A stretch of 64,000 nt of DNA. Source: Carnobacterium divergens DSM 20623 (GTDB lineage Bacteria; Bacillota; Bacilli; Lactobacillales; Carnobacteriaceae). Below the pieces are notes generated by a model that made no database searches, was not told the DNA's origin, and saw only the letters and a program-made list of their open reading frames with translations. A program made the translations under genes and the position numbers. Below are positions 1 through 64,000 of the stretch, one piece after another. The stretch spans positions 1,488,001 through 1,552,000 of the forward strand of contig NZ_JQLO01000001.1 in NCBI RefSeq assembly GCF_000744255.1, written 5' to 3'. Each line of letters opens with the position of its first letter. Positions within the stretch are counted from its first letter, which is position 1.

Positions 1-1286
<1,286 letters not shown>

Positions 1287-1309
1287 TTAAGACCCCTCTT
1301 TTCTTAATT

Positions 1310-3535
1310 TTAAGCTTTTTCGATTGGTGCAAAGGCTGCTAATAAACGTTTAATTCCTTGTTCAGGAAAAGCAATATCTAATTCTAAATTATTCGCGTCA
1401 CCGCTGACTTTAACAACTGTTCCTGTTCCCCATTTTTTATGAAGTGCTTTGTCGCCAACAGACCAACCTAATTTTTCCGCGCCGCTTTCTGTTTTGCTTG
1501 AAACAGGCGATTGGTAAATACTACTTGTGGCTTTGGTAGCTTGCATTCGACTAACTGGACTGCCGCTACTTCTAAAGGGTGTATTCCCAGTAAATTGGTT
1601 ACCAGACTCTAAAGCTTCTTCGCTAATTTCAGCGATAAAACGAGAAGCTGCATTGGCTTGCGTGCGTCCATACAACATCCGTGAATAAGCATTTGTAATA
1701 TATAATTTTTGTTCCGCACGAGTAATCCCAACATAGGCTAAACGACGTTCTTCTTCTAATTCATTCTCCTCCATCAACGCTCTTGAAAGAGGAAAGACAC
1801 CTTCTTCCACACCTATCAAGAAGACGATGGGAAATTCAAGACCTTTTGCTGCGTGAAGAGTCATTAGGGTTACTTCACTGGTTTGTTCTTCTTCTAGATT
1901 ATCTAAATCAGAAACAAGTGCTAGATCCGTTAAGAAGGTTAATAAACTTTTGTCTTCCGAACTATCTTTTTCAAATTGCTGCGTTACAGATAGAAATTCT
2001 TGAATATTTTCAATTCGAGTTTCAGATTCTAAGGTTTGTTCTGCTTTTAAGGCTTTTAAATAACCACTGCGTTTTAAAACTTCTTCAACTAATTCTGTTA
2101 CTGGCAGGTATTCTTGCATTTGTCTTAAGTCTTTCATCATAAAACCAAATGCTTCCAATTCCCCTGCAGCTTTTCCAGCAATTGGTGTAATGCTCACATT
2201 AAGAGCTGTTTCAAGCATTGACCAACCATATTGATTTGAAGCTGTTCTTAATTTATCAACGGTTCCTGGACCAATTCCTCGTTTTGGAACATTTACAACC
2301 CGTTCAAAGCTCATATTGTCTTCCGGATTTGCAATTAATCTTAGATAAGCTAAAACATCCCGAATTTCTTTGCGATCATAGAATTTATGTCCGCCGACCA
2401 TTTTATAGGGAATATTGGATTTCAACAGGTTTTCCTCAATAACACGGGACTGTGCATTCGTACGGTACAACACGGCAAAATCGCCATATGCTAAACCACG
2501 TTCGCGCATTTCTTCTTGCATTTTTGACACAATGTAACGAGATTCATCGTGTTCGGATTGACCTCGATAATAGGTAATTTTTTCTCCATCATCATTGTCT
2601 GTCCATAATTTTTTCTTTTTACGATTGCTATTATTGCCAATCACATCATTAGCCGCTTTAAGAATCATTTTAGTTGATCGGTAATTTTGCTCTAGTAAAA
2701 CAACCTCTGCGTCAGCATAATCTTTTTCAAAATTCAAGATATTTTCCATATTTGCACCACGCCAGCCATAGATACTTTGATCGGCATCTCCCACGACACA
2801 AAGGTTTTTAAACCGTTTCGCTAATAAATTAACAAGTGTGTATTGTGCATGGTTGGTATCTTGATACTCATCCACATGAATGTAATGAAATTTATTTTGA
2901 TAATAATCTAACGTTTCGGGGCTATCTTGGAATAGTCGAATTGTTAGCATAATTAAATCATCAAAATCTACTGCTTGATTGCGACGTAGCTCTTTTTGAT
3001 AATCATCATAGCAATCGGCGACTATTTTTTCAAAAGGACTGCTTGCAGTTTCACGGTAATCATTGGGTGTCATCAACTCATTTTTTGCATTGCTGATTTG
3101 ACTTAAAATTGCACGAGGATCATATTTTTTTGGATCAATATTACGTTCTTTTAAAATACGTTTCATCAAAGTTTGTTGCTCGCTTGGATCACTTATAGTG
3201 AAGGCTTTATTGTAACCGATTTTATCGATGTCACGACGTAGCATGCGGACACACATTGAGTGGAAAGTAGAAACCCAAACATCATTGCCTCCTGTTTTCA
3301 TTAAACGAGCGACCCGTTCTTTCATTTCTTTAGCAGCTTTATTTGTAAATGTGATGGCTAAAATATTCCATGGATTTACTTGTTTTTCTTCAATTAAATA
3401 CGCGATACGATGTGTCAACACGCGTGTTTTCCCACTACCAGCACCAGCCATAATCAAAAGAGGCCCTTCTGTGTGAATCACAGCTTCTTTTTGACGTGGA
3501 TTCATTCCATTTAATAAATCATCTCTTAATACCAA
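1310..3535 (-). CDS. pcrA: ATP-dependent 3'-5' DNA helicase PcrA (UvrD family)
   Basis: Superfamily 1A helicase for repair, plasmid replication and removal of recombination intermediates. The 741 residues match the family length. Walker A AGAGSGKT is at 30-37, the [10 protein letters not shown] motif at about 62-71, Walker B VDEYQDTN at 221-228, motif [13 protein letters not shown] soon after, and motif [12 protein letters not shown] in the C-terminal half. The tail ends in the short basic/Tudor-like segment typical of PcrA (WGTGTVVKV). The start appears to be TTG at 3535, with AGGAGG ten bases upstream; no in-frame ATG fits better. First gene of the visible pcrA-ligA operon. Confidence 0.97.
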
Positions 3536-3706
3536 TTAATAACATCCTCCTATTTCAAGCAATTTCGTGAACGTTAGACGTTTTAAATCCATTGGATCGA
3601 ATTTTCAAAAACTAGACACTATCTGCTCATTTTATACATTAGTCCATTATAGCAAAAAAACACGAAAACTTCTTTAAAAAAAGAATAAGAGTTTTCAAAC
3701 TATCCA

Positions 3707-3739
3707 ATAAAAAAGACGAAGCTTTTTTAGCAGCTCGTC
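3707..3739 (-). terminator. Intrinsic terminator after the YibE/YibF pair
   Basis: On the minus strand GACGAGCT pairs with AGCTTCGTC around an A-rich loop and is followed by a run of six Ts. It lies just past the stop codon at 3750 and closes the two-gene membrane operon. Confidence 0.7.
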
Positions 3740-3749
3740 CTTTCTTCCG

Positions 3750-4508
3750 TTACGTTTTTTCTACCTTTGTCAAAATCATTGATGTGAGCCAAGCCGTAAT
3801 TGGAATAATCAAAATAGCACCAATTCCAATACAAAGAACAGATAAAACTTCCGCCATAAATACTTTGGAATTAATAATAGTTTCAAAAGAATAATAAATA
3901 TCTTTAAACCAAAGAATAAGCGCTAGGTATCCTCCTACAAACGCAAAAAATAAGGTGTTAGTGGTGGTGCCTAAGATATCTTTTCCAACCGTCATACCTG
4001 ATTTAAAAAGATTTTTTTTAGTCAACAATGGATTATGGAAGTAGATTTCGTTCATTGCAGAAGCAATTGAAATTGCTGTATCGGTAACTGCTCCAATCAT
4101 TCCTAACAAAATGGTTGAAATCCCTACTTTTATAAAGTCAATTCCAATGTAGAATGAAAAAGTGCTTAGTTCTTCTACTTCTTCTTCACCAAATCCTTGG
4201 ATTTTAGCAAACTCCATTAACCCGTAAACCAAGATGAATAAAATAAAAACCGTCATTAAAGTTGCCACAAAAGCTGTCTTTGTCTTTAAATTGACTTCAT
4301 TAATGTAAAACAAATTGACACAGCTTACTAAAATACAGGCAATAAAGGTTAAGAATATCGGGTCTTTTTCATAGACCGTTAATAACATCATCATAAAAAC
4401 AATGACAAAATTTAAAAATAAGGCAATAAAAGATTTAGTTCCCTTTTCTCCACCAATTATTCTCATTAAAACAAATAAAATAATAGCAAGACCCACTAGT
4501 ACAGTCAT
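3750..4508 (-). CDS. YibE/YibF-like multi-pass membrane protein (second of pair)
   Basis: A 252-residue hydrophobic protein with about six to seven membrane segments, of the YibE/F-like family (one broad domain, function not established). The segment IDFIKVGISTILLGMIGAVTD and the later GMTVGKDILGTTTNTLFFAFVGG resemble segments of its upstream partner, so the two proteins are probably distant paralogues that may assemble together. Its ATG overlaps the upstream stop (4505-4508), indicating translational coupling. Substrate or role cannot be told from the sequence. Confidence 0.75.
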   Translation of the reverse strand: MTVLVGLAIILFVLMRIIGGEKGTKSFIALFLNFVIVFMMMLLTVYEKDPIFLTFIACILVSCVNLFYINEVNLKTKTAFVATLMTVFILFILVYGLMEFAKIQGFGEEEVEELSTFSFYIGIDFIKVGISTILLGMIGAVTDTAISIASAMNEIYFHNPLLTKKNLFKSGMTVGKDILGTTTNTLFFAFVGGYLALILWFKDIYYSFETIINSKVFMAEVLSVLCIGIGAILIIPITAWLTSMILTKVEKT

Positions 4509-5611
4509 TTGATCCCGCCTTTCTTATGGATGAAGTAAATAGAAATGTACAACCCAATTGGAATCGTCAAGACAATCCCAATACTTCCTGCTAAAGCTCG
4601 TGCTAGTTCTAACGATAAATTCATTGAAAGTGTGTAACCAATTGCGGCACCATTTTTTAAATACAGTAAGACCATTGGAACTGCCCCACTAATATATGCA
4701 AAAAACAGTACATTTGTCATGGCCCCCATAATATCCTTGCCAATCTCCATCCCTGATTTCACAAGAGCGTCTTTAGAAATCTCTTTATTTTTAGTAACCA
4801 ACTCCTGTACTGTTGATGCCATAATAATAGCTACATCCATTACTGCACCTAACGAACCAATCAATACTCCTGCTAAAAAAACTTTTCGAGGTGCACGAGT
4901 TAAAAATTGCATTTCTTCGTATCTTAACCCTCGATCACCAAGTAGGTTCATCACTCCGTAAGCAATGAAAAAGGAAATAAACGTTCCAATTAACGTGGAA
5001 ATAATTGCGGCATAGGTTTTCCTGTTGTTTCCACTGACTAAAAAGAGTGAAATCACCGTAAACAGTACAACCATTCCCATTGAAATAATCAGTAAATTGC
5101 CATTTTCAGAACGAATATAATAATCAAGTACAATTGATAAAATCACAATGTTTAGAATCAAACTAATAATTGAAAAAACGCCACTTTTTTTTCCAACAAA
5201 TAAAGCAGATAGTAGGAAAATCCATCCGACAATTAACAAATATTGATCTCGCTTAACACCGTCAATAGAGCCTTCCAAAGGTGTTTTTGATTTTTTTGAA
5301 ATGGAGACAAAAAGTTCATCTCCAACTCGGTATTTTTCATCATGAGCCCCTGATAAAGAATACTCATTTTTCAATAAAATTTTATCGCCTTGATGTGCGC
5401 CATTTTTTACAATCCCTGTCAATTCTTGCGTTGTGACCAGATCTTTATTATGTGTTGCATCCGTTGTCTCAACTGACTTTACAACGGTATTTTTTGTTAT
5501 TTTCACAACCGTCTGTTGATATAAATGCGCATTATGCGTTACAAAAAACCACGACAAAAGGACACTCAAAAAAAGAATACCTACCAAAAAAATTGTTTTA
5601 TTATTTTTCAA
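4505..5611 (-). CDS. YibE/F-like membrane protein (first of pair)
   Basis: About 368 residues: an N-terminal membrane anchor, an extracytoplasmic domain of roughly 90 residues, then about seven membrane segments of the YibE/F-like family. Conserved blocks include GVLIGSLGAVMDVAII and GMEIGKDIMGAMTNVLFFAYISG. The longest frame begins at 5647, but a GAGAGG site seven bases before a TTG at 5611 makes that the likelier start, giving LKNNKTIFLVG as N-terminus. Function unknown; related pairs are found throughout Firmicutes. It lies downstream of the GntR gene with about 100 bases between. Confidence 0.75.
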   Translation of the reverse strand: MKNNKTIFLVGILFLSVLLSWFFVTHNAHLYQQTVVKITKNTVVKSVETTDATHNKDLVTTQELTGIVKNGAHQGDKILLKNEYSLSGAHDEKYRVGDELFVSISKKSKTPLEGSIDGVKRDQYLLIVGWIFLLSALFVGKKSGVFSIISLILNIVILSIVLDYYIRSENGNLLIISMGMVVLFTVISLFLVSGNNRKTYAAIISTLIGTFISFFIAYGVMNLLGDRGLRYEEMQFLTRAPRKVFLAGVLIGSLGAVMDVAIIMASTVQELVTKNKEISKDALVKSGMEIGKDIMGAMTNVLFFAYISGAVPMVLLYLKNGAAIGYTLSMNLSLELARALAGSIGIVLTIPIGLYISIYFIHKKGGIK

Positions 5612-5708
5612 ACAATCGCCTCTCTCATTCAAACAAAATAACCACAATCTCTATAGTAGCATTGCGGTTACAAAAAAATTCATATAATAGAAAATTCTTA
5701 GTTAAATT

Positions 5709-6356
5709 TTAATCATTTAAAACACTTAGTACTAACTGATTAACTGCGATTCGGACTTGTTTTCTAGCCAGTCCAAATTGTTTTTTTCTTAGAAGATCTA
5801 CAATTAGAGAATAGTGATGAATTTTTTTAGGAATATTTTTTTTCAATATATAGGCTAATTCAGAGTCTTTTTGTTGGTGAAGACTACGAATCGTATCCAT
5901 AACACTACTCATCATGTAATCATTTTTCCCGCTTTGTAAAAACACACGAATCAGTTGACGCTCTTTTTCGTCATATAACTGAACGTCACCTTGTTCAATA
6001 CAGGCGATCATCTGATTCAATAAACAATCTAATTTAGGAAAGTCAAGTTGAATCTCTTTTAGTTCTATAAAATGAAGTTGATGAACAATCATCAATTCAA
6101 TATACTCTAGTCGGTCAGCGTATTCTTTAAATTTAATTTTAGGTTCTGTTACCACTGCACCTTTATGAGGAATAATCGTTAAATAGCCCTCTTCTTGTAG
6201 CTTTAAAAAAGCATTTCGAATAGGCGTCCTACTAATTCCTAAACAAGTTGAAATCTTTTGTTCTGTGATATGCGTTTGTGGCAACCATTCTTTTGATTGA
6301 ATCTGTTCCTTTAAATAATGATACGCAACTTTTTCTAAGTTTTTCGACCTAGGCAT
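5709..6356 (-). CDS. GntR-family transcriptional regulator (FadR/FCD-like)
   Basis: A 215-residue DNA-binding regulator. The N-terminal winged helix-turn-helix occupies about residues 8-70 (ITEQKISTCLGISRTPIRNAF, then EEGYLTIIPHKGAVV), the classic GntR pattern. The remaining 140 residues are helical and fit a small FCD-type effector domain, though I cannot identify its ligand residues. It starts only 30 bases after the purD stop, with no promoter or terminator between, so it is probably the last gene of the purine operon or is read from it. Targets unknown. Confidence 0.85.
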   Translation of the reverse strand: MPRSKNLEKVAYHYLKEQIQSKEWLPQTHITEQKISTCLGISRTPIRNAFLKLQEEGYLTIIPHKGAVVTEPKIKFKEYADRLEYIELMIVHQLHFIELKEIQLDFPKLDCLLNQMIACIEQGDVQLYDEKERQLIRVFLQSGKNDYMMSSVMDTIRSLHQQKDSELAYILKKNIPKKIHHYSLIVDLLRKKQFGLARKQVRIAVNQLVLSVLND

Positions 6357-6386
6357 AATGAATTCCCACCAACTTCAGTATTTATT

Positions 6387-7655
6387 TCAATTCTGTTTCA
6401 TTGCTTTTTTCCCGATATCCATTCGATAAAAGGTTCCTTCAGTATCCACTGCTTTCAATTGCTGATAAGCTTTATCTGCAGCTTCCTTTAAGGTATTACC
6501 TTGAGCTTCTATTAAATAGATTCTACCACCATTTGAAACTAAATTTCCAGTTTTATTTTTTTTGACTCCTGCATAATAAACTTGTACCTCTTCAAGTTTC
6601 GTTAAATCAGGTAGTATTATTTCTTTTTGATAGGCTTCTGGATACCCATCACTTGCAATGACAATGCCAATATCATATCCTTTTTTTTGCCATTCAACAA
6701 CTGGAACTTGATTATTTAATAAATCATCAATGAGTTGTGCAAAATCACTTGTTAAGCGATTTAAGACAACTTGCGTTTCTGGGTCTCCAAATCGAGCATT
6801 GAATTCAATTACCTTGACTCCCTTTTCAGAAGCAATAAGGCCTGCATATAAAATCCCAGTGAATTCTCTTTCTTCAGAACGCATTCCTTGTACGGCAGGT
6901 TTTAAAACTTTTTCAACAGCTTCTTCAATCATGCTCTCGGGGATTTGTGGAACAGGTGAATAGGCTCCCATCCCTCCTGTGTTAGGTCCTTTATCTCCTT
7001 CATAAGCTCGCTTGTGGTCTTGGGCAATCGGCATTGGATAAATTTTATTATTGCTTACAAACGCCAATAATGAGAATTCTTCGCCACTTAAAAATTCTTC
7101 AATGACTACTCGCTTTTCTGCTCCTGAAAATTTCCCATCTAACAACATATCTTTTAATGCTAACGTTGCGACATTCATATCTTCAGCAACTACGACCCCT
7201 TTTCCAGCTGCTAATCCGTCTGCCTTAATGACAATTGGCGTTCCTTTTTCTTCTACATAACATAAAGCTTGTTCATAATCTGTAAATGTTTGGTAAGCTG
7301 CTGTTGGAATTTGGTAAGTTGTCATTAGCTGTTTAGCAAAATCTTTTGAACCTTCAATTAAAGCTGCTTTTTTAGTTGGTCCAAATATTTTCAATCCTGC
7401 TGCAAGAAAATCATCCACAATTCCATTCATTAATGGCGTTTCTGGCCCCACAAAGGTCCAATTAATCCGTTCTTTTTTAGCGAACTCTATCAACGCTGCG
7501 TGATTGTTTTCTTCAATATCAACAAGCTGAATGCCGTCTTGTTGCATCCCTTCATTTCCTTTTGCGCAATAAACAGTTGATACTTTCGGGCTTGCTGCTA
7601 ATTTTTTACATATCGCGTGTTCTCTTCCTCCACTACCAATTACAAGTACCTTCAT
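6387..7655 (-). CDS. purD: Phosphoribosylamine-glycine ligase (GARS)
   Basis: Second step of IMP synthesis: joins glycine to 5-phosphoribosylamine with ATP. The 422 residues start with MKVLVIGSGGREHAI, the hallmark of the family, followed by the ATP-grasp domain (PIVIKADGLAAGKGVVVA at about 144-160, and VIEFNARFGDPETQ). Last of the nine visible purCSQLFMNHD genes. A hairpin lies in the 71-base gap after purH, which may lower its expression relative to the upstream genes. Confidence 0.97.
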   Translation of the reverse strand: MKVLVIGSGGREHAICKKLAASPKVSTVYCAKGNEGMQQDGIQLVDIEENNHAALIEFAKKERINWTFVGPETPLMNGIVDDFLAAGLKIFGPTKKAALIEGSKDFAKQLMTTYQIPTAAYQTFTDYEQALCYVEEKGTPIVIKADGLAAGKGVVVAEDMNVATLALKDMLLDGKFSGAEKRVVIEEFLSGEEFSLLAFVSNNKIYPMPIAQDHKRAYEGDKGPNTGGMGAYSPVPQIPESMIEEAVEKVLKPAVQGMRSEEREFTGILYAGLIASEKGVKVIEFNARFGDPETQVVLNRLTSDFAQLIDDLLNNQVPVVEWQKKGYDIGIVIASDGYPEAYQKEIILPDLTKLEEVQVYYAGVKKNKTGNLVSNGGRIYLIEAQGNTLKEAADKAYQQLKAVDTEGTFYRMDIGKKAMKQN

Positions 7656-7694
7656 TATTATCCCGCCTTTGATTGATTTTATAAGAATGCAAAA

Positions 7695-7718
7695 GCCTTT
7701 ACTAAAACTAGTAAAGGC
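7695..7718. terminator. Hairpin in the purH-purD gap (possible partial terminator)
   Basis: GCCTTTACT and AGTAAAGGC form a perfect nine-base stem around a six-base loop. In the operon direction it is followed only by TTTTGC, so it would terminate weakly at best. It may tune the purD/GntR level or stabilise the upstream message. Confidence 0.5.
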
Positions 7719-7726
7719 AGGTTTTA

Positions 7727-9259
7727 TTAGTGTCTAAAATGTCTAACCTTTGTAAAGACCATTGTGACGCCATATTTATTTGCCATTTCAATTGATTCTT
7801 GATCTTTAATACTTCCGCCTGGCTGAATAATCGCTTCAATTCCATGTGTTGCCGCATATTCAACACTGTCACTCATTGGGAAGAACGCATCACTTGCTAG
7901 AACTGCTCCTTCTAATTTTCCAGCAGCCTGTTCTAACGCAATCTTAACAGATCCTACTCGGTTCATTTGGCCTGCACCAATCCCTAATGTATGGTGGTCA
8001 TTTGCTACTACAATCGCATTGCTTTTCACATGTTTCATAACTTTCCATGCAAATTCCATTGCTTTTAATTCTTCAACTGTCGGTATTCTTTCCGTTACAA
8101 CGTCCCATTCAGGAGCTTCTCCTAATAATAAATCTTGTTCTTGAATAAGTAGTCCACCTAGCACACTCACTTGTTCTGTACCTTTTACAACCGGCTGTTC
8201 AAAATTCAAGGTCATCAAACGGAGATTTTTTTTCTTGGTTAGACATGCTAAGGCTTCCTTCGTATAGCTTGGAGCAATAATAATTTCTAAGAAAATAGTG
8301 TGTAATTTTTCAGCTGTTGCAAGATCTACTTCGCGATTTAGCACAATAATCCCACCAAAAATGGAGACTTTATCTGCTTGATAGGCGTGTTCAAATGCTT
8401 CATAAATTGTTTCTCCAATTCCAACACCACATGGGTTCATATGTTTCACTGCTACCGCTACTGGTTCACTAAACTCTCTTGCAATTCGAATCGCAGCATC
8501 CGCATCTTTAATATTATTATAAGACAGTTCCTTGCCGTGAATTTGTTTTGCATTCGCAATTGAAAAATCAACCGTTAAAGGGTCTTCATAAAAACTAGCT
8601 TTTTGATGACTGTTTTCACCATAGCGAAGACTTTGCTTACGATCATAAGTAAATGTTACTTTTTCAGGCGCCTCTTCTCCAACTAAATCTGTTAGATAGT
8701 TCGCAATCAGTGCATCATAACTAGCAGTATGACGAAATACTTTGGCAGCTAAACGCTCTCTTGTTTTTAAAGTTGTTCCACCATTTTCTGTCAATTCGGC
8801 AATCACAAGAGCATAGTCAGCAGGATCTACTACAACAGTAACCGAGGCGTAATTTTTCGCTCCGCTTCTAAGCATACTAGGCCCACCAATATCAATATTT
8901 TCAATCGCATCTGCTGTCGTCACATCTTTTTTCAGAATGGTTTCTTTAAAGGGATAAAGATTTACACAAACGAAGTCAATTGGTTGAATGCCATACTCCT
9001 CCATTGCATTTGTATGACTCACTAAGTCTCTACGTCCTAGCAAACCACCATGAATTAACGGATGTAAGGTTTTAACTCTGCCATCCATCATTTCAGGGAA
9101 GTTGGTAACTTCCTCAATCCCAATCGTTGGAATTCCCGCCTCTACTAAAACTTGCTTTGTGCCACCTGTTGAAATAATCTCTACTTGATTTTCAACTAAT
9201 GCTTTTGCAAATTCAACAATTCCTGCTTTATCTGACACACTGATTAACGCTCTTTTCAT
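7727..9259 (-). CDS. purH: Bifunctional AICAR transformylase / IMP cyclohydrolase
   Basis: Carries out the last two steps of IMP synthesis. The 510-residue protein starts [21 protein letters not shown], which is the MGS-like cyclohydrolase domain (about 1-150, with STGGTKQVL and [15 protein letters not shown]). The transformylase domain follows, with [10 protein letters not shown] and the [10 protein letters not shown] block, and [11 protein letters not shown] near the C-terminus. Length is normal. It lies 22 bases after purN in the operon. Confidence 0.98.
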
Positions 9260-9281
9260 TTTGAAAAACGCCCCTTTATGT

Positions 9282-9863
9282 TTAATTTTCAGTTTTTTTA
9301 ATCGCCTGAATGACTTCTTGAACCACTTCTGGATAAAGCTGATGTTCTGCTTGATGGATTTTTAATTCCAAACTTGCTAATGTTTCATTTTCTTCTATAT
9401 TAACTCTTTTTTGAGCTAAAATGGGACCTGTATCCACGCCATTATCAACATAGTGTACCGTCACGCCAGTTTGCTTAACTCCTGCTTCAAAAGCATCTCG
9501 AATGCCATGCAATCCTGGAAATTCAGGAAGTAAGGCAGGATGGATATTTAAAATACGATTTGGATAAGCATTTAGTAAAGTTGGACCAATCAAACGCATA
9601 TATCCTGCTAAAACAAGCAACTCCACTTCTTTTGCTTCCAGTTCTTTTAAAATTTCTCTTTCATATTCAACTTTATTTGCAAATTGTTTCGGTGAAAAAG
9701 ACCGAACTGGAATTTGTAAGCTTTTTGCTCGCTCTAAAACATACGCATCTGTGCGGTCAGAAAAAACCAACACAATCGCACCTTCAATTTCTCCTTGATT
9801 CATGCTTTTCGCAATCGCTTCAAAATTACTTCCGTTTCCAGAAGCAAAAACGGCTATTTTCAT
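9282..9863 (-). CDS. purN: Phosphoribosylglycinamide formyltransferase (10-formyl-THF dependent)
   Basis: Third step of purine synthesis: formylates GAR. A 193-residue formyltransferase with [17 protein letters not shown] at the N-terminus (nucleotide loop), the catalytic region [17 protein letters not shown] (Asn and His) and the [17 protein letters not shown] signature containing the catalytic Asp. It starts two bases after the purM stop, so the two are probably translationally coupled. Confidence 0.97.
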
Positions 9864-9865
9864 CC

Positions 9866-10906
9866 CTACACCTCTTCTAAAATCAATGCTTCATCCGTTC
9901 GTTTCGTAATCCATCCAATAACTGAAGCTGTTTCTCCGGCCTTTTTCAATTGTTCTAAAACGCTTTTAACGTCATCTTTTGAAACAGCAATTACCATTCC
10001 TATCCCCATATTGAAGATCTCGTACATCTCATGAGCAGGAATAGTACCGTAAAGTTGCAATGCTTGAAAAATAGGCAATACATCCCAACTTCCCAACTGC
10101 ACATGGGCAGCTAAATTATTAGGAAGCATCCGTGGAATATTTTCAACAAACCCGCCACCAGTTATATGAGCGATTCCATGAATTTTTCTTTCTTTGATTA
10201 ATGGAAGCAACGCTTTAACATAAATTTTAGTGGGTGTTAACAAGACGGAACCTAATGGTTCACCTTTTAATTCAGGTAATATCGAGTCATAATCAAACTC
10301 ATTTTGTTCAAAAAACACCTTACGAACTAATGAATACCCGTTTGAATGAATCCCACTTGAAGCAATACCTATCAAAACGTCCTCTTCTTTAATATCCGCT
10401 TTTTTTATCAATTGCTTTTTTTCTGCTACACCAACAGCAAAACCAGCTAGATCATAGTCATCATCGTTGTACATACCAGGCATTTCTGCAGTTTCGCCAC
10501 CAATCAAAGCAGCTCCTGCTTGAATGCACCCTTCACTTACACCTGCAACTACTTTTTCCAAACGAGCAGGAACATTTTTTCCTGTCGCTATATAATCTAA
10601 AAAATAAAGAGGTTCTGCTCCTTGGGCCACAATATCGTTTACACACATTGCCACACAATCAATTCCAATTGTGTCATGTTGATCTTGTTGAATAGCAATC
10701 ATTAACTTTGTTCCAACCCCATCTGTACCTGAAACCAAAACAGGTTCCTTTACATTTAATTGGGTTAAATCGAAGCAACCACCAAATCCACCAATTACAT
10801 CCATAACACCTTTGCGTTCTGTTTTTTTCACATGTTTTTGAATGCGTTCAACGGTTTCATATCCAGCCTCAACGTCTACTCCTGCTTTTGAATAAGCATT
10901 TGCCAT
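9866..10906 (-). CDS. purM: Phosphoribosylformylglycinamidine cyclo-ligase (AIRS)
   Basis: Closes the imidazole ring to give AIR. The 346 residues start [22 protein letters not shown] and contain [40 protein letters not shown] and [13 protein letters not shown], all standard for the AIRS superfamily. The C-terminal [14 protein letters not shown] is also typical. Located between purF and purN in the operon. Confidence 0.98.
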
Positions 10907-10947
10907 TATCTAATTCCCTCCAAATTCTTTGCTTTTTGATACCATTT

Positions 10948-12387
10948 TTATTTAAGTACCGGTGCTGTTCCTAATGATTTGAGGTAATCTGCTTCATAAT
11001 CATATAAATCTGTTGGAAAATCGCCATTAAAGTAGGCCATACATAATCCAGAATAAGGTGCATCAAAATTTAAACCAATCGATTCAATCAATCCTTCTTC
11101 ACTTAAAAAAGATAAGCTATCTGCAAAGATTAAGTCTTTAATTTCTGAAACGGAATGATTGGCTGCTATCAATTCTTCTCTAGTCTGAATGTCGATTCCA
11201 TAGAAACAAGGATAGCGTAATGGCGGAGAAGCAATGCGAACATGAACTTCCTTTGCTCCAGCTTCCTTTAAAAGTTGCACAATACGGCGACTTGTCGTTC
11301 CACGAACGATTGAATCATCTACCATCACCACTTTTTTACCAGCTACAACACCTCGAACAGCCGACAGCTTCATACGAACTCCCTGTTCTCTTAATTCTTG
11401 TGTTGGTTGAATAAAAGTTCTAGCAATATATTGATTTTTAATTAAACCCATTTCATATGGAATGCCACTTTTCTCAGCGTATCCGCTAGCAGCAGATAGG
11501 GAAGAATTCGGTACACCAATCACAATATCTGCATCAATTGGCGCTTCTTCTGCCAATCTACGTCCCATATTTTTTCGAGCCGTATGCACATTCACACCGG
11601 CAATATCAGAATCTGGTCTCGCAAAATAAATATATTCCATTGAACAAATTGCCATTGTGGTGTCATCTGTGTACGTTTCAATGGTGTACCCTTCGTCATT
11701 AATAATGACAATCTCACCAGGCATCACCTGTCTGACAAAGTTTGCTCCAACAACGTCTAGTGCGCAGGTTTCACTTGCTAACACATAGGCTCCGTTTTTC
11801 ATTTGTCCGATTGAAAGAGGTCTAAACCCGTTTGGATCAAGTGCTCCAATCATCGCATCACTTGTCATTAATATATAAGCAAATCCCCCTTTAACGGTTT
11901 TAAGGCTTTCTTTTAATTTATCAATAAATTGGGCTTCCTTACTTCGACGAATCAAGTGCATTAAAACTTCTGTATCCGAATTGGAATGAAAAATTGCACC
12001 TGCCTGTTCTAGTTCTAACCGTAAACTTTTGGCATTAATTAAATTGCCGTTATGAGCTAAAGCAATCTCTTCGTCATAAAATTTAAACAAAAAAGGCTGG
12101 ATATTATTGATCCCTCCACTACCAGCTGTCCCATAGCGAACATGGCCGATTGCTGAATCGCCTTTTAAACGCTCTAGCTCTCTCTCATCTTTAAAGACTT
12201 CTGAAATCAAGCCGACGTTTCGATGGCCTTTTAATGCGCCTTGATGATTTGCCACGATGCCAGCACCTTCTTGCCCTCGATGCTGTAAACTGTGTAATCC
12301 AAAATAGTTTAAGCGTGCAGCCTCTGGATGACCCCAAACACCAAAAACACCACACTCTTCGTTTAAACTTTTTACTTCAGTAAGCAC
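10948..12387 (-). CDS. purF: Amidophosphoribosyltransferase
   Basis: Committed step of purine synthesis: makes phosphoribosylamine from PRPP and glutamine. The frame opens at 12405, but a GGGAGAAGG site seven bases before a GTG at 12387 makes that the better start. It gives the leader [11 protein letters not shown], 11 residues as in B. subtilis PurF, to be cut before the catalytic Cys of CGVFG. The PRPP loop [16 protein letters not shown] is present. Of the four Fe-S cysteines known from B. subtilis PurF, three have counterparts (ICSMEY, YPCFYG, GLC) while the first of the NCGQC pair is Ser (YSGLC). Overlaps purL by 16 bases. Confidence 0.96.
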
Positions 12388-14600
12388 GGAATCGCCTTCT
12401 CCCATAGTTGTCTTAGTTCATTTGTTGCTACTTGATAAGTTCCTTGTTGGGTCTTCATTGTCACGATTGGTTCAGCTGTGACTTCTCCGATTAAAACAGC
12501 CTCTTCTCCCATCAGTTTTGAAAAAGCTGCTGCATTTTCTTGCTTAACGGAAAGCACAAATCGTGATTGCGTTTCTGAGAATAGCCACATATCTGGCAAG
12601 TCAACCGCCACATCGATTCCTACTTCATTTTCAAACGCACACTCGCTTAACGCAACTGCTAGACCACCCTCACTCGTATCATGAGCACTTTCAACTAAAC
12701 CTGCTTGAATGGCTGCCAGTACTTTAGCTTGGCGATTTTGCTCGACTGCTAAATCGAAGTCCATTAACTTTCCTTCAATTTTTCCTAATTCCATTTTTTG
12801 TAATTCAGAACCATTAAAATCCGCTTTGGTATTTCCAATGACATAAATATAGTCGCCTGCTTGTTTAAAGCCTTGTGTTGTTATGTGCGCTAATTTTTCT
12901 ACTAAACCAACCATTCCAATCACTGGAGTTGGATAAACGGCTTGGCCATTAAATTCATTATACATGGATACATTTCCTGATATTACAGGAGTATCTAAAA
13001 CTTCACATGCTTTTGAAATTCCGTCAGCTGACGTCCATAATTCCCAGAAAATCTCTGGTTTATCGGGGTTTCCGTAATTCAAGCAATCTGTAATTGCTAG
13101 AGGCTTCCCTCCACTACACACTATATTTCGAGCTGCTTCGGCAACCGCAATTTGTCCACCTACTTCAGGATTTAAATACAAGTAACGTGCATTGCAATCC
13201 GTTGTCATTGCAATGGCTTTATCCGTTCCCCGAACGCGTAAAATGGCTGCGTCACTTCCTGGTCCCACCACTGTATTGGTACGAACCATTGAATCATATT
13301 TTTCAAAAACAGATTTTTTAGAAGCAATTGTGGGTTGTTGTAGCAGCTTTTTTAGTGTATCGATAAACGAATTAGCTTCTGGTTGATAATCTTCCATCTC
13401 CTTAAAAGCTTGGATTCTAGCTGGTTCAGTGTAAGGTTTATAATAAGTTGGAGCATCTTCTGCTAAAGCATCTACAGGTAAATCAGCCACTAGGCTTCCT
13501 TTATGATACAGTCGATACATGCCATCGTCTGTCACTTCTCCAATTGTTACAGCATCTAATTCATATTTTTTAAATAGCTCAACTACTTGGTTTTCTTCCC
13601 CTTTTTTCACACAAATCAGCATACGCTCTTGTGATTCAGAAAGCATCATTTCATAAGGCGTCATCTGTGTCTCTCTTTGTGGTACGTCATCTAAATTAAG
13701 AATCAAGCCACTCCCCGCTTTAGAAGCCATTTCTGCACTTGACGAAACGAGCCCAGCTGCCCCCATATCTTGAATCCCAACTAAAATTTCTTGATAATCG
13801 TAAATTAACTCTAAACAGGCTTCTAATAACAGTTTTTCCATAAAAGGATCGCCTACTTGAACGGCAGAACGTTTGGTTTCTTCTTCATCATTGAATTCTT
13901 CAGAAGCAAAGGTCGCGCCATGAATGCCATCTCGCCCTGTTTTAGCTCCAACATACATGATAGAATTCCCTATTCCTTTAGCTTGTCCTTTTTGAATGTC
14001 TTTATGATCAATCAAACCTACACACATAGCATTCACAAGTGGATTTCCTGCATAGCAATCATCAAAAGCAATTTCGCCACCGACTGTTGGAATTCCAATA
14101 CAATTTCCATAGCCTGCAATGCCCGCTACAACTTCTTCAAACAAATATTTTGTTCGCTCGTTAGTTAGCTCGCCAAAGCGTAGGGAATCTAAAATAGCAA
14201 TGGGTCTTGCCCCCATACTGAAAATATCACGAATAATTCCACCAACACCTGTTGCTGCTCCTTCATAAGGCTCCACGGCAGAAGGATGATTGTGACTTTC
14301 CGCCTTAAACACAACCGCTTGATTGTCTCCGATATCGACAATTCCAGCACCTTCACCAGGTCCTTGTAAAACCTGTTTTCCTGTAGTTGGAAATTTACGT
14401 AAAACTGGTTTTGAATTTTTATAAGAGCAATGTTCACTCCACATCACTGAAAAAAGACCTGTTTCTGTGTAATTAGGCAAACGTTTTAAGATTTCCTCGC
14501 TAATCATTGTGTATTCTTCATCCGTTAGGCCCCATTGCTGGTAAATTTTTTGCTCTTTAATTTCTTCTGCTGTCGGCTCTGTGTATTGGATTGTTGTCAT
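12372..14600 (-). CDS. purL: Phosphoribosylformylglycinamidine synthase, large subunit
   Basis: ATP-dependent synthetase subunit that converts FGAR to FGAM with ammonia supplied by PurQ. The 742-residue small-PurL type requires PurQ and PurS, both encoded upstream. Visible signatures are [15 protein letters not shown], the metal/nucleotide block [20 protein letters not shown] (about 100-119), and [18 protein letters not shown] near the C-terminus. The start codon shares its A with the purQ stop (TAATG), and its end overlaps purF. Confidence 0.98.
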
Positions 14601-15274
14601 TAGTTTGTCACCTTTCTAAAGTTCTTTATCATTGATTTAAAGAAATTTAAGCCATCATCGGAACCTAGTAATTGTTCAACCGCTCTTTCTGGATGAGGCA
14701 TCATGCCTAGCACATTTCCTTCTTTATTGATAATGCCTGCAATATTCGCAATACTTCCATTTGGATTTTCATTTCCGTAAGTAAACACAATTTGATGATC
14801 TTCTTGTAATTCTTTTAATGTCGCTTCATCGCAATAATAATTCCCTTCCCCATGGGCAATTGGAATCTGAATGGTTTCATTCGCTTGGTAACAAGATGTA
14901 AACGGTGTTTGATTATTAACTACCAATTCGACTGTTTTACACACAAAATGTAAAGATTCATTACGACGTAACGCACCTGGTAACAAGCCTGCTTCCAATA
15001 AAATTTGAAACCCATTGCATGTTCCAAAAACAGGTTTGCCTTCATTTGCAAAACGGATGACTTCACTCATAATCGAAGAAAAGCGTGCAATTGCGCCACA
15101 CCTTAAATAATCACCATAAGAAAAACCTCCTGGTAATAAAACACCGTCAAATCCTGCTAAACTGGTTTCATCGTGGCGAACATACTCTGCTTCCTCTCCT
15201 AAACAATCTGTTATCGCCGTCAGCATATCCACATCACAGTTAGAACCTGGAAAAACAATGACTGCAAATTTCAT
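14600..15274 (-). CDS. purQ: Phosphoribosylformylglycinamidine synthase, glutaminase subunit
   Basis: Class I glutamine amidotransferase that feeds ammonia to PurL. The 224 residues begin [18 protein letters not shown]; the nucleophile lies in [18 protein letters not shown] (Cys at about 86), and the His/Glu pair in [11 protein letters not shown] near the C-terminus. Adjacent to purS with no spacer. Confidence 0.98.
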
Positions 15275-15523
15275 TTAGTTTTCCTCCTGTATTTCGTAAC
15301 GATAGCTTTCCATCACAACGTTGCTGAGTAATTTATCACAAATTTCTTCGATGGTTTCTTGAACTGGTCGAGTCGTTTTCTTCACTTTAATTTCAAAATA
15401 TTTTCCGATTCGAATTTCTTCAATCTCTTGATAGCCTAAACGATGAACGGCCCCTTTTACGGCCTCTCCTTGTGGATCTAAAACCGATTGTTTATAAGTG
15501 ACATAAACTTTTACAAAATACAT
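15275..15523 (-). CDS. purS: Phosphoribosylformylglycinamidine synthase subunit PurS
   Basis: Small 82-residue subunit that bridges PurL and PurQ. Sequence MYFVKVYVTYKQSVLDPQG with VKGAVHRLGYQEIEEIRIGKYFEI is typical of PurS. It sits between purC and purQ as in other Firmicute operons. Confidence 0.97.
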   Translation of the reverse strand: MYFVKVYVTYKQSVLDPQGEAVKGAVHRLGYQEIEEIRIGKYFEIKVKKTTRPVQETIEEICDKLLSNVVMESYRYEIQEEN

Positions 15524-15550
15524 ATCAGCAACTCCCTTTTTATTAGTTTT

Positions 15551-16270
15551 TTAGATTGATTCAAGTTTTAACAAACGTTCGAATACTTCTTGATAGACGG
15601 GAACTAGATTCCCTAAGTCCCGGCGATAAACGTCTTTATCTAAATGTTCGCCTGTTTTCACATCCCATAAGCGGCAAGTATCAGGAGATATTTCATCAGC
15701 TAGTAGAATGTTTCCATCTGCTTGTTTGCCAAATTCTAGTTTAAAATCAATCAATTGGATATCGATTTTCTTAAATACTTTTTGTAAGGCTGTATTTACT
15801 TCTAATGTCATTTTTTTAATTTTTTTGATTTCTTCTGCTGTTGTTAGCTCTAATAATTGAATATGTTCCTCATTCATCATCGGATCGTCTAGCTTGTCGT
15901 CCTTTAAGTAAAATTCAATGATTGGATTAGCTAAAGGAGTTCCTTCCTTCACGCCAAATCTTTTTGAAAAACTTCCAGCAGAAATATTTCTTAGAACGAC
16001 CTCTAAAGGAAACATTGTAACTGACTCAATTAATTGTTCGGTTTTTGACAGTTTTTTTATAAAGTGATTGTGAACACCTGCTTCTTTTAACAGGCTAAAA
16101 AGAAGACTTGTAATTTGGTTATTCAATTCACCCTTGCCTTGAATCAAATCCTTTTTTTTCCCATTTAATGCTGTTGCTTGGTTTAAATATTCAACCCATA
16201 TCACATCTGATTCACTTGTCTTATATAATTTTTTTGCTTTCCCTTCATATAAAAGCTCCTGCTTTTCCAA
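15551..16270 (-). CDS. purC: SAICAR synthetase
   Basis: Ligates aspartate to CAIR. The frame is open from 16309, but GGAGG lies seven bases before a TTG at 16270, giving LEKQELLYEGKAKKLYKT, which matches the usual PurC N-terminus; I take 239 residues. VVLRNISAGSFSKRFGVKEG and QLIDFKLEFGK with DEISPDTCRLWD are the family motifs. First gene of the purCSQLFMNHD operon, behind its own sigma-A promoter and PurBox pair. Confidence 0.96.
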   Translation of the reverse strand: MEKQELLYEGKAKKLYKTSESDVIWVEYLNQATALNGKKKDLIQGKGELNNQITSLLFSLLKEAGVHNHFIKKLSKTEQLIESVTMFPLEVVLRNISAGSFSKRFGVKEGTPLANPIIEFYLKDDKLDDPMMNEEHIQLLELTTAEEIKKIKKMTLEVNTALQKVFKKIDIQLIDFKLEFGKQADGNILLADEISPDTCRLWDVKTGEHLDKDVYRRDLGNLVPVYQEVFERLLKLESI

Positions 16271-16353
16271 AAAAAGACCTCCAATTAACATTTTCTCACA
16301 AATGAACAATCTAAGGAACGAAACTATAAATCGTTCGTCTTAAACACATATTC

Positions 16354-16382
16354 ATTTTAACAATCTACCAATTCGATGTCAA
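16354..16382 (-). promoter_or_regulatory. Sigma-A promoter of the purC operon
   Basis: On the minus strand a perfect -35 TTGACA (16377-16382) and -10 TAAAAT (16354-16359) are separated by 17 bases. Transcription would start near 16347, giving a leader of about 76 bases. The leader begins near a GAACGA...TCGTTC inverted repeat (16316-16336). Confidence 0.85.
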
Positions 16383-16386
16383 CTTA

Positions 16387-16431
16387 AATAACGAACATTA
16401 AAAACTTTTAATATTGGAATCGTTCGCATTG
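16387..16431. promoter_or_regulatory. PurBox pair (PurR operator) of purC
   Basis: Two inverted PurBoxes just upstream of the -35. Box 1, AATAACGAACATT at 16387-16399, matches the B. subtilis consensus AWWWCCGAACWWT at 12 of 13 positions. Box 2 at 16419-16431 matches in the opposite direction at about 10 of 13. Nineteen bases lie between. The same layout occurs before purE, supporting PurR control released by PRPP. Confidence 0.75.
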
Positions 16432-16685
16432 AAGCGTTTTTCTCTTTTATAAACTCCTATTACATTAAATTAGCATGGTTAAACCGATAATCGTTTAGTT
16501 CGACATACTAAAAAAAGGCTCTACAAAAAGATTGATTTTGACTTCTAGCATCAACATCATTCTTTTTATTCGCCAATATTTCAACTTTTATAATCCGTAT
16601 AAAACTGAGCGCATCTCTTGTTTTCTCTTCTATTTCCCTGTATCCTAAATACAAAGAATAATTAAATTTTAAAGGAGTTGCCGAT

Positions 16686-17066
16686 ATGTCTTCAAAAATG
16701 TTACACACTTGTATCCGTGTTAAAGATTTAGATAAATCTCTTGATTTTTACACAAATGTACTGGGTTTAAAAGAAAGTCGTCGTCTTGATTTTCCAGAGC
16801 ATCAATTTACACTGGTTTATCTCGCTTTTGATAACAGTGACTATGAGTTGGAGCTAACTTATAATTATGACCAAGAAACGGCTTACGACTTAGGGAATGG
16901 CTATGGTCATATTGCTATTGGCGTGGATAATATTAAAGAGCTTCATGAAAAACAAGTGGCAGCTGGTTTGAATGTCACAGATTTCAAAGGATTGCCTGGT
17001 TTGGAATTTGGCTATTATTTTATTACAGATCCAGATGGTTATAAAATCGAAGTTATTCCTAATTAA
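16686..17066 (+). CDS. gloA: VOC-family glyoxalase I-like protein
   Basis: A 126-residue vicinal-oxygen-chelate protein close in sequence to lactoylglutathione lyase, which detoxifies methylglyoxal. LHTCIRVKDLDKSLDFYTNVLG opens the first beta-alpha-beta module; the four expected metal ligands are visible as His in LHTCIRV, Glu in YELELTYN, His in YGHIAIGV and Glu in YKIEVI. Preceded by AAAGGAG. Gram-positives often lack glutathione, so the true thiol cofactor is uncertain. It points opposite to tuf and shares a terminator with it. A TATAAT at 16589 without a clear -35 is a possible promoter. Confidence 0.85.
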   Translation: MSSKMLHTCIRVKDLDKSLDFYTNVLGLKESRRLDFPEHQFTLVYLAFDNSDYELELTYNYDQETAYDLGNGYGHIAIGVDNIKELHEKQVAAGLNVTDFKGLPGLEFGYYFITDPDGYKIEVIPN

Positions 17067-17070
17067 ACAA

Positions 17071-17109
17071 AAAAAGACACTTTTGAATTTTCTTCAAAAG
17101 TGTCTTTTT
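17071..17109. terminator. Bidirectional terminator between gloA and tuf
   Basis: AAAAAGACACTTTTGAA pairs perfectly with its complement across a five-base loop and has T-runs on both strands. It serves the convergent genes. Confidence 0.9.
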
Positions 17110-17113
17110 TTGT

Positions 17114-18301
17114 TTAATCTTCAATTTCAGTTACAACTCCTGCACCGACGGTTCTACCACCTTCGCGAATGGAGAATTTCGTTCCCATTTCAACGGCGAT
17201 AGGTGCAATTAAGCTTACATCAATTGTTACATTATCGCCAGGCATCACCATTTCAGTTCCTGCTGGAAGTTCAATCACTCCAGTTACATCAGTCGTGTGG
17301 AAATAGAATTGTGGGCGGTAATTATTAAAGAATGGGGTATGACGTCCTCCTTCTTCTTTAGACAAGACATATACTTCACCTTTAAATTTTGTATGAGGTG
17401 TAATACTACCCGGTTTTGCTAATACTTGACCACGTTCAATTTCTTCACGACCGATACCACGCAATAGAATTCCAACATTGTCGCCTGCTTCTCCAAAATC
17501 AAGTGTTTTACGGAACATTTCAATTCCTGTCACGGTTGTTTTCTTCGTTTCAGGGAATAATCCAATTAATTCGACTTCATCGCCAACTTTAACGGTACCG
17601 CGATCGATTCTACCACTTGCGACAGTTCCTCGACCTGTAATCGTAAAGACATCTTCAATTGGCATTAAGAATGGTTTTGCATTATCACGATCTGGTGTTG
17701 GGATATAGCTGTCAACAGTATCCATCAATTCCATAATTTTTGCTTCTGCTGCTGGATCTCCTTCTAATGCTTTTAAAGCAGAACCACGAATCACAGGGAT
17801 GTCATCACCTGGGTATTTATATTCTGTTAATAATTCACGAATTTCCATTTCAACTAAATCGGTTAATTCTGGATCATCGACTAAATCTTCTTTATTGATG
17901 AAAACAATCAAATCTTCTACTCCAACTTGACGTGAAAGCAAAATATGTTCACGTGTTTGTGGCATAGGACCATCTGTTGCAGATACCACTAAAATTGCGC
18001 CATCCATTTGTGCAGCTCCAGTAATCATGTTTTTTACGTAATCTGCGTGTCCTGGTGCATCTATATGAGCATAGTGGCGTTTTTCTGTTTCATACTCTAC
18101 ATGAGCTGTATTAATGGTAATTCCTCTTTCGCGTTCTTCTGGGGCAGCATCAATACTAGCGTAATCTTGAGGATTTGCAAGACCTTTTTTCGCTAAAACT
18201 GATGTGATTGCCGCTGTTAATGTTGTTTTCCCGTGATCGACGTGTCCAATTGTTCCAATGTTTACATGTTCTTTTGTTCTTTCATAATGTTGTTTTGCCA
18301 T
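17114..18301 (-). CDS. tuf: Translation elongation factor Tu
   Basis: GTPase that brings aminoacyl-tRNA to the ribosome. Full length at 395 residues. G1 GHVDHGKT is at 19-26, G2 RGITI, G3 DAPGH, G4 NKED and G5 SALKAL. Start ATG with AAGGAGG. It stands alone behind a strong promoter and between purine genes, not in the str operon (rpsL-rpsG-fusA-tuf). The stretches [24 protein letters not shown] and the second domain differ noticeably from what I recall of typical lactobacillal EF-Tu, so this may be a second or transferred copy; whether another tuf exists cannot be seen here. Confidence 0.97.
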
Positions 18302-18370
18302 AACTTACAAACCTCCTTGGTTAATGTTCTTGATTAAGAGTCTGACTATCACTGACCAACTCTTAAGATA

Positions 18371-18399
18371 GTTATACACCCATTCAAGAAAAATAGCAA
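18371..18399 (-). promoter_or_regulatory. Promoter of tuf
   Basis: On the minus strand, -35 TTGCTA (18394-18399), 17-base spacer, -10 TATAAC (18371-18376). The start of transcription would be near 18364, giving a leader of about 60 bases before tuf. Confidence 0.75.
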
Positions 18400-18424
18400 G
18401 TATTTTCGCTTATTATTTGTAAGC

Positions 18425-19192
18425 TTATTTTTTCAGTTCATTTTTAGTCATCTTTAGTTGCGCAACAATCATGATACTGATAATAATCAGTAGATACCAA
18501 CTTGTTATTTTCCCAAGATGTACGAAGCGCCATTGTTTTAATTGATCTGGATAAGCCCACGCACCAAAAAAACTGGCAATATTTTCTGCTACCCAGATAA
18601 AGAAGGCAATGCATAGAAAAGAAAAGCTTAGCGGCATTTTCAGGCGACTTTCACCGACTGTAAAATACACCCATGTAGGATAAAATAAATAAAATACTGC
18701 TACAATTAAAAACCAACGCAAATCAACCATAAAATGGTGGGTAAAAAAATTCAGATAAATCAGGCTGCATAATAAAATAACTACTTTAGTATTTGGCCAC
18801 GTACTCATTTTCAAATCAAAAACCTTCCATGCTTTACAAATATAGCTCCCTATACTTGAATACATAAAACCACTGTACAATGGCACACCACCAATCTTCC
18901 AAAAACCAGCACCTGGATAACTCCATGATCCAAATTGAACTTTGTAAATTTCTAATACTAATCCAATAATGTGAAATAACATAATAACCTTTAATTCATC
19001 CTTGGTTTCTAATTTAAAATAAAGCAGTGTGATTTGTGTAAAGATACAAATTAGCAACAACAGATCGTATCGAGGAATCATTCCAATTGATATGTATTTC
19101 GTTAGTCCAAGTGATATAACAATAATTATCGGAAATAAACAACACTGTATTTGCTGATAAGTAAACTGTAAAATCCCTTTAACAACCTTCAT
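18425..19192 (-). CDS. DUF817 family integral membrane protein
   Basis: A 255-residue membrane protein with about eight hydrophobic segments. The motif blocks FGSWSYPGAGFWKIGGVPLYSGF and FFGAWAYPDQLKQW, rich in Trp, Gly and Tyr, match the DUF817 family (B. subtilis YoaT group) as I recall it. No enzymatic function is known. It lies upstream of tuf on the same strand, but tuf has its own promoter. I found no clear promoter in the AT-rich 170 bases upstream. Confidence 0.75.
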   Translation of the reverse strand: MKVVKGILQFTYQQIQCCLFPIIIVISLGLTKYISIGMIPRYDLLLLICIFTQITLLYFKLETKDELKVIMLFHIIGLVLEIYKVQFGSWSYPGAGFWKIGGVPLYSGFMYSSIGSYICKAWKVFDLKMSTWPNTKVVILLCSLIYLNFFTHHFMVDLRWFLIVAVFYLFYPTWVYFTVGESRLKMPLSFSFLCIAFFIWVAENIASFFGAWAYPDQLKQWRFVHLGKITSWYLLIIISIMIVAQLKMTKNELKK

Positions 19193-19361
19193 ATGCCCAC
19201 TTCCTTCGCTTCTATTTTCGCGTTTTATTCTAAAGAAAGAACTAAGAGAAAACTAAATTTAGGATAAATTCAAAAAAAATTCACACTTTTTTTACATATT
19301 CGTACCAATTTAATCATTATTTCGTCATATTTATTGCTTATACTATCTTTATAATCAAACA

Positions 19362-19456
19362 ACAACCAACTTTTTTATTTTTTCATTCTTTACTCCTCCA
19401 AAGTAAAGAACCAACTCCTTTTAGTCATCTGATTTAATTCAGGTGGCTTTTTTTTT
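19362..19456 (+). ncRNA. Candidate small RNA with anti-Shine-Dalgarno loop
   Basis: No gene is encoded on the plus strand here, yet a complete terminator is present: AGTCATCTGA (19423-19432) pairs with TCAGGTGGCT (19439-19448, two G-U pairs) and is followed by nine Ts. Upstream lies a perfect eight-base stem TTCTTTAC/GTAAAGAA (19386-19393 and 19403-19410) whose loop is TCCTCCAAA, complementary to Shine-Dalgarno sequences. A second C-rich single-stranded stretch (AACTCCTTTT) links the hairpins. A TATAAT at 19350-19355 could be the -10, but I see no good -35. Length is about 95 bases. Inferred, not a family I recognise. Confidence 0.5.
19423..19456 (+). terminator. Intrinsic terminator of the candidate small RNA
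   Basis: Ten-base stem with two G-U pairs, six-base loop, then nine Ts on the plus strand. On the minus strand the hairpin is not followed by Ts, so it cannot serve purB, which has its own terminator at 19457-19490. Confidence 0.8.
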
Positions 19457-19490
19457 AATAAAAAAAACTTCCCTAAAGAAGGGAAGTTTT
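19457..19490 (-). terminator. Terminator of the purEKB operon
   Basis: AAAACTTCCC and GGGAAGTTTT form a ten-base stem just after the purB stop, followed on the minus strand by a T-rich run. Confidence 0.9.
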
Positions 19491-19494
19491 TAGT

Positions 19495-20793
19495 TTATTT
19501 ATTTAAACCAACTCGATCAAAAATTGTATCAACATTCTTTAAATGGTAATGATAGTCAAATGCATCATCTAAATCTTCCATTGATAGAATCGACATAATT
19601 TCAGCATCTTCTTCTAATAATGGACGGAATGGTACTTGATTGTCCCATGAAATAGCTGTTTTAGGTTGAACTAAATCATAGGCTCCTTCACGGCTCATTC
19701 CTTTGTCAATCAATTTCAACAATACTCGTTGACTGTAAATCAAACCAAATGTTGCATCCATATTGCGTTTCATATTTTCAGGGAAAACTGTCAATTTTTT
19801 CACAATATTGCCAAAACGGTTTAACATATAATCTAATAAAATCGTTGCATCAGGTAAAATAATCCGTTCTGCAGATGAATGTGAAATGTCACGTTCATGC
19901 CACAACGTTACGTTTTCATAAGCAGTTACCATATGTCCTCGAATCACACGAGCTAAGCCGCTCATATTTTCTGAACCAATTGGGTTACGCTTATGAGGCA
20001 TTGCTGATGAACCTTTTTGACCTTTTGCAAAAAATTCTTCTACTTCGCGAGTTTCAGATTTTTGCAAACCGCGAATTTCAGTGGCAAATTTTTCGATACT
20101 TGTTGCAATTAATGCAATCGAAGACAAGTATTCTGCATGTAAATCACGAGGCAATACTTGAGTTGAGATTTCTTGCGCTCTTATCCCTAATTTATCACAT
20201 ACATATTCCTCAACAAAGGGAGAAATATTCGCAAAGGTTCCAACAGCGCCACTAATTTTCCCAGCTTCAACACCTTTTGCAGCATGTTCAAAGCGTTCAA
20301 TATTGCGTTTCATTTCGGAATACCATAAAGCTAATTTCAAGCCAAAAGTTGTTGGTTCAGCGTGGACTCCGTGAGTTCTTCCCATCATAACAGTCATTTT
20401 ATGTTCTTTCGCTTTTTCACCAATAATCGTTAAGAAGTTAGTCAAATCTTGACGAAGAACATCATTCACTTGTTTTAATTGATAACCGTAAGCTGTGTCG
20501 ACAACGTCTGTACTTGTCAAACCATAATGAACCCATTTACGTTCTTCCCCAAGTGACTCTGAAACTGCACGGGTAAAGGCTACCACATCGTGTCTTGTTT
20601 CTTGCTCAATTTCTAAAATTCTCGCTACGTCGAAACGAGCATTTTTACGAATTTTTTCTACATCAGCTTTTGGAATGTCTCCTAGTTCCGCCCATGCCTC
20701 GTCTGCTAATATTTCGACTTCTAGCCAAGTATCATAACGGTTTTCATCTGTCCATAATTTACCCATTTCCGGTCTTGTATAACGTTCTATCAT
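19495..20793 (-). CDS. purB: Adenylosuccinate lyase
   Basis: Cleaves SAICAR to AICAR and adenylosuccinate to AMP, so it serves both IMP and AMP synthesis. The 432 residues carry the lyase signature [16 protein letters not shown] (catalytic Ser in the flexible loop), TSTDVVDTA and [14 protein letters not shown]. Last gene of purE-purK-purB; starts 14 bases after purK. Confidence 0.98.
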
Positions 20794-20807
20794 TGTTTAA
20801 TTCGCTC

Positions 20808-21935
20808 CTATTCCCAAATTCCAGTATCTTCGATGGTTTCTAATGTTCGTTCAATGTCTTTTGTTAAAATCGTGATATGTCCCATTTTACGGCCTAGTTT
20901 TGCAATTCCTTTTCCGTAATAGTGGAAATGCCAATCTGGTTTTAATAAAATTTGAAATAACGATTCTTCAATTTGTTCTCCTAATACATTCACCATTACT
21001 GCTGGTGAAAGCAATTCAACTTGGGGCAATGGCCATCCACAAATTGCGCGAATGTGTGCATCAAATTGTGAAAATGTACAAGCTTCAATTGAATAATGTC
21101 CCGAATTGTGTGGACGAGGCGCTAGTTCGTTAACATAGAGTGTTCCCGTTGAAGTTAAAAATAACTCAATGCCTAAGACCCCCACTAGTTCTAACTTTTC
21201 TGCAATCACAATCGCGACGCGTTTAACTTCTTCTGCAACGTCTAAAGGAATTCTTGCTGGAGCAATCGTTTCATGTAAAATATTTTTACGATGCAAGTTT
21301 TCTACAACTGGAAATACGGTAATTTCTTCTGCTTCGTTTCGCGCCACCATAACGGAACACTCACGTTCAAAAGGAATCCATGCTTCTAGCACACAAATGC
21401 CTGTTTGTAGTAAAAATTCACATTTTGGAATGTCTTCTTCGCTATATAAAACGACTTGTCCCTTGCCATCATATCCGCCACGAATGGTTTTTAAAACACA
21501 AGGAAATCCAATACTATCAATAGCTAAACGAATATCTTCTAAATCAATAATTGTCGCATAAGGTGCAATATTGATATTATTTTCTTCTAGATACGCTTTT
21601 TCTAATAAACGATCTTGTGTAATAGATAATAAATCGCTACCTTGTGGAACTTTCACAATAGATTCAATTTTGCTTAATGCGTCTACGTCAACATTTTCAA
21701 ATTCATAGGTAATAACATCACACTTTAAAGCTAACTCCATTAATGCTTCTGCATCGTTATATTTTGCTATAATTTGCCAGTCTGCTACTTGAGCGGTTGG
21801 ACAGTTGGCTTCTGGATCTAAGACTCCTACTCGATAACCCATTTCTTTAGCTGATAAGGTCATCATACGCCCAAGTTGTCCTCCACCAATGATTCCGATT
21901 GTTTTTCCTGGAACGATCAGATTAGACAAGTTCAT
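20808..21935 (-). CDS. purK: N5-carboxyaminoimidazole ribonucleotide synthase
   Basis: ATP-grasp enzyme that carboxylates AIR with bicarbonate. About 375 residues: [20 protein letters not shown] forms the N-terminal domain, [16 protein letters not shown] the ATP-grasp loop, and [19 protein letters not shown] the metal-binding region. A GTG one codon upstream of the chosen ATG is equally possible. It overlaps the end of purE by 14 bases. Confidence 0.97.
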
Positions 21936-22410
21936 CACTACTTTCCATTGCTTTTTCTTTTATTTCTTTTCTTCTCTTATTTAGTTTATCAGTAATTGCC
22001 TCATCTGTCATTGACAACATTTGTAAAGCTAATAATCCAGCGTTTGTGGCTCCTGGTTTTCCAATCGCAACCGTTGCTACTGGAACACCGGCTGGCATTT
22101 GTACAATTGAAAGAAGGGAGTCCATTCCTTTTAAACTTTTTGATTCAATTGGGACTCCGATTACAGGTAAAGTTGTTTTTGCCGCCACCATTCCTGGTAG
22201 ATGAGCCGCACCTCCTGCACCAGCAATAATTACTTTAATCCCCTTAGAACGAGCCGTTTTTGCAAATTCAAACATATAGTCGGGTGTTCGATGAGCGGAA
22301 ACCACTTTCTTTTCATACGGAACCTTAAATTCATCTAAAATTTTGCACGCGTATTGCATTGTTTCCCAGTCGGAAGTACTTCCCATGATAACAGCGACTT
22401 CATTGATCAA
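21922..22410 (-). CDS. purE: N5-carboxyaminoimidazole ribonucleotide mutase
   Basis: Converts N5-CAIR to CAIR, working with PurK. The 162-residue protein has [14 protein letters not shown], the catalytic SAHRTPDYM, and [13 protein letters not shown], all typical of class I PurE. First gene of purEKB, with its own PurBox promoter. Confidence 0.98.
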
Positions 22411-22443
22411 CTTATTTCCCCCTCATCCAATCTCTTCTCTTTG

Positions 22444-22472
22444 ATTTTAACAAGGCCATGTAAAGGAGTCAA
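22444..22472 (-). promoter_or_regulatory. Sigma-A promoter of purE
   Basis: Minus strand -35 TTGACT (22467-22472), 17-base spacer, -10 TAAAAT (22444-22449). It is closely similar to the purC promoter, with the PurBox pair two bases upstream. Confidence 0.85.
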
Positions 22473-22474
22473 TT

Positions 22475-22518
22475 ATTATCGAATATTATATCTAATTTTT
22501 AATAAATCGTTCGCTTTT
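22475..22518. promoter_or_regulatory. PurBox pair (PurR operator) of purE
   Basis: Box 1 at 22475-22487 (ATTATCGAATATT) matches AWWWCCGAACWWT at 11 of 13; box 2 at 22506-22518 matches at 11 of 13 in inverse orientation. Eighteen bases separate them, nearly the spacing at purC. Confidence 0.75.
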
Positions 22519-22522
22519 AAGC

Positions 22523-23461
22523 TTATTTTATGTTTTGATAATATTTTGCTAACTCGTTTATTCTATTTTCAACTATTTTTTTTAATGCTGGAGGCCTAAT
22601 AGCCAAAATAGTCTCTCCATATCGTAATAAATAATTAGCAATAAAAGGCTCTTCATGCTGTTGGTAGCTTCCCTTAATTATAATTTTATCGGTTTCAATC
22701 AGCTTCATAGATGGGTAATTTTCTTTGTAAAATAGATCCTTAGCTTGTTCTTTTATCTCGACTTCAAAATCTGTTCCTAATTTCGTCTGTTGGTGAATAG
22801 ATAACTGTAATAAGTCTTCTGAAAGAAACGATGGAGGGCTATTTTCTACATCAAAACTAGTTATTTTATCACCTCTAAAAACAATCATGCGCTTTGTTTT
22901 CAAATTAATTCCACTGACATACCATTGTCCAAATTTAGCCGATATTTTAAAGAATTGGACAGAATAAACTTGTTCCACTTCTCCTTTTAAATAACTAACA
23001 GTACACTCATTTCCAGTTAAAATACTTTCTAAAATTTGATCTAAAAAAGAACTCACATTAGGATGAGGGTATGATTCAAAATTTAGAACCTTCTTCATTT
23101 TATGAAGATGTTGCCATTGATCTTTCGATAAACATTTTTCAAAGTTTTCATTCAATTTTTTTACACTTAAATGAAATGGTGAGGATTGATACGCTTCTAA
23201 TGTAAGCATCGCAAAATAAAGAGCATAAATTTCATCAATCGTAAATAAAATTGGCGATAAGAGTCTATTTTGCAAAATACCATATTTCCCATAGCGCCCA
23301 TACTCAGTATAAATGGGCATTCCCAACTCTTCCAAAGAACGCACATCACGAAGTGCAGTACTTTTGGAAATAGTATAACGCTCCATTAGTTCTTTCAAGT
23401 TGAAGAAAGAGCGATCATTCAAGTATCGAATCATATCATTTAACCGTTCTGATTTTTTCAT
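22523..23461 (-). CDS. YafY-type HTH/WYL-domain transcriptional regulator
   Basis: A 312-residue regulator: an N-terminal HTH of the DeoR/HTH_11 kind (about 1-60, FFNLKELMERYTISKSTALRD), then a WYL-type ligand-binding domain whose core is near FGQWYVSGINLKTKRMIVFRG. WYL proteins bind nucleic-acid or other ligands; the ligand here is unknown. It is divergent from a small VOC gene, which is the obvious candidate target. Promoter on the minus strand at 23506-23534 is good (TTGATT-17-TATAGT). Confidence 0.85.
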   Translation of the reverse strand: MKKSERLNDMIRYLNDRSFFNLKELMERYTISKSTALRDVRSLEELGMPIYTEYGRYGKYGILQNRLLSPILFTIDEIYALYFAMLTLEAYQSSPFHLSVKKLNENFEKCLSKDQWQHLHKMKKVLNFESYPHPNVSSFLDQILESILTGNECTVSYLKGEVEQVYSVQFFKISAKFGQWYVSGINLKTKRMIVFRGDKITSFDVENSPPSFLSEDLLQLSIHQQTKLGTDFEVEIKEQAKDLFYKENYPSMKLIETDKIIIKGSYQQHEEPFIANYLLRYGETILAIRPPALKKIVENRINELAKYYQNIK

Positions 23462-23505
23462 TCTTCTGCTCCTTTAAAAGGTGTCATGTTTTGACCTCTT
23501 TATCT

Positions 23506-23534
23506 ACTATACTGAAATCAAGATAATCAATCAA
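23506..23534 (-). promoter_or_regulatory. Promoter of the YafY-type regulator
   Basis: -35 TTGATT (23529-23534), 17-base spacer, -10 TATAGT (23506-23511) on the minus strand. An interrupted repeat GGTGTCA...TGACC lies between it and the gene and may be an operator. Confidence 0.6.
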
Positions 23535-23578
23535 CTGAATGAAGCGATTATCAATAAAATAAAAAGGAGTTTTTTAGA

Positions 23579-24025
23579 ATGAATCAAACGTTAGAAATCG
23601 GTATTTTTCTTTCAATGAATGGCAAAGCACAAGAGGCAATCACTTTTTACAAAAAACACTTACATGCCAAGGAACAATTTAAAATTACGTATGAGGAAAT
23701 GGCGGAGCGTGACTCTTCTCTCCTAGTAACCGAAGAAAATAAACAGTTTATTTCTCACTCTGTTTTAACAATTGGCAAAACCAAAGTCATGATTGCTGAA
23801 GAAAGCATGAACTTGGAACGCCCTTTTCAAATTGGAAACAATCTTTCTTTATGTATTCAAAGTGCTGATTTGCAACAAATCCAACAATTTTATACTAATT
23901 TAGTAAGTGAACCACAAGTAAAGGTGATTGTTCCTTTGTCTAGCAATGCATTTAGTGAGGCTTATGGCGTTATTCAAGATCCTTTTGGGGTTCTTATCCA
24001 GCTAAACCATGATGAGCGTTTATAA
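23579..24025 (+). CDS. PhnB-like VOC family protein
   Basis: A 148-residue protein of the PhnB/glyoxalase superfamily (older annotation: 3-demethylubiquinone methyltransferase-like). It begins IGIFLSMNGKAQEAITFYKKHL and ends AYGVIQDPFGVLIQLN, the standard edges of the fold. Metal ligands are poorly conserved in this subgroup and I cannot assign an activity. AAAAAGGAG precedes the ATG. It diverges from a WYL regulator that probably controls it. Confidence 0.75.
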   Translation: MNQTLEIGIFLSMNGKAQEAITFYKKHLHAKEQFKITYEEMAERDSSLLVTEENKQFISHSVLTIGKTKVMIAEESMNLERPFQIGNNLSLCIQSADLQQIQQFYTNLVSEPQVKVIVPLSSNAFSEAYGVIQDPFGVLIQLNHDERL

Positions 24026-24051
24026 GCCCTGCTGAACCATCTTTTTTCAAC

Positions 24052-24083
24052 TAAAAAAGTCAGACATTGTTCCATGTCTGACT
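24052..24083 (-). terminator. Terminator after the UPF0316 gene
   Basis: AGTCAGACAT/ATGTCTGACT, a perfect ten-base stem with a six-base loop; the minus strand continues with six Ts. It can also slow plus-strand read-through from the VOC gene. Confidence 0.85.
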
Positions 24084-24097
24084 TCCTTATATAATCA

Positions 24098-24643
24098 TTA
24101 ATCTTGCATCGCTTTTCTTCTTTTTCGGACTTTTTTTGTCCAAAATCCACCGCTGATGTATTTAGGCTCATAAGAAATGACAAATGCTTTTGGTTCTAAT
24201 TTATGAATTTCTTTATAGAGAAGTCTTTCGGTTTTACGAGGACTTAATATTTCTAAAATCATCCGCTCACCTTCACGTCCATAGGCATAATTCATCGTTA
24301 CCCCGTAACCCAAATCTCTTAATTCTTCTGGAACATTGCTTTCCACATCTGGAATAATTACTGTGACCATAATATAACCCAAAGCTAGGTATTCCTCAAT
24401 TTTAATGCCCACTGCAATTCCGACACCATAACCGATTGCATATGCTGCCAAATTCCAAGGGTTATCCAGACGACTTAAGACCATACTTAGTCCTACAACA
24501 TAGATGGTAATCTCAAAAACACTAACGATTGGCGCTATTAAACGATACCCTTTCATCGTTAGCATAAACCGAATTGTATTTAGTGTGATATAACAAAAGT
24601 TAATCACAAAAATCATGCCAATCATTTTTAAATCAATTCCCAT
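24098..24643 (-). CDS. UPF0316 family membrane protein (DUF2179 tail)
   Basis: About 181 residues: three membrane segments followed by a soluble C-terminal domain of the DUF2179 kind (about 110-165, GYGVTMNYAYGREGERMILEILSPRK). B. subtilis YebE is the comparison I recall. The frame is open much further upstream, but AGAAGG precedes the ATG at 24643, and the longer version would run through the pbuX terminator. Function unknown; C-terminal domains of this type are often nucleotide or ion responsive. Confidence 0.8.
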   Translation of the reverse strand: MGIDLKMIGMIFVINFCYITLNTIRFMLTMKGYRLIAPIVSVFEITIYVVGLSMVLSRLDNPWNLAAYAIGYGVGIAVGIKIEEYLALGYIMVTVIIPDVESNVPEELRDLGYGVTMNYAYGREGERMILEILSPRKTERLLYKEIHKLEPKAFVISYEPKYISGGFWTKKVRKRRKAMQD

Positions 24644-24689
24644 TTTAAAACCTTCTTTCCTTACAACCTCCATGATAAAGAAAAGAAAC

Positions 24690-24733
24690 AAAAAAAACAA
24701 TGAAAAGAAATCATTCTCTTCACTGTTTTCATT
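24690..24733 (-). terminator. Terminator after pbuX
   Basis: AATGAAAA and TTTTCATT enclose a 19-base loop region directly after the stop codon, followed by a run of eight Ts on the minus strand. Confidence 0.65.
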
Positions 24734-24734
24734 T

Positions 24735-26048
24735 TTATTTTCCAGTTTCAGCAAATTCACTGCCAACTACTCGACTGGTTTGCTTCAAACTTTTTGGGTT
24801 TAAAATTAAATTCAATACAATTGACGTGATACTTGCGACCACAATACCGTTACCAGTAAATAATTGTACCGTTGCAGGAAATTGCTTAAAGATATCAGGA
24901 ACAACTGTGACCCCAAGTCCCAATCCAATTGACACAGCAACAATTAACAGATTTGCATCTACCATAAAATCAACTTTCACTAACATACGAATGCCTTGAA
25001 TTGCAACCATACCAAACATAACCAACATGGCTCCACCAAGAACTGGTTCAGGAATAATAGTTGCAATCGCGCCAATCTTAGGTAATAATCCTAATAAAAT
25101 CAAAAATCCAGCTGAAAAATAAATTGGTTTACGATTTTTAATACCAGACAATTGAACTAGCCCTACATTTTGAGAAAATCCGGTATAGGGGAATGTATTA
25201 AAAATTCCACCTAATAAAACAGCTAAACCTTCAGCTCGATAGCCGCGTTTCAAGTCATCTTCGCTAATATCTTTTTCAGTAATTTCACCAAGTGCAAAAT
25301 AAACACCTGTTGATTCTACCATGCTCACCAGCGAAATAAGAATCATCGTCACGATAGAAGACCATTCAAATGTTGGGGTGCCAAAGTAAAATGGTGTTGG
25401 CATATGAAACCAAGAGGCATGTAAAACAGGAGATAGACTTACTAGCCCCATCATTGCAGCTACAATCGTTCCTACCAGTAAACCAATTAAAACGGCGATT
25501 GATCGCATAAATCCAACTCCATAAACTTGTATACCCAAAATAACAGCTACTGTTAAAAAGGATAGAATTAAAAATTGACTGTCTCCAAAATTTGGAGCTG
25601 TTTTTAATCCGCCACCCATTTTTTCAATCGCAACAGGAATCAAGGTTAAACCAATTACAGTAATTACCGTTCCGGTTACAACCGGTGGAAAAAATCGTTT
25701 TATTTTTGAAAAAATACCAGAAATTAACAAAATAAAAATTCCTGCAACAATGATTGAGCCATACATTGCGCTAATTCCTTGGTTAGAACCAATCAAGATT
25801 AGTGGGGATACTGCTTGAATTGCACAACCCAATACAACCGGCAGTCCAATTCCAAAAAATTTATTAACTGTTAATTGTAGAAGCGTCGCGACACCACACA
25901 TAAAAATATCAATGGAAACTAAATACGTCATTTGCGTTTCATTAAAACCTAACGCTCCACCTATTAAAAGAGGTACAATAACCGCTCCAGCATACATAGC
26001 TAAAACATGTTGTAATCCTAAAGCTGCTGCTTTTCCATTAGATAACAC
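24735..26048 (-). CDS. pbuX: Xanthine permease (NCS2 family)
   Basis: A 437-residue transporter with about 14 membrane segments. Recognisable NCS2 features are QHVLAMYAGAVIVPLLIGGALG at the N-terminus, the GLPVVLGCAIQAVSPLI segment, and FNTFPYTGFSQNVGLVQLSG in the substrate region. Two bases after xpt and thus in the same guanine-riboswitch operon, which supports xanthine over uracil as substrate. Confidence 0.93.
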   Translation of the reverse strand: MLSNGKAAALGLQHVLAMYAGAVIVPLLIGGALGFNETQMTYLVSIDIFMCGVATLLQLTVNKFFGIGLPVVLGCAIQAVSPLILIGSNQGISAMYGSIIVAGIFILLISGIFSKIKRFFPPVVTGTVITVIGLTLIPVAIEKMGGGLKTAPNFGDSQFLILSFLTVAVILGIQVYGVGFMRSIAVLIGLLVGTIVAAMMGLVSLSPVLHASWFHMPTPFYFGTPTFEWSSIVTMILISLVSMVESTGVYFALGEITEKDISEDDLKRGYRAEGLAVLLGGIFNTFPYTGFSQNVGLVQLSGIKNRKPIYFSAGFLILLGLLPKIGAIATIIPEPVLGGAMLVMFGMVAIQGIRMLVKVDFMVDANLLIVAVSIGLGLGVTVVPDIFKQFPATVQLFTGNGIVVASITSIVLNLILNPKSLKQTSRVVGSEFAETGK

Positions 26049-26050
26049 GA

Positions 26051-26761
<711 letters not shown>

Positions 26762-26771
26762 TCATTTCTTT

Positions 26772-26839
26772 ACTTATAGTCCAGTAATTTACGGTTCTGG
26801 GTAGATACTCGCCAACCTTATTTTGGCTATTATATAAGT
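26772..26839 (-). ncRNA. Guanine (purine) riboswitch aptamer
   Basis: On the minus strand the seven-base P1 stem ACTTATA/TATAAGT encloses two hairpins and the conserved joins TATAAT, CTACC, CCGTAAAT and GACTAT. The position that decides ligand (C74 in B. subtilis xpt) is C, in GGACTAT, so guanine/hypoxanthine class rather than adenine. It lies upstream of xpt-pbuX, its normal partner operon. Confidence 0.95.
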
Positions 26840-27006
26840 TTTTATTGAAGGATGTTCCTCAAAAGACCAACAATCCAATTTTATTTTAATGATTTAAACC
26901 AGTAAATATAGGATTTCTATTTCTATTAAATTAACACACAAACCCTAAAAGAGCAACACTAATTTGATGAAAACCAGCTGAAAACGTTCTCTTTGGAGAA
27001 TGATTA
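26840..27006. other. Upstream region of the xpt riboswitch
   Basis: About 170 AT-rich bases with no gene. The xpt promoter must lie here, but no -35/-10 pair stands out. TGAAAACGTTCTCT at 26979-26992 matches a CcpA cre consensus at about 13 of 14 positions; its relevance is uncertain because it is some 140 bases from the aptamer. Confidence 0.4.
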
Positions 27007-27037
27007 AAAACAAGACATTAAAAAAATGTCTTGTTTT
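27007..27037 (-). terminator. Terminator after the AlkD-like gene
   Basis: AAAACAAGACAT pairs perfectly with ATGTCTTGTTTT around a seven-base loop; the minus-strand tail is a short TTTTTAAT. It separates this gene from xpt. Confidence 0.75.
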
Positions 27038-27051
27038 AATATTCGCCTTTA

Positions 27052-27693
27052 TCAAAGATACTTCGTCCCTTCTCGAACAGCTAGTGAACTTAAATTAGGA
27101 GTTTCTAAAATAAACTTTCTTACCCAAGCTGGGTTGCTTTTACTATAATCTCTAAGTGACCAGCCGATTGCTTTTTGAATAAAAAATTCATTCGTATCTA
27201 TCTCTTGAACAATTGCTGCTTGCAGATAATTTGTTTGTGTTTTTTCCTTGTATCCTAGCTGCAAATTGATTGCCACTCGTCTATTCCAAAAATTTTCACT
27301 TGTTGTAAAATGCTGAAATACTAAATCAAATTTTTCAGGATTTACTAAACACCATCTTGAAATAACTGCTCTTAATGAATCGACAGAATCCCACCATGCC
27401 TTTTCCGTCACTAAGTAAAATAATGGAGCAAACTCTTCATAGCTGAGTCGCTTAATGTTTTGTTGCAATAAATCGATTGCAATATACTGGTATTCACGAC
27501 TTTCTAGCGCATAGTAGCGTTTAACTTCTGATAAAACTTCTTGAATTGGCCAAGTTTTACTTTCTTTTAACATCTCTTTAGATTGGATTTTTCTAAGAGG
27601 TGCACTTATCCCTGCAAATGGGAACTGATTTTTCATGTATTTCGCCATCGCTTCTTGCTTGGCTGAATTTTGAGTCAATACAACTTTTATCAT
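27052..27693 (-). CDS. DNA alkylation repair protein, AlkD family
   Basis: 213 residues of helical HEAT-like repeats. The pattern YMKNQFPFAGISAPLRK at the start, VTEKAWWDSVDSLRAVISR (the WWD region containing the catalytic-type Asp and Trp of AlkD) and FFIQKAIGWSLRDYSKSNP identify the family, which removes alkylated bases without base flipping. Starts with ATG behind GGAGAG. Not linked functionally to its neighbours. Confidence 0.85.
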   Translation of the reverse strand: MIKVVLTQNSAKQEAMAKYMKNQFPFAGISAPLRKIQSKEMLKESKTWPIQEVLSEVKRYYALESREYQYIAIDLLQQNIKRLSYEEFAPLFYLVTEKAWWDSVDSLRAVISRWCLVNPEKFDLVFQHFTTSENFWNRRVAINLQLGYKEKTQTNYLQAAIVQEIDTNEFFIQKAIGWSLRDYSKSNPAWVRKFILETPNLSSLAVREGTKYL

Positions 27694-27716
27694 GCTTGCT
27701 CTCCTTTTGAATAGGG

Positions 27717-27750
27717 AAAAGCAGCTACCTTAGAAAAGATAACTGCTTTT
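27717..27750 (-). terminator. Terminator after the PBP gene
   Basis: AAAAGCAG and CTGCTTTT frame a partly paired inner stem. The T-tail in the minus direction is only the stem's own four Ts, so efficiency may be modest. Confidence 0.55.
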
Positions 27751-27758
27751 GTTATTTT

Positions 27759-29792
27759 TTAATACATACCTTCAAGAACAGGACGCATTCTTGAAATAAC
27801 ATCTCGACTCGTTCCGCCTTCTAACATCGCTACTAATAAATAATTGTTATTGTCAGCGTCAAAGGCTAGTAAGAACGCATTTTCGTCTCCTTTAGTGTCT
27901 TGCTTTTCTTTTAATTCAGCGGTTCCGGTTTTAGCGGCAATTTGATGCCCTGGAATAGCTAACGTATGAGCTGTTCCTTGTGGGGAATTTACTGTCTCAA
28001 TTAACGCATCTTTTACAATTGTTGCTGATTTATCCGTAATCGCTTGTTTTGATTCAGCTGTTTTTTGATCGGATAGTAATTTTGGATACCTAATTTGACC
28101 GTTGTCTGCAAAAGGCGTGTAAGATACTGCTTGTTGGATTGGGCTCATTAGCAATTGACCTTGTCCGTATGCTGTATCTGCCAATAAGATATCGCTATTA
28201 AGGCCTTTTTTATTGGCTACTTGTGCTGGATCCATCGCAATTGGCAAGTCTAACGTTTCACCAAAAATAAATTTGTTTAACCCTTTTTCAAAGGTTTCTT
28301 TTCCCATTGCTAAACCTTCTTGGGCAAAATAAATATTATCAGAATAAACAAGGGCTTGTGTCATGTTAACAGTTGGCACGTCGCTTACTCGTGTGACAAA
28401 ATAATCTCCCCAAGAGGAATCTTTTTGCCATTTTAGGCCACTAATATCATGGGTTTTATCTGGTGTAGTGATTCCTGCATCTAACCCAATTCCTGCAGTA
28501 ATTGTTTTGAACGTCGAACCTGGCGCATAATTGCTAGCGTATCTAGCTAAGAATGGTAAATTTTTGTCATTTGCATATTGGTCGTATTCTGCTGACGAAA
28601 TGCCACTTGTCATTAAATTTGCGTCATAAGATGGACTACTTACTAAAGCCATCAATGAACCATCCGTTGGATTCATCATTACTGCTGAGCCTTTTTGACC
28701 TTGAATTTGATCGTAGGCTTGCTTTTGAATCTTGCTATCGATTGTCAAGGTGATTGTTTTCCCTTCGACTTTATCCACTTCTTGAAGAACTGCTTTTAAA
28801 TTTTGGTCTTTATCGTTGATAACGATGCGTCCACCATTTTTACCACGTAATTCTTTATCTTTAGCTGCTTCCAAGCCAGATTTCCCAATAATATCTCCAG
28901 CATTTAAGGATTTATTTTTTTCAATGTCTTCTGCTGAAACTTCTCCGACATAACCAATTAAATGGGCAGCTGCTTCGTTAAGAGGATAATTTCTCATTTC
29001 TCTTAATGTATATTGGACACCTGGAATAACCGGCGTATCTCCTGCTTTCATCACTTTAATTGGAACTAATAGCTCAGGTTTTACCCAGCTTGCACCTAAT
29101 TTTTTTTCAATCGTTTCAACTGGTACACTAAGCTTTTCACTAATAGTCTTAATTGCTTCGGTTTTCGCATCGCCTTCGCCTAAATCATTTGGGACGATAC
29201 CCGCTTCTGGGATTTTTTTAAGATTGGCTAAAGGCTCTCCATTTTTATCGAGAATTTCTCCACGAGTAGCGGTTGTTGTGGTCACACTGATTTTATCCGT
29301 TGCTTCCATTTTAGAAAAAATCAAATGGGCATCCCAGTCTACTAAATAATCATCTCCAGCTTTGGTTAACTTCGCTTCATGTTTTTCTGGTTTCAATTCA
29401 CCTAAACTGGTAGTAACATTCATTGTGTAGCTCATTTTATATTCTTTATTTTTTGTAACAGGTTCAACTTTTAACTCTTTGATTTCAATATTGCTAGCTC
29501 CAATACCATCAAAAATAGTTGTGTATTTATCCATCAAACTTTCTTTTGTATAATCCACTGCTTTTAAAGATTGAGGAGATACTAGTTGGCTGACTTTTTT
29601 AAAATTTTGTTTTTTTAAAGCGGTTGTAAATTCTTTAGCGGCATCATTAGCTGCATTTTCATCTTTGTGACTATTGCTCCAAAAATAATAACTTGTTCCT
29701 CCAATAATAGCAACTACCAAAACAACTGCACCAATAATCAATCCTAGTTTAGTTGGCTTTTTTTCTTGACTACGAGACTCTCCCAAAACCAT
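27759..29792 (-). CDS. Class B penicillin-binding protein, PBP5/MecA-like (low-affinity type)
   Basis: Peptidoglycan transpeptidase of about 677 residues. An N-terminal membrane anchor (about 17-40) is followed by an NTF2-like MecA_N domain (about 45-160), a dimerisation domain, and the transpeptidase domain. Catalytic motifs (numbered from the TTG one codon upstream): Ser in STFK at 427-430, SDN at 485-487, KTG at 622-624. This layout is that of Enterococcus PBP5, B. subtilis PBP3 and staphylococcal PBP2a, which often have low beta-lactam affinity. AAAGGA favours the ATG at 29792. Confidence 0.93.
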   Translation of the reverse strand: MVLGESRSQEKKPTKLGLIIGAVVLVVAIIGGTSYYFWSNSHKDENAANDAAKEFTTALKKQNFKKVSQLVSPQSLKAVDYTKESLMDKYTTIFDGIGASNIEIKELKVEPVTKNKEYKMSYTMNVTTSLGELKPEKHEAKLTKAGDDYLVDWDAHLIFSKMEATDKISVTTTTATRGEILDKNGEPLANLKKIPEAGIVPNDLGEGDAKTEAIKTISEKLSVPVETIEKKLGASWVKPELLVPIKVMKAGDTPVIPGVQYTLREMRNYPLNEAAAHLIGYVGEVSAEDIEKNKSLNAGDIIGKSGLEAAKDKELRGKNGGRIVINDKDQNLKAVLQEVDKVEGKTITLTIDSKIQKQAYDQIQGQKGSAVMMNPTDGSLMALVSSPSYDANLMTSGISSAEYDQYANDKNLPFLARYASNYAPGSTFKTITAGIGLDAGITTPDKTHDISGLKWQKDSSWGDYFVTRVSDVPTVNMTQALVYSDNIYFAQEGLAMGKETFEKGLNKFIFGETLDLPIAMDPAQVANKKGLNSDILLADTAYGQGQLLMSPIQQAVSYTPFADNGQIRYPKLLSDQKTAESKQAITDKSATIVKDALIETVNSPQGTAHTLAIPGHQIAAKTGTAELKEKQDTKGDENAFLLAFDADNNNYLLVAMLEGGTSRDVISRMRPVLEGMY

Positions 29793-29875
29793 CAACTTCC
29801 TTTCAATTTAAAGCACTCTCTATTTTATTATATGCCAACAAAATAGGGAATGATAGTAAAAAATTTGTTAAGAAA

Positions 29876-29918
29876 TAAAAAAATCAGAGTAGAATTTGTA
29901 CTTCTTCCTCTAATTTTT
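29876..29918 (-). terminator. Terminator after the YbjQ gene
   Basis: AAAAATCAGAG pairs with CTCTAATTTTT (one G-U) across an 18-base loop on the minus strand and continues into Ts. Confidence 0.55.
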
Positions 29919-29925
29919 CATATTT

Positions 29926-30246
29926 TTAATTTAATTTAACTGCTGTACCGCTACAAGTTACCATCAACATTCCATTATCAGCACCTAATACTTCGTAATC
30001 CATCTTCACTCCAATAACAGCATCGGCTCCCATTGTTTTAGCTCGTTCTTCCATTTCTTTCAACGCTTCAGTACGAGCATTTAGTAACTCGTTCTCATAT
30101 CCTTGTGAGCGTCCACCAAAAATATTGCGAAGGCCTGCTCCCATATCTTTTAGCATATTGATACCTGAAATCACCTCACCAAATACGATGCCTTCATAGC
30201 TTTTGATTGTTTTATTTTCTACTGAATTAGTTGTTGTAATAATCAT
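29926..30246 (-). CDS. YbjQ/UPF0145 family protein
   Basis: 106 residues beginning [28 protein letters not shown], with [28 protein letters not shown], typical of the YbjQ family. Members form pentamers and are sometimes described as heavy-metal-binding domains, but the function is not settled. It lies 20 bases after the TIM-barrel gene and is probably cotranscribed. Confidence 0.88.
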
Positions 30247-30266
30247 CTTCTCTTCCTCCTTTTGAT

Positions 30267-30962
30267 TTATTCTTGAAACTGGGCTTCCTCTTTATCACGA
30301 TAGTTTTCCATTTTTTTACTAAATAAAACACCATTTGATGGTGGCGTATAGGTGATAGCATTTGCACCGGCTTCAATTGTTTCAATAATAGATTCTTCGG
30401 TAGGTCCACCAGTGGCGATTATGGCAATATCGGGGAAATCTTTGCGTATTTTTTTCACCATTTTTGCTGTATGCGCACCACCACTGACATTTAAAATACT
30501 GATTCCAGCATTCATTTTTTCTTGAATATCTGTAAATTCTGAAACGATGGTTCCAATAATTGGAATATCGATATTATCACTGATCTCTTTAATCGTACTT
30601 GTAGGTGTTGGCGCGTTCACTACGACGCCTAATGAGCCTTGTGCTTCAGCAAATAAACTGATATTCGCTGATCGTTTCCCATGAGTAAGTCCACCACCTA
30701 CTCCTGAAAAAACAGGAATATTGGCTGCTAAGGTAATGCTTTGAATAATCGCTGGGTGAGGTGTAAAAGGATAAACAGCTATCACTGCATCTGCATCATT
30801 GTTGCAAATAATCGCTATATCTGTTGTAAAAATAATAGATCGAATCAGTTTTCCAAAAATACGAATCCCACTTGCCTGACTAATAGACTTCGGAACAGTA
30901 ATAATATCTTTTCGTAAATCCGTTGTAATTGTCGGAATCGTTTGTTCTTGTTTACCTTTCAT
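30267..30962 (-). CDS. TIM-barrel protein of unknown function
   Basis: 231 residues with alternating strands and helices. Phosphate-binding-like glycine motifs ([59 protein letters not shown]) suggest a (beta/alpha)8 barrel related to phosphate-binding barrels such as IMPDH or PRAI. I do not recognise the family, although homologues in enterococci have been labelled 'hydrolase' without evidence. Upstream of ybjQ on the same strand. Confidence 0.6.
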
Positions 30963-31016
30963 TGTATCACTCCTTCGTAGCTCTATTTTACTTGTTTTAC
31001 AAAAAAGAAGCTATTG

Positions 31017-31046
31017 AAAAACCATAAAAAAATAAATTTTTATGGT
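31017..31046 (-). terminator. Terminator overlapping the glucosaminidase stop
   Basis: ACCATAAAAA pairs with TTTTTATGGT around a short loop, then five Ts. The gene's stop codon lies inside the stem. Confidence 0.7.
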
Positions 31047-31675
31047 CCTTTTTGGTCATACTGATCAAGTTTGTATTGTTGAATCAATTCAATTAATTTA
31101 GCTGGGTAGTCTGGGTCTGTTGCATAACCCGATGCTTGTAAAGCATGTGCAGCCTCTTGATAATTTTTAGCAGCTCTAACAGTCGCATATTGATCTGCAT
31201 TCCAAGTTGTTCCATTAACAAAGAGTTTTGCGTGATCTTCCATTGACTCTTTCCAGTCTTCATACTTTCTGAAGCGTGCGTTGATTTCAATCCATTGGCC
31301 ATTTTCAAATTCTTTCGTGGTCATCAAAACGGTATTGCTTGCATCGGTTCCTTTGATACCATAAAAATTATTATTCAAGGTTGACAATTCACTTGTGCCC
31401 CAATCTGACTCTAATATTGCCTGGGAAATACTGATACTTGGCAATACTTGATATTGTTGGTAGAGAACTTGTGCATGACTAGCGATTTTTTGAATAAACT
31501 GTTCTTCTTGACTAATTTCAACTGTTGCTTCTTCTTTTGGTGAAACTTTAGAAAGAAGAGAAAGGGTGCCGAAAAAAATAAGCGACACAATAAATAAACT
31601 GGCTACAATATAACTAGGGAAAATCGTGCGTTTCTTTCCAAAAAATACAAATTTACTTTTCTTTTTTACCAACAA
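31040..31675 (-). CDS. Membrane-anchored N-acetylglucosaminidase (GH73)
   Basis: Peptidoglycan hydrolase of about 211 residues. A basic N-terminus and a single membrane segment (about 20-42) anchor a GH73/FlgJ-type domain: SISISQAILESDWGTSELS holds the catalytic Glu, then NNNFYGIKG and FRKYEDWKESMEDHAKLF follow. The ORF opens at 31702, but AAAGGAG precedes TTG codons at 31675/31672, so I prefer that start. It lies nine bases (of stop-to-ORF) from vanY-like gene and is likely cotranscribed. Confidence 0.88.
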   Translation of the reverse strand: MLVKKKSKFVFFGKKRTIFPSYIVASLFIVSLIFFGTLSLLSKVSPKEEATVEISQEEQFIQKIASHAQVLYQQYQVLPSISISQAILESDWGTSELSTLNNNFYGIKGTDASNTVLMTTKEFENGQWIEINARFRKYEDWKESMEDHAKLFVNGTTWNADQYATVRAAKNYQEAAHALQASGYATDPDYPAKLIELIQQYKLDQYDQKGP

Positions 31676-31711
31676 GCTTCTCTCCTTTCTATTTAATCTC
31701 ATTAGAATGTG

Positions 31712-32467
31712 TTATTTTCCCGCTTCTTGAAGTTTGGTAATATACTCTTCTAACGATAAATCATGATCTATAATGTAGGCAGCATTTTCTTTTCCAACAT
31801 ATCTAAAATGCCATGACTCATAACTAATTTTAGTAAGATCTTCTTTGTGTTTAGGAAATCTTAAAATAAAGCCATAATCTTTCATTGTTTGAACAAGCCA
31901 TTTTTGAGAGGCAGTTTGATCATATTCAGGAATTAATCCTTTACCTGTTGCCAACCATTCATCGTCAACAATATCAATCGCTAAAGCTGTTTGATGTTCA
32001 CTTGATCCAGGAAAAGCGACATATTTTTTTGTTTCAGCAACAGCATCATCATAACTCATCCCTTGGCTTTGGTTGTCTGAAATGGATTGGTTGTATACTT
32101 GTTTTTGTAAATCATATGAACGATAGCTAGAAACTAATACCATATTAAAGCCAGCTTCTTTGGCTGCGTTCATCCAAGCATTGTAATCTGTTTCCATTCG
32201 TTCATCAATTTGTAGGCCATTTGGCAAAACCTTCAATGGTGTTTCAATGGCTTCCATTGGGTGGTCATTGTTGACTAAAATTAAATTCCAATTATTTGAA
32301 GATACGTTAGGTAAAGGATCTTCTTGTTTCTTTGTTTTTGTTGCTGTGTCTTTGGCTATTTCTTTTGAATGGGAAGTGTCCTTATTAGATTCCGCAGTTG
32401 TTCCAGAAAATTGACATCCACTTAGAATTGTTAAACTTAATAACACGATTGATACTTTTTTGTACAT
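31712..32467 (-). CDS. VanY-family D-Ala-D-Ala carboxypeptidase lipoprotein
   Basis: A 251-residue lipoprotein with signal peptide and lipobox LSGC (Cys18), a Ser/Thr-rich linker to about residue 60, and a metallopeptidase domain of the VanY/DdcY type. Zn and catalytic residues are seen in SSEHQTALAIDIVDD (His and Asp) and ESWHFRYVG (His). It trims the terminal D-Ala of stem peptides; alone, it is not evidence of vancomycin resistance. Promoter unclear in the AT-rich gap upstream. Confidence 0.9.
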   Translation of the reverse strand: MYKKVSIVLLSLTILSGCQFSGTTAESNKDTSHSKEIAKDTATKTKKQEDPLPNVSSNNWNLILVNNDHPMEAIETPLKVLPNGLQIDERMETDYNAWMNAAKEAGFNMVLVSSYRSYDLQKQVYNQSISDNQSQGMSYDDAVAETKKYVAFPGSSEHQTALAIDIVDDEWLATGKGLIPEYDQTASQKWLVQTMKDYGFILRFPKHKEDLTKISYESWHFRYVGKENAAYIIDHDLSLEEYITKLQEAGK

Positions 32468-32843
32468 AACTTAAAACTCCAATTCTTTTATTCAAATTTT
32501 ATGTGCCAGTCATTTATGTAAGTTGTTCATAAATAATCAGAGCAATAAACAGTCTGAGATATTTTTCGAATAATTATTTTAATAGAAGCGATTCTTAAAG
32601 TAGACTCATTTACTAAATGCAACTGTTTTTAAAATTAATAGATAACTTAAAATTTGTCAAAAAAACAAGACTATTTTTAAGATAAATCTATTGTTATCGT
32701 TATTTAAAAACTACTATCAAAAATAAAAATGGACAAAAATAAGCTTCTTGCTAATAAAATAATTTTTACTATTAAACATCTAGAGCTATCATACCATTAA
32801 AAAGTTAATTTTTTAATAAGCAATTTACTTCCTTTCATTATTT
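32468..32843. other. AT-rich intergenic region between vanY-like gene and HTH gene
   Basis: About 376 bases without a gene on either strand. The only structure I see is an inverted repeat ATTTATG/CATAAAT at 32512-32534, close to the expected promoter of the carboxypeptidase gene, and a weak TTAAAAA/TTTTTAA repeat near 32800. No ORF with a credible ribosome-binding site, riboswitch or tRNA is visible. Confidence 0.5.
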
Positions 32844-32884
32844 AAATAAAAAAAGGAATTTGCTTTTATTCACAAATTCCTTTT
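32844..32884 (-). terminator. Terminator after the HTH gene
   Basis: AAAAGGAATTTG pairs perfectly with CAAATTCCTTTT across a ten-base loop, followed by Ts on the minus strand. Confidence 0.85.
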
Positions 32885-32891
32885 ATAATCG

Positions 32892-33428
32892 TTATTCAAT
32901 TATTTTAAACTCTTCTTCAATATTTTCATTAAACCATTCTAGTAGATCTTGTTTTTCTGTTTCAATCTGCTGTTGGATTACACCTGGTAAACGCAACTCA
33001 ATTCGATCTTTATAGCTCCAAAAGTCATAATTCATTTCAATGCTTAGTGTTGTTACGGCTGGTTTTAATTGAGACGATTGATTTGTCTTTTGATCTGACT
33101 GTTTGAATTTAAGCGTTGCTACTCCAGTATCTACCCATTTTTTTGCAACATGAAATTTGATTGATTGAAATTCAGTGACTGGATTGGCTTCGACTTCTGG
33201 TAAAATTGTCGCATTTCGGCATACTTTTTGAACAAGCATCCATTCGTATTCCGTAAACAATCGAGCGATTTTCTGCATATTTTCACTTTTCAGTCCTTGC
33301 TCGCCTTTTTTCCAGCGATCCCAACTTTGAGGGGTGATTCCTAATTGATCTTTATAAAATGCCTTTTCACTTACATATTTTTCCTTAATAGCCATTAAAA
33401 CAATTCTAACAAGTGCTTGATTCATCAT
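32892..33428 (-). CDS. Uncharacterised HTH protein
   Basis: 178 residues. The first 60 look like a phage-repressor-like helix-turn-helix (KAFYKDQLGITPQSWDRWKKGEQGLKSENMQKIARLF). The remaining part contains predicted strands and a C-terminal acidic helix (QDLLEWFNENIEEEFKIIE); I do not recognise it. AAGGAGG lies five bases before the first ATG. A palindrome sits inside its promoter, consistent with autoregulation. Conserved proteins of this type occur in lactic acid bacteria, function unknown. Confidence 0.7.
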   Translation of the reverse strand: MMNQALVRIVLMAIKEKYVSEKAFYKDQLGITPQSWDRWKKGEQGLKSENMQKIARLFTEYEWMLVQKVCRNATILPEVEANPVTEFQSIKFHVAKKWVDTGVATLKFKQSDQKTNQSSQLKPAVTTLSIEMNYDFWSYKDRIELRLPGVIQQQIETEKQDLLEWFNENIEEEFKIIE

Positions 33429-33476
33429 TGGTTCCTCCTTAGAATAAAAAGTTAAATGATTGCTACAACTACCTTT

Positions 33477-33504
33477 ATTTTACACTTAATAAGTGAATTT
33501 ACAA
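33477..33504 (-). promoter_or_regulatory. Promoter of the HTH gene with palindrome in the spacer
   Basis: Minus strand -35 TTGTAA (33499-33504), 16-base spacer, -10 TAAAAT (33477-33482). The palindrome CACTTAATAAGTG (33483-33495) fills most of the spacer, an ideal place for autorepression. Confidence 0.6.
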
Positions 33505-33523
33505 CTATTACGATATCTGAACA

Positions 33524-33564
33524 TCAAAAAAAGTTCCTTATTAATATTTTAATAAGGAACTTTT
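33524..33564 (-). terminator. Terminator after the AI-2E-family transporter
   Basis: AAAAGTTCCTTATTA and its complement form a long perfect stem followed by seven Ts on the minus strand. Confidence 0.9.
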
Positions 33565-33570
33565 AAACAG

Positions 33571-34599
33571 TTAACTTTCTTTTTTAGTCAGTTTACGGCG
33601 AATCGTTTTCACATCCAGTAAGTCTAATAAGAAAATAAAAATTGGAATTCCAACTATCAACCCCCAGACTCCAAAGAAACGCTCAGAAAACATTAAAATA
33701 ATAAAGGTATAAAAAATAGGAAGCTCTGTTTTTGAAGACATTAATTTAGGATTTAAGACATAGGATTCAAGCATGTGCACGATACAAATCATTCCTAAAA
33801 CATAGAGTACATCTTGGAAACCACCTACTGTATAGGCAATCAAACTTAAAGGAATACAAGAGATAAAGGCTCCAGCTACTGGAATTAGACTTAAAATAAA
33901 GACCATAATCGCCAGTGTTAATAATTGAGGAAAGCCTAAAATGTATAACCCTATCATCGTAATCACTGTATTCACAATCGCAATTAAGAATTGCGCTTCA
34001 ATCACAACTCCAAAAGTATCAATAAATTTCCCACCTAAATAAGCGACATCCTTAGCAAACCAACCAATTTTACTTTTGAAAAATAACTTACTAAAACTCG
34101 CAACACGCTCTTCTTCTACTGAAAAGAAAAAGCTTAAAATGAAAGATAAAACGAACGTTAAACTCATTGAGCCAATGCTTGTAATATAACTAAAGATCAA
34201 AGCAATTCCCGATTTCACTTGATCTTTAATTTCAGCGCTATCTAAATTTCGACCGATCCAATCTAAAATCACACTATTATTATGTGGTTTTTCATAGAAA
34301 TGGTAAACCGATTCAATCATTTGTCCCGTTTGAAAAATCAGTTTTGGTACGTAGTGTGTCACTGCAAAATAAAATAAAGAAACAATCAATAAATACGTAA
34401 CCACCACAATAATTTTAGGGGATATTTTAACTCGTTTTTGAATTGATTTTACTAACCGCATTACTAAATAGGTAAAAATAAAAGTTAATAAAATTAAGCT
34501 TAAAACTTCTTTAATTAAGTATAAAACCAAACAAATTACTAAAAAAACGACAAAACGTCTTAGTGACGCATTTTGTCTAAACTTCTCCCATGTTGTCAT
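33571..34599 (-). CDS. AI-2E family transporter (YdbI/TqsA-like)
   Basis: 342 residues, seven to eight membrane segments arranged as in the AI-2E superfamily: a cluster of N-terminal segments, a cytoplasmic/amphipathic middle, and the C-terminal block FPQLLTLAIMVFILSLIPVAGAFISCIPLSL followed by LYVLGMICIVHMLESYVLNPKLM, the family's most conserved stretch. Members may export signals, Na+ or other solutes; assignment to AI-2 is historic. Monocistronic. Confidence 0.88.
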   Translation of the reverse strand: MTTWEKFRQNASLRRFVVFLVICLVLYLIKEVLSLILLTFIFTYLVMRLVKSIQKRVKISPKIIVVVTYLLIVSLFYFAVTHYVPKLIFQTGQMIESVYHFYEKPHNNSVILDWIGRNLDSAEIKDQVKSGIALIFSYITSIGSMSLTFVLSFILSFFFSVEEERVASFSKLFFKSKIGWFAKDVAYLGGKFIDTFGVVIEAQFLIAIVNTVITMIGLYILGFPQLLTLAIMVFILSLIPVAGAFISCIPLSLIAYTVGGFQDVLYVLGMICIVHMLESYVLNPKLMSSKTELPIFYTFIILMFSERFFGVWGLIVGIPIFIFLLDLLDVKTIRRKLTKKES

Positions 34600-34811
34600 T
34601 CACCTTCAACCCCTTCATTTCTATTCTAACCTATGAAACACTATAAGAAAATCGTTTTTGAAAAAATCAAGACGATTTTAGTGATTTCTTTAATTGATTA
34701 TTGAAAAAGGAATAATTCAGCCCATTTTTTATACTATGAATTGACTACTTCTTTTGTTACAATGATGCTGAAAGATGATTGATTTATCTTCATTCTTAGG
34801 AAGTTTTTATA

Positions 34812-35780
34812 TTGAAAACAGTCAACTGGGCAATACTAGGTTTAGGGGATATCGCAAGTAGCTTTGCCACTAGCTTTAAGGCACCAAACGCTACGCTTTA
34901 TGCAGCGGGGTCACGTTCTCTTGAAAAAGCAAAAGCATTTACAGAAAAGCATCAAATTGAAAACGCTTATGGCAATTACGATGATCTATTAAAGGATCCA
35001 GCCATCGACATCGTTTACATTGCAACACCTCACAGTCATCACTATGACTTGATTATGAAAAGTCTTCAGGCAGGAAAACATGTTCTTTGTGAAAAAGCCA
35101 TTACAATGAATGGTACACAATTAAAAGCAGCTATGGATTTGGCAGCTGAAAAGCACTTGATTTTATCTGAGGCTATGACGATTTACCATATGCCACTTTA
35201 CCATAAATTAAAAGAACTTGTAGATGGTGGAACCATTGGAAAATTAAAAATGCTCCAAGTTTCATTTGGAAGCTTAAAGGAAACTGATCCTACTAATCGT
35301 TTTTACAATAAAGCCCTCGCTGGTGGCGCTTTATTTGATATTGGCACTTATGCGTTATCTTTTACTCGTTTCTTTTTAAATAGTCAGCCAAATGAAATCT
35401 TAACCACTATGAATCTATTTGAAACAGGTGTGGATGAGCAATCAGGGATTATTTTGAAAAATAAAGACAATGAAATGGCTGTTGTTTCACTTACCTTCCG
35501 TGCCAAAATGCCAAAACGAGGAATCATCGCTTGCGAAGACGGTTATATCACTGTAGATGATTACCCTCGTGCAACGTCAGCGACATTAACTCGACCTGAT
35601 GGAAAAACAGAACTTATTGAAGCTGGAAATAGTGGAGAGGCGTTAAATTACGAGGCTACTGCCCTGACAGATTGGATATTAGCAAATAAAAAAGATCCTT
35701 TCTTACCACTTTCATACGATGTCTTAACTATAATGGATACCGTTCGTGAACGATGGGGATTACATTACGACTTTGAATAA
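34812..35780 (+). CDS. Gfo/Idh/MocA family oxidoreductase
   Basis: NAD(P)-dependent dehydrogenase of 322 residues. The Rossmann motif is WAILGLGDIASSFATSF (about 5-21), and the catalytic region reads GKHVLCEKAITMNGTQL with the family's E-K-(P/A) Lys. Related to D-xylose/dihydrodiol dehydrogenases, but the sugar is not predictable. The start is a TTG at 34812 after AGGAAG. Isolated gene divergent from the AI-2E-family transporter. Confidence 0.85.
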   Translation: MKTVNWAILGLGDIASSFATSFKAPNATLYAAGSRSLEKAKAFTEKHQIENAYGNYDDLLKDPAIDIVYIATPHSHHYDLIMKSLQAGKHVLCEKAITMNGTQLKAAMDLAAEKHLILSEAMTIYHMPLYHKLKELVDGGTIGKLKMLQVSFGSLKETDPTNRFYNKALAGGALFDIGTYALSFTRFFLNSQPNEILTTMNLFETGVDEQSGIILKNKDNEMAVVSLTFRAKMPKRGIIACEDGYITVDDYPRATSATLTRPDGKTELIEAGNSGEALNYEATALTDWILANKKDPFLPLSYDVLTIMDTVRERWGLHYDFE

Positions 35781-35784
35781 AACT

Positions 35785-35834
35785 AAAAAATCATAGTATG
35801 TATTGGTATGAGACCAATACATACTATGATTTTT
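35785..35834. terminator. Bidirectional terminator after the oxidoreductase and the liv operon
   Basis: A 22-base perfect stem with a five-base loop (35786-35807 and 35813-35834), with A/T runs on both sides, between convergent genes. Confidence 0.95.
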
Positions 35835-35837
35835 ATT

Positions 35838-36488
35838 TTATTTGCCATTTTTCAAAAGACACGAACTTACATGGTAGTGCTGCTGGGTTAACATCTCTTT
35901 AATTTTCGCATCATCGGTACTTGCCACTTGAATCACGACTTGCGTTAACCCTGTCTTACGATATACGGCAATTTGATCGATACTCATCTTTTCTGTGGCA
36001 AATAAGTGAGTAATGTTTTCTAAAATACCAGTATGATCTTCTGGAATATCTACTACAACGCGACAGCCTTGATTGTAATAGCCTAGTAAATCAATAAATG
36101 CATCAAAAATATCCTTTTCTGTGATGATTCCCACTACTTGATTTTGGTTTTCAACGACTGGTAAGACACTAATCTGATTCTCTCGCATTCTTACCGCAGC
36201 CTCTTCTAGTAAAGCATTTGGGGAAATCGTTTTAACATCGGTTAGCATAATTTCCTTAACCGTCGTTTTAGTCAACAGATAGTTTAATTCATGAATGCTT
36301 AAGCTCGTTGCAGTGGATGGTGAATTTTGTTGAATTACACCTTCTGTTACTAACCCAATTAACTGCCCCTTTTCAACTACTGGCAAGCGATGGATTTTAT
36401 GGGCTTTCATCACATCCAATGCTTCTAAAATTTTTGTATCTTGCGAAATGGTAATCACTTCTTTTGACATATACGTATGGACATCCAT
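35838..36488 (-). CDS. CBS-pair and ACT domain protein (AcuB-like)
   Basis: 216 residues: two CBS motifs (about 5-55 with KIHRLPVVEKGQLIGLVTE and 75-130 with QISVLPVVENQNQVVGIITEKD), then an ACT-like domain (about 140-205, GCRVVVDIPEDHTGILENI). CBS pairs bind adenine nucleotides and ACT domains bind amino acids. It starts three bases after livF, making it the last gene of the liv operon, so a branched-chain-amino-acid sensing role is inferred. Similar proteins are named AcuB by homology only. Confidence 0.85.
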   Translation of the reverse strand: MDVHTYMSKEVITISQDTKILEALDVMKAHKIHRLPVVEKGQLIGLVTEGVIQQNSPSTATSLSIHELNYLLTKTTVKEIMLTDVKTISPNALLEEAAVRMRENQISVLPVVENQNQVVGIITEKDIFDAFIDLLGYYNQGCRVVVDIPEDHTGILENITHLFATEKMSIDQIAVYRKTGLTQVVIQVASTDDAKIKEMLTQQHYHVSSCLLKNGK

Positions 36489-36491
36489 TGG

Positions 36492-37196
36492 TTACCCTCC
36501 TAGATAAGCTTTTTGAACTTCATCGCTGGCTAATAATTCTTTTCCTGTTCCTGTTAATACAACTTTCCCAGTTTCAAGAACGTATCCTCGATCAGCTATT
36601 GAAAGAGCGGCTTTCGCATTTTGTTCAATCAAAAGCACTGTCGTTCCTTGTTGATTAATAGCTTCGATAATATTAAAAATTTCTTTAATGAAGATAGGCG
36701 CTAGCCCCATTGACGGTTCGTCGAGAAGCAACAACTTTGGTCGTGACATCATTGCTCGCCCCATTGCTACCATTTGTTGCTCACCACCTGATAATGTGGC
36801 GGTATCTTGTTTCTTTCGTTCGGCTAAAACAGGAAAACGATCATAGATGTGTTCGAGGTCTTTTTTGATTTCAGCTTTATCTTTTCTTAAATAAGCACCT
36901 AACTCAAGATTTTCTAAAACGGTCATACCGCTGAAAACATGGCGTCCTTCCGGAACAAGAGAAATGCCTGCTTCCACAATTTTTTTAGTCGTCGCTTTTT
37001 GAATGGCTTGATTTTTAAAGAGAATCTCTCCTTGACTGCTTCGATGTAAGCCTGTAATTGCTTTTAAAATCGTTGATTTCCCGGCCCCGTTGGCACCAAT
37101 CAGCGACACGATTTCGCCTTCATGAACATCAAAATTAATCTTGTTAATTGCTTGAATTACTCCATAATGAACTGATAAATCGGATACTTTTAACAT
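36492..37196 (-). CDS. livF: Branched-chain amino-acid ABC transporter ATPase LivF
   Basis: 234-residue ATPase. Walker A GANGAGKST at about 39-47, signature LSGGEQQMV, Walker B LLLLDEPSMGLAP, switch His replaced as in LivF proteins (LIEQNAKAAL). The ATG at 37196 follows AGGTGG and starts one base after the livG stop; a longer frame overlapping livG is less likely. Works with LivG, LivH, LivM and LivJ. Confidence 0.95.
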   Translation of the reverse strand: MLKVSDLSVHYGVIQAINKINFDVHEGEIVSLIGANGAGKSTILKAITGLHRSSQGEILFKNQAIQKATTKKIVEAGISLVPEGRHVFSGMTVLENLELGAYLRKDKAEIKKDLEHIYDRFPVLAERKKQDTATLSGGEQQMVAMGRAMMSRPKLLLLDEPSMGLAPIFIKEIFNIIEAINQQGTTVLLIEQNAKAALSIADRGYVLETGKVVLTGTGKELLASDEVQKAYLGG

Positions 37197-37197
37197 A

Positions 37198-37971
37198 CTA
37201 GTCACCACCTAAATAGGCCTTAATAACAGCCTCATTATTTTTAATCTCATTTGGCGTTCCATGTGCAATCATGCGACCGTATTCTAAAACATAGATTCGT
37301 TCACACACCTTCATTACTAAAGACATATCGTGTTCAATCAACAAAATAGTCATTTGAAATTGTTGTTGAATTTGGCGAATCAAGACTGTTAACTCAGCTG
37401 TTTCTTGCGGATTCATCCCAGCTGCCGGTTCATCTAAAAATAAAATTTTAGGCTTTGTTGCTAAAGCACGAACGATTTCTAATCTTCGTTGCTCCCCATA
37501 AGGTAAGTTTTTAGCTAATTCCTTTTCTTTTGTTTCTAATTTGAACAATTTAAGCAACGCTATAGCTTCTTGTTTCATTTTTTCTTCCGATTGATAAAAC
37601 GCTGGGGTTCTTAAAATACTTCGTAAAGTACCTACCTTATCTTTGCCATGCATCGCAATTAAAACATTGTCCAACACAGTTAGTTCTTTAAATAAACGAA
37701 TGTTTTGAAATGTTCTTGCTAAACCTAAATCAGTAATTTTATAGGGCTTCTTGCCATTAAGTCTCTGCGTTTTATTGTTTACAGTTAAATCAATGGTTCC
37801 TTCGGATGGAGCATAAACGCCTGTTAACAAGTTAAATAAGGTCGTTTTACCCGCACCATTTGGCCCAATTAATCCCACCAATTCATTATTTCCTAATTCT
37901 AAATTCACCATTGAAACAGCCGCTAAACCGCCAAAGTTCTTCGTTAATTTTTTTACTTCTAATAAACTCAT
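37198..37971 (-). CDS. livG: Branched-chain amino-acid ABC transporter ATPase LivG
   Basis: 257-residue ATPase. Walker A GPNGAGKTT, the LivG-type RTFQNIRLFKELTVLDNVLIAMH segment, signature LPYGEQRRLEIVRAL, Walker B ILFLDEPAAGMNP, and switch LIEHDMSLVM. Start overlaps the livM stop (37968-37971, ATGA). Confidence 0.96.
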   Translation of the reverse strand: MSLLEVKKLTKNFGGLAAVSMVNLELGNNELVGLIGPNGAGKTTLFNLLTGVYAPSEGTIDLTVNNKTQRLNGKKPYKITDLGLARTFQNIRLFKELTVLDNVLIAMHGKDKVGTLRSILRTPAFYQSEEKMKQEAIALLKLFKLETKEKELAKNLPYGEQRRLEIVRALATKPKILFLDEPAAGMNPQETAELTVLIRQIQQQFQMTILLIEHDMSLVMKVCERIYVLEYGRMIAHGTPNEIKNNEAVIKAYLGGD

Positions 37972-38939
37972 TCTTCTCCCTCCTTTTTAGGAGAATTTTT
38001 ATGCAACCGATCAAGCAATCCTTTAATCGTAAATTCTTTTGTGCCTAACAAACCAGAAGGTTTAAATACCATAATCGCAATCAATGCTACCGCATAGATA
38101 ATCATTCTAATTGCACCAAAATCTTGCAAAACAATATTGATAATCCCTAATAGAATAGCTGCAATAAAGGTTCCGGTAATACTCCCTAAACCACCAAAAA
38201 CCACAATAATTAAAATATCAACAGATTTCATAAAACCAAAATCAGATGGATTAATCACACTGAAGTAAGTCGCGTGTAACGAACCTGCGATACTTGCCGT
38301 CGCTGCGCCAATGATAAAGGCAATGGTTTTGTATTTTGTCGTATAAATTCCCATTGATTCTGCTGCAATCTCATCTTCTCGAACAGCAATTGTCGCTCTT
38401 CCCGGACTACTACGAATGTAATTTACAATGATAATGGTTGTTAAAACTACAAAGATAAATAAAATTTGCCATGTTGTAAAGTACGGAATGCCACTTAAAC
38501 CAGCAGCTCCATTTGTCAAATCTCCCATATTTAAAATAGCGATTCGAATGATTTCTGACACACCTAATGTTGCAATGGCCAAATAATCTCCTTTTAAACG
38601 TAACGTTGGAATTCCAACTACCAACGCCACCAAACTAGCTACGGCTATCCCAAGTAAAATACCCGCTGCAAACCCTAGCATTGTAGGAATTTTTAAAGTC
38701 ATAATTCCACAACAATACGCACCAATCGACATAAAACCTGCGTGACCCAATGAAAATTGTCCCGAAAATCCGATAATCAAATTCAACCCTAGCGCTAAAA
38801 TGATGTTAAGACCAATTGTAATCAGGGTGATTTCATAAAAAGCATCAATTAATCCAAGATAAATTCCTAACCAAATGAGTAAATAAGCGCCCGCAATAAA
38901 AATGAGCCAGCCAAGATTGTATTTATTAAATTGTTTCAT
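37968..38939 (-). CDS. livM: Branched-chain amino-acid ABC transporter permease LivM
   Basis: 323-residue permease with about nine to ten membrane segments. LIIGFSGQFSLGHAGFMSIGAY and the EAA-like GRATIAVREDEIAAESMGI loop are typical of LivM. ATG at 38939 follows AGGTGA. Part of livJHMGF. Confidence 0.95.
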   Translation of the reverse strand: MKQFNKYNLGWLIFIAGAYLLIWLGIYLGLIDAFYEITLITIGLNIILALGLNLIIGFSGQFSLGHAGFMSIGAYCCGIMTLKIPTMLGFAAGILLGIAVASLVALVVGIPTLRLKGDYLAIATLGVSEIIRIAILNMGDLTNGAAGLSGIPYFTTWQILFIFVVLTTIIIVNYIRSSPGRATIAVREDEIAAESMGIYTTKYKTIAFIIGAATASIAGSLHATYFSVINPSDFGFMKSVDILIIVVFGGLGSITGTFIAAILLGIINIVLQDFGAIRMIIYAVALIAIMVFKPSGLLGTKEFTIKGLLDRLHKNSPKKEGEE

Positions 38940-38948
38940 TTTTATCAC

Positions 38949-39827
38949 CTACACTTTTTCTTTTGTATTTTTTCCAAGAAGTCCAGAAGGCTTCACAACT
39001 AAGATTAAAATTAAGATGCCATAAACTACTGCATCCTTAATCATTGAATTGCCATATCCGCTAATTAATGTTTCAATAATTCCGATAGTAAATCCTCCAA
39101 ACATCGCTCCTGGAATAATGCCAATTCCACCTAAAACAGCTGCGATAAAAGCTTTCAATCCGGGTGCTGTTCCCATCATTGGCGCAATCGAATTATAATA
39201 AATCCCTACCAAAACACCCGCGGCACCCGCTAATGCGGAACCAATCGCAAAGGTAAATGAAATAGTATTGTCTACATTAATTCCCATCAATTTAGCCGAA
39301 TCTGCATCCACGCTTACTGCACGCATGGCTTTCCCCATTTTGGTTTTTTTCACAATAAACTGCAACGCCAACATCAAAACAACGGTCACAACAAAAATAG
39401 TAATCTGTTGTTCATTGATGGTAATGCCCCAAAATTCATAACTTTTATTTTTGATTGTCTCAGGGAACGCCCGAACTTCAGGTCCCATAATCAGCAGCAC
39501 TGTGTACTGCAATAAGAAGGACACACCAATTGCGGTAATCAAAGCCGCTACTCTGGTTGCCTTTCGTAAAGGTTTATAGGCTACACGTTCAATTATAACT
39601 CCTAAGATTGCACAAAAAATCATTGAAAAAAGTAAAGCTGGAATAAGTCCAAGATTAAAATTACGAATAACAGTATATCCCACGTAAGAGCCAACCATGT
39701 AGATTTCACCATGAGCAAAGTTGATTAATTTGATAATGCCATAAACCATTGTATAGCCTAGCGCGATCAATGCATAAATACTGCCTAAGGACAGTCCGTT
39801 TATTAGTTGTTGAATTAAGTTATCCAT
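38949..39827 (-). CDS. livH: Branched-chain amino-acid ABC transporter permease LivH
   Basis: 292-residue permease, about eight membrane segments. GLSLGSIYALIALGYTMVYGI and INFAHGEIYMVGSY are family motifs, with MGKAMRAVSVDADSAKLMGI as the EAA-like loop. ATG at 39827 follows TGAGGTG. A hairpin separates it from the upstream livJ gene. Confidence 0.95.
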   Translation of the reverse strand: MDNLIQQLINGLSLGSIYALIALGYTMVYGIIKLINFAHGEIYMVGSYVGYTVIRNFNLGLIPALLFSMIFCAILGVIIERVAYKPLRKATRVAALITAIGVSFLLQYTVLLIMGPEVRAFPETIKNKSYEFWGITINEQQITIFVVTVVLMLALQFIVKKTKMGKAMRAVSVDADSAKLMGINVDNTISFTFAIGSALAGAAGVLVGIYYNSIAPMMGTAPGLKAFIAAVLGGIGIIPGAMFGGFTIGIIETLISGYGNSMIKDAVVYGILILILVVKPSGLLGKNTKEKV

Positions 39828-39875
39828 TTGACACCTCACTATTCATTAGTTTGCAAAGAAATCTTTGCCATTTTT

Positions 39876-39920
39876 AAATCAAAAAGGCGCTAGGCAAGCG
39901 TTACACCTAGTCACCTTTTT
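39876..39920 (-). terminator. Hairpin/partial terminator between livJ and livH
   Basis: AAAAAGG and CTAGG pair with CCTAG and CCTTTTT, forming an interrupted stem with a T-tail, inside the operon. It could give the usual excess of binding protein over permease. A second small hairpin GCAAAG/CTTTGC lies at 39853-39868. Confidence 0.7.
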
Positions 39921-39927
39921 ACTTGGA

Positions 39928-41070
39928 TTAAGGATTTACTACTGTGTTGCTAACTTCTTTCCCATTTTCAAGCTTGATTACAAGGGTTGATTTTACTGGA
40001 TTGTGTTCTTTATCCATTGTAATTTTCCCTGTAATGCCTTCAAAATCTTTTATTTTACCAAGAGCATCATTTACTTTTTCTGGTGTTGCTTCTTTTCCAT
40101 TTTCAATTGCTTTTGCAATCATGTATACAGAATCGTATGAAAGTGCTGAAAACGCATCAGGTGTTTTTTTGTTTTCCTTTTTAAAAGCCGCTACGAAATC
40201 TTGGACTTTTTTATCTGTACTTTGATCCGAATAATGTGCCGTATAATAGATATTGTTTAAATTTTCAGGCAATGCTAAATCAACTAATTTTTCATTTCCA
40301 AAACCATCTGCTCCAAGAATAGGTTGTTGAATGCCTAATTCACGAGCTTGTTTGATAATTAATCCTGCTTCTTCATAGTATGAAGGCATATATAGGACAT
40401 CAAAATCTTTGTCCTTGATTTTTGTTAAAATAGCTTTAAAATCTTTATCTCCTGTTGTAAAACTTTCTTTTGCAACAATCTCTCCTTTGAAGCTTTTTTC
40501 AAAACTTTTAGTCAATCCTTTTGCATAATCACTTGAGCTATCCCCAATAATGACGGCTTTTTTGGCGCCCAAATCTTTGTTAGCATAATTCGCTAAGGTT
40601 ACACCTTGGAAAGAATCTTGGAAGCAAACACGGTAAATGTATTCTTGAAGACGTCCTTTTTCAACTGTGACAGAGTCATCTGTCCCTGAAGGGGTAACTA
40701 ATGGAACTTTTGCTTTTGTGACACTTGGAGTTGCTGCTTTTACATTTCCTGATGTTGCCGGGCCAACGATTGCCACTACTTTTTCTTTCGTAGCTAATTT
40801 GGTCGCTACACTTGCTGATTCAGTTGGTTCTGATTTATTATCTAATTTGACTAATTCTAATTTTTTTCCTAAAACGCCACCGGCTTTGTTAATCTCATCA
40901 ACAGCTAGTTTTGCTCCTTGATATTCTGCTGTTCCATAAGCTGAAACTTCCCCTGATAATTCAAAGTTTGCTCCAATTTTGATGGTGTCTGAATCTTTTG
41001 CAGTGCCCCCAGCACCACATCCTGTAGCAAACAATGCCAATACTGCTAAACTTGCAACGAATCTTTTCAT
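39928..41070 (-). CDS. livJ: Branched-chain amino-acid binding lipoprotein
   Basis: 380-residue solute-binding lipoprotein. Signal peptide and lipobox FATGC (Cys18) give membrane attachment; the mature part is a two-lobed type I periplasmic-binding-fold with IKIGANFELSGEVSAYGTAEYQGAKLAV near its start. The ATG at 41070 follows GGGAGG; a longer frame from 41085 is unlikely. First gene of the liv operon, behind a promoter overlapped by CodY boxes. Confidence 0.96.
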   Translation of the reverse strand: MKRFVASLAVLALFATGCGAGGTAKDSDTIKIGANFELSGEVSAYGTAEYQGAKLAVDEINKAGGVLGKKLELVKLDNKSEPTESASVATKLATKEKVVAIVGPATSGNVKAATPSVTKAKVPLVTPSGTDDSVTVEKGRLQEYIYRVCFQDSFQGVTLANYANKDLGAKKAVIIGDSSSDYAKGLTKSFEKSFKGEIVAKESFTTGDKDFKAILTKIKDKDFDVLYMPSYYEEAGLIIKQARELGIQQPILGADGFGNEKLVDLALPENLNNIYYTAHYSDQSTDKKVQDFVAAFKKENKKTPDAFSALSYDSVYMIAKAIENGKEATPEKVNDALGKIKDFEGITGKITMDKEHNPVKSTLVIKLENGKEVSNTVVNP

Positions 41071-41113
41071 ATCTTTTCCTCCCAATGTGCTTCTATCCAG
41101 GTTTAATTATTTA

Positions 41114-41128
41114 AATATTCTGACAATT
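41114..41128. promoter_or_regulatory. CodY box 1 upstream of livJ
   Basis: AATATTCTGACAATT matches the CodY consensus AATTTTCWGAAAATT at 13 of 15 positions. It lies downstream of the predicted -10, where binding would block elongation or open-complex formation. Confidence 0.7.
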
Positions 41129-41144
41129 AATCTCCTTGTTAGAT

Positions 41145-41173
41145 AGTATAGAATATTCTGACAATTTAAGCAA
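41145..41173 (-). promoter_or_regulatory. Promoter of the liv operon
   Basis: Minus strand -35 TTGCTT (41168-41173), 17-base spacer, -10 TATACT (41145-41150). CodY box 2 fills the spacer. The rest of the 306-base gap to the PfpI-like gene (41071-41376) shows nothing else. Confidence 0.75.
41152..41166. promoter_or_regulatory. CodY box 2 within the livJ promoter
   Basis: Identical to box 1 (AATATTCTGACAATT), 13 of 15 to the consensus, and located inside the promoter spacer. The two identical sites lie 38 bases apart. Confidence 0.7.
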
Positions 41174-41376
41174 TAGTTTTCTGTATAAAAAAAGAAAAGA
41201 TTCTTTTTAACCTTAGGGTACTAATCTTTTAATAATTTGTTTTGTATAGAATTTTCGTATTTATTTATTTTTGAAAAATTTCGATAAATAAACTTCTTAA
41301 AAAGTAACAAAACGATTGGCTTTTTAAGAAGTATTTTAAAAGGACGCTCTCTACTACTAAACGACTACATCTTTGT

Positions 41377-42021
41377 TTACCTTAATTTTTCATGGTTAGC
41401 TGGTAATGTCTCCATGAGAGCAAAGAAGTCTTTAGGATTGCCCGTACTAAAATAGTCATACCAAAATTCTAATGTACTGGACTGAAAAACCCCTATATGT
41501 TCAATAATTTGTTTTGTCCATAACAAAGCGCCAGTGGAACTTGCCGTTATTAGATTGTTATCCACTACAGAAGGGGTTTCTATATAAAAGCCTTGTCCTT
41601 TATAGCCTTGAGAAACCATTTCAAGAAATTCCAATCCATTACTTGTATGAGGACGATTATTCAATAGACCCGCATTTGCAAGGGCAGCAGTAGCACCGCA
41701 AATAGCACACACAGTTGCACCTACTTTTAGAAGTTCCTTTGTTTTTTCGATAATGGCGCCATGTTTTGGATCACTCCATGTTTCTGCGCCTGGTAATAAT
41801 AGCACAGTCGTTTCACTCACTTCAATATCCTCAATTAGATAATTTGGCTCTATTGCAAGTCCCCCCATTGTATGAATGGTTTCCTTAGAATAACTAACCA
41901 TCCTAAGCGATAGTCGTTGCTCGCCCTCTTTAAAAAAGCGACCTGAATTTAACTCTGAAGTAACATACCCCAATTCCCAATCTGCTAATGTATCCAAAAC
42001 ATAAATATAAACTGTAGCCAT
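41377..42021 (-). CDS. DJ-1/PfpI family glutamine amidotransferase-like protein
   Basis: 214 residues. The nucleophile elbow is TVCAICGATAALANAGLL, and VLLLPGAETWSDPKHG marks the loop after the first strands, as in class I amidotransferase-like DJ-1/PfpI proteins. Possible roles are glyoxalase III, chaperone or protease-like; not decidable. Start ATG at 42021 follows GGAGGGG. Divergent from a WYL regulator, with a 28-base palindrome between them. Confidence 0.85.
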   Translation of the reverse strand: MATVYIYVLDTLADWELGYVTSELNSGRFFKEGEQRLSLRMVSYSKETIHTMGGLAIEPNYLIEDIEVSETTVLLLPGAETWSDPKHGAIIEKTKELLKVGATVCAICGATAALANAGLLNNRPHTSNGLEFLEMVSQGYKGQGFYIETPSVVDNNLITASSTGALLWTKQIIEHIGVFQSSTLEFWYDYFSTGNPKDFFALMETLPANHEKLR

Positions 42022-42221
42022 AAAAATCCCCTCCAAATTTAATTTGTTGCTAATGCCTGTTCTTAAGATAAAACTAGGCTTAAATAAACAAGATATTTAA
42101 GCAATAATCGTTTCTATACTTTATTGAAAAAATCTTTCCTTTTTGCTATTGGAAGATAATCGACTAATAATCATTTTTTATGAACTTCCCCTCCTTCCTT
42201 TACTTCCTTAGTATATCAAGC

Positions 42222-42249
42222 TATTGTTGACATCCTGATGTCAACAATA
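42222..42249. promoter_or_regulatory. Perfect palindrome, likely operator of the YafY-type regulator
   Basis: TATTGTTGACATC and its exact complement are separated by two bases (13-2-13). It overlaps the -35 and spacer of the regulator's promoter, so the regulator probably represses itself, and maybe the divergent PfpI-like gene. Confidence 0.65.
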
Positions 42250-42255
42250 TACACT
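42227..42255 (+). promoter_or_regulatory. Promoter of the second YafY-type regulator
   Basis: -35 TTGACA (42227-42232), 17-base spacer, -10 TACACT (42250-42255). The palindrome covers the -35 and the spacer. Confidence 0.7.
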
Positions 42256-42288
42256 AATTAAAAAATCAGTTAGGAGATGCTTCTTTAG

Positions 42289-43221
42289 ATGAAAGTTGAA
42301 AGACTTATTAGTATTATTATGGTTCTCCTCGATAAGGAACGCATTAGTGCACAAACATTAGCGGATAGGTTTGAAGTTTCTCTTCGCACTATTTATCGTG
42401 ACATAGATGCTATAAACATGGCTGGCATTCCTGTTCGATCGATATCCGGTGTGGGAGGCGGTATTGAGATTATGCCAAATTATAAGATTGATCGAAAAAC
42501 ATTTTCAACTAATGATCTTTCTGCTATTTTAATGGGGCTTTCCAATATTTCTAATATGATGCAAAGTAAGGAACTGTCAAATGCACTTGCAAAAGTAAAA
42601 AGTTTTATTCCTGCTAACAGCGCAAAAGATATTGAACTAAAAGCAAACCAAATTTATATAGACTTAAGTCCATGGATGGGTGGAAGAGATGCACAAAATT
42701 ATTTAGAAATGATCAAAAAAGCTTTACATGAAAAAAATAATCTATCCTTTGACTATGCAGATCGCTATGGAAATAAAACTACTCGTTCAGTGGAGCCTTA
42801 TCAATTGGTAATGAAAAATAGCCATTGGTATGTGCATGGGTATTGCCTGAAACGAAATGATTTCCGCTTATTTAGATTGTTTCGGATGTCTAATTTACAA
42901 CTGGAAGATACTTTTTTTACACCACGCGATTTTGAAAAACCTCAGTTAGATTTTACTAATGAGGTGGCAACAATGGTAGAAACTATCCAGATTCGGATTC
43001 ATCAATCCGTTATGGACAAAGTGCTTGATTTTTGTGCTTATGAACAATTTGCACCAGACGGGGATGAGCATTATATTGTTGATTTTCCTTTCATCGAAAA
43101 CGACTATTACTACACTATTCTTTTCAGCTTTGGAAATAAATGTGAATGTTTAGAGCCACAACATATTCGCACAGAAATGAAGCGTAGAGTGAATGAATTA
43201 GCTACTATGTATGAAAATTAA
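42289..43221 (+). CDS. YafY-type HTH/WYL-domain transcriptional regulator
   Basis: 310 residues: an N-terminal HTH (about 1-60, RISAQTLADRFEVSLRTIYRDIDAI) and a WYL domain (core YQLVMKNSHWYVHGYCLKRNDFRLFRL) with a C-terminal extension. Ribosome site TAGGAG precedes the ATG. Target and ligand are unknown, but the divergent PfpI-like gene and the palindrome in between make both probable targets. Second regulator of this type in the window. Confidence 0.88.
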   Translation: MKVERLISIIMVLLDKERISAQTLADRFEVSLRTIYRDIDAINMAGIPVRSISGVGGGIEIMPNYKIDRKTFSTNDLSAILMGLSNISNMMQSKELSNALAKVKSFIPANSAKDIELKANQIYIDLSPWMGGRDAQNYLEMIKKALHEKNNLSFDYADRYGNKTTRSVEPYQLVMKNSHWYVHGYCLKRNDFRLFRLFRMSNLQLEDTFFTPRDFEKPQLDFTNEVATMVETIQIRIHQSVMDKVLDFCAYEQFAPDGDEHYIVDFPFIENDYYYTILFSFGNKCECLEPQHIRTEMKRRVNELATMYEN

Positions 43222-43362
43222 TCGTTCTTAAAATAGAGCTAGCTATAGAATTTATAAAAAAATTTTAATTCTTTTTAAGAAAAATTGGCTAGGCTAAATC
43301 CAGTACAATACCGACTTCAGTCCGCCAATTAATTTTTCTATTCGTTCTAACTTTTGGGGTCA

Positions 43363-43995
43363 CTACACTTCTGATTCAATCTCTTTTTTATTGTTTAAGC
43401 TTAAGTTTTTTGACCAAGAAATGATGCCAGATAATAGCAACAAACTTATTAAGGTTCCTTCTCTAATTAAAATTGGAAAATGAAATAAAAATGATAGTGT
43501 GAGTGAAGTGAGTACAAAAAAAATATCAAGCCCATAACGATACCAAGCAAATGAATGCACAGTTTTAGTAGCCATTAATTCGCAAAATTTTTCGATTGGA
43601 AATTTAAGAACACCAATCGCTAATACTTGTCCCGTTCCAAAACCAGCAATAACTGTACCTAGAATAAAGAGACCAACATTTAAGAAGTAAGTATTAAGGG
43701 TAAAGCTAGCAAGAATATCATAGAGGAAAAAATTAATGACGATGCCAAAGCAAATAAGTGCGCTAAACATGAGCAGATAGTCTTTTAAAATATTTTTCTT
43801 AGAAAGCAGAAGGCACAATAAAAGGAACCCTAAATTGGTCGCGGTTGTAATCGTACCAACTTTAATAGAAAAGACTTCAGCTAATGCGACATTCATGGAG
43901 TTGAAGCTGCTTACCCCAATACTGGCTTTAATGGTTAGACTGATACCAAAAGCACTTAAGATATAAAAAGCAAACGTTTTAATGATGTTATTCAT
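43363..43995 (-). CDS. YczE-like integral membrane protein
   Basis: 210 residues with five to six membrane segments, resembling the YczE/YyaS family (MNNIIKTFAFYILSAFGISLTIKASIGVSSFNSMN at the start; GTVIAGFGTGQVLAIGVLKFPIEKFCE in the middle). Function unknown; B. subtilis YczE is associated with surfactin export or maturation. AAAGGAG lies eight bases before the ATG at 43995. It is divergent from a Crp/Fnr regulator, with a 24-base palindrome centred about 42 bases upstream of its predicted start of transcription. Confidence 0.75.
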   Translation of the reverse strand: MNNIIKTFAFYILSAFGISLTIKASIGVSSFNSMNVALAEVFSIKVGTITTATNLGFLLLCLLLSKKNILKDYLLMFSALICFGIVINFFLYDILASFTLNTYFLNVGLFILGTVIAGFGTGQVLAIGVLKFPIEKFCELMATKTVHSFAWYRYGLDIFFVLTSLTLSFLFHFPILIREGTLISLLLLSGIISWSKNLSLNNKKEIESEV

Positions 43996-44032
43996 GAGAA
44001 ACACTCCTTTAATCCTTTTGGCTTACCTATTC

Positions 44033-44080
44033 AGTATAAACGATAAGTATGCTATGATAATAGGAGATATCTCCTATTAT
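44033..44080 (-). promoter_or_regulatory. 24-base perfect palindrome and -10 of the YczE-like gene
   Basis: Half-site ATAATAGGAGAT followed directly by its exact complement, at 44057-44080, centre 44068.5. A minus-strand -10 TATACT at 44033-44038 has a poor -35 (ATTATC) and would start transcription near 44026, so the palindrome centre lies about 42 bases upstream, the class II activator position of Crp/Fnr regulators. On the plus strand, an extended -10 (TGCTATGAT) overlaps its left edge, so it may also repress the regulator. Confidence 0.65.
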
Positions 44081-44092
44081 TGAGGTGGAAAA

Positions 44093-44755
44093 ATGAAGGA
44101 AACTAGTTTACAAGTTTATCCAGGACTAAACACGACTGATTTTGAAAGCTTGCAGCGCTATTTTTCAAATCAGATGCTAGACATGGCTAAAATCAGAGAA
44201 TATCAAAATAATGAATATATTACGCAAGCAACGAAACCGTTAGACCAGCTTTTCTTTTTACTGCAAGGCAGAGCAAAAATTTATATTACTCACGAAAATG
44301 GGAAAAGAAACTTGCTTCAATTTTTAACAATTGGAGATTTTATTGGAGATTTAACAGTAGTTGGAGCAGAGAAGGTACCTAAGGATGTATTAGCGATAGG
44401 TAATACAGTTTGTTTGGCTATACCATTGAAGGAAATTCAAAAATCAGAGGGGCTTTTTTTCAAGAAAATAGCCAAATACATCGGAGAAAAACTCCTTATT
44501 CGTGTAGAGCATTTTTCTAGAAATCAATCCTATGAATTAAAATATCGGCTGGCAGAAATTATTTTACAAGCTGAAATGAATGGCATTTACCATGAAAAAC
44601 ACGTTGAAATTGCAGAATACCTTGGCGTTAGTTATAGGCACTATACACATGTCTTAAAAAAACTGACGGAAGAAGGTTATTTGATCAAAGAAGACAAGGG
44701 CTATCTAATCAATAAGGTACAATTAAAAAAGCTTATAAACGAAATGAATCATTAA
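44093..44755 (+). CDS. Crp/Fnr-family transcriptional regulator (YeiL-like)
   Basis: 220 residues: cyclic-nucleotide-binding-like beta-barrel (about 30-120, FFLLQGRAKIYITHENGKRNLLQF and IGDFIGDLTVVGAEKV) and a C-terminal HTH (about 150-200, VEIAEYLGVSYRHYTHVLKKL). The ligand is unknown; there is no cysteine cluster typical of Fnr iron-sulfur proteins. GAGGTGG precedes the ATG. Divergent from the YczE-like gene. Confidence 0.85.
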   Translation: MKETSLQVYPGLNTTDFESLQRYFSNQMLDMAKIREYQNNEYITQATKPLDQLFFLLQGRAKIYITHENGKRNLLQFLTIGDFIGDLTVVGAEKVPKDVLAIGNTVCLAIPLKEIQKSEGLFFKKIAKYIGEKLLIRVEHFSRNQSYELKYRLAEIILQAEMNGIYHEKHVEIAEYLGVSYRHYTHVLKKLTEEGYLIKEDKGYLINKVQLKKLINEMNH

Positions 44756-44840
44756 TGATCACTATTTACTACATTAGAAACATACCGTGACATAATTAAC
44801 TCTTCTAGTCACGTCTTCGCCATATGTAATCCAAATATAA

Positions 44841-44953
44841 GGTTGGAGCAGAAGTGACTCCTTCTGAAATAACTTGAAATTCATAAAAAATTGAAGATCA
44901 ATCTTTGTGAATTTCCTCTTATTTTATCGGAGTCAAATACTTCTGTCCCAACC
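44841..44953. repeat. Long imperfect hairpin element (MITE-like intergenic repeat)
   Basis: GGTTGGAGCAGAAGTGACTCC at one end mirrors the complement of the other end, and inner arms also match (GAAATTCATAAAAAATTGAAG against its complement); the centre is near AAGATCAATCTT. The 113 bases would fold into one long stem. The outer motif GGTTGG(A/G)(G/A)CAGAAGT resembles small intergenic repeats common in low-GC Gram-positives. Only one copy in the window. The rest of the 44756-45027 gap shows nothing. Confidence 0.55.
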
Positions 44954-45027
44954 TCTTTACTGACTTGCAAAGACGATTTAATTTTTTATAACCTCTTAGA
45001 AATTAACTTTATAAGTCCCTTCCCTCT

Positions 45028-46008
45028 TTATTCTTCTTGTGTAAGCTGTCTTTCCGTTCGAAATTCTTCATAAAATACTTTTTTTATTTCAATAAAATAG
45101 TTAAAGTCATTCAGCATTTGAAACAACATCGCACGATTTTCAAATTCAGGTCGCGTCGTTGGCAACGGGCTATTTCTAAAATAATCAAATAGCGCTTTGA
45201 TTTCTTCTAATAACTCGATGACAGGATTGTCTTCATGAAGACTTTCTGCTGTAGCCACAAAAATTTCTGCTAGTTTCTTATTTTGCTCCGTTGGCAACTG
45301 ACACAAGGTAATGTCTACTTTGATTTGTTTTAAGACATACAATTGCATTTTTCGCATATCGAAATATTTAATGTAGTAATAGGATTGATCAAACAGTCGA
45401 TTATTAAATTGTTCCATGGCTAATTTTTCTGCTTTTAATACTGTAACATTCAATTCTTGCAAAGAAGCGTCTAATTGATGAGGTTCCGTAACGTGTTTTA
45501 AGGCTTTTGAAAAGTCCAAGAGTACCAATTTCATGTCTTTTTCAATCATCAATTGCAATTCTTTTAATTTTTTTTCACTAGAAGGCATGTATAGGTTCAA
45601 TACAATTGCTGTTCCTACTCCGACAAACATTAATAAAAAACAATTTAAAACCCAGTGAAAAGAAGCACTTTCTTCTATCAAGAGATGTGTAACGAGAACT
45701 GAGCTAACGACAATACCGTCTGTTAATTGAAGTTTTGAAGCTATTGGAATAAAAATTAATAAATAAAGGCCAAATGATACTGGATTAAATCCAATTATTA
45801 AAAAGAAGAAAATAGCGATGGCAATGGCTAATGCGGTTGATAAGAAGCGTTGTCCTGCTAAAGTAATGGATTTTTTCTTTGTGTTTTGAACACTTAATAT
45901 CGTTATCACTCCGGCTGAAACGGCATAGTCTAACTTTAAGTAATCTGCAATAAAAATCGCAATAGCAGCTCCTAAGGCTGTTTTAATTGTACGTAATCCA
46001 ATTTTCAT
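45028..46008 (-). CDS. FUSC/aromatic acid exporter family membrane protein
   Basis: 326 residues: about six membrane segments in the first half (IGLRTIKTALGAAIAIFIADYLKLDYAVSAGVITILSVQNTKKKS), then a soluble helical half from about 150. This matches the DUF939/ArAE group of FUSC-like exporters. AGGAGT before the ATG at 46008 decides the start. Divergent from the YkyA lipoprotein gene. Substrate unknown. Confidence 0.82.
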   Translation of the reverse strand: MKIGLRTIKTALGAAIAIFIADYLKLDYAVSAGVITILSVQNTKKKSITLAGQRFLSTALAIAIAIFFFLIIGFNPVSFGLYLLIFIPIASKLQLTDGIVVSSVLVTHLLIEESASFHWVLNCFLLMFVGVGTAIVLNLYMPSSEKKLKELQLMIEKDMKLVLLDFSKALKHVTEPHQLDASLQELNVTVLKAEKLAMEQFNNRLFDQSYYYIKYFDMRKMQLYVLKQIKVDITLCQLPTEQNKKLAEIFVATAESLHEDNPVIELLEEIKALFDYFRNSPLPTTRPEFENRAMLFQMLNDFNYFIEIKKVFYEEFRTERQLTQEE

Positions 46009-46078
46009 GGCTTCACTCCTGCATTTTTCTTTTATCATACCATGATTTTCATTTATTCTTATAGTCTTTTTTGTGAAC

Positions 46079-46106
46079 TTGCAATTATCTGATTTTACTA
46101 TATTAT
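46079..46106 (+). promoter_or_regulatory. Probable promoter of the ykyA operon
   Basis: -35 TTGCAA (46079-46084), 16-base spacer, -10 TATTAT (46101-46106), about 40 bases before the ATG. Confidence 0.5.
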
Positions 46107-46144
46107 TAGTACTATAAAATTTAACGTGTTAAAGGGGATTTCTT

Positions 46145-46777
46145 ATGAAAAATAAAACACTAACGATCTTGATAACAGGCTGCTTACTTGTCATTCTTGG
46201 AGCTTGTGGTCATTCTCAGGAACGGGCGGGTACACAAGAAATCGCTCAACAAAACTTAGCTAGTCTAAAAAAAGTTGACACTTCTTTAGAGAAATTTGAG
46301 ACTTTAGAAGATGAGATGATGGACGCTTTGGCGAAAGACTTGAAAAGCTCACGTTCTGAAAGTTTGATTTCTAAACAAAAAGGCGCAGTTGGGAAAAATT
46401 TCAAAGCGCGTCAAAAAGAGCTGACTATCGTTCAAGACGAAATGTTAAACATTCAAAAAACGATTCAAACCTTAGAAGATTATCAACAAAAAAATGCAGT
46501 GGATTTGCCTAAAGAGGATGTAACCCAAGCAATTGCTACCTTAACACAATTAAATAAAACCTATGAAGCATTCGCTCATTATGCAACAGAAGCTAAAGAA
46601 AGCGAAGAAACTTTTTATAAAAAATACAAAGCTGACTTGAGTCAAGAAGACATTGCTACTTATTTAAGTAAAATCAATTTAGCACATGGCGCTTTATTCC
46701 AACAATTAGAAGTTCTTACTGCTGATTTAAGTTCTGGAAATGCGAGTATGAACGCTTTAGATAAGGCTGTTGAGTAA
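46145..46777 (+). CDS. YkyA-family lipoprotein
   Basis: 210 residues: signal peptide with lipobox LGAC (Cys21), and a long helical/coiled-coil body (about 60-200, SLEKFETLEDEMMDALAKDL and SKQKGAVGKNFKARQKELTI). Matches the YkyA putative cell-wall-binding lipoprotein family. 30 bases before the FUSC-type gene, in the same operon. Confidence 0.85.
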   Translation: MKNKTLTILITGCLLVILGACGHSQERAGTQEIAQQNLASLKKVDTSLEKFETLEDEMMDALAKDLKSSRSESLISKQKGAVGKNFKARQKELTIVQDEMLNIQKTIQTLEDYQQKNAVDLPKEDVTQAIATLTQLNKTYEAFAHYATEAKESEETFYKKYKADLSQEDIATYLSKINLAHGALFQQLEVLTADLSSGNASMNALDKAVE

Positions 46778-46807
46778 TAAATTTATAGGTGAAAGTGTGA
46801 TGAATTG

Positions 46808-47401
46808 ATGGAACTTGGAAATTTCAGATTAGGGATGAGAACAATTAAAACAGGAATTGCTGTTGCCGTTTGCATCCTATTATTTCATTATAGTGGTCGC
46901 GGAACAGCAATGATTGCTTCGCTTTCTGCTGTGTTTGCATTAAGACAAGATATGGAAACAACTGTAAAATTTGGGAAATCGCGGATTTTAGGGAATACAC
47001 TTGGCGCTTTATTGGCTGCTTTGTTTATTTTACTTTATCGTTCGTCTGGTAACTTGTTTATTCTTGAAGTCATTGGGGTTCCAGTAGCTGTTATGTTAAT
47101 TATTGTCATTTGCGATGGTATCAATTATAACTCTGGAATCATTGGGGCTATTGCTACTTTATTAATTATTTATTTTTCGATTCCACCTAATGAAACCATT
47201 ATTTATGCCTTAGAGCGTGTATTTGATACCTTTATTGGTACATTTGTCGCCGTTGCTGTCAATCACTTAATTAAGGTCCCTGCTCATGAAGAAGTAGCTG
47301 ATCTTAAAGAAGAACTTTCTGACATTCAAACAGAAGAAAATGAACTGAATGTTTTGTTAACTAAAAAAGAAAACGAAAAAAAAAACCAAGAAACTGATTA
47401 G
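46808..47401 (+). CDS. FUSC/aromatic acid exporter-type membrane protein (short)
   Basis: 197 residues with five to six membrane segments and a short acidic coiled tail (SDIQTEENELNVLLTKKENEKK). It starts LGNFRLGMRTIKTGIAVAVCILLFHYSGR, closely resembling the N-terminus of the divergent FUSC gene. It lacks the large soluble half. The ribosome site is poor (AGGTGAAAG is distant), so translation may be coupled to ykyA. The stop lies in the loop of its terminator. Confidence 0.8.
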   Translation: MELGNFRLGMRTIKTGIAVAVCILLFHYSGRGTAMIASLSAVFALRQDMETTVKFGKSRILGNTLGALLAALFILLYRSSGNLFILEVIGVPVAVMLIIVICDGINYNSGIIGAIATLLIIYFSIPPNETIIYALERVFDTFIGTFVAVAVNHLIKVPAHEEVADLKEELSDIQTEENELNVLLTKKENEKKNQETD

Positions 47402-47419
47402 TTTCTTGGTTTTTTTTGG
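47376..47419. terminator. Bidirectional terminator between the FUSC and flotillin genes
   Basis: AAAAACCAAGAAAC pairs perfectly with GTTTCTTGGTTTTT around a six-base loop, with A/T runs on both sides, between convergent genes. Confidence 0.9.
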
Positions 47420-47420
47420 T

Positions 47421-48878
47421 TTATTTATCTTGATGAATATCCTGATGGATTGTTTGTGGCGCTTTTGAAACAAATTTTTCAATTAATTCTTTAACGTCCA
47501 ATCCTGTTGTTTCTTTTAAGGTTTCTTGAGTTGTCGCTAAAAGATTGGTAGCATAATTTGACACACGATTGGCTCCTGCACCACTGCCTTCACCTTGTCC
47601 GTTGTCAATTACAGTAATTTTTTCGATATTTGCCATTGGTTGTGCAGCTTCTTTCACCATGCTTGGTAGCATTTCAACAACCATTGAAAGAATTGCTGCT
47701 TCGCCATATTCCTTGAAGGCTTCAGCAATTTTTTGTTTTGCTTCGGCTTCGGCTTGACCTTTAGCTAAAATAGCTTCGGCTAAGGCTTGTCCTTCTAAGC
47801 GGACTTGGTTTGCATTGGCTGTTGCCATTGCTTCTACACGGAATTGATCCGCTTCGGCTTCAGCTACTTCTTTAGCTTTATTTGCAAGTGCATCTTGCTC
47901 TTGTGCGTAACGATCTGCATCCGCCTTTTTCTTCACTTCTGAGTCATATTGTTTTTCACGACGAGTGATTTCTTTTTCTTCTAATTCAATTTGTTTTTGA
48001 CGCTCAATGATTTTTACTTGCATTTCTTGTTCCGTTACTTCTTGTTGTGCTTTTGCACTTTCTAACCCATAGGCTTGATCGGCTTTCGCTTTGGCAATAT
48101 CTTGCTCTTGTTTGTACGCTGCCAATTTCAATTCTTTTTCTTTTAATGCTTCGGCGACTTCTGTTTCACGTTCTAATTCTGATTTCTTAGAATTTTTTTC
48201 AGCTTCCGCACGTTTGATACGTGTTTCTTTGTCTGCTTCGGCAATGGCAATATCCGCATCTCGTTTTACTTGCGCAATTCTTGGTTTTCCAAGTGAATCT
48301 AAATAGCCATTTTTATCCCGTACTTCTTTGATGGTAAATGAAACGATAACTAAGCCCATTTTTGCCAAATCAACGCTGGCAACTTCTTGAACACTTTGGC
48401 TAAACTTATCACGGTTTTGATAGATTTCTTCGACTGTCATTGAACCTAAGATTGAACGTAGATGACCTTCTAAGACTTCTCTTGCTTCATTTTCTAGCTC
48501 TTCACGAGATTTACTTAAAAATTGCTCTGCTGCTGTTGCGATTTCTTCAACAGAGGAACCAATTTTAATGATCGATGTTCCATCTGCCATAACTGGAACG
48601 CCTTGTTCTGTATAGACTTCTGGTGTTGAAACATCTAATTTACTTGATAATAAGCTTAAACGATTTGATCGTTGAAAAACGGGCATCACAAACGTACCGC
48701 CACCACGAACAATTTTAATTTTATTGCCAGCATCGTCTTTAAAGACATTTTTTGAACCTAAATAACTTCCACTGACAATTAATGCTTCATCTGGATTTGC
48801 TGTTTGGTATTTTGAAATAAAAACTAGCAAACACATTAACACAACAAAACCACATATTCCAATTACTATAATTGACAT
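47421..48878 (-). CDS. floT: Flotillin-like protein (FloT/YuaG)
   Basis: 485 residues: N-terminal membrane segment (about 4-22), SPFH domain (about 35-190), then a long Glu/Ala-rich coiled coil (about 210-400) and a C-terminal oligomerisation part. Organises membrane microdomains with NfeD-like partners. It lies 38 bases downstream of a NfeD-family gene on the same strand, as in B. subtilis yuaF-floT. Confidence 0.94.
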   Translation of the reverse strand: MSIIVIGICGFVVLMCLLVFISKYQTANPDEALIVSGSYLGSKNVFKDDAGNKIKIVRGGGTFVMPVFQRSNRLSLLSSKLDVSTPEVYTEQGVPVMADGTSIIKIGSSVEEIATAAEQFLSKSREELENEAREVLEGHLRSILGSMTVEEIYQNRDKFSQSVQEVASVDLAKMGLVIVSFTIKEVRDKNGYLDSLGKPRIAQVKRDADIAIAEADKETRIKRAEAEKNSKKSELERETEVAEALKEKELKLAAYKQEQDIAKAKADQAYGLESAKAQQEVTEQEMQVKIIERQKQIELEEKEITRREKQYDSEVKKKADADRYAQEQDALANKAKEVAEAEADQFRVEAMATANANQVRLEGQALAEAILAKGQAEAEAKQKIAEAFKEYGEAAILSMVVEMLPSMVKEAAQPMANIEKITVIDNGQGEGSGAGANRVSNYATNLLATTQETLKETTGLDVKELIEKFVSKAPQTIHQDIHQDK

Positions 48879-48916
48879 TTTTCCCCATCCTTTTCATCTT
48901 TCAATTTTATTCACGC

Positions 48917-49441
48917 TTAAAAATTTTCTTCGTACGGCATCACGTAGGCAACTCGATTGTTAATCTCAATCACCAATATTTTTTCTCCTGCCTTAATTTC
49001 CGCAAGAGGTTGATACAAGCTTGCCGGCTTTGTGATCGAACCAGTGACGCTTTTAATGCTGATTTCGCCCATCCCTTTTAGTGGAATCGGTGTAATCACC
49101 GTTCCCACTCGACCTTCTAAGTCCTTTTCAGATGAAGAAAGAGTTGCATCAGATTTTCTTAATGGAACAATTAAATAGAAATTCAGTAAAAAAATAATAA
49201 TAGAAGCAAGGATCCCACTGGTAAGTATGATGAGTCCACTATGAAATTCAGTATGTGCTTCTCCTAAATAACCAAACAAAGCGATAAATGCAAACCAAGG
49301 AACAATTAAAACCGGATCAATAGGGCCATCAAAATTGATAATGTCTCCAATAAAAAAACTAACCACGGCTAATAATGCGGTTACAATTAATACGTAAAAA
49401 TAAATAGTTTCCAAACTATATCCCCACAACATTTTTTTCAC
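48917..49441 (-). CDS. NfeD-family membrane protein (YuaF-like)
   Basis: 174 residues: about three membrane segments (about 12-35, 46-66 and 70-95) followed by an OB-like soluble domain (SSEKDLEGRVGTVITPIPLKGMGEI, AEIKAGEKILVIEINNRVAYV). The OB domain and its position before the flotillin gene match YuaF. First gene of the pair. No sigma-W type promoter found. Confidence 0.88.
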   Translation of the reverse strand: MKKMLWGYSLETIYFYVLIVTALLAVVSFFIGDIINFDGPIDPVLIVPWFAFIALFGYLGEAHTEFHSGLIILTSGILASIIIFLLNFYLIVPLRKSDATLSSSEKDLEGRVGTVITPIPLKGMGEISIKSVTGSITKPASLYQPLAEIKAGEKILVIEINNRVAYVMPYEENF

Positions 49442-49530
49442 ATCCCCTCTATATTAAATATTGTATCAATCTTTTTATGAGAAAGATATCATTTTCGTTA
49501 AAATAACAATATAAGGAATAACATTAACGT

Positions 49531-49574
49531 GAAAAAAAGGGTTATTAAAACAAAGTTGTTCTAATAACCCTTTT
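49531..49574 (-). terminator. Terminator after the FtsX-type permease gene
   Basis: AAAAGGGTTATTA pairs with TAATAACCCTTTT around a 14-base loop, followed by Ts on the minus strand. Confidence 0.8.
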
Positions 49575-49580
49575 AAATTT

Positions 49581-52500
49581 TTAATCGACTGATTTTAAGG
49601 CTTCAATCATATCAATCTGTTTTAATTTCAAATGCATTGCCCACATCACAATTCCAGAGAATAGGAATGTTAAAGCTGCCGAATAGACGTAGCTTAACAC
49701 TTTTATGGTTGGGCTAAACATCATCATATCAACTTCTGCGGTTTGTAGCACAAATCCATGAAGGAAGATACCTAAAAAGGATCCTGTCACAATTCCCATC
49801 ATGGTTAAGATAATGTTTTCGCGATAGATATACATCGTAACTTCCCCATCGTAAAACCCGAGAACTTTGATTGTTGAAAGTTCTCTAATTCGTTCTGAGA
49901 CATTGATATTGGTTAAATTATATAACACAATAAAAGCAAGTGCTGCCGCAGAGATAATCAATACCAGAGTCACAATATTTAAGCTGGACATGGTGTCTTT
50001 AAAGGAGCTGCCCACACGGTCAACAAAGGTTACTCGTGCGACACTTCCATTCTCCGTTAATCGAGTGCCAAATTGATCTTCCCATTTTTGATTTGCTTTA
50101 TAATTTAATAGTTGAGTATTATAGGGAGGTTCTTTTTTAAAGAGTTTCTGATAATAAGTGGGACTAATATAAATCATATGGCCTGCATAATTTTCAGTAA
50201 TTCCTGTAACCTTCAAGGAATATGTTTTATTGTTTGTATCCTTGATAGAAAGTTTGTCGCCTACTTTTAAATCAAATAATTTTGCAAGTTTTTCAGTAAT
50301 CACGCCACCCTGCTTAGAAATTTCTTCTTTGGCTTTTGTTTTACGATTATTCAAAAGGACGAACTGATCGAAATTTGTTGTTTTTTCTGGAGTAAACAGC
50401 GTCACTTCTTGTGTATTGACTCCTTGTTTTTCCATTTTAAAATTTTCTTGATTAACTGCTAATTGATGTTTAATTTCTTTAGTGTCTGTAATTAACTGAT
50501 TGTATTTTTCTTTATCTGCTTGTTTAGCATCTGGATTAAAAGCAACAATTGCTTGGTATTTCATAATTTTACCGTACTGTAATCCTGCAATATCCGCAAT
50601 TGAATCCTTTAAACCAAATCCAGTTAAAATTAAAGCCGTACAACCTGCCACACCTAAAACCGTCATCAGCATTCGTTGTTTGTATCGAAATAAATTTCGA
50701 GCGGTTACTTTTTCAATAAAATTAAAACGATCCCAAAGAAAGGTTATGCGCTCTAACAAAATTCTCTTGCCATTTTTAGGTGCTTTAGGACGCATTAAAG
50801 CTGCAGGGTTGCTCATTAATTCAACTCTGGTGGCGATTAAAGCAGGCAATACCGTACAAAATAGTGCAACTACTAACGACAGAATTCCGTAGCTTAGATA
50901 ATAGGTAATTCGAATAGCCGGTAAGTTATAAAGGGCCCCATACGCATTAAAAATAATTGTTGGAAAGAGTTGATAACCAATAAACAATCCAATCAAACTC
51001 GCGCTACCACTTGCTAATAAGGCATAAATCAGGAATTTTTTAGAAATATCAAAACTTGTATAGCCTAGTGCCTTTAACGTTCCAATTTGAAGTCGTTGCT
51101 CCTCAACCATTCGAGTCATCGTCGTTAAACTCACTAAGGCAGCAATCAAAAAGAAAAAGACTGGAAAGACTTGTGCAATGGCTGAAATTCGATTGGCATT
51201 ATCACTAAATTCTTCGTAGCCAGGATTTGAAGTCCGATCCATCACAAAATATTCAGGTTTTTTTAACGTAGTTAACTGCTCTTTTGCTTCTGCTAACTCT
51301 TGTTCGCCTTTGGCTATTTCAGCTTCTCCTTGTTGTTTTTTTTGATCAAATTCAGCTTTAGCTGACTCGTATTCTTTATTTCCTTCATCTAGTTGATTTC
51401 TTACCTCGGCTAATTTTTTTTCACCCGTCGCTTTTTCAGAAGCTAATTTTTGTTGACCTTCTGATAAAGCCCTTCTTCCAGCGTCAAGTTGTGTTTTTCC
51501 ATTAAGAAGAGCCGTTTCTCCATTCGCTAATTCTGTCGCTTTTTGATTTAACGCAGACTCTGCTTGGTCTAATTCTGTTTGACTAGCGCTTAATTTTACT
51601 TCTATTGTATCAAGAGAGAACGTCACCTCTTGAGCTGATACTGCACCTGCAAAGTAGGCAGCAATTAGTTCTCCCAACTGTTTATCTACTTGTGTACTAC
51701 TAGTGATTAAAGTAGTTTTGGTTGCTTCTGGAACTAAGGCAATGGGTACTTTTAAACTGTCTCGGATAGATGTGACAAGGTTCTGACCTTGATTGATGCT
51801 TTCAATCGCCGTTGCTTTTTTCGTTGCTAATTCTTGTTGGGCAGCCGCAAGCTGTTTTTTCCCTTCATTTAATTGAGTTTCATTTGCTTCAAGCTCTGCT
51901 TGACTTGAAGTAAGCTTTGCTTGATTTTCAGTTAGCGTTGCTTCGCCTTTTGCTATCTCAGACTGAAACGTTTCTAGTCCTGTTTGATAGTCTGACTCCC
52001 CGCTAACTAGCTTTGCTTTTGCTTCATCAAGTTGTTTTTGACCATCTGCTAATTGTTGTTTTGCTTCTGTGATTTTAGTGGTTCCATCAGTTATTTTTTC
52101 TGCGCCAGTTTGTTTAAGTTCTGCTAGTCTTTCTTCAGGACGTTGGTTAATTTTCTTTTCAACAGCTTTGATTTCATTGTCAATCTGATCTTCATATTCT
52201 TTAGAATAAGCCGCTAATTTTTTGGTAGTATCAAAGGTCAAATAAGCTTCTGTATAAAGATCCGATTTAAAGTCTGATTCTGGAATAACAGCAAAAGCAT
52301 CTGCTGTTCCTTTCCCAATCGTACTACTACCTCGTTGAAAAGTTTCAATATATTGAGGACTGTTTACAAACCCGACAACTTGATAGTCAACCGTCTTAAA
52401 GACACTATTTAAATTGGTTTTATCTCCTTCTGAAGTCAAACTGACCTTGTCGCCAATTTTAAACGTCTGCTGCATTTTTTCAGTATAATCTAATGCTATT

Positions 52501-52886
52501 TCACCTTTTTTTACTGGTAAACGGCCTTTCATTACTCGGTAATCATTCATTGTCGTTTTTTCTGGTAAGGACATCACCTTCGTCACGATTCCTGTGTTTC
52601 CTAAAAAGACATCTTGGCTGTAGCCTCCTGCTACCTCTGCACCTTTTATACTTTTGAGTAAGGTTAAATCCTCATTATTCAACCCATAGGTAGAAACAAC
52701 TTTGACATCCATTAGATTTTTTTCTTTAAAATAATGGTCCGCAGTATCGATCATATTCGGTCCTGTAGCCTTGATACCTGAAAAGAAACCAACGCCAAGC
52801 GTTATGATGGCAAAAATAGATAAAAAACGCGCCTTTGTATGCCATATTTCACGAAAAATATCTTTTAGAAGTGCTGTTTTTTTCAT
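49581..52886 (-). CDS. Large FtsX-like ABC transporter permease with coiled-coil ectodomain
   Basis: 1101 residues. N-terminal membrane segment (about 20-42), a large extracytoplasmic part with a Gln/Ala/Lys/Glu-rich coiled coil (about 230-540), then two FtsX modules: RLQIGTLKALGYTSFDISKKF and RELSTIKVLGFYDGEVTMYIY are the typical FtsX loops. Eight membrane segments in total with MacB-like topology. It follows the ATPase gene by 15 bases. Such exporters are often peptide or lipid translocators; substrate not determined. Confidence 0.85.
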   Translation of the reverse strand: MKKTALLKDIFREIWHTKARFLSIFAIITLGVGFFSGIKATGPNMIDTADHYFKEKNLMDVKVVSTYGLNNEDLTLLKSIKGAEVAGGYSQDVFLGNTGIVTKVMSLPEKTTMNDYRVMKGRLPVKKGEIALDYTEKMQQTFKIGDKVSLTSEGDKTNLNSVFKTVDYQVVGFVNSPQYIETFQRGSSTIGKGTADAFAVIPESDFKSDLYTEAYLTFDTTKKLAAYSKEYEDQIDNEIKAVEKKINQRPEERLAELKQTGAEKITDGTTKITEAKQQLADGQKQLDEAKAKLVSGESDYQTGLETFQSEIAKGEATLTENQAKLTSSQAELEANETQLNEGKKQLAAAQQELATKKATAIESINQGQNLVTSIRDSLKVPIALVPEATKTTLITSSTQVDKQLGELIAAYFAGAVSAQEVTFSLDTIEVKLSASQTELDQAESALNQKATELANGETALLNGKTQLDAGRRALSEGQQKLASEKATGEKKLAEVRNQLDEGNKEYESAKAEFDQKKQQGEAEIAKGEQELAEAKEQLTTLKKPEYFVMDRTSNPGYEEFSDNANRISAIAQVFPVFFFLIAALVSLTTMTRMVEEQRLQIGTLKALGYTSFDISKKFLIYALLASGSASLIGLFIGYQLFPTIIFNAYGALYNLPAIRITYYLSYGILSLVVALFCTVLPALIATRVELMSNPAALMRPKAPKNGKRILLERITFLWDRFNFIEKVTARNLFRYKQRMLMTVLGVAGCTALILTGFGLKDSIADIAGLQYGKIMKYQAIVAFNPDAKQADKEKYNQLITDTKEIKHQLAVNQENFKMEKQGVNTQEVTLFTPEKTTNFDQFVLLNNRKTKAKEEISKQGGVITEKLAKLFDLKVGDKLSIKDTNNKTYSLKVTGITENYAGHMIYISPTYYQKLFKKEPPYNTQLLNYKANQKWEDQFGTRLTENGSVARVTFVDRVGSSFKDTMSSLNIVTLVLIISAAALAFIVLYNLTNINVSERIRELSTIKVLGFYDGEVTMYIYRENIILTMMGIVTGSFLGIFLHGFVLQTAEVDMMMFSPTIKVLSYVYSAALTFLFSGIVMWAMHLKLKQIDMIEALKSVD

Positions 52887-52901
52887 CTTCTCACTGCCCT
52901 T

Positions 52902-53603
52902 CTACCATTCAATGTCTGCAACAGACACTGGATTTTCGTTAATTTTGACACTTCGAACTTTCGCATTATTGATTTCAATCACTCGATCTGCCATTGGAGC
53001 AATTGCAGAATTATGCGTAATCACAATGACGGTTGTTCCTGTGTTGATACAGGTATCTTGTAAGAGCTTTAATACCTGTTTCCCCGTTTCATAATCCAAG
53101 GCTCCTGTTGGCTCATCACAGAGCAATAATTTAGGTTGCTTAGCTAATGCTCTAGCAATCGCAACACGTTGTTGTTCGCCTCCCGAAAGTTGAGCTGGAA
53201 AATTATTTAACCGTTCCCCTAAACCGACTTGTTGCAAAACTTCCGTTGCATCCATTGCACGAGGAGAAATTTGACTTGCCAATTCAACATTCTCTTTGGT
53301 CGTTAAATTAGGGACTAAATTATAAAATTGAAATACAAAACCTATTTCATTTCGACGATAAGTCGTTAGCTGCTTTTTAGTAAAGGTGGCAATGTCGACA
53401 TTATCAACGAATACTTGTCCTTCATCTGCGCTATCCATTCCACCAAGAATATTCAATACAGTTGATTTCCCAGCACCACTTGGTCCTAAAATAACGGCAA
53501 ACTCGCCTTTTTCAATTTCAAAATTAATGCCATCATTTGCGGTAATGACACTGTCCCCCATTTGATAACGTTTATATTCATCTTTCATTTTCACAAAAGC
53601 CAT
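52902..53603 (-). CDS. ABC transporter ATPase, MacB/LolD-type
   Basis: 233-residue ATPase. Walker [11 protein letters not shown]-loop [12 protein letters not shown], signature [15 protein letters not shown], Walker [13 protein letters not shown] and switch [15 protein letters not shown] are all intact. First gene of a two-gene exporter operon with the FtsX-like permease. It makes a useful contrast with the motif-less ATPase at 58482. Confidence 0.94.
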
Positions 53604-53671
53604 CTTGTCACCCTCTTATTGTTAGTTTCTTCTATTGTAGTTTACCATAAAAAAAATCATTATATAAACAC

Positions 53672-53710
53672 AAAAAACCGCTAAAGAAAAGACTCTTCTT
53701 TAACGATTTT
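53672..53710 (-). terminator. Terminator after the amino-acid permease gene
   Basis: AAATCGTTAAAGAA pairs imperfectly with TTCTTTAGCGGTTT (G-U pairs) on the minus strand, followed by Ts. Confidence 0.75.
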
Positions 53711-53720
53711 ATTCATATCC

Positions 53721-55112
53721 TTATTTTTTATTCATCTTACCAAGTTCACTGTGCTTATAGCCATATAAAACATAAATACAGAAACCGACAACCAACCAAA
53801 TAATAAAGGCAATCCACGTTTTAACTTCTAATTGAATCATTAAGTAAAAACAAACAGCCATTGAAATAATTGGAAATACTGGGACAAATGGAACTTTAAA
53901 TTCATTGACTAACGGTTGACCGTAGTCTTTTCTAAGTTTAATAATTCCTGCTGCCATTATTGCAAATGCCATCAACGTCACAATATTCGTCAACTGGGCT
54001 AATTGTTCCAAAGGAATCACTCCTGCTAAAACAGCTGAGACAATTCCGATTAAAATCGTCGCATTTTTTGGCGTCTTTGTTTTACTATCAACTTTACTTA
54101 ATGTTTTTGGCAATAAACCATCACGACCAATTGCATAAATCATTCGGGTTAAACCGTACATCATTGAAATTAATACTGTTAACAACGTCAAAATAGCGCC
54201 CACTGAAATAACTCCTGCAATTAAATCATGTCCAATAAAACGAACTGCAAAAGCCACTGGATCTTTAACATCTAATTGTAAATAAGGAACCATTCCGGTT
54301 AAAACAAGTGTCACAACAATATAGAGAATCGTCGCAATTGCTAATGAACCGATAATCCCTCTTGGAATGTCCCGTTGCGGATTTTCAACTTCTTCAGCTG
54401 CCATACTTACCGCATCAAAGCCTAAAAAAGCAAAGAAAACAATGGCTGCTCCCGTGGCAATTCCTTTAAATTGGAACGGTGCAAAAGGCGTCCAATTTTC
54501 TGGCTTCACGTAAAAAATACCAACAACTAAAAATAAAACAATTAAACCAAATTTTACTGCTACCATCACATTGTTTAAACGTAAGGCCTTCTTGGCTCCT
54601 TGCATCACTAAATACATGACAACTAACGTAATCAGTACAGCAATAATATCTACATAGGTTCCTTTTTCAGAATTATACGACGCAGTCAATGCTGTTGGAA
54701 AAGGAATACCTAAACCTTCTAAAAAACCATGAACGTACCCAGACCAACCAGAAGCAACGGATGCATTTGCTAATAAATATTCACATAGTACAAGCCATCC
54801 CGTCATCCAGCCTACCAATTCACCAAAGATGGTGTACGCATAAGAATAAGCTCCACCTGCAATCGGTACTCTTGAAGCAAATTCGGCGTAACACAATGCA
54901 GAAAGTGCACATGAAAAAGCCGCAATCACAAACGAAATAATTAAAGATGGTCCTGCATATTTAGCTGCTGCTGTTCCCGTAATAACAAAAATACCTGTCC
55001 CAACCATCGCACCTAACCCTAGCAAAATCAGATCAAACGTTTTTAATTCTTTTTTTAGCTTGGACTGTTGGTGAACAGTTGGATCAATTTCTTTCTTTCT
55101 AAAATAGCTCAT
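53721..55112 (-). CDS. APC-superfamily amino-acid permease (YfnA/CAT-like)
   Basis: 463 residues, about 12 membrane segments. LGLGAMVGTGIFVITGTAAAKYAGP near the N-terminus and FFAFLGFDAVSMAAEEVENPQRDIPRG are APC hallmarks shared with cationic-type amino-acid transporters. Substrate not predictable. Monocistronic, with terminators on both sides. Confidence 0.88.
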   Translation of the reverse strand: MSYFRKKEIDPTVHQQSKLKKELKTFDLILLGLGAMVGTGIFVITGTAAAKYAGPSLIISFVIAAFSCALSALCYAEFASRVPIAGGAYSYAYTIFGELVGWMTGWLVLCEYLLANASVASGWSGYVHGFLEGLGIPFPTALTASYNSEKGTYVDIIAVLITLVVMYLVMQGAKKALRLNNVMVAVKFGLIVLFLVVGIFYVKPENWTPFAPFQFKGIATGAAIVFFAFLGFDAVSMAAEEVENPQRDIPRGIIGSLAIATILYIVVTLVLTGMVPYLQLDVKDPVAFAVRFIGHDLIAGVISVGAILTLLTVLISMMYGLTRMIYAIGRDGLLPKTLSKVDSKTKTPKNATILIGIVSAVLAGVIPLEQLAQLTNIVTLMAFAIMAAGIIKLRKDYGQPLVNEFKVPFVPVFPIISMAVCFYLMIQLEVKTWIAFIIWLVVGFCIYVLYGYKHSELGKMNKK

Positions 55113-55159
55113 TTAATTTCCTACCTTTTAAGAGAATAATTTCATTTTCATCAAATACT

Positions 55160-55198
55160 TTTGAAAAGAGCGCTCTGAATTTTTTTCAGAACGCTCTT
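55160..55198 (-). terminator. Terminator after the GRP-type sugar transporter
   Basis: AAGAGCGTTCTGAA pairs with TTCAGAGCGCTCTT (one G-U) around a five-base loop, followed by a short T-run. Confidence 0.8.
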
Positions 55199-55244
55199 AG
55201 TTTAACATAATTTTTCTATAAATTACACATTCAATTAAAAAGGT

Positions 55245-56096
55245 TTATGCTTTCAAATATCCTAGTAGCATGCCACCAGCAATCACTAATAAGCAGCCTA
55301 TAATGACATAGCGAAATTCACGTTTGGTTTTCTTTTCACCTAACAACCAAATTCCACCTAATGTTGAAATAATAATTCCTGTTTGAGAAAGTGAAAAACT
55401 AACGGCTAAACCGATTTTTTTCATAGCTATCAGCATAAAAATATTTCCAATTGCCCACAGCAAACCTGTAATCAAATTACGAGCCGTATATTTGTTCAAA
55501 ACATCTTGTTTAATAGAGAAAATAATTGCACCAATTAGCATACCTACTGATTGAGGTAAGATAACTGCTATAGCATCTACATTTGCAGCTTTAACGGTAA
55601 TCGTGTACAAGGCATACCCAATCGTTGAGATAGCAATTGCTTGCAATCCTTTTTTCAATTGGTGATTTTCTCCTTCTTCTTTATGATCTGTTACAGCTGT
55701 AAATCTGGCACCTAAAATCAAAATAATTAAGGCTATCGTTCCAATACTAAAATCTCTCGTCGTTTGCCATTCTCCAAATAAAATAGCACCAGCCAATGTA
55801 TTCGCAATCAATTGACCTCCAGTTGAAATAGGTAAGGCCCCTGAGACGCCCATATATTTCATACTTTGAAATTGTTGCTGTTGACCAAGTACCCAAAATA
55901 AGCCCGACAATACTCCTGCAATCATAACTTTCATATCTATCGCAGGTTGGTAAACAAAATAAATTCCAATTGAAAAAATAAATGCGCCAATAGTCATTCC
56001 AAGTGTTTGATTATAAGCAGTTCCACCGACTTTATTACTTACCAAACCGATACTTCCCCATGCTATTGCGGGTATCATTGCAATTAAAATATCCAT
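55245..56096 (-). CDS. GRP-family sugar uptake protein (GlcU/RbsU-like)
   Basis: 283 residues with ten membrane segments. MIPAIAWGSIGLVSNKVGG at the N-terminus and the repeated LLWAIGNIFMLIAMKKIGLAVSFSLSQ in the second half are typical of glucose/ribose porters (GlcU, RbsU). The sugar cannot be decided. A cre-like site sits upstream at 56145-56158. Confidence 0.85.
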   Translation of the reverse strand: MDILIAMIPAIAWGSIGLVSNKVGGTAYNQTLGMTIGAFIFSIGIYFVYQPAIDMKVMIAGVLSGLFWVLGQQQQFQSMKYMGVSGALPISTGGQLIANTLAGAILFGEWQTTRDFSIGTIALIILILGARFTAVTDHKEEGENHQLKKGLQAIAISTIGYALYTITVKAANVDAIAVILPQSVGMLIGAIIFSIKQDVLNKYTARNLITGLLWAIGNIFMLIAMKKIGLAVSFSLSQTGIIISTLGGIWLLGEKKTKREFRYVIIGCLLVIAGGMLLGYLKA

Positions 56097-56144
56097 ACTA
56101 AACCTCTTTCCTCTAAAAATAAACTTATCTATTCATCATAACAG

Positions 56145-56158
56145 AGAAAACGTTCACA
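56145..56158. promoter_or_regulatory. Candidate cre (CcpA) site upstream of the sugar transporter
   Basis: AGAAAACGTTCACA; its complement TGTGAACGTTTTCT matches TGWAARCGYTWWCW at 13 of 14 positions. It is 49 bases upstream of the start codon and would suit catabolite control of a sugar porter. Confidence 0.5.
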
Positions 56159-56277
56159 CAACAAGAAATTACTGTGGAAACTTAATAAAATTTTCAAATT
56201 AATGAAGGTTGCTTTTCTTTTTAGTAAAAAATATGCTACATTGATAGAAGAACTTATGAAGAAATGAGGAACGATTC

Positions 56278-57537
56278 ATGACGAACCCCCACGTAATCGT
56301 TGTTGGCGGTGGCACCAGTGGCATGATGGCTGCTATAGCCGCTGCAGAAAATAACGCAAAAGTGACTGTAATTGAAAAAAATAAAAAATTAGGACGCAAA
56401 CTACTTGTAACAGGTGGCGGACGTTGTAATGTAACTAACAATCGTGATGCCGACGAAATCATTCAGCATATCCCTGGCAATGGTCGCTTTTTATATAGCG
56501 CTTTTCACCAATTTGATAACTATGATATTATCAATTTTTTTGAATCAAATGGCGTTCGTTTAAAAGAAGAAGATCACGGCAGAATGTTTCCCGTTACAGA
56601 TAAATCAAAAACGATCCTAGAAGCATTGCAAACAAAAATGGAACAACTAGGGGTTGACATTATTACTGAAAATCCAGTAGAAACGGTTCTTTATAGTGAA
56701 GATGCTGTAACTGGTGTACTTCTTCTTGATGGCAGTACTTTAACAGCTGACAAAGTGATTTTATCCACCGGTGGTCGTGCCATGCCTCGTACAGGTTCAA
56801 CAGGGGATGGCTACAAATGGGCTAAAAAAGCAGGTCATACACTAAAGACGCTTTACCCAACCGAAGCTCCTATTTTATCTGACGAACCCTTTATTCAAGA
56901 TAAAACTCTTCAAGGATTATCTTTGCGTAATGTAGCATTAAGTGTCTTAAATAAAAAAGAAAAAATCGTTATCACCCACCAAATGGATATGATTTTTACT
57001 CATTTCGGAGTTTCTGGTCCAGCAGCCTTGCGCTGTTCAATGTTTGTCCATCAAACAATGAATCGCGATAAATCGGAAGAAGTAACCATGAAACTAGATG
57101 TCTTACCAGATTTAAGCATCGGTCAAGTTGAGCAAGAACTTCAAAAACTACTAAAAAACGATGGCGATAAAAGTTTAAAAAATGCGTTAAAAGGACTGGT
57201 CTTTGAACGTTATTTACTTTTCAGTTTCCAACGCTTAAACTTAGATGAAAATATGCCTTTAAAACAGATGACATCCGAACAGTTAAAATCATTTTGTAAC
57301 TTTTTAAAAGACTTCCGTTTTACTGCTAATGGAACACATCCTTTAGAAAAAGCTTTTGTTACGGGTGGTGGAATCAATACAAAAGAAATCAATCCCAAAA
57401 CAATGGAAAGCAAATTCAAAAGAGGCTTGTATTTTACTGGTGAAATTCTTGATGTCAATGGATATACTGGTGGTTATAATATTACAGCAGCTTTTGTTAC
57501 CGGACGCATCGCAGGGATGCATGCAGCACTTGACTAA
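56278..57537 (+). CDS. HI0933/YhiN-family FAD-dependent oxidoreductase
   Basis: 419 residues. VIVVGGGTSGMMAAIAAAENNAKVTVIEKN (about 5-34) is the dinucleotide fold; KLGRKLLVTGGGRCNVTNN is the family fingerprint, and YFTGEILDVNGYTGGYNITAAFVTG closes the C-terminal FAD contact. Related to the YhiN/BaiN proteins. AATGAGGAAC precedes the ATG. Function not settled. Confidence 0.92.
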   Translation: MTNPHVIVVGGGTSGMMAAIAAAENNAKVTVIEKNKKLGRKLLVTGGGRCNVTNNRDADEIIQHIPGNGRFLYSAFHQFDNYDIINFFESNGVRLKEEDHGRMFPVTDKSKTILEALQTKMEQLGVDIITENPVETVLYSEDAVTGVLLLDGSTLTADKVILSTGGRAMPRTGSTGDGYKWAKKAGHTLKTLYPTEAPILSDEPFIQDKTLQGLSLRNVALSVLNKKEKIVITHQMDMIFTHFGVSGPAALRCSMFVHQTMNRDKSEEVTMKLDVLPDLSIGQVEQELQKLLKNDGDKSLKNALKGLVFERYLLFSFQRLNLDENMPLKQMTSEQLKSFCNFLKDFRFTANGTHPLEKAFVTGGGINTKEINPKTMESKFKRGLYFTGEILDVNGYTGGYNITAAFVTGRIAGMHAALD

Positions 57538-57544
57538 CAATTTC

Positions 57545-57594
57545 AAAAGTGAGAGATTTAAGAAATTATTCTTGAATCTCTCACTTTTTTATAT
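57545..57594 (+). terminator. Terminator after the flavoprotein
   Basis: AAAAGTGAGAGATT pairs with AATCTCTCACTTTT (inner stem AAGAA/TTCTT) and is followed by six Ts on the plus strand. Confidence 0.9.
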
Positions 57595-57701
57595 ACTTTC
57601 AATTCTTGTTTTACCAGAAAAAACATTCTCTATTCACACTTTTTTCACAACTCTTTTATATAATAATTGTAACAATTGGAAATAGAAAGGAGCAACTTTA
57701 T

Positions 57702-58457
57702 ATGTCATTGATTGAACGAGCCTTTTTAAGTATTCAACATCGTCCTCTTAAAAATAGCCTCCTTTTTTTAGTCTATGCTGGCATCGCTTGCGCTTTTTAT
57801 GTTCTCTTTTCTATCCAAAATAAACTGAGCAATTCCCTAAATTATTTAAATGATGCTTTAAGTTTCAATCAAAAAAATCAGATTACAACTACGCCATCTT
57901 TCAAAGTACTAGTCTCAACTATTACTCAACAAAAGCAAACACTGAATCACTACTTGTTACTAATAGCTATCGTATCTATCATTTTACTACTTTTACTTCA
58001 CTCTTTCTTTTTATACCAACGAAAGAAAGAATTGCAAAATTTTATATTAATTGGAGAAAAGAAAAAAAAGGTTTTTACACAGATTATATTAGAAAATGGA
58101 ATTATTTTAAATGTTGCGTTGTTAAGTTTGATGATTCTCTTAAGCTTCTTTGCCCGTCCGATTACAAATCAGATTCAACAACTTGAATTGAATTTGATTC
58201 ATAGCGATCAGGTAGCTATGACTGCTAAGCAACAGAAATCTCAAATAAGTGATGAGCCTAACCAATCTGATAGCGAAATCAATGTAACTCGATTTAATAC
58301 GGTTTTACCGATTGTTAATTCCGAAGAAAATTTTACCGTTAATTTTGCGACTACTGTCCAAAATTACTTAGGTTTTGTTTTATTAATTAATGCTTTTATT
58401 GCAAGTAGTTTAATTTTACCAGCTTTATATTTTGTTCAAAAAAGCCACTCATTTTAG
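57702..58457 (+). CDS. Small FtsX-like membrane protein
   Basis: 251 residues. Four predicted membrane segments (about 18-37, 82-104, 128-150, 222-245) in FtsX order. The cytoplasmic loop RKKELQNFILIGEKKKKVFTQIILEN between the second and third segments is the FtsX coupling motif. The first ectodomain is only about 40 residues, far smaller than usual, and the second about 70. Start chosen at 57702 (GAAAGGAG). Paired with a degenerate ATPase-like gene 24 bases downstream. Confidence 0.7.
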   Translation: MSLIERAFLSIQHRPLKNSLLFLVYAGIACAFYVLFSIQNKLSNSLNYLNDALSFNQKNQITTTPSFKVLVSTITQQKQTLNHYLLLIAIVSIILLLLLHSFFLYQRKKELQNFILIGEKKKKVFTQIILENGIILNVALLSLMILLSFFARPITNQIQQLELNLIHSDQVAMTAKQQKSQISDEPNQSDSEINVTRFNTVLPIVNSEENFTVNFATTVQNYLGFVLLINAFIASSLILPALYFVQKSHSF

Positions 58458-58481
58458 TTACTTTTCAAAGGAGGTTTTACA

Positions 58482-59051
58482 ATGGCAACTGACTGCTCTC
58501 AACTCCCTCATAGTGTTCTTAATCCTTTCAAACAGAACGGTATTTATCAAATAAGTACACCCTCACAATCCATTTCTACACTACCTAAAAACCTTATAAC
58601 TTATTTAAAAAAACAAAAAATTCCTGTTGGTTATATTTTAACGGATTCGACCTTTATTCCTTATTTATCAACTTTTCAAAATATCAAATTAAGTTTAAAA
58701 TTAGCAAAACCTAAATTAAGAAATAGTGATTTTTTAATTCTGGATGCTTTAGAAGAAATGAACATTTCCTATAAATTAGCTCATAAACCAATTCAAGAGT
58801 TAACCGCAACTCAATTAAAAGAGGTGCAACTTATTTCAGCTATTTTCAGTGGCAAAAAAATAATTATCGTTGATTCTTGGATCGAGTTTTTATCAGAAAC
58901 TGAGCAATTAAATTGGTTACTTATTTTTAAAAATTTTGTTAAGGACCGAGGCGTCACTTTTATTTTACTAACCAATTCTAATAAAATTGCTGAACAAAGT
59001 GATGACACGTTTCATGAGAAAGATTTTCATCTAAATTCTTTCGATAACTAA
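58482..59051 (+). CDS. Degenerate ABC-ATPase-like protein lacking catalytic motifs
   Basis: 189 residues that follow a LolD/MacB ATPase but without its active site. The Walker A region reads TPSQSISTL (no Lys), the Q-loop reads VGYILTD, the signature is ELTATQ instead of LSGGQ, Walker B is IIIVDSW (Asp131, no Glu), and the switch is LLTNSN (no His). The intervening strands and helices align well (ILDALEEMNISYKLAHKPIQ). AAAGGAGG precedes the ATG. Cotranscribed with the FtsX-like gene, it may be a nucleotide-independent partner. Function unknown. Confidence 0.65.
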   Translation: MATDCSQLPHSVLNPFKQNGIYQISTPSQSISTLPKNLITYLKKQKIPVGYILTDSTFIPYLSTFQNIKLSLKLAKPKLRNSDFLILDALEEMNISYKLAHKPIQELTATQLKEVQLISAIFSGKKIIIVDSWIEFLSETEQLNWLLIFKNFVKDRGVTFILLTNSNKIAEQSDDTFHEKDFHLNSFDN

Positions 59052-59053
59052 AT

Positions 59054-59100
59054 AAAGAGTGATAAAAACCAATTTGATTTTTATCACTCTTTATTTTTTT
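59054..59100 (+). terminator. Terminator after the FtsX-like/degenerate ATPase pair
   Basis: A perfect 15-base stem (AAAGAGTGATAAAAA) with a nine-base loop, followed by T-rich sequence on the plus strand. It also lies at the end of the convergent GyrI-like gene. Confidence 0.9.
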
Positions 59101-59579
59101 TAAAATTGCACTTTATCTGCAACAGGAATCCACACTGAAAATTCAACTGCTGAATCTTGAATAAAGTCATCAACAACTTCTACATTAAAATTACCATTGA
59201 TTTGAAACTCTGCTGATTGATAAACTTCTCCGTAAGAGGCACCAATAAATTGATCTGCTTCTATACGATTTTTGACTGTTGTTTTAAAAATGGCATACGA
59301 TCCAGTAGGTACGGTAAAACTTTCTTGATTTGGACCTTTAGAACTAGCTTTAACTCCAACTAAGTAGTTGGGGTCTCCTGAGCTTGCATTATTAACAGCA
59401 TAGAAATGAGTATCAAGTGCGTATTCCATTAATTGTGCTTTATCTTTTTTTAACACTTCAAGTTGCTGCAATTTCTTATCGCTCATAGCAGGAAACTCAC
59501 TTGGATTGCTTGGCACAACAATCGGAGTGGAGAATCCAATAATAAGTTGATCTGGAGATTCAATAATTGTAAATGGCAT
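59100..59579 (-). CDS. GyrI-like / AraC effector-binding domain protein
   Basis: 159-residue single-domain protein: MPFTIIESPDQLIIGFSTPIVVP, DPNYLVGVKASS, YAIFKTTVKN and VEFSVWIPVADKV fit the SOUL/GyrI-like fold used to bind small hydrophobic molecules. There is no DNA-binding domain. ATG follows AAGGAGCG. A role in drug or metabolite binding is inferred from the fold only. Confidence 0.75.
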   Translation of the reverse strand: MPFTIIESPDQLIIGFSTPIVVPSNPSEFPAMSDKKLQQLEVLKKDKAQLMEYALDTHFYAVNNASSGDPNYLVGVKASSKGPNQESFTVPTGSYAIFKTTVKNRIEADQFIGASYGEVYQSAEFQINGNFNVEVVDDFIQDSAVEFSVWIPVADKVQF

Positions 59580-59702
59580 AAAAATACGCTCCTTTAAATT
59601 TTTTATTAATCCTTGTTAAAGTGCCGTAACTATAGCATAAAAATTAGTTAATTGTAAATTATTATACTTTTTTTTAATTTAATACACAGCCTAATTTATA
59701 CA

Positions 59703-59739
59703 AGCAAAAAGGATGAGAATTTTATTTCTCATCCTTTTT
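59703..59739 (-). terminator. Terminator after the two-component system
   Basis: AAAAAGGATGAGAA pairs with TTCTCATCCTTTTT at the histidine kinase stop codon, with A/T flanks. Confidence 0.8.
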
Positions 59740-61145
59740 TAGTCATTTGTTTCAATTGGAAATGCAAGTTTAAAAGTTGTTCCAGAACCTTTTTCACTCG
59801 TTACCGTCACTTTAGCTTGATGTAAATTCATCAATTGTTGGACAATTGCCAAACCTAATCCAGATTCACCATATTTGGTATTTTTCCTGGAGACATCTGC
59901 TTTGTAATACCGTTCCCAAATATTTTCAACTTCTTCTGCAGTCATTCCAATTCCAGTATCTTGGATTTCAATAATGGTTTCAGTTAAAGTTTTGGAACCA
60001 TTGATAACAATACTGCCATCAGTTGTAAATTGGATTGCATTTTGAAGAATATTTACAATAATTTGAACGAATCGGTCGTAGTCAGCATATACTGTCAAAT
60101 CTGCTGGACAATTTAATTCTAATTGATTTCCAGCATCGTTCGCCTTATTCTTTAACTGCTCTACGATTACAGTCAAAGCTTCTTCTGCATTGAAGGTTTG
60201 TTTTGTTAAACTAATTTGGTTTGAACGAATTTTTTCATAATCCAGATTTTCATTTACTAGACGGATCAGTCTTCTCGTTTCATTTTGCATCAGCTGAATA
60301 CTACGTTTTTTCTGATTTTCTGGAATCATATCGTATTCTAATCCTTCTAATAAGCCATTAATCGTTGTTAAAGGTGTTCGCATCTCATGCGCTGCGTCTG
60401 CCATAAATTGACGTCTCCGATTCTCCTGACGCTCAATTTCTTCATGAGAAGCTTTTAGAGAACGCGCCATTCCATTAAAATCTTCTGCCAAATCATCAAA
60501 TTCATCACGATCTTTATTTTCTAAATAAACATCAAAATCTCCTTGGGAAATACGATGAGTTGCCTTTCGCATTCGGTTGATTCGATTGACTTGATATTTT
60601 GCCAAAAAGAAACTTAAGAACATCGCTCCAATACTGGAAAGTAATAAAGCAATAAATAAGTTATGCTTTAAGTCCTTGATACTGGATTCGACACCACTTA
60701 CTGGTGCTTCAACCGCTACTACACCAGCAAATTTTCCTGTATCACGTTTAAAGAATGGTTGAAAAACCCTAATCTGTTCGACTTTATTTCCTAAAAAATC
60801 AGTATTGTTAATTGAAGAGGCAATCTGGTTTCCTGCTTGCAATGCCTTCCAATCTTTTTCAGAAATATTTAAAGAATAATTTTGTTCTTGTTTAGGGGCA
60901 ATCATTTCTTTTTCTTCATTAAAAATAGACATATTGACATTTTGGCTTTTTAAAACGACTTGAATTAAATCCACTTGGTTAATCAAGCCATCATCGATTA
61001 CGGATTGTGCGTAGCCATATAATTGTTTTTCAGTATTTTTATAGACTGTACTACTAGCAAAATTTGAAAACGAAATGCCAATAATGACTAAAATGGTCAA
61101 AATTACTGCAAAAAATGCCAACATTTGTTGATAAAGGTATTTCAA
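59739..61145 (-). CDS. Two-component sensor histidine kinase
   Basis: 468 residues. Membrane segments at about 8-28 and 162-182 flank an extracytoplasmic sensor of 130 residues; then HAMP (about 183-235), the H-box AAHEMRTPLT with His253, and the ATPase with N-box NILQNAIQFT, G1 DTGIGM and G2 GESGLGLAIV. It starts two bases after the response regulator gene. No close named system recognised; the stimulus is unknown. Confidence 0.92.
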   Translation of the reverse strand: MKYLYQQMLAFFAVILTILVIIGISFSNFASSTVYKNTEKQLYGYAQSVIDDGLINQVDLIQVVLKSQNVNMSIFNEEKEMIAPKQEQNYSLNISEKDWKALQAGNQIASSINNTDFLGNKVEQIRVFQPFFKRDTGKFAGVVAVEAPVSGVESSIKDLKHNLFIALLLSSIGAMFLSFFLAKYQVNRINRMRKATHRISQGDFDVYLENKDRDEFDDLAEDFNGMARSLKASHEEIERQENRRRQFMADAAHEMRTPLTTINGLLEGLEYDMIPENQKKRSIQLMQNETRRLIRLVNENLDYEKIRSNQISLTKQTFNAEEALTVIVEQLKNKANDAGNQLELNCPADLTVYADYDRFVQIIVNILQNAIQFTTDGSIVINGSKTLTETIIEIQDTGIGMTAEEVENIWERYYKADVSRKNTKYGESGLGLAIVQQLMNLHQAKVTVTSEKGSGTTFKLAFPIETND

Positions 61146-61147
61146 TA

Positions 61148-61867
61148 CTACTCAACTCCAGTGTCATCAAATTTGTATCCAACACCCCAAACTGTTTGAA
61201 TCACTTGTGGACCTGTTTTTTCAATTTTTTGACGCAACTTTTTAATATGGGCATCAACCGTTCGTTCATCTCCATAGTATTGATAATCCCAAACAATCGT
61301 TAATAGTTGTTCTCTTGAAAAGACTTGTTTAGGATTTTTAGCAAGCGTATATAACAATTCAAATTCTTTTGGTGTGAGTCCTTCAATTGGTTTATGATAC
61401 AAAAAGGCTTCTCTAGTTTTAGTATTAATTTTAAGGTGATCCGTTTCAACTTCAAAATCTGCATTTTTTGCTGAGCTTTCCATACCTTCCTCATGTCCTA
61501 AATCTGCTCGACGATGAAGTGCTTTGATTCGTGCAATTAAGGTTAGCGGGCTAAATGGTTTTGTTACATAATCATCAGCTCCCATTTCTAAACCAATTAC
61601 TTGATCGCTTTCTGAATCTTTAGCAGTCAACATAATAATTGGAACTGTTTTTGAAACTTTTCGAATTTCACGGCAAATTTGAATACCATCCATTGTAGGT
61701 AAATTTAAATCTAAGGTAATAATATCCCAAGCATTAGGTTGTGTCAAAAATGCATCTAAACCTTCTTTTCCATCTTGTTTAAACAGTGCATCCCAATCTT
61801 CTTTTAAGAAAAACATTTCCATCATTTCACAGACAGATTGGTTGTCTTCAATCATTAATATTTTCAT
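61148..61867 (-). CDS. OmpR/PhoB-family response regulator
   Basis: 239 residues. Receiver domain with Glu7/Asp8, phospho-acceptor Asp53 (ITLDLNLP), MLTAKD and KPFSP; the C-terminal winged helix (about 130-235) has LTPKEFELLYTLAKN and RTVDAHIKKLRQKIE. Partner of the adjacent kinase. A minus-strand TATAAT lies about 40 bases upstream of the ATG, without a clear -35. Confidence 0.94.
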   Translation of the reverse strand: MKILMIEDNQSVCEMMEMFFLKEDWDALFKQDGKEGLDAFLTQPNAWDIITLDLNLPTMDGIQICREIRKVSKTVPIIMLTAKDSESDQVIGLEMGADDYVTKPFSPLTLIARIKALHRRADLGHEEGMESSAKNADFEVETDHLKINTKTREAFLYHKPIEGLTPKEFELLYTLAKNPKQVFSREQLLTIVWDYQYYGDERTVDAHIKKLRQKIEKTGPQVIQTVWGVGYKFDDTGVE

Positions 61868-61994
61868 CTAATCCCTCTTTTCAGTTTCTCCACTTGTTTT
61901 CATTATACTATTTTTACCTCAACAACAAAAGGCGAAACCTAAAGAGTCTAGCTTTCTTCATAATCTTTTCATACTTATAGGACAATTTCAGGAC

Positions 61995-62348
61995 TTATTT
62001 GTCATTGGTAGCCATTTTTGCTGTCTCTTCTGATTTTTTCTTAAGAATCAAACTGACTTCTTCCACTCGAAGTTCTACTGCAAAAACGGTCTCGTCTTCC
62101 TTATTCAAATACGTTCTAGACTGCATGCGGCCACTTAAGCCAAGCTGAACACCCTTTTCACAATTATCTGCAATAATTTTAGCTACTGGTCCCCAAGCAA
62201 CAAATGGAATAAAATCAGCTTCTTGTTTTTTATCTTTTTTATATATTCTTTGAATGGCTAATGTATTATTGATGACTTGACTTCCATTCCCTACCTGTTG
62301 TATTTCAACTTCTCTTACAATTCTTCCTATCAATGATACTTGATTCAT
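61995..62348 (-). CDS. Short single-stranded DNA-binding protein (SsbB-like)
   Basis: 117 residues from the ATG at 62348, after AAAAAGGAG. The OB-fold matches SSB (NQVSLIGRIVREVEI, DFIPFVAWGPVAKII). The tail ends EETAKMATNDK with no acidic DDxPF tip, so it cannot make the usual tip-mediated contacts. This fits the shorter, often competence-linked paralogue SsbB; a housekeeping SSB would be elsewhere. The -10 region is discussed in the findings. Confidence 0.88.
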   Translation of the reverse strand: MNQVSLIGRIVREVEIQQVGNGSQVINNTLAIQRIYKKDKKQEADFIPFVAWGPVAKIIADNCEKGVQLGLSGRMQSRTYLNKEDETVFAVELRVEEVSLILKKKSEETAKMATNDK

Positions 62349-62403
62349 TTTGTTCACTCCTTTTTTCTGTCTAGTCTAACTATCCGCATTTTTATCTCAT
62401 CTC

Positions 62404-62442
62404 ATTAAAAAAAGCTACTTAACAAATTTGTTAAGTAGCTTT
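62404..62442 (-). terminator. Terminator after epuA
   Basis: A 32-base perfect palindrome (half-site AAAGCTACTTAACAAA) followed by a run of Ts on the minus strand. It separates the mbl-epuA operon from ssbB. Confidence 0.85.
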
Positions 62443-62455
62443 AGCTAAAACAATA

Positions 62456-62650
62456 TTAAATTCCCTTACTAAAATAACTGAAAATGTGCTTCCATGTTGC
62501 ACCACTAAAAATTGCAAAAGGATTGCCATCCCCTAAAACACCAAAGCCAATCATTGCTCCTATTAAAAAGGTCATTATGATCAAGACAAGCACAATCAAT
62601 ACTTTCAATGCAAAGGGCATTGGAGTAGTTCTTATTTTATTCTCTTTCAA
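62456..62650 (-). CDS. EpuA-like small membrane protein
   Basis: 64 residues with one membrane segment (about 13-37) and the tail PFAIFSGATWKHIFSYFSKG. Matches the EpuA family, often mislabelled as an RNA polymerase beta subunit. It follows mbl by 43 bases on the same strand, an arrangement common in lactic acid bacteria. Function unknown. Confidence 0.85.
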   Translation of the reverse strand: MKENKIRTTPMPFALKVLIVLVLIIMTFLIGAMIGFGVLGDGNPFAIFSGATWKHIFSYFSKGI

Positions 62651-62693
62651 TGTAACACCTCTTCAATCAATTACTCTCATAAGAAAGTTTGCT

Positions 62694-63680
62694 TTAACGA
62701 CGTTTTTTATTTATGTTTTCAAGTAAAATTCCAGTTCCAAGCGCAACTGCATCTAATGGATGTTCTGCAGCAAATACAGGAACTTTAAGCTCTTCTGCGA
62801 ATAATTGGTCAATCCCATCTAGTAAAGCTCCTCCGCCCGTTAAAATGACACCACGGTCGATAATATCTGCTGATAATTCAGGAGGAGTTTGTTCTAGAAC
62901 ATCTTTTGCTTGTTGAACAATCAACATCATTGATTCATTCAAAGCTTCTTGCACTTCTGCAGAAGTGATGGTAATCGTTCTTGGTAATCCACTTACCATA
63001 TCACGACCTCTAACGTCCATTGAGTCATCACGATTGTTAGGGAAAACTGTTCCAATTTCAATTTTGATAGATTCTGCAGTACGTTCACCAATCAACAATT
63101 TGTATTTTTTCTTCACATATTGAGTGATTTCACTGTCTAATTTATCGCCAGCTAATTTAAGTGAACGACTTGTCACAATATCTCCCATTGAAAGAACTGC
63201 AATATCACTTGTTCCTCCGCCAATATCAATGACCATGTTGCCGCTAGGTTGGAAAATATCCATTCCAGCACCGATTGCTGCTACTTTTGGCTCTTCTTCA
63301 AGGTACACATTTTTACCACCGCTTTTTTCAGCAGCTTGAATAATGGCTTTTTGCTCAATTGAAGTAATGTTTGTAGGACAGCAGATTAAAATGTTTGGTT
63401 TTGATAAAAACCCTTTTACGTTTAATTTATCAATAAAATATGAAAGCATTGCTTCAGTAATGTCAAAATCAGCAATTACTCCATCTTCAAGAGGACGAAT
63501 CGCACGAATATTTCCTGGAGTACGTCCAACCATACGATATGCTTCTTCTCCAACAGCTAGTACTTGATTTGTTGCGGTATCAACTGCAACTACAGCAGGT
63601 TCATTTAAAACAATCCCCTTGCCTTTCACATGTATTAATACATTTGCTGTCCCTAAATCTATCCCAATATCTTTCGCCAT
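62694..63680 (-). CDS. mbl: Cell-shape actin-like protein Mbl/MreB
   Basis: 328 residues from the ATG at 63680, which follows AGAGGAG (the longer frame is unlikely). Actin-like motifs are GIDLGTANVLIHV (phosphate 1), VIDIGGGTSDIAV (phosphate 2) and LTGGGALLDGID (adenosine). It organises lateral cell-wall synthesis. Adjacent to murA as in other Firmicutes, which favours Mbl over MreB (usually with mreCD). Confidence 0.93.
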   Translation of the reverse strand: MAKDIGIDLGTANVLIHVKGKGIVLNEPAVVAVDTATNQVLAVGEEAYRMVGRTPGNIRAIRPLEDGVIADFDITEAMLSYFIDKLNVKGFLSKPNILICCPTNITSIEQKAIIQAAEKSGGKNVYLEEEPKVAAIGAGMDIFQPSGNMVIDIGGGTSDIAVLSMGDIVTSRSLKLAGDKLDSEITQYVKKKYKLLIGERTAESIKIEIGTVFPNNRDDSMDVRGRDMVSGLPRTITITSAEVQEALNESMMLIVQQAKDVLEQTPPELSADIIDRGVILTGGGALLDGIDQLFAEELKVPVFAAEHPLDAVALGTGILLENINKKRR

Positions 63681-63802
63681 TATCTTTGTTCTCCTCTCAA
63701 AGCTCTTGTTCATTTTTAGGCTATCTATTTATGTAGCCATCTAATTTTCTATTATAGCATAACTTATCTTAATGGGAAACCGTGATTTTATGAATATTTT
63801 CT

Positions 63803-63833
63803 AAAAAAAAACACATCTTAACGATGTGTTTTT
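63803..63833 (-). terminator. Terminator after murA
   Basis: AAAAACACATC pairs with GATGTGTTTTT around a five-base loop and is followed by a T-run on the minus strand. Confidence 0.85.
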
Positions 63834-63845
63834 CTAGTAATTCTC

Positions 63846-64000
63846 TTATGATGCAAAAATTTGATCAAGTTCTGCTTCTTTTAGTAGATGCTCTTCTTCT
63901 TCATTGATACGCTCAACATCAGCACCCAATGCTTGTAATTTTTTATGGAATTCAAAGTAACCACGATCTAGGTACTCTAAATGAGTCACACGAGTGTAAC
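63846..64000 (-). CDS. murA: UDP-N-acetylglucosamine 1-carboxyvinyltransferase, C-terminal end
   Basis: Only the last 51 residues are in the window: [21 protein letters not shown], followed by an acidic helix and ELDQIFAS before the stop. The [10 protein letters not shown] stretch is the conserved C-terminus of MurA, which begins peptidoglycan precursor synthesis. The rest lies beyond the right edge. The terminator at 63803-63833 separates it from mbl. Confidence 0.9.

Follow-up and report, generated by a model that had tools for sequence, protein, structure and literature searches.

A conserved pair of a short FtsX-like permease and a Walker-less ABC ATPase-like protein in Lactobacillales, possibly an accessory of one lipoteichoic acid synthase

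The window analysed here is a stretch of 64,000 nucleotides from Carnobacterium divergens DSM 20623 (contig NZ_JQLO01000001.1, positions 1,488,001 to 1,552,000), in which two genes on the forward strand encode a short FtsX-like permease (57702–58457) and a Walker-less ABC ATPase-like protein, the pseudo-ATPase or pseudo-NBD (58482–59051). As the initial annotation had claimed, both frames are intact and have good ribosome sites, GAAAGGAG preceding the ATG at 57702 and AAAGGAGG that at 58482. The permease comprises 251 aa with four long helices (TM1–TM4), and its match to Pfam FtsX (31.9 bits against a cut-off of 25.5; 1.5e-7) confirms the FtsX type assigned to it in that annotation. Pfam FtsX is also matched individually by 21 of 52 permease relatives, while the curated NCBIfam families gave no match among 52 permeases; the permease profile (A6) matches the permease of S. 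pneumoniae 5xu1, MacB, YbbP and FtsX. In the model of a read-through chain, described below, helices are predicted at residues 15–58, 65–106, 108–117, 121–181 and 207–252. The first two are joined by a turn of six residues, and a folded domain outside the membrane is therefore absent between TM1 and TM2 of the model. The third is the coupling helix between TM2 and TM3 (RKKELQNFILIG, residues 107–118; 58020–58055, forward strand), the predicted contact with the pseudo-ATPase. By its FtsX domain and its modelled TM2–coupling helix–TM3 arrangement, the protein is a type VII permease.

The second gene encodes a protein of 189 aa, whose relationship to ABC ATPases was established by fold prediction, Foldseek and hhalign. 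It is matched by models of the DarD export ATPase (8e-11), FtsE (2e-8) and LolD (2e-6), the match starting at about residue 20–50 and being best over residues 20–180, and it scores below every curated ABC ATPase cut-off; the FtsE equivalog gives 34 bits against a cut-off of 264.85, and the protein thus falls outside FtsE as curated. At E<=0.001, no Pfam ABC family was matched by the pseudo-ATPases. Alignment with canonical ATPases by hhalign gave probabilities of 98.7 and 99.2, the latter with E 3e-19, and the best solved relative by profile is BceA (2.3e-13), in an alignment that begins past the Walker A motif of BceA. AlphaFold predicts for the protein alone (mean pLDDT 84.8, pTM 0.80) an ABC fold lacking much of its N-terminal part, and all 50 best Foldseek matches in the PDB are or contain ABC ATPases, including MJ0796, LolD, YtrE, BceA and MacB, the best being 1f3o (2.8e-9; listed TM about 0.6 by query length). 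The possibility of a fold unlike that of an ABC ATPase, which would have spoken against the initial annotation, is accordingly not borne out by the prediction.

By fold and descent, then, the protein is an ABC ATPase; the functional motifs of such an enzyme (Walker A, LSGGQ, the Walker B glutamate and the histidine switch) are lacking in it and, as a set, in 84 relatives. The four degenerate motifs lie on the forward strand exactly where they had been reported: TPSQSISTL (58557–58583), which occupies the Walker A position or adjoins it, with no P-loop; ELTATQ (58797–58814), a dead ABC signature; VDSW (58869–58880), a dead Walker B without the catalytic glutamate; and LLTNSN (58965–58982), a switch region without histidine. 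The initial annotation had also described the whole sequence as colinear with an ABC ATPase. The match to that family stands, while the colinearity is partial: the protein has 189 aa against about 228 in the nearest canonical ATPases, its N-terminal region is partly missing, and, of the profile alignments, one puts TPSQSISTL where the Walker A segment should be and others show that segment deleted, the P-loop being absent either way.

The pair is followed by a terminator-like hairpin with a 20-pair stem (59052–59094, no strand assigned), which separates it from a convergent downstream gene; the hairpin scan found this one site with 1.0 expected by chance at the threshold used, so that only the stem length is notable. 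A Cass2/GyrI-like effector-binding protein (59100–59579) stands between the pair and a histidine kinase in the window's genus only (G000, G002). The kinase (59739–61145) and a response regulator (61148–61867) lie outside the pair on the reverse strand (59739–61867), convergent to it. About 4 kb upstream of the pair, on the other strand, the window contains a separate canonical FtsX-type ABC pair (49581–53603), consisting of a 1101-aa permease with long coiled coils and a 233-aa ATPase with intact Walker motifs. A PADLOC search gave no anti-phage system match.

The distribution of the pair was followed at several taxonomic depths, with HMM and score thresholds for membership chosen by the analyst. 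A search of 59 relatives' genomes for close homologues of both proteins found them adjacent to each other within the window's genus, in a second genus (six genomes, including G003) and in a third. In a scan of 296 genomes from the order Lactobacillales, the permease profile revealed short permeases (open frames of about 235–310 aa) in five family-level groups (f1, f2, f6, f8, f9), whereas among 399 genomes of the class it found no short permease above threshold outside the order, the distant matches there being frames of about 450–550 aa. Gene order was compared in 120 regions, 40 fetched by the permease and 80, with species names, via the conserved neighbouring response regulator, the latter being biased toward loci close to that regulator. 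The permease is accompanied by an adjacent Walker-less protein in 84 of these regions and stands alone in 23; neither was in range in 12, and the ATPase-like protein occurs without a permease once, at the edge of its sequence stretch. The pair occurs, for example, in Enterococcus moraviensis, E. caccae, E. ureasiticus, E. plantarum, E. mundtii, E. durans, E. lactis, E. casseliflavus, E. cecorum and E. dispar, a Tetragenococcus, Atopococcus tabaci and Carnobacterium jeotgali. By its LtaS, the record labelled Enterococcus faecalis 13-SD-W-01 (L195, L128) clusters with E. thailandicus and E. lactis, apart from the E. faecalis-like species, and the label seems doubtful. Both genes stand together with intact frames in 84 relatives, and none of the adjacent partners of the short permease in the 120 regions carries a Walker A motif, which would have pointed to a local loss; the training set of the pseudo-ATPase profile left out members with this motif, and the gene-order tables show none of them adjoining a short permease.

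Across the 84 pseudo-ATPases aligned with canonical ATPases, the Walker A lysine is kept in five, the Q-loop glutamine and the signature glycines are lost, the D-loop aspartate survives in two and the switch histidine in 10. The loss is incomplete at one position, where an acidic Walker B-like residue (D or E) persists in 64 of 84 relatives, with mostly aspartate in place of the catalytic glutamate. What is retained lies elsewhere. A stretch following the Q-loop, P-Y/F-L-S/T-x-x-x-N, is the most conserved part of the family (P in 75, Y/F in 81, L in 82 and N in 67 of 84), and is represented in the window by IPYLSTFQN (58656–58682, forward strand); the signature leucine (74/84) and the switch threonine (69/84) are also kept. 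This post-Q-loop stretch belongs to the face of ABC ATPases that receives the coupling helix.

Purifying selection acts on both genes. For the window genome compared with G002 of the same genus, simple Nei–Gojobori values of dN/dS are 0.149 for the permease (dS about 1.2) and 0.153 for the pseudo-ATPase (dS about 0.9), and those in the second genus are 0.166 and 0.151, respectively; among the neighbours, the kinase, the regulator and an FAD enzyme are constrained more tightly (0.016–0.038) and the GyrI-like protein more loosely (0.25). Local pseudogene decay is ruled out by the family-wide pair, the dN/dS of about 0.15 and the 84 relatives, and the view of the initial annotation that this is not random decay is upheld for a conserved paired family that spans five or more family-level groups within Lactobacillales. 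A slower process, in which a former transporter sheds its parts and is kept without function, could be read from the stepwise reduction of the system: catalysis was lost at the base, the ATPase-like subunit four times within Enterococcus, and a remnant ORF survives in E. innesii. We nevertheless regard such a relic as the least probable of the alternatives weighed here, given the dN/dS values in two genera, the intact frames in 84 relatives of five family-level groups, the conserved docking surface, and the persistence of the permease after its partner is lost.

The two genes share one reading frame with a TAG between them, and a read-through chain with the natural 9-residue linker was modelled in place of the complex. 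The joined permease and pseudo-NBD reached a pLDDT of 84.7 and a pTM of 0.81; the high pTM would imply a defined relative placement of the two parts and is supportive only, as the tether can help and the error matrix is not shown. Searched with the joined model, Foldseek matched the NBD half only and nothing that covers the whole complex; the joined-model alignment was anchored by ten relatives that read through in frame. The permeases themselves carry a further record of the contact. The coupling-helix loop has exactly 37 residues in 84 of 84 permeases with a partner and a median of 30 in the 23 without, among most of which it is lost, shortened or altered; Gly118 is present in 81/84 with and 2/23 without a partner, and position 110 is Asp or Glu in 82/84 of the former as against Glu in 3/23 of the latter. 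On a tree of LtaS, the pseudo-ATPase was lost at least four times in Enterococcus: in the E. avium group, in E. italicus/sulfureus, in E. aquimarinus/alcedinis and in E. innesii. E. aquimarinus/alcedinis, an older loss clade, partly retained the loop; the trend linking loop and partner loss never reverses, and gives a median p of 0.5 in a sign test, four events being too few for significance on the tree. In the E. avium group (L163, L174, L181 and others), the short permease persists without an NBD and with a shortened coupling-helix loop. The E. cecorum group (L164, L180, L193) has an unusually short pseudo-ATPase of 134 aa, possibly an intermediate toward loss. Together, the model, the joint conservation and the joint loss support in silico a pseudo-NBD docked on the TM2/TM3 coupling helix.

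A complex of this kind should have no means of pumping, since the Walker A motif, signature, Walker B glutamate and switch histidine needed for an ATP cycle are gone. In heterodimeric transporters, a degenerate NBD still supplies Walker A or LSGGQ to the active composite site, and many ABC transporters combine one degenerate and one active site in this way. A larger energised complex, in which an active NBD encoded in another operon joins the pseudo-NBD, may be considered on these grounds and appears very improbable: with both Walker A and signature lost across relatives, no ATP site would be expected to form, neither within the complex nor shared with a foreign NBD, and no Walker-positive ATPase accompanies the pair in the gene-order tables. 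A heterodimer with an active NBD was rejected on the same loss of signature and Walker A. The motif loss throughout the family also favours the scaffold-like role over the energised one among the options that the initial annotation had named.

The gene order points to an enzyme outside the pair. Of 107 permease loci overall, 98 are directly preceded by an LtaS gene of the same orientation, as are 35 of the 40 loci fetched by the permease itself, the gaps being mostly 30–200 nt; in G015 (L135, 8073–9218), a GGDEF-like (diguanylate cyclase-type) gene lies between LtaS and the permease. The window's own genome has three sulfatase-family genes, and one and the same paralogue (L220) is the best match of the neighbouring LtaS in 99 of 99 cases (59–62% in the examples listed), the other never being so. 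Its type is that of a true LtaS, matching Listeria LtaS (4uoo, 8e-152) far better than the LTA primase (4uop, 3e-50). The same-strand neighbourhood found across relatives is not seen in the window's own genome or in G001, where LtaS is not adjacent to the pair; the counterpart in the window's genome lies far off at 468.5 kb, and the link to LtaS was for this reason invisible in the window. A role in division or in the antimicrobial-peptide response, as the initial annotation had suggested, is not supported; the genomic evidence of an upstream same-strand LtaS in most genomes favours lipoteichoic acid (LTA) synthesis. In Enterococcus faecalis, EF1264 is an LTA synthase (PMC10952268), and from the gene numbers and the gene order of related species, the members of the pair in this organism would be EF1262 and EF1263, between EF1260/EF1261 and EF1264.

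The two-component system nearby suggests another partner, and the pair might work with the convergent kinase and regulator as BceAB does with BceRS, in sensing envelope stress, LtaS being a regulated target or a mere neighbour. In 29 of the 40 permease-fetched loci, a histidine kinase is encoded no more than 3 kb away. In E. faecalis, EF1260/EF1261, encoded near EF1264, has a part in polymyxin resistance (PMC7701990) and reacts to antibiotics that act on the cell wall (PMC6506618), and BceA is the best PDB match of the pseudo-ATPase profile. However, the kinase is on the opposite strand and convergent in 29 of 29 loci, whereas LtaS shares the strand of the pair, and group f8 mostly retains LtaS, permease and pseudo-ATPase without a nearby two-component system; the window's genus shows the reverse, with the kinase retained and the pair apart from its LtaS. 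The kinase (Pfam HisKA, HAMP and HATPase_c) has an extracellular part in addition to HAMP, unlike BceS, and the permease has four TM helices rather than 10. A BceAB-type module was rejected because of the four long helices against 10 TM, the opposite strand of the two-component system and the HAMP-type kinase, and the sensor reading at large is considered unlikely. A link to the E. faecium two-component system ChtRS was sought and not established.

Alternatively, the pair could be an ATP-free lipid channel or flippase supplying LtaS with LTA precursors (glycolipid or phosphatidylglycerol). In LolCDE (PMC8333309) and YbbAP (PMC12646458), the FtsX-type permease acts on lipids or lipoproteins, and the enzyme encoded next to the pair uses lipid substrates, but no energy source is apparent, and we consider this role quite improbable.

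We conclude with high confidence that the pair is a conserved dead type VII ABC complex, and its functional tie to LtaS is probable from the gene order. On balance, we favour an ATP-independent, type VII-derived two-subunit complex that serves most likely as an accessory of one specific LtaS; that it works as a scaffold or regulator of LtaS is, from the same gene order, about as likely as not. In such a mechanism, the permease would probably dimerise as in the type VII (MacB/FtsX-type) fold, each copy carrying a pseudo-NBD on its TM2/TM3 coupling helix. The extracellular helical stalks or the TM helices of the permease may bind LtaS and determine where it lies, how stable it is or how processively it works, while the pseudo-NBD may cap and stabilise the permease on the cytoplasmic side and might dock intracellular partners. 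Enzyme-bound type VII ABC complexes have precedents in YbbAP-TesA, with its extracytoplasmic enzyme (PMC12646458), and in FtsEX with hydrolases (PMC10694151). The loss of the pseudo-ATPase in four Enterococcus lineages, where it is evidently not needed, counts against the accessory reading, as does the separation of the pair from LtaS in the window's genome and in G001.

As to origin, the nearest canonical relatives of both subunits share one operon, which encodes a permease of about 500 aa and a Walker-positive ATPase of 228 aa (for example G000:C1, 368.7–370.0 kb, and G039:C1, 125.8–127.0 kb), and the pair thus looks like a transporter stripped of its extracellular domain and its ATP chemistry, both of which we infer to have been lost before these families diverged. 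It is a tentative proposal, to which we give somewhat less than even weight, that these proteins form a wholly ATP-independent ABC-derived class with a dedicated LTA synthase partner in Enterococcus, Vagococcus-like bacteria, Carnobacterium and relatives, exerting passive control over a polymer synthase and having lost first catalysis and the extracellular domain, and then, repeatedly, the NBD and the coupling helix. What remains of an ABC transporter once ATP use has been given up is the docking surface and little else. In agreement with the initial annotation, the system appears to be undescribed, as the libraries searched hold no curated family, and the open-licence literature no paper on EF1262/EF1263 or comparable Walker-less ABC proteins. 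LTA synthesis is a target for antibiotics. Should the pair control LtaS, two unnamed Enterococcus genes would give experimental access to LTA and to tolerance of cationic antimicrobials.

Several known systems resemble the pair in part. FtsEX likewise combines a four-TM FtsX-type permease with a separate subunit of ABC ATPase fold and regulates an envelope enzyme outside the membrane, as is proposed for the pair, but FtsE has ATPase activity, FtsX carries a folded domain outside the membrane between TM1 and TM2, and the partners are peptidoglycan hydrolases instead of the proposed LtaS. YbbAP-TesA (PMC12646458) joins a type VII ABC complex to an extracytoplasmic enzyme acting on lipid-like substrates, as the pair may do, and differs in its 10-TM YbbP with large periplasmic domains and its ATP-binding YbbA. 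BceAB provides, in BceA, the closest solved ATPase by profile, and both systems occur near envelope-stress two-component systems; BceAB, however, has an active ATPase, a 10-TM BceB and an intramembrane-sensing kinase. Heterodimers with degenerate sites, such as BmrCD, TM287/288 and TAP, share with the pair catalytically impaired NBD sites, but retain at least one working composite site, whereas the pair, judged from its sequences, would form none. The MacB-like pairs of Lactobacillales (about 500 aa and 228 aa), encoded in one operon, are the nearest sequence relatives of both subunits, and unlike the short pair they have kept intact Walker motifs and a large extracellular permease domain.
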